This document shows, piece after piece, positions 1-13,816 of a stretch of 13,816 nt of DNA. The notes under the pieces are model-generated. The model saw nothing but the letters and a program-made list of their open reading frames with translations, made no database searches and had not been told where the DNA came from. Within the stretch, counting starts at the first letter, position 1. The number at the start of each line of letters is the position of its first letter. The DNA is taken from assembly GCA_001304015.1 (NCBI GenBank), contig LJUY01000065.1, forward strand, positions 1 through 13,816, given 5' to 3'. Position numbers and translations under genes: made by a program. Origin of the DNA: a candidate division Zixibacteria bacterium SM23_81 (GTDB taxonomy: Bacteria > SM23-81).

Positions 1-731
1 ATCGACAGCCTGGAGAGCCGTCTGATGGCGCAGGTGGCAAAGGGCGCACCGTTGTCGGTGCGAATGATCCGGGGCAGGCCGAACTCACGAAAAAGCTGCT
101 TGAAGACGGCTTGGGTCCCCTTCAGGGACGGGCTGAGCAGCCCCTGGCAGCCCAGAATGTATCGGCTGAAGCCGTCGGCCACGGTCAGCGGATAACAGTA
201 CTGGCCGTTGCCGGTGCGAAACTGCCCTTTGAAATCGGCTGTCCAGATCTCGTTGGGGCTGTCATTGGGGTCTGGGGTTTTCCTGGATGGCCCAGTGGTC
301 TGCAACGGCGGCGGCGAGCAATGCAGCCCTCTCGCTTGAGGATGTCACAGACGGTGCTTCTTGCCGGCCAGGGCCAGTCCGGATGACGCTTCTTCAGAAT
401 CGCCAACAGCTTCTTGGCCCCCAGCGGGGATGATGTCGACGAGCCTCCAATATGGCAGCGACAAGAGACTCAGGCGTCTGGTGAGGGCAGCTCTGGGGTC
501 GTCGAGACCGATCCGCCAGACAGGCGTCTGGTGAGGGCAGCTCTGGGGTCGTCGAGACCGATCCGCCAGACCGGTCGGGCCCTCGGTCTGAAAACGAGCC
601 AGCCACTTGTAGCCGGTCTTTCGGCTAATGCCGAAACGTTCACAGAGCTCGGTCATGCTGAACAGCGCTCTGAGTTGATCTGCAACAAATAGGGTTCTCT
701 GGTCCATGGGTGAGCTCTCTTTCCAGGGCAT
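1..731 (-). pseudogene. IS481-family DDE transposase, frameshifted and cut by the window edge
   Basis: Read from an ATG at 731 with a good ribosome-binding site (AAGGAGGT, 738-745), the frame encodes an N-terminal helix-turn-helix (MTELCERFGISRKTGYKW) followed by GLADRSRRP, both typical of IS481 transposases. After that the protein is recoverable only by changing frame: at the 50-bp duplication (471-570), at a C-run near 418-422 where one base is missing (GAKKLLAILKKRHP resumes), and near 255-260 where another base is missing. Past that point the catalytic core reads WTADFKGQF (Asp codon 234-236) and RTDNGAPF (Asp codon 54-56), about 60 residues apart as expected for the first two acids of the DDE triad. 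The glutamate lies beyond the window. Three independent lesions make it a pseudogene rather than a programmed frameshift. Confidence 0.88.
471..570. repeat. Perfect 50-bp tandem duplication inside the transposase
   Basis: Bases 471-520 and 521-570 are identical, beginning CAGGCGTCTGGTGAGGGCAG. The unit is not a multiple of three, so it shifts the transposase frame; the peptide LADRSRRPQSCPHQTP is encoded twice in two different frames. The copies are identical, so the duplication looks recent. Confidence 0.97.
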
Positions 732-768
732 CGGGGCACCTCCTTGAGTACCCGCAATGTCCTCAAAC

Positions 769-808
769 TGTCACCCATGTACCAAGACTAAAGTGTTACC
801 TATGTACC
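769..808. repeat. Paired 15-bp repeats at the IS end
   Basis: TGTCACCCATGTACC (769-783) and TGTTACCTATGTACC (794-808) differ at two positions and are spaced 25 bp start to start. They lie between the transposase start codon and the IS tip. Iterated sub-terminal motifs of this kind are usual transposase-binding sites; the role here is inferred from position. Confidence 0.7.
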
Positions 809-827
809 TGGACCATACCAAGTCACT

Positions 828-926
828 CTCTAACAAGCAAATTCAGTTGACGGCTGTTTAAAGTGTTTCTATTTGACTTAAAACCAGTACATCCTCCCGC
901 CGCAACTGATATGATGGCCGTTAGGG
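828..926 (+). repeat. attC-like integron recombination site 1
   Basis: The outer arms are CTCTAAC (828-834) and GTTAGGG (920-926). Each matches the integron core consensus RYYYAAC or GTTRRRY at six of seven positions, and the arms pair with each other with one G-T wobble. Inside, TCAGTTG-A-CGGC (843-854) pairs with GCCGCAACTGA (899-909) over 11 bp with a single extrahelical A at 850, the asymmetry that sets strand choice in attC sites. The terminal loop is about 44 nt. The spacers between outer and inner arms (8 and 10 nt) are longer than the usual 5-6, so this is the less canonical of the two sites. Confidence 0.6.
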
Positions 927-2000
927 TTCTCTGAGAACACAAAGACTAGAGAAACTGAAAATGTATGATCAACAATGTGTTAAGTTTCTGCGATGGTCTT
1001 TGCCCCAGCTGAACTATAAATGGCAAGGTTTTCGGAAGGTTCGCAGACAAGTATGTAGACGTTTGAAGCGAAGATTAGAAGAACTAAGTATTTCTAACAT
1101 ATCGGGATACAAGGATTATCTATCAAAAGACCAGAAGGAATGGGTAATCCTTGATTCGCTATTGTATATCAGCATTTCTCGATTCTATCGGGACCGTGAG
1201 ATTTTTGACTTGCTGAAGAACGAAATATTGCTCTTGCTGGCACAAAGGGCGTTAGAGGAAGACAGAGAAGTGAGATGTTGGAGCGCGGGTTGTTGCTCAG
1301 GGGAAGAAGCCTATTCATTGCAAATTATGTGGATTCAGGCAATCTTACCGCGATTGAAATCACAATTGCGCTTACACGTGATCGCGTCAGACAAAACCTC
1401 TTCTCTGCTGGAACGTGCCAAGAAGGGGATATATCCAGAAGGGAGTGTTAGAGATTTGCCACAGGAGTTCATACAGGCAGCATTCTTGAAGACTGACAAT
1501 GGTTATGAGATAAAGAACTATCTTAAGACGGATATTGAGTTTATAGAACAAGATATTCGTCATCAATGTCCAGAGGGAATATTTGATCTGATTCTCTGTC
1601 GCAACTTGGCATTTACATACTTCGAGGAAGATCTGCAAAGAGCAATTATAGGAGAAGTTATTGAAAAGTTGGAACCCAATGGATTCTTTATTGTGGGATC
1701 CCAAGAATCGATTCCAAGTGGTATACCGCATCTTAGTCCATATTGGAAAAGAAGTATTTACCGAAAGATAGAGTAGGAAAGCTGTAATTAGCAGAAAGGT
1801 ATCAGAGTTTGTGTAAACAGTGCTTAATCAATGGTAATGCATGAATGTCTCGGGGTATATCGTTTTTGCTGCAATCAACAACAGTGCCTGACAAGTCGCC
1901 TAACCCGAAGAAACCGCATTTCCCTTCGTGATAACGCTTGAATATCAGAGCACGTTTTCCTGAGTACCTCCTGTTAGGATTGTCTGGGTGGTTCCACGGG
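921..2000 (+). mobile_element. Putative integron gene cassette carrying a CheR-like methyltransferase
   Basis: The predicted cassette runs from the crossover in G^TTAGGG (site 1) to the crossover in G^TTAGCT (site 2), 1080 bp. It holds one gene in the cassette-typical orientation, starting 40 bp after the left crossover and followed by an attC-like site. An internal test fits: when a cassette circularises, its first six bases complete its own attC. Here G plus TTAGGG gives GTTAGG, the exact complement of CCTAAC in this cassette's left arm, whereas the linear neighbour (GTTAGC) pairs less well. No integrase or attI is in the window, so this may belong to a cluster of attC sites lacking an integrase. 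Confidence 0.55.
961..1776 (+). CDS. Orphan CheR-type S-adenosylmethionine-dependent methyltransferase
   Basis: The product is 271 residues, close to the usual CheR length. The N-terminal helical domain has the basic run KVRRQVCRRLKRRLEEL. It is followed by ISRFYRDREIF (counterpart of the CheR T-x-FFRD-x-x-x-F motif), the SAM-binding loop CWSAGCCSGEEAYSLQ, IASDKTSSLLERAKKGIYP with its acidic ribose-contacting residue, and DLILCRNLAFTYF. All catalytic-domain motifs are present, so the fold and SAM binding are secure. Classical CheR methylates glutamates on chemoreceptors; here no chemotaxis gene is near and no CheB or receptor is present, so the substrate is unknown. Stand-alone proteins with the CRNLAFTYF signature form their own subgroup of the family. 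Base composition is richer in A+T than the genes to the right. The ribosome-binding site before the ATG is weak. Two attC-like sites flank the gene, suggesting delivery as an integron cassette. Confidence 0.85.
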   Translation: MYDQQCVKFLRWSLPQLNYKWQGFRKVRRQVCRRLKRRLEELSISNISGYKDYLSKDQKEWVILDSLLYISISRFYRDREIFDLLKNEILLLLAQRALEEDREVRCWSAGCCSGEEAYSLQIMWIQAILPRLKSQLRLHVIASDKTSSLLERAKKGIYPEGSVRDLPQEFIQAAFLKTDNGYEIKNYLKTDIEFIEQDIRHQCPEGIFDLILCRNLAFTYFEEDLQRAIIGEVIEKLEPNGFFIVGSQESIPSGIPHLSPYWKRSIYRKIE

Positions 2001-2006
2001 TTAGCT
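1898..2006 (+). repeat. attC-like integron recombination site 2 (near-canonical geometry)
   Basis: Outer arms: GCCTAAC (1898-1904, perfect RYYYAAC) and GTTAGCT (2000-2006, six of seven to GTTRRRY). Then 5-nt spacers on both sides (1905-1909 and 1995-1999). Inner arms: GAAACCGC (1910-1917, 8 nt) and GTGGTTC (1988-1994, 7 nt), which pair with one extrahelical A (1913) and one G-T wobble. The central loop is 70 nt. The 7-5-8 / 7-5-7 layout with one bulged base on the left inner arm is the standard attC architecture. Part of each spacer (CCG/CGG) could also pair, giving an uninterrupted 8-bp outer stem CTAACCCG/CGGGTTAG. Confidence 0.65.
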
Positions 2007-2083
2007 CCAGAACGTTATGTGGCTTTTGACAGCATGGAGTATCTGCAAACCGTATCGTCAATATGCAGGTATAACTCAAAGAA

Positions 2084-2090
2084 AAGGAGG
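2084..2090 (+). promoter_or_regulatory. Strong Shine-Dalgarno deciding the lyase start
   Basis: AAGGAGG lies six bases before ATG 2097 and fixes the start there instead of at the upstream in-frame ATG 1938, which has no such site. Confidence 0.85.
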
Positions 2091-2096
2091 AAAAAA

Positions 2097-3542
2097 ATGA
2101 ACGTAAGGCTATCTACAGGGAAAGAAATACCCATGGAAATGCACAAAGTAAGGATTGTGCAGAAAACCAGTTTAGTGCCGGTTGAAGAAAGGCTCAGGGC
2201 TATAGAAGAAGGTGGCTACAACACTTTTTCACTCAAAACCAAAGACATATTTATTGATATGTTAACCGACAGCGGAACAAATGCCATGAGCGACAATCAA
2301 CTGGCAGCGATGATGGTTTCCGATGATGCATATGCTGGCAGCGAAAGCTTCTACAAATTAGCCCAAGCGATAGAAGATGTCTTAGGCTTCAAGTATGTTT
2401 TGCCCACGCACCAGGGAAGGGCGGCTGAGCATCTTATAGCCAAGGTTTTCATCAAGCCAGGTGACATCATCCCCATGAACTATCATTTTACCACCACGAA
2501 AGCACACATTGAGCTTATTGGCGGACAGGTTCTGGAAATTTTCGCGGATGAAGCTCTCAATACGCAGAGCAAGCATCCCTTCAAGGGGAATTTAGATATC
2601 CAAAAGCTGAAGGATACTATCAAAAAGTATGGGGTGGATAAGATACCGTTTGTAAGGATGGAGGCAACTACAAATCTGCTCGGCGGTCAACCATTTTCGA
2701 TGGAAAATTTGAAAGAGGTGAAACGGATCTGTTCACAGCATAAGATTCCATTGGTGCTCGATGGAAGTCTGATCGCTGAGAATGCCTACTTCATAAAGCT
2801 TAGAGAAAAAGGATACCAAAATAAAACCATCAAAGCGATCATCAAGGAGATTATGGGCTTTGCTGATCTGTTCTACCTAAGCGGCAGGAAAAGCAGTTGT
2901 GTAAGAGGAGGATTTATCGCTACGAACAAGAAAGTCTTTTATGAGCAGATAAAACCCTGGCTTCCGGTTTACGAAGGTTTCCTCACATATGGCGGGATGT
3001 CCAGCAAGGAGATTGAGGCTATGGCTGTGGGGATTAGGGAGATGACGGACATCAATGTGGCTGGCAGTGCTGCGGAACAGGTGAAATATTTTGCCGAAAG
3101 GCTCATCGAAAGAAAAATTCCAGTAGTCACTCCGTCGGGTGGACTGGCTTGTCACGTCGATGCCATGATGTTCTTACCCCATGTTCCCCAATCCGAATAT
3201 CCAGCCGGGGCTCTGGCTGCAGCCATTTACATAGCCTCTGGGGTGAGGAGCATGGAAAGAGGCACCATTTCCATGGACCGAGATGAAGAGGGGAATGAGG
3301 TGTTTTCAGATTTGGAATTAGCTCGGCTTGCAGTTCCAAGAAGGGTTTATACTATAGCTCACTTCGAATATGTGGCTGACAGGATACATTGGCTACACCG
3401 ACACCGGGATTTGGTGAAAGGATTAAGATTTGTTGAGGAACCACCCGTGCTTAGATTCTTCTTTGGAAAGTTAGAGCCTATAGATAATTGGGGATCAAAG
3501 TTGGGTGAAGTCTTCAAAAAGGAAGTTGGCGCTCACTGGTAG
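2097..3542 (+). CDS. Tyrosine phenol-lyase / tryptophanase family beta-eliminating lyase
   Basis: This 481-residue PLP enzyme would cleave an aromatic amino acid to pyruvate, ammonia and the free aromatic (phenol from tyrosine or indole from tryptophan). It matches the family along its length: YNTF near the N terminus, LTDSGTNAMSD, DDAYAGSESFY (the catalytic-site tyrosine), PTHQGRAAEH, FTTTKAH, NLLGGQP, the PLP aspartate at about D222, the PLP lysine at K265 in SGRKSS, PVYEGF, and GVRSMERG. LRFFFGKL near the C terminus has Phe where tryptophanases have His, and RRVYTIAHFEYVADRI also resembles tyrosine phenol-lyase, so that substrate is favoured. Oddity: the Arg that follows the PLP aspartate in characterised enzymes (Arg217 in Citrobacter TPL) is Leu225 here. 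The start was chosen for AAGGAGG at 2084-2090, six bases upstream; the frame stays open to 1938 but that extension overlaps the attC-like site and lacks family similarity. Confidence 0.88.
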   Translation: MNVRLSTGKEIPMEMHKVRIVQKTSLVPVEERLRAIEEGGYNTFSLKTKDIFIDMLTDSGTNAMSDNQLAAMMVSDDAYAGSESFYKLAQAIEDVLGFKYVLPTHQGRAAEHLIAKVFIKPGDIIPMNYHFTTTKAHIELIGGQVLEIFADEALNTQSKHPFKGNLDIQKLKDTIKKYGVDKIPFVRMEATTNLLGGQPFSMENLKEVKRICSQHKIPLVLDGSLIAENAYFIKLREKGYQNKTIKAIIKEIMGFADLFYLSGRKSSCVRGGFIATNKKVFYEQIKPWLPVYEGFLTYGGMSSKEIEAMAVGIREMTDINVAGSAAEQVKYFAERLIERKIPVVTPSGGLACHVDAMMFLPHVPQSEYPAGALAAAIYIASGVRSMERGTISMDRDEEGNEVFSDLELARLAVPRRVYTIAHFEYVADRIHWLHRHRDLVKGLRFVEEPPVLRFFFGKLEPIDNWGSKLGEVFKKEVGAHW

Positions 3543-3927
3543 AATGGCTTCGACTTGAGTTTGACATTGAAGGACAGGACCTCGGAATAGAAACGCAGGT
3601 TAATCATGCCTGGTCAAGCTACACGTTCATTGAACCAAAAACAAGGTCTATTCTCCTGGCAGAGACCAGCACGTTGGTGAGACAAATTCATGACCGAGGG
3701 AGGAAAGAACAGGGGTTGAAATCGCCAAGCCGTCTTTAAAGAATCTGCGAATGCATATTGAGGATAATCCACAGACATTCTTAAGTTTCTTTAGAGTTTA
3801 TTTCGAAACAAATTCGTGACAAATCTGCGGCCGCAATTTATATCTAGCTTGGTACTAAATAGTAACTCCAACAGATCATGGGCTTATTAAGACGCCGTTC
3901 CCTTAGTTAACACTCCACCCATAGCAA
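3543..3927. other. Spacer after the lyase gene, no gene seen
   Basis: About 385 bp between the lyase stop and the terminator of the convergent por operon. I see no convincing ORF, tRNA, third attC-like site or plus-strand terminator. It is A+T-rich, like the region to its left. Confidence 0.6.
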
Positions 3928-3955
3928 AATAGCCCGACCTCCTGGCCGGGCTATT
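3926..3955 (-). terminator. Rho-independent terminator of the porGDAB operon
   Basis: Perfect 9-bp arms AATAGCCCG (3928-3936) and CGGGCTATT (3947-3955) with a 10-nt loop. On the minus strand the stem runs into a T-rich stretch (ATTTTG). It lies just beyond the porB stop. Confidence 0.85.
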
Positions 3956-3981
3956 GTTCTCATCTCAATTGTACCTCTCTC

Positions 3982-4902
3982 CTATTTTTTCTTCTTCTTC
4001 CCCTTCTTTTCCTCAGTTTCTTCACACCCCTCTGCCATCTTCAGCAACCTTTCCCACTCCCAGTCCACGGTCCGCTGAATCTGTTTGATGTCCGCCTCAG
4101 TGAGATGGCGGAATCTGCCCTGAAGTTTTACATACTCCGTTACCGGCTTGGGCTTGGCCGGCTTGACGTTGATCTTGTAGTCCACGCCATTGAATATCTC
4201 ATACAGCGGGAAGACCTTGGTCTGTACAGCCAACCTGGCCAGCTTGACGCAGGTCTCTGGGGCGCTGCGCCATCCGGTGGGACAAGGAGCGAAAACGTGG
4301 ATGAACTTACAGCCCTGGGTATCCTTGGCCTTTTTGACCTTCTTGACCATATCCTCGGGATAGGCCACGGAGCAGGTGGCCACGTAGGGGATCCGATGAG
4401 CGGCCATGATGCCCACCATGTCCTTCTTGGGCGTTTCCTTGGGATGGTTCTCAGGCGTTGTGGTGGTCCAAGACAGTCGGGGGGTGGCCGAGCTGCGCTG
4501 AATGCCGGTGTTCATATAGGCCTCGTTGTCATAACAGATGTACATGATGTTATCGTTGCGCTCCGCCGCCCCGGAGAGGGCTTGAATCCCGATGTCGAAG
4601 GTGCCCCCATCACCAGCCCAGGCCACCACCTGGGTGTCCTTATCGCCCATCATCTCCAAGCCGGCCTCCATCCCCGAGGCCGCCGATGCGGCGGTCTCAA
4701 AGGCGGTGTGAAAGATGGGCACCTTGAGGGATGAGTAGGGAAAGGGACCATCGATCACCGACCAACAGCAGGCCGGGATGGAGAGGACCGTGTTTTGGCC
4801 CAGCGCCTTCAGGGCATAACGCATGGCCAGAGTGGCACCGCAGCCCTGACAGGCCAGATGGCCAGATTGCATCAGCTCCTGTTCCGGAATGGTTAGTTTC
4901 AT
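3982..4902 (-). CDS. porB: Pyruvate:ferredoxin oxidoreductase, beta subunit
   Basis: This 306-residue subunit binds thiamine diphosphate and the proximal [4Fe-4S] cluster of the cytoplasmic enzyme that converts pyruvate and CoA to acetyl-CoA, CO2 and reduced ferredoxin. The Fe-S ligands are visible as C18 and C21 (HLACQGCGA), C45 or C46 (ACCWS) and C207 (FAPCPTGW). The Mg-ThDP motif is AGDGGTFDIG (D98) with N126 and NTG at 131-133 in YDNEAYMNTGIQRSSATP, a near-invariant PorB signature. It overlaps the end of porA by four bases (ATGA, 4899-4902), implying translational coupling. The C terminus is an unusual acidic then lysine-rich tail (EETEEKKGKKKKK) of no known function. Related VOR/OGOR enzymes share the fold, but the motifs favour pyruvate. 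Confidence 0.95.
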   Translation of the reverse strand: MKLTIPEQELMQSGHLACQGCGATLAMRYALKALGQNTVLSIPACCWSVIDGPFPYSSLKVPIFHTAFETAASAASGMEAGLEMMGDKDTQVVAWAGDGGTFDIGIQALSGAAERNDNIMYICYDNEAYMNTGIQRSSATPRLSWTTTTPENHPKETPKKDMVGIMAAHRIPYVATCSVAYPEDMVKKVKKAKDTQGCKFIHVFAPCPTGWRSAPETCVKLARLAVQTKVFPLYEIFNGVDYKINVKPAKPKPVTEYVKLQGRFRHLTEADIKQIQRTVDWEWERLLKMAEGCEETEEKKGKKKKK

Positions 4903-6059
4903 GGCTTCAATCCTATCCAGATGATATCTTCTTCGGATCTATCTCTTTTCCCAGCGTCCTCGATAATCTCCGCGATGGTCTCTGGAGTCACATCTCTCCC
5001 CCCGAGCCCGGCGATATAGCCGAAAATCGGCGGCCGCCGGGGCTGGTTGTACATGGCTGCCTTCACTTCCTGGTAGAATATTCCGGAGTGTCCAAAGGAG
5101 ATATTGCGGTCGATAACCATCACCCGGTGGGCATTCTCGATGGCTTTTCGGATCTCCTGGAAGGGAAAAGGTCGAAAGACCCGCACTCTCACCAGACCGA
5201 TCTTTTCCCCCTTTGCCCGCAGCTCATCGACGACCGTCCGAGCCGTGCCCGCGACGGTGGCTGAGGCCACCAGGATGGTCTCGGCATCCTCGATCTGGTG
5301 GGTCTCGATGAGGCCATACTTACGGCCAAACAGCTTATCGAACTCCTCGTCGGCCTCCTTGATTAATCCCTCGGCCTCCCGCATGGATCGCTCAATCTTG
5401 TAACGCAGCTCATAATATCGGTCAGGACCAGTTAGATTGCCGAAGCTGTGGGGGTCTTTGGGATCGACTCGATAGGTGGCTTTGCGACGCGGCAGATACT
5501 TATCCACCAGCTCCTGGTCGGGCATATCCACCACTTCCGAGGTGTGGGAGAGCACGAAGGCATCCAGCACGATCATCGCCGGCAGAAGAACCCTCTCGTT
5601 CTCCGAAACCTTGAAGGCCTGAATCACCGTGTCCAGGACCTCCTGGTTCGACTCACAGTAGTATTGAATGAGACCGGTATCCCGTTGGGACAACGAATCG
5701 TTCTGATCGGTCCAGATGGTCCATGGAGGACCCATAGCCCTATTGATATTGCCCAAGACCACCGGCGTTCTGGCTCCCACTGCCCAGTGGAGCATCTCGT
5801 GCATGAGCGCCAGGCCTTGCGCCGAAGTGGCAGTGAACGTGCGCGCGCCTACTGCTGAAGCCCCGATGGATGCGGCCATGGCGGAATGCTCAGACTCTAC
5901 CTTGATAAACTTGGCATCCAGAAGCTTATCCGCACAGAGCTCTGAGAGGAAGCCCACCACCTCCGTCTGGGGCGTAATGGGATAAGCGGCTATTACCTGA
6001 GCCCGGGCCAGCATGGCTCCGTACGACAGGGCGTGATTGCCCATGACCACCTTTTTCAC
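4899..6059 (-). CDS. porA: Pyruvate:ferredoxin oxidoreductase, alpha subunit
   Basis: This 386-residue subunit supplies the domain contacting the ThDP pyrimidine and the CoA/pyruvate side of the active site. It begins KKVVMGNHALSYGAMLARA and contains AAYPITPQTEVV (about 24-35), KVESEHSAMAASIGASAVGAR, TATSAQGLALMHEMLHW and GPPWTIWTDQNDSLSQRDTG, all hallmark PorA segments; the C-terminal half ends in an FGHSGIFYQEV region. The start is a GTG (6057-6059) directly after the porD stop, with AAGGAGG inside the end of porD; a downstream ATG (M6) is the alternative but would remove conserved residues. The porD-porA junction has no gap, and the porA-porB junction overlaps by four bases, so the subunits are made from one message in fixed order. 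Confidence 0.95.
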   Translation of the reverse strand: MKKVVMGNHALSYGAMLARAQVIAAYPITPQTEVVGFLSELCADKLLDAKFIKVESEHSAMAASIGASAVGARTFTATSAQGLALMHEMLHWAVGARTPVVLGNINRAMGPPWTIWTDQNDSLSQRDTGLIQYYCESNQEVLDTVIQAFKVSENERVLLPAMIVLDAFVLSHTSEVVDMPDQELVDKYLPRRKATYRVDPKDPHSFGNLTGPDRYYELRYKIERSMREAEGLIKEADEEFDKLFGRKYGLIETHQIEDAETILVASATVAGTARTVVDELRAKGEKIGLVRVRVFRPFPFQEIRKAIENAHRVMVIDRNISFGHSGIFYQEVKAAMYNQPRRPPIFGYIAGLGGRDVTPETIAEIIEDAGKRDRSEEDIIWIGLKP

Positions 6060-6341
6060 TCACTCCTCCTTGACCACAGAAATGGCGTCCCTGGGGCACT
6101 CCTCAGCGCAGATGAGGCAGCCCTTGCAATAATCATAGTCGATGACTGGCTCTTCGTCCCTGATGAGGATGCAGGCATCCGGACAGAACTTCCAGCATAT
6201 CATACAGCGAGTGCATTTCTCATAATCTATAACCGGTCGCAGGTTGCGCCATGATCCGGTCTTGTTCCAATCCATCAAGCCCAAGGACATGGCCATGGCC
6301 GGCATGTCTTTCTCGCCTTTGATGTCAATTTTCTCAGTCAT
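6060..6341 (-). CDS. porD: Pyruvate:ferredoxin oxidoreductase, delta (ferredoxin) subunit
   Basis: A 93-residue 2[4Fe-4S] ferredoxin-type subunit that passes electrons from PorB towards external ferredoxin. The two clusters are ligated by C43-C46-C49 (CTRCMIC) with C53, and by C72-C75-C78 (CKGCLIC) with C82. The roughly 35-residue N-terminal extension (LGLMDWNKTGSWRNLRPVID) matches the PorD type that docks on the alpha/gamma subunits. GAGGA seven bases upstream supports the ATG. The stop abuts the porA GTG. A 132-bp repeat-bearing spacer separates it from porG, the only large gap in the operon. Confidence 0.94.
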   Translation of the reverse strand: MTEKIDIKGEKDMPAMAMSLGLMDWNKTGSWRNLRPVIDYEKCTRCMICWKFCPDACILIRDEEPVIDYDYCKGCLICAEECPRDAISVVKEE

Positions 6342-6400
6342 TTTTTATCCTCGAGGTGTTTCAAAGTGCATTTTGTAATCTAATAACCCGTTAATCGGTT

Positions 6401-6473
6401 ATCGTTGATCGTTGATCGTTGATCGCAAATGACAAAACCTAGGTTGTATTCTTGACGATTACCGATCAACGAT
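6401..6473. repeat. 7-bp tandem repeat with downstream inverted copy between porG and porD
   Basis: ATCGTTG is repeated three times and a partial fourth (6401-6425). CGATCAACGAT (6463-6473), directly abutting the porG stop, is the perfect 11-bp reverse complement of ATCGTTGATCG, which occurs in overlapping registers within the array. The transcript could form alternative hairpins between the porG stop and porD. No T-run follows, so it is not an obvious terminator. Confidence 0.85.
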
Positions 6474-7016
6474 TTACGCTTTTTCAAACGCTTCTTTCGC
6501 GGCCTGGACGTTTTCCTCTTTCTTGATGGGCGATTCCTCACGCACAGCCTCCAGAAGCGCCTTCAGACCAACAAAACCGGTGATTTTTGAGAAAGCGGCC
6601 AGCATGGGCATGTTGACGATGGGCGCCGCCTTGGAGCCCAAACCGTATTTAACCGCAACAGAGGTGGCATCGAAGGTTCTCACTCGGAACTTATCCGGCA
6701 CTTCGAAGAAGCTGGGATCTTTGCCGGAATTGATGATCACCCAACCGCCGGATTTGAGGCCCGCGGTCACATCGATCACCTCCATGAGGGTGGGGTCCAT
6801 AACCACCACATGGTCCGGCTGGTAGATCTTGCAGCGCAGATAGATCCGCTTGTCGTCGATGCGGGTAAAGGAGACCACCGGTGCACCTCTCCGCTCCACG
6901 CCGTATTCGGGGAAGGTCTGGACCCATTTTCCTTCTATCATTAAAGCATCAGCCAGTGCCTTGGATGCGACCACCGTTCCCTGTCCGCCCCGTCCGTGAA
7001 ATCGAATCTCGATCAT
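6474..7016 (-). CDS. porG: Pyruvate:ferredoxin oxidoreductase, gamma subunit
   Basis: A 180-residue gamma subunit of the four-subunit enzyme, the CoA-side/assembly domain that is fused into one chain in dimeric bacterial POR. Signature segments are MIEIRFHGRGGQGTVVASK at the N terminus, TFPEYGVERRGAPVVSFTRI (about 39-58), and GLGSKAAPIVNMPMLAAFSKI near the C terminus. It is the first gene of the operon, beginning about 40 nt after the predicted transcription start. The Shine-Dalgarno is weak (GTGAG). The gene order G-D-A-B is the one typical of archaea and of anaerobic bacteria with the four-subunit enzyme. Confidence 0.94.
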   Translation of the reverse strand: MIEIRFHGRGGQGTVVASKALADALMIEGKWVQTFPEYGVERRGAPVVSFTRIDDKRIYLRCKIYQPDHVVVMDPTLMEVIDVTAGLKSGGWVIINSGKDPSFFEVPDKFRVRTFDATSVAVKYGLGSKAAPIVNMPMLAAFSKITGFVGLKALLEAVREESPIKKEENVQAAKEAFEKA

Positions 7017-7063
7017 ATCAACTCACTTTCGCTGCACCTGAAAGAAACCTGTGTCCATTTTTT

Positions 7064-7092
7064 AATATAGGTGAGGAGGCCAACAGACACAA
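7064..7092 (-). promoter_or_regulatory. Sigma-70-like promoter of porGDAB
   Basis: On the minus strand: TTGTGT (7087-7092), 17-bp spacer, TATATT (7064-7069), followed by AAAAA. Transcription would start near 7057, about 40 nt before porG. The element nearly repeats upstream of the second operon (10350-10378). Confidence 0.65.
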
Positions 7093-7100
7093 GCAGAAAA

Positions 7101-7116
7101 TGTGAAATTTTTCACC
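7101..7116. promoter_or_regulatory. CRP/FNR-superfamily-type operator
   Basis: TGTGAAATTTTTCACC fits the TGTGA-N6-TCACA consensus at nine of ten half-site positions. Its core GTGAAA-TT-TTTCAC is a perfect palindrome. The centre is roughly 50 bp upstream of the predicted start, adjoining the -35 box, a position where an activator of this family would act. Which regulator binds (CRP, FNR-like or HcpR-like) cannot be told. Confidence 0.5.
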
Positions 7117-7194
7117 TGTGAGCGTGGGTTCGGAAAAGGATGAACAAGTATACGTCCTTAAAGCTATAATCAATTGTTCGATCAAAGGGGCTGA

Positions 7195-7226
7195 GGGTTC
7201 GGGGGCTTGAGGTGTCAAGCGAACCC
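7195..7226. repeat. Bulged hairpin in the por intergenic region
   Basis: GGGTTCG (7195-7201) pairs with CGAACCC (7220-7226). After a four-G bulge, CTTGA (7206-7210) pairs with TCAAG (7215-7219) around a GGTG loop. Twelve perfect base pairs in 32 bases, with no T-run on either side, argue against a terminator. It is unexplained. Confidence 0.6.
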
Positions 7227-7298
7227 GCGCCGCCCATAAGAACGTGTTATCTTTAGCCAAGCGGAGAACGCCAAATAGGCTGCCTGCTGGCCTGAAAG

Positions 7299-7338
7299 CT
7301 GAGATTCTTCGACCACTATAGCGGCCTCAGAATGACAA
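7299..7338. repeat. Short dispersed-repeat-like element
   Basis: CTGAGATTCTTCG and CCTCAGAATGACA flank a 14-bp middle, with CTGAG/CTCAG inverted arms. The phrase GATTCTTCG...CTCAGAATGACA resembles an intergenic palindromic repeat I recall from several unrelated anaerobe genomes. Only one copy lies in this window. Confidence 0.4.
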
Positions 7339-7455
7339 TACAGTGTTTCCTTGGGGAGGCGAGCTAGTCATTAAGCATCAATTTGCAATGAGCTCTTGAG
7401 CAGATTTAGTATGGTTGCGAACTCGATTTCCGATCCCCGGTCCCCGATCCACGAT

Positions 7456-7480
7456 AAAAAAACCCGGCTCAAGAGCCGAG
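7456..7480 (-). terminator. Rho-independent terminator of the second por-like operon
   Basis: On the minus strand CTCGGCTC (7473-7480) pairs with GAGCCGGG (7463-7470) through one G-T wobble and runs directly into seven Ts (7456-7462). It lies 27 bp past the stop of the PorB paralogue. Confidence 0.88.
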
Positions 7481-7506
7481 TCTCTCCTTTGCAGCGAAAT
7501 TCCCTT

Positions 7507-8355
7507 CTACCCTTCAACCCTCCTCAACAAGCGCTCCAAGTCTTCCTCCACTCGTTGTTGGATAACCCCGATTTGTTTCTTGGTCAGGCGGTGGAAACGC
7601 CTCTGAGGCCGAAAGTATTCTTCCACCGGAAGCCTTTTGGGGAGGACATTGATGGTGTATTTCTTCCCTTTCTGCACCTCGTAGAGGGAAAAGATTCCTG
7701 TGTGGACGGCCAGCCTGGCCGTCTGAACGGAGAGATTTTCGGGGATCTTCCAGACCAGCGGACAGGGCGCGAAAAGGTGGAGCAGCCGCGTCCCCTTGAT
7801 TCTTTTAGCTTTTTTAAATTTGCCAATGAAATCCTCGGGGTAGGCCACTGTGGCCGTGGCCGCATAGGGTATCCGAAGTGCAGCGAGGATATCCACCAAG
7901 CTTGCTCGAGCCTCTATCTTGACGCCTTTAGGCTTTATGATGGTCTCGTTTTCAAAGCTGACGTAGATGATGTTCTCGCTCCGCTCCGCAGCCTTACTCA
8001 GGTTCTGAAGCCCGATTTTGAAAGTCTCCTCAATTCCAGCCCACACCACCACCGTCCCGTCCGTTTTGTCCTCAAAGTTCATGGCCCTCCGGACTTCTGA
8101 GACAGGGGAAGCAGCCGTCTTGCAAGCGGTACGAACAACCGGCACATGGGAAAAGGAGTCTGGCAATGGATTATCCCTATCGTAGCAATACCTCTCTGAG
8201 CTCACCAGAGATGTCTTCTTTCCAAGGGCTTTCAAAGCATAGCGCAGGGATAGTGCGATGCCGCAGCCCGGACAGGCTGAATGCCCCGAGTCCACAATCT
8301 CCCTCTTGGGGATCTGAAAGTTTTGTACCTTCGTCTTAGGAATGAAGGTTCTCAT
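7507..8355 (-). CDS. Degenerate PorB paralogue lacking the thiamine-diphosphate motif
   Basis: About 282 residues from the chosen ATG (8355). Homology to PorB runs end to end: SGHSACPGCGIALSLRYALKALGKKT, ERSENIIYVSFENE, LRIPYAATATVAYPEDFI, HLFAPCPLVWKIPENL and AVHTGIFSLYE. The four Fe-S cysteines are kept (SACPGCG, the Cys in RYCYDRD, and FAPCP). The Mg-ThDP site is not: AGDGGTF of PorB is AGIEETF here, losing the Asp and the Gly-Gly, and the NTGIQRSSATP loop is deleted or rewritten (ETIIKPKGVK). The active-site FHTAFE is VRTACK. It is therefore probably not a pyruvate-decarboxylating subunit, yet the frame has stayed intact. The start is chosen for GGTGA five bases upstream and a TGATG junction with an upstream frame; the frame is open to an ATG at 8412 without a ribosome-binding site. 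Confidence 0.85.
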   Translation of the reverse strand: MRTFIPKTKVQNFQIPKREIVDSGHSACPGCGIALSLRYALKALGKKTSLVSSERYCYDRDNPLPDSFSHVPVVRTACKTAASPVSEVRRAMNFEDKTDGTVVVWAGIEETFKIGLQNLSKAAERSENIIYVSFENETIIKPKGVKIEARASLVDILAALRIPYAATATVAYPEDFIGKFKKAKRIKGTRLLHLFAPCPLVWKIPENLSVQTARLAVHTGIFSLYEVQKGKKYTINVLPKRLPVEEYFRPQRRFHRLTKKQIGVIQQRVEEDLERLLRRVEG

Positions 8356-8359
8356 CACT

Positions 8360-8533
8360 TCACCAGTTCCAGCTTCTCTCCCTCTCCGGTCCGCCATGTT
8401 TCGTAACGCCATCGAAGATCTGGCATAAGTTGTCCAGCGCGAAACGGCACCCTCTTCTACCGGCTATAACCTGAGCCCAGAAACGCAGGGTTCGCCATGA
8501 GACGGCCTTCTCTCCGGCAACTGCCTTCTTCAT
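8360..8533 (-). pseudogene. Fossil of a second porA (N-terminal stub)
   Basis: The ATG at 8533 overlaps the stop of the flavoprotein gene (ATGA, 8530-8533), the same coupling seen between porA and porB in the first operon. Its first 24 codons (MKKAVAGEKAVSW, then RTLRFWAQVIA) align without gaps to the first 24 of the intact PorA, with 12 identical residues by hand count. After AQVIA the similarity ends: PorA continues AAYPITPQT, whereas the frame runs about 30 codons of unrelated, Arg-rich residues to a stop at 8360. Another frame, ending at the TGATG junction with the PorB paralogue, may hold the old C-terminal tail (DLRWRYETW...), but that is weak. A large internal deletion of a full porA is the simplest reading. 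A short coupled peptide could still be translated. Confidence 0.65.
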
Positions 8534-10254
8534 CTCAGCACCTCCCGCATAGACATGGCGTTCCGGGGACACTCCTGAACGCAGATGCCGCAACCTGTGC
8601 AGTGCTCATAGTCGATTTTATAGCCGAACTTCCCACGACGACTGGAGATGGCAATATCGGGGCAGAAGATCATGCAGTTCTCACACATGTTGCAGACGCC
8701 ACAGCTAATACACCTTTGAGCCTCCGCCACAGCCTCTTCCTCCTTGTAACCCACGCAGACCTCTTGAAAACCTTTAGTCCGGGTCTCCACAGGACGAACA
8801 CGAAGGGGCACCTGGGCCTCCTCCTCTAAATAGGCCAGGTTCAAGTCTTTACACCGTACCAAGGAGGGATCTACCTCTTTAGGGCGAATGCGTGCCGTTC
8901 CCGGCCGTTCCTGAATGGAGAAGAAATCCTCCCCTTTCATATAACGGTCGATGGCCAAGGCTGCCCTCTTGCCAGAGCCGATGGCATGGGCCACCGTGCC
9001 CGCTCCTGTGGCCACGTCTCCACCAGCGAAGACCCCCTCTTTGCTTGTGAAACACCCCCTGTCCACCAGGATACCCCGGGCCTCGGTCTCGATATCTTCG
9101 GGCAGAAAGGAGAGATCCGGAAGCTCTCCCATGGCCAATACAATCCCATCTACTTTAAGCAGAAAGTTACATCCTTTTATGTGAACCGGTCGACCATGAC
9201 CACTCTTATTCTTCTTGCTCGGCTTCACCCTGACCAACTCCATGCCCTTCACTCGCCCACCCTGAACGAGGATCCTCTCAGGATAAACCTGAGGAATGAT
9301 CTCGATGCCTTCCTCCAGAACACTCGCGATTTCCCCACCAATGGCCGGCATCTGAGCTTGAGGGTGCCGGCAGACGATGATCGGTCGGCATCCCCGGCGA
9401 AGAAGAGATCTGGCGACATGAACAGATGCATTCCCGCCCCCGATGATGGCAACCCTCTCCCCGATCCTGATATTCTCCCCCAGGTTGAGTCGTTTCAAAA
9501 GCTCCACGCTGGAGAAAACACCCTTTGCCTCCTCCCCGGGAATCCCTAGCTTTTCGCTTTGGTGAAAGCCCGTGGCGACGAACAGGGCCTCAAAGCTCCT
9601 CAATTGATCCAGAGTGATGTCCCGGCCAACCACGGTGTTCGTCCTGATCTCAACCCCCTGAGCTTTGATATCGGCGATTTCCTGATTAAGAACGGCCCGG
9701 GGAAGCTTGTATCTGGGGATACCAGCCCGCATCATCCCGCCAGCCTTGGGCAGGGCTTCGAAGACGGTGACTCCATATTTCATCCGGGCTAACTGATAAG
9801 CACAGGAAAGCCCAGCAGGCCCCGAACCCACAATAGCTACCTGTTTCGTCCTTTGAGGTCTGGCTTTTGGCCTAGGACGAGGAAGAGTCCGGCCATAATC
9901 CGCCAGAAACCTTTCCAGAGCGTGAATGGAGATGGCCCCACCCAACTCCGCGCGGTTGCACTCGTCCTCACAGGGATGGGGGCATACCCTTCCACAGACA
10001 CCGGGGAAGGGATTCTCCTGTCGAATCAGCTCCCAGGCCTCCCGCAATCGCCCCTGGCTGGCCAGGTAGATGTACTCTACAATATCCTCGCCGGCGGGAC
10101 ATGCCTCATTACAGGGCGCGGTTTTATCACAGTAATAGGGTTCTTGGTACTTAGAGGAGAGCATTTGCTTTGCGGCAGGGTCTCCGGGGACGCGGCCATG
10201 AAGGGATATCCATTTTTCGCTGCGTAACTCAATCCTGTCTACTTTTTTGGCCAT
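8530..10254 (-). CDS. GltD-type NAD(P)/FAD oxidoreductase fused to a PorD-like ferredoxin
   Basis: A 574-residue flavoprotein likely moving electrons between NAD(P)H and ferredoxin or a partner oxidoreductase in the cytoplasm. In order: an N-terminal Fe-S helical domain with C42, C48, C52 (PCNEACPAG) and C87, C91, C95, C99 (CGRVCPHPCEDEC); an FAD Rossmann motif VGSGPAGLSCA at 142-152; an NAD(P) motif IGGGNASVHVARSLL at 271-285; the second FAD signature GVFAGGDVATGAGTVAHAIGSG at about 407-428; and, from about 510, a 2[4Fe-4S] ferredoxin with CISCGVCNMCENCMIFCP (515-532) and CTGCGICVQECP (552-563). The extra Cys pair in the first cluster motif is notable. The layout resembles glutamate synthase small chain, but no glutamate synthase large subunit is near; the partners are a porA fossil and a PorB paralogue. 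The C-terminal domain takes the place of PorD. First gene of its operon; no good Shine-Dalgarno is visible. Confidence 0.9.
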   Translation of the reverse strand: MAKKVDRIELRSEKWISLHGRVPGDPAAKQMLSSKYQEPYYCDKTAPCNEACPAGEDIVEYIYLASQGRLREAWELIRQENPFPGVCGRVCPHPCEDECNRAELGGAISIHALERFLADYGRTLPRPRPKARPQRTKQVAIVGSGPAGLSCAYQLARMKYGVTVFEALPKAGGMMRAGIPRYKLPRAVLNQEIADIKAQGVEIRTNTVVGRDITLDQLRSFEALFVATGFHQSEKLGIPGEEAKGVFSSVELLKRLNLGENIRIGERVAIIGGGNASVHVARSLLRRGCRPIIVCRHPQAQMPAIGGEIASVLEEGIEIIPQVYPERILVQGGRVKGMELVRVKPSKKNKSGHGRPVHIKGCNFLLKVDGIVLAMGELPDLSFLPEDIETEARGILVDRGCFTSKEGVFAGGDVATGAGTVAHAIGSGKRAALAIDRYMKGEDFFSIQERPGTARIRPKEVDPSLVRCKDLNLAYLEEEAQVPLRVRPVETRTKGFQEVCVGYKEEEAVAEAQRCISCGVCNMCENCMIFCPDIAISSRRGKFGYKIDYEHCTGCGICVQECPRNAMSMREVLR

Positions 10255-10349
10255 GGAGACGCCCGATTAGCTCCTTCCTCTCACAAATCTCGTGAGCTCC
10301 AATCTTGTGGTCCTTATCAGCGCTGGTGAACTCGCTATTGCTCCTTTTT

Positions 10350-10378
10350 AATATAGCAACGCAGGCTGAAAATCACAA
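10350..10378 (-). promoter_or_regulatory. Sigma-70-like promoter of the flavoprotein/PorB-paralogue operon
   Basis: On the minus strand: TTGTGA (10373-10378), 17-bp spacer, TATATT (10350-10355), followed by AAAAA. It has the same architecture as the porGDAB promoter, and the 17 bases ending in the shared TTGTG match there at 14 positions. The leader would be about 90 nt. Confidence 0.6.
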
Positions 10379-10431
10379 GGACAAAAAGTGAGTCTTTGGG
10401 CTTTCCGACGCCGTAGATACCCTTTTCTCAT

Positions 10432-10454
10432 AAAAAAGGCGCCTTGAACGCGCC
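10432..10454 (-). terminator. Rho-independent terminator, probably for the MATE gene
   Basis: On the minus strand GGCGC (10450-10454) pairs with GCGCC (10438-10442) around a 7-nt loop, followed by six Ts (10432-10437). It lies about 240 bp beyond the MATE stop and upstream of the next promoter. Confidence 0.7.
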
Positions 10455-10650
10455 GATGATGGTCGAGATTCGTGTTGCTTGCGGGATTCGGGGACTGAGA
10501 CTCGGGGCACCACCACACTAAAGAAACATCATTGAAAATTGCAAATTAAAATTTGCCTCTCCTCGCCCCCTTCCAAAAAGCATTACATGGCACAATTGCT
10601 TTCGGTGAGACGCGACATGTCGCTTCTCTACCTCTCTGTGAACACGAATA

Positions 10651-10694
10651 CCGATTCACGGTTCCCGGTCTCCGGTTTCCGATCACCGGTTTTT
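10651..10694. repeat. Degenerate CCGGT/CCGAT repeat cluster
   Basis: CCGGT occurs three times at 10665, 10672 and 10686, interleaved with CCGATT and TTCCGATC. CCGGT (10672-10676) and ACCGG (10685-10689) can form a hairpin followed by TTTTT on the plus strand, but no plus-strand gene precedes it. Similar CGATTTCCGATCCCCGG sequence occurs at 7424-7440. Confidence 0.6.
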
Positions 10695-10695
10695 C

Positions 10696-12060
10696 TCAAA
10701 TCACCTTCTGCTTCCAGGTCCCGCGGCCAAACCAGATCAAACCGATCATGGAGATGATCACGTTGGAGACGAACATACCCCACCAGATGCCCAGATGCCC
10801 CCACCGCAAGATGAAGGCCAGCACGTAGGCAATAGGGATACGCAACAACCACAACCGTCCGATGGACAGATACATCACAGGAGAGGTCTTCCCTGCCCCC
10901 TGAAAGGCGGCGAAGATCACCATGATGATGCCAAAGAAAAAGACCGAGTAGGAGACTACGCGAAACAGAATAACCCCCTGAGATACCACCTGGGGATCGT
11001 TGATGAATAGCCTAATCACCGGCTGGCTATAAAAAACCAGCAAACTGCAGCCCACGGCCAGGAAAGCCGCCACCATGCCCACCGCCCACCAGATAGTCCG
11101 CTCGGCTCTTCTAACCTGATCCGCCCCCAGGTTCTGGCCAATCAGGGCTGTGGCTCCAGCGCTAAAACCCATAGCGGGCACGTTCAAAAAGTGGATGATC
11201 CGCACAGCCACGGTGAAGGCGCTGACCACCACCGACCCGAAGGAGTTGACGAAGCCCTGAGTGACCATAAATCCCAGAGAGGCTCCCGACTGGCCCACGC
11301 CGGCCGGCATGCCGATGCGCAGGATTCTGTGCAGATAGTGTTGCCTTGGTCGCATATGGGGCCAGCGGACCTTCAGTCCGCGGGCGCCAGAGACCAGCAG
11401 GATCACACAGGCCGTCGAGGCCAAGATGCGGGAGGTCACCGTCACCGTAGCCGCCCCGGCCACCTCCATCCGGGGGAAGGGCCCCCAGCCGAAGATAAGG
11501 ACGGGATCCAGGATGATGTTCAGCAGATTGGCCCCCAGGTCGATGATCATTGGCGTGATGGCATCGCCGGCACCGCGCATGATGCCGCCGTAAATGAAAG
11601 AGATAGCCATGAAGGGAATGCCTGTGAAGATAATTCTCAGGTAGGAGCGCGCATTCACGAACACATCTTCCGGGGTGTGCATAAACCGGAGGATGGGAGA
11701 CGATACCAGCACTCCCACAAGGGAGACGATGGTGGCTCCGATAAGTAAGAAAACAAATGTTTGACCAGCTGCCAAGTTGGCTTGTTCTCTCTGGCCGCTG
11801 CCGGTGTACTGGGCCACCAGAGTAGTGCCTGCTACGGAGAAGCCAGCACCGAAGGAGACGAAGAAAAAGAGGATCGGAAAGGAAATGCCCGGCGCCGAGA
11901 TCGCCTCTCGACCCAGCTTGCCCAGCCAGAAAGCATCGGCCATGCTGTATAGGGTTTGCAGCATGAAGGTGGCCATGACGGGCAGGGAAAGGCGCATCAG
12001 GGAGCCAGGAATGGAACCACTGAGCAGGGGGGGTTTATCCTCGTTCCGGTTTTCCAACAT
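10696..12060 (-). CDS. MATE-family multidrug/cation efflux transporter
   Basis: A 454-residue inner-membrane protein with about twelve hydrophobic segments in two homologous halves, the usual MATE length and topology. It would export cationic or amphipathic compounds in exchange for Na+ or H+. Family features are the start GSIPGSLMRLSLPVMATFML, the TM1-2 segment YSMADAFWLGKLG, GAGFSVAGTTLVAQYTGSG, the YGGIMRGAGDAITPMI loop and its second-half counterpart FAAFQGAGKTSPVMYLSIG, and VPAMGFSAGATALIGQNLGA. These place it in the NorM/DinF-like MATE group; substrate and coupling ion cannot be read from sequence. It is monocistronic by layout, with its own terminator. The ATG at 12060 has AAGGA about 12 bases upstream, a rather long spacing. 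Confidence 0.93.
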   Translation of the reverse strand: MLENRNEDKPPLLSGSIPGSLMRLSLPVMATFMLQTLYSMADAFWLGKLGREAISAPGISFPILFFFVSFGAGFSVAGTTLVAQYTGSGQREQANLAAGQTFVFLLIGATIVSLVGVLVSSPILRFMHTPEDVFVNARSYLRIIFTGIPFMAISFIYGGIMRGAGDAITPMIIDLGANLLNIILDPVLIFGWGPFPRMEVAGAATVTVTSRILASTACVILLVSGARGLKVRWPHMRPRQHYLHRILRIGMPAGVGQSGASLGFMVTQGFVNSFGSVVVSAFTVAVRIIHFLNVPAMGFSAGATALIGQNLGADQVRRAERTIWWAVGMVAAFLAVGCSLLVFYSQPVIRLFINDPQVVSQGVILFRVVSYSVFFFGIIMVIFAAFQGAGKTSPVMYLSIGRLWLLRIPIAYVLAFILRWGHLGIWWGMFVSNVIISMIGLIWFGRGTWKQKVI

Positions 12061-12106
12061 GGAGACGCTATTTCCTTGATCGAGATTGGAGACTCGAGAA
12101 AAAGAC

Positions 12107-12227
12107 AGATCCTGGATGCGAGATCCTGGATAAAGGCTAAAATAAAAGACGGTATTTTCCAGCTTCCAGCATACAGCCTCTGACTTCCATGCCAGCTTCT
12201 ACAACCATAAACCAGCTTCTAGCTTCT
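12107..12227. repeat. Cluster of short degenerate direct repeats
   Basis: AGATCCTGGAT occurs at 12107-12117 and 12121-12131. Further right, CCAGCTTC recurs (CCAGCTTCCAGC near 12157, CCAGCTTCTA at 12192-12201 and 12212-12221), ending AGCTTCTGCC. Low-complexity, non-coding, and similar in style to the other intergenic repeats of this window. Confidence 0.7.
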
Positions 12228-12389
12228 GCCTACTGCGTAATGAAATCGGCATCGGGAGATGCCTCCTACGATAAATTGCCATTGCCCTTAGTAGACTTAG
12301 TTTTTTATTCTACAGCTTTTAAAGGCAAAAAGCAACCCCTTTCTGTTCTTTCCCATTCACTGTGGGATCAATGGAAGTGGGGAAAGTGC

Positions 12390-12418
12390 TTGACATGGCT
12401 GCCATTTTTTCATATTCT
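12390..12418 (+). promoter_or_regulatory. Sigma-70 promoter of the glycosyltransferase gene
   Basis: Perfect TTGACA (12390-12395), 17-bp spacer, TATTCT (12413-12418). The transcript would start near 12425, leaving a leader of about 75 nt. Confidence 0.72.
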
Positions 12419-12498
12419 AAAGACGACTTTTTTCCAGCACAGAGATGTAAGATCACCTCTTGATCTCTTAAACTACGCTGTTTGAGGGGGCGACGTAG

Positions 12499-13710
12499 AT
12501 GAGCGATTTCCATCAGACCGGAATCATCACCACTTTGCACATCCTGGGCGACAGGGATCTTGCTGATCTGGAAGCAGAGCTGGAGCGCATGGCCCAGATA
12601 CGCCCTGTGGCTCTGGTCTTACCCTGTCTCTTTTCAGAACTCAGGGGCAAGGCCCTTCCCGGAATCATAAGGGAGCTCCAGAAGGTCAAGTATCTAGAAC
12701 AGATCGTGGTCACCTTGGGCGGTGCTGACCGACGGGAAGAGTTTGTGGAGACCAAGAGGTTCTTCTCTGCCCTTCCTCAAGAGACCAGGATCATCTGGAA
12801 CAGCGGGAGGCGCTTGCAGAACATCTTTCGACTCGTTGAGGAAAGACACCTGCGCGTCGGGGGCGAGGGCAAAGGACGGGCCGCTTGGATGGCCTATGGC
12901 TATGTTCTGGCCAGCAGAAAAAGCCGGATCATCGCCCTTCACGACTGCGACATCGTCAACTATGACCGGGGGCTGTTGGCCAGACTGTGTTATCCGGTAG
13001 TTAACCCAGAACTGGATTATGAGTTCTGCAAGGGTTACTACAGCCGGATCACCGACCGGATGTACGGTCGGGTCACCCGGCTGTTCGTTTTCCCCATGAT
13101 CCGCGCCCTCCAAAAGGTGGTCGGGCCCCAGCCTCTGCTGTCCTTTCTGGACAGCTTCCGCTATCCCCTAGCCGGAGAGTTCTCCATGGACGCAGAACTG
13201 ACCAGGATCAACCGCATCCCCGGCGACTGGGGGCTGGAGGTGGGCATCCTGAGCGAGATCCTCCGGAACTGCTCTCTCAAGCGGGTTTGTCAGGCAGAGC
13301 TGTGCCAAACCTATGAGCACAAGCACCAACCCCTGTCCCGGAAAGACCCCAAGCGCGGACTGTTGAAAATGAGCGTCGATATCGCCAAAACCCTGTTTCG
13401 CACACTGGCCTCTGTCGGGGTCATCCTCCATAGAGGGACCTTCGCTACCATCATCAGCGCTTACACCCGAGAGGCTCAGGATGCCAGGGATCGGTATGTC
13501 GCCGACGCGGCCATCAACGGCCTCTTCTACGACCGACATGCTGAGGGCATAGCCGTGGAGGCCTTCGCCAAAGGGCTGAACATCGCCGGGGAGACGTTCT
13601 TGCAAGACCCACGGGGCACGCCCAGGATTCCTAATTGGAATCGAGTCTCTTCGGCCATCCCGAATATTTTAGACCAGTTGGAAGAGGCTGTGGAGAGGGA
13701 CAACAGATGA
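12499..13710 (+). CDS. Glucosyl/mannosyl-3-phosphoglycerate synthase (GT81-type glycosyltransferase)
   Basis: A 403-residue retaining GT-A glycosyltransferase. Characterised relatives transfer a sugar from a nucleotide sugar (GDP- or UDP-glucose, or GDP-mannose) to D-3-phosphoglycerate, the first step to the compatible solutes glucosylglycerate or mannosylglycerate. Visible motifs: LPCLFSEL (41-48), the donor-site GKGRAAWMAYGYVLA (124-138), the metal-binding DCD in LHDCDIVNYDRGLL (149-151), PLAGEFSMD (223-231), DWGLEVGIL (243-251) and YEHKHQPLS (272-280). Length and motif order match GpgS proteins. GAGGGGG eight bases upstream supports the ATG. The phosphatase that normally completes the pathway is not seen; only about 100 bases remain to the right, so it could follow outside the window. 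Donor sugar cannot be decided from sequence alone. Confidence 0.9.
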   Translation: MSDFHQTGIITTLHILGDRDLADLEAELERMAQIRPVALVLPCLFSELRGKALPGIIRELQKVKYLEQIVVTLGGADRREEFVETKRFFSALPQETRIIWNSGRRLQNIFRLVEERHLRVGGEGKGRAAWMAYGYVLASRKSRIIALHDCDIVNYDRGLLARLCYPVVNPELDYEFCKGYYSRITDRMYGRVTRLFVFPMIRALQKVVGPQPLLSFLDSFRYPLAGEFSMDAELTRINRIPGDWGLEVGILSEILRNCSLKRVCQAELCQTYEHKHQPLSRKDPKRGLLKMSVDIAKTLFRTLASVGVILHRGTFATIISAYTREAQDARDRYVADAAINGLFYDRHAEGIAVEAFAKGLNIAGETFLQDPRGTPRIPNWNRVSSAIPNILDQLEEAVERDNR

Positions 13711-13816
13711 TTTGTATTAGTCAGGAGCTTACCGGACACTCTGGGGTGTTCTGAGGTTCCATGACAAAAGGGTGGCACGTTCACCTCAGATGGGTTAGAT
13801 TAAGTGATCAGCAATC

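Follow-up and report, generated by a model that had tools for sequence, protein, structure and literature searches.

Organization of the contig

The stretch of DNA analysed here (the window) is the full 13,816 bp of contig C1, one of the 99 contigs of a 3.07-Mb draft genome. This host MAG is 92.6% complete, with an estimated contamination of 4%. The features along the contig, in window coordinates, are the following:

345-731, - strand: IS481-type transposase, N-terminal part, broken (PF13011, HTH_28)
828-926, + strand: attC1, crossover G920/T921; attC of a preceding, lost cassette
921-2014, + strand: probable gene cassette, 1,094 bp between crossovers, as delimited by attC1 and attC2
961-1776, + strand: cheR-like gene, 271 aa, CheR methyltransferase with SAM-binding domain
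1886-2020, + strand: attC2, the cassette's own attC, crossover G2014/T2015, from covariance models and profile
1898-2006, + strand: 'site 2' of an earlier, sequence-only reading of this DNA; the inner L''/L' arms of attC2 mistaken for outer arms
2097-3542, + strand: tryptophanase/tyrosine phenol-lyase-type gene (PF01212, NF009709), 76 bp past attC2
3982-12060, - strand: 2-oxoacid:ferredoxin oxidoreductase (por-type) cluster and MATE transporter, syntenic lineage core

The contig starts inside an IS481-type element that lies directly to the left of attC1, a proximity already noticed in the sequence-only reading. The transposase fragment, with a GC content of 0.60, matches NF033577 with 54 bits, under the cut-off of that model. 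At 471-571 the fragment contains a 50-bp sequence repeated in tandem without mismatch (2.0 copies, 100%), which may reflect either a genuine duplication that shifts the frame or an assembly error at the contig edge.

At the opposite side, blocks between 4038 and 11136 are colinear with contig L124 of G001 (CSMAG_1598), a relative of the same family named Candidatus Zixiibacteriota, the main blocks showing a DNA identity of 72-80%. Because its right part is colinear with this contig, C1 belongs to the lineage. The similarity to G001 stops at 4038, at the por operon, and to the left of this position lie the tryptophanase-type gene, the proposed cassette and the IS481-type fragment. The cassette (927-1902) has a GC content of 0.41, whereas the conserved portion on the right reaches 0.55. 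The 4% contamination estimate and the reduced GC of the leftmost 4 kb are what one would expect if the contig were a binning error, a foreign integron piece placed in the draft genome, but the synteny of the right part with G001, together with the homology that attC1 shows to attCs on C26, a contig of 205 kb, makes such an error exceedingly improbable.

Two attC sites and the cassette between them

A search of Rfam with the window gave no match, and we therefore built our own attC models. The training attCs lie beside annotated or HMM-identified integron integrases, and were taken from class 1 integrons on plasmids and from chromosomal arrays in genomes with an IntI over the TIGR02249 cut-off. 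The 13 training sites were registered at R'', the extrahelical A, L' and R', with loops and spacers trimmed or N-padded to equal length; we adopted this approximation because plain MAFFT alignment of the full-length attCs misregistered the right arms. Fifteen columns are invariant in this set: AAC (5-7), T15, A18, G22, A23, C24, G75, C76, T80, A82 and GTT (93-95). The covariance model R1 derives from the 13 training attCs and R2 from 45 R1 matches in integron loci, and neither includes any sequence of the present genome. A pair-and-base profile, separate from the covariance models, was trained on the same 13 sites.

The first site, attC1, is a canonical attC. Its outer arms, CTCTAAC/GTTAGGG, are complementary and follow the consensus RYYYAAC for R'' and GTTRRRY for R', with two end bases deviating, while the inner L''/L' stem, TCAGTTG[A]CGGC/GCCGCAACTGA, has 11 bp and one bulged A, the extrahelical base of the left arm. 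This is the anatomy that the sequence-only reading had described for site 1 (near-consensus outer arms, an 11-bp inner stem, one bulged A), and it is confirmed at 828-926. R1 matches this interval with 43.1 bits (E 1.1e-8) and R2 matches attC1 with 31.0 bits; by inspection, 15 of the 15 positions invariant in the 13 training attCs from other integrons are present. The heuristic score of attC1 is 14.7, and in 480 kb of Markov sequence used as background a score of 13 was attained four times and 14 never. DNA folding gave weak z-scores, -1.65 for site 1 and -1.17 for the stretch that had been read as site 2.

The second site is placed at 1886-2020 by the covariance models, with 20.5 bits and 21.2 bits (R2). 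Its register is GCCTGAC AAGTC GCCT AACCCG [A] ... CGGGTT AGC TCCAGAAC GTTATGT. The stem AACCCG[A]/CGGGTT carries its extrahelical base at the standard position and stands above background; R', GTTATGT, retains the GTT core, and R'', GCCTGAC, shows GAC instead of the usual AAC. Within the 320-bp intergenic stretch, where the attC of the cassette is expected, the best site of the profile is likewise 1886-2020, and over the whole window attC1 and attC2 are the only sites scoring 20 or more.

By itself attC2 is a moderate match (E about 0.6 for the whole genome), and the case for it draws on its position in addition to its score. Its score of only about 21 bits, its mutated R'' and its absence from the lists of two model searches (R1 with filters off, and R2 on its own genome) would all fit a reading in which only attC1 is true and site 2 no more than an imperfect palindrome, of chance or unrelated origin, beside an ordinary accessory gene. 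Against this, the profile score of 31.2 was reached by none of 600 shuffles, whose maximum was 16.3, and both the position of the bulged A (position 23, 15 nt from R'') and the length of the right spacer between L' and R' (11 nt) are the same in attC2 and attC1. We regard the single-attC reading as highly unlikely, and attC2 as a genuine attC. As a control, R2 was run on 845 kb from 76 por-cluster contigs of many phyla; it gave five matches up to E 10, the lowest with 26.1 bits, and because all five reach at least 26 bits the background at 21 bits is low. Four of these control matches are attCs on an Acidobacteria MAG contig (L155, 77-3634) and one is an attC on an Acetothermia MAG contig (L166, 3426-3483).

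The sequence-only reading had thus found the right place for site 2 and mis-parsed its anatomy. The arms that it took for R'' and R', GCCTAAC at 1898-1904 and GGGTTAGCT near 2000, are L''/L': in the corrected frame its outer arms are the L'' (GCCTAACCCG) and L' (CGGGTTAGC) of attC2. As an attC on its own terms, the interval 1898-2006 has a heuristic score of 10.5, a chance level reached about once per 10 kb, and its spacer would be paired. The boundaries are accordingly corrected to a crossover at 2014/2015 and a site end at 2020. The central proposal of that reading, a cassette between two attC-like sites, is supported: both sites exceed every control, and the outcome that would have spoken against it, a covariance-model search with no match, did not occur, since our own models match both.

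Since attC2 runs from 1886 to 2020, the cassette spans 921-2014. As had been proposed, a single gene lies between the sites, on the + strand and therefore in the orientation of the attCs, 40 bp past crossover 1, which is the layout of a gene cassette. Its product matches the CheR family (PF01739, E 8.6e-40), with SAM-binding, GEE and CRN motifs present, and reaches 88 bits with NF007902, under the cut-off of that model. It is the only CheR homologue detected in the host genome, and the MCP signalling domain PF00015 was found nowhere in that genome (92.6% complete), the same search being positive in 7 of 14 control genomes. Because the genome shows neither another CheR nor an MCP signalling domain, a role in chemotaxis is unlikely in this host, unless the receptors lie within the missing 7%. 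The product is most likely an orphan SAM-dependent CheR-fold methyltransferase with a substrate other than a host chemoreceptor.

The cheR gene has no match in the same-family genome G001, so that the nearest relative offers no example of this gene, flanked in the same way, as core sequence; this is consistent with mobility by IntI, and no proof of it. Searched against plasmids, the cassette DNA gave short matches at chance level only, and tblastn with CheR retrieved distant CheRs, the best (43%) on a Microvirga plasmid whose annotation shows no integron. A scan of genome contigs with CheR gave no match. The sequence-only reading had also argued for a former circle, from the way in which TTAGGG after crossover 1 completes site 2. 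The argument still holds in the corrected frame, where GTTAGG would pair at 6 of 6 positions (one T-G) with the CCTGAC of the attC2 R'' and the actual GTTATG at 5 of 6, but with a gain of one pair it is a weak hint of circularization.

The position of the tryptophanase-type gene raises the question of a second cassette. Its best match in three phylum relatives has E 2.4e-5 and 24% identity, and we place it in an accessory region. The gene begins 76 bp past attC2, has an intermediate GC of 0.45 and lacks a close homologue in the three relatives, and synteny resumes only at 4038, all of which would suit a cassette that has lost its attC, in a cluster once longer on the right. Yet neither R1 nor the profile detects an attC-like site at 3543-3981, no third attC accompanies the gene, with no other profile site of 20 or more in the window, and an insertion unrelated to integrons would look identical. 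A second cassette is a possible but doubtful reading. The sequence at 3543-3740, after this gene, looks like what is left of a disrupted coding sequence.

Further attCs and integrase remnants in the genome

The search for further attCs and intI elsewhere, which the sequence-only reading had called for, yielded attCs on four contigs and two intI remnants. At least nine further attC-like sites were found in the host genome; this count is a lower bound, as the whole-genome model search scored 150 candidates and missed attC1 itself. The sites and remnants are:

C26, 68-167: attC-like site
C26, 131660-131757: attC-like site
C26, 132677-132776: attC-like site
C26, 135089-135186: attC-like site
C26, 1276-1368: attC-like site, by similarity
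C26, 133800-133896: attC-like site, by similarity
C57, 1768-1843: attC-like site
C57, 3011-3057: attC-like site
C28, 8763-8819, - strand: attC-like site
C49, 90163-90225: probable attC-like site
C26, 127051-127239 (L123 2049-2240): intI C-terminal remnant
C19, 30580-30726: intI C-terminal remnant

A stretch of 95 nt of attC1 aligns with C26:71-165 at 72.6% identity (E 4e-12). Homology, loops included, extends to all six C26 sites and to C57:1768, and with attC1 these eight sites have a mean column identity of 75%. In the genome parts examined attC2 shows a weak partial match only and falls outside this family, as would be expected if the cheR cassette had been imported with its own attC.

No intact intI is present on the contig, and none of the matches to TIGR02249 in the draft genome is above the cut-off. 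The statement that no integrase was in view thus stands for an intact gene, but the genome does hold the two remnants, which show 50-77% identity over 48-60 residues to IntI C-termini; longer XerC/D-like ORFs show 20-33%. At 92.6% completeness, an intact intI could be absent merely from the draft assembly.

Several of these sites are clustered. On C26, 128001-148000 (L245 3660-8042), four to five attCs, like the genes of this region, all lie on the - strand, and this array is about 4.4 kb from the intI remnant, which is downstream and on the same strand, an unusual arrangement. C57 (L119) carries at 1768-3057 the second two-attC cluster of the host genome, located between a nucleoside-gate transporter and purine genes, with a lipoprotein-like ORF of about 384 aa for which no Pfam match was found. 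On C28 (L120, 7025-8819), a gene for an alpha/beta-hydrolase lipoprotein is flanked on one side by the attC at 8763-8819 (-) and on the other by what may be a decayed attC, near 7025-7177 (-).

A probable CALIN in a little-studied phylum

By the usual rule, the attCs of a CALIN lie on the same strand within 4 kb. In the present case 828-926 and 1886-2020 are both on the + strand and less than 4 kb apart, and the cluster contains no integron-integrase gene, the remnants lying elsewhere in the draft genome; the combination of an intact intI, an adjacent attI and an array that defines a complete integron is not found. We therefore consider it very likely that 921-2014 is an integron gene cassette, that its two attCs form a CALIN left over from a chromosomal integron that has decayed, and that cheR was brought in on an attC of foreign type. 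IntegronFinder 2 assigns two or more attCs to the CALIN class, and it has been suggested that CALINs arise by degradation of integrons (PMC9024848).

As for its history, IntI, formerly encoded by the host (where remnants persist) or acting in trans, would have recombined the folded bottom strand of attC2, and the circular cheR cassette would thereby have been inserted after attC1. In such a scheme attC1 belongs to the host lineage's own attC family, attC2 is of a different sequence type, as expected of a cassette from elsewhere, and the integrase gene would have decayed later, the IS481-type element now being directly left of attC1. We infer both this recombination route and the order of events. 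A broader scenario, in which an entire small candidate phylum keeps its attC families while intI decays, so that cassettes can move only with integrases provided in trans, the present one bringing a non-chemotactic CheR-fold methyltransferase into a host devoid of chemoreceptors, is conceivable but on balance unlikely.

The attC, the cassette and the CALIN have all been described before, and the additions made here are the host lineage and the corrected boundaries. Like other CALINs (PMC9024848), this locus has at least two attCs that share one orientation and lie within 4 kb of each other on either side of a gene, and no intact intI close by; it differs in that the contig shows two sites only, that the cluster is interrupted by an IS and by the end of the contig, and that the host belongs to a little-studied small phylum. 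With the sedentary chromosomal integrons of the Vibrio/Xanthomonas type it shares single-gene cassettes and the presence of several homologous attCs per genome (the C26 array), although here the sites are spread over contigs, intI is reduced to C-terminal remnants and the arrays are short. Its attCs have the R''/R', extrahelical bases, L''/L' and spacer of class 1 integron attCs (aadA type, used in training), but there is no resistance gene and no IntI1, and the loops are longer than those of the 60-bp class 1 attCs. In a survey of archaeal MAGs, CALINs dominate and attCs are more alike within than between genomes (PMC9668308). The present case resembles those integrons in being known from a draft genome of an uncultured lineage, with mostly CALINs and within-genome likeness of attCs, and differs from them in that the host is bacterial and traces of intI are present (PMC9668308).

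A full-text literature search of incomplete coverage turned up no publication dealing specifically with integrons of this lineage. A small uncultured lineage, with a relative named Candidatus Zixiibacteriota, thus joins the known hosts of integron cassettes, its integrase apparently caught in decay. Because attCs are carried by 4 of the 4 phylum genomes examined, the best with 52.8 bits, integrons seem to be a trait of the lineage and not something imported by chance. The arms of 19 phylum sites show covariation, with 68 double-changed cells versus 23 expected and 0 of 500 shuffles attaining this number, in an alignment that was fitted to the model and is thereby biased towards the structure.

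Further observations were made in other genomes of the phylum. G003 has a longer C-terminal intI fragment (C1, L063, 30-437; 208.8 bits), on a contig that carries the ribosomal protein genes uL13/uS9/uS2. Finally, two other same-phylum genomes (L224, L225, L226, L228) contain multi-attC clusters, with up to three sites per contig.
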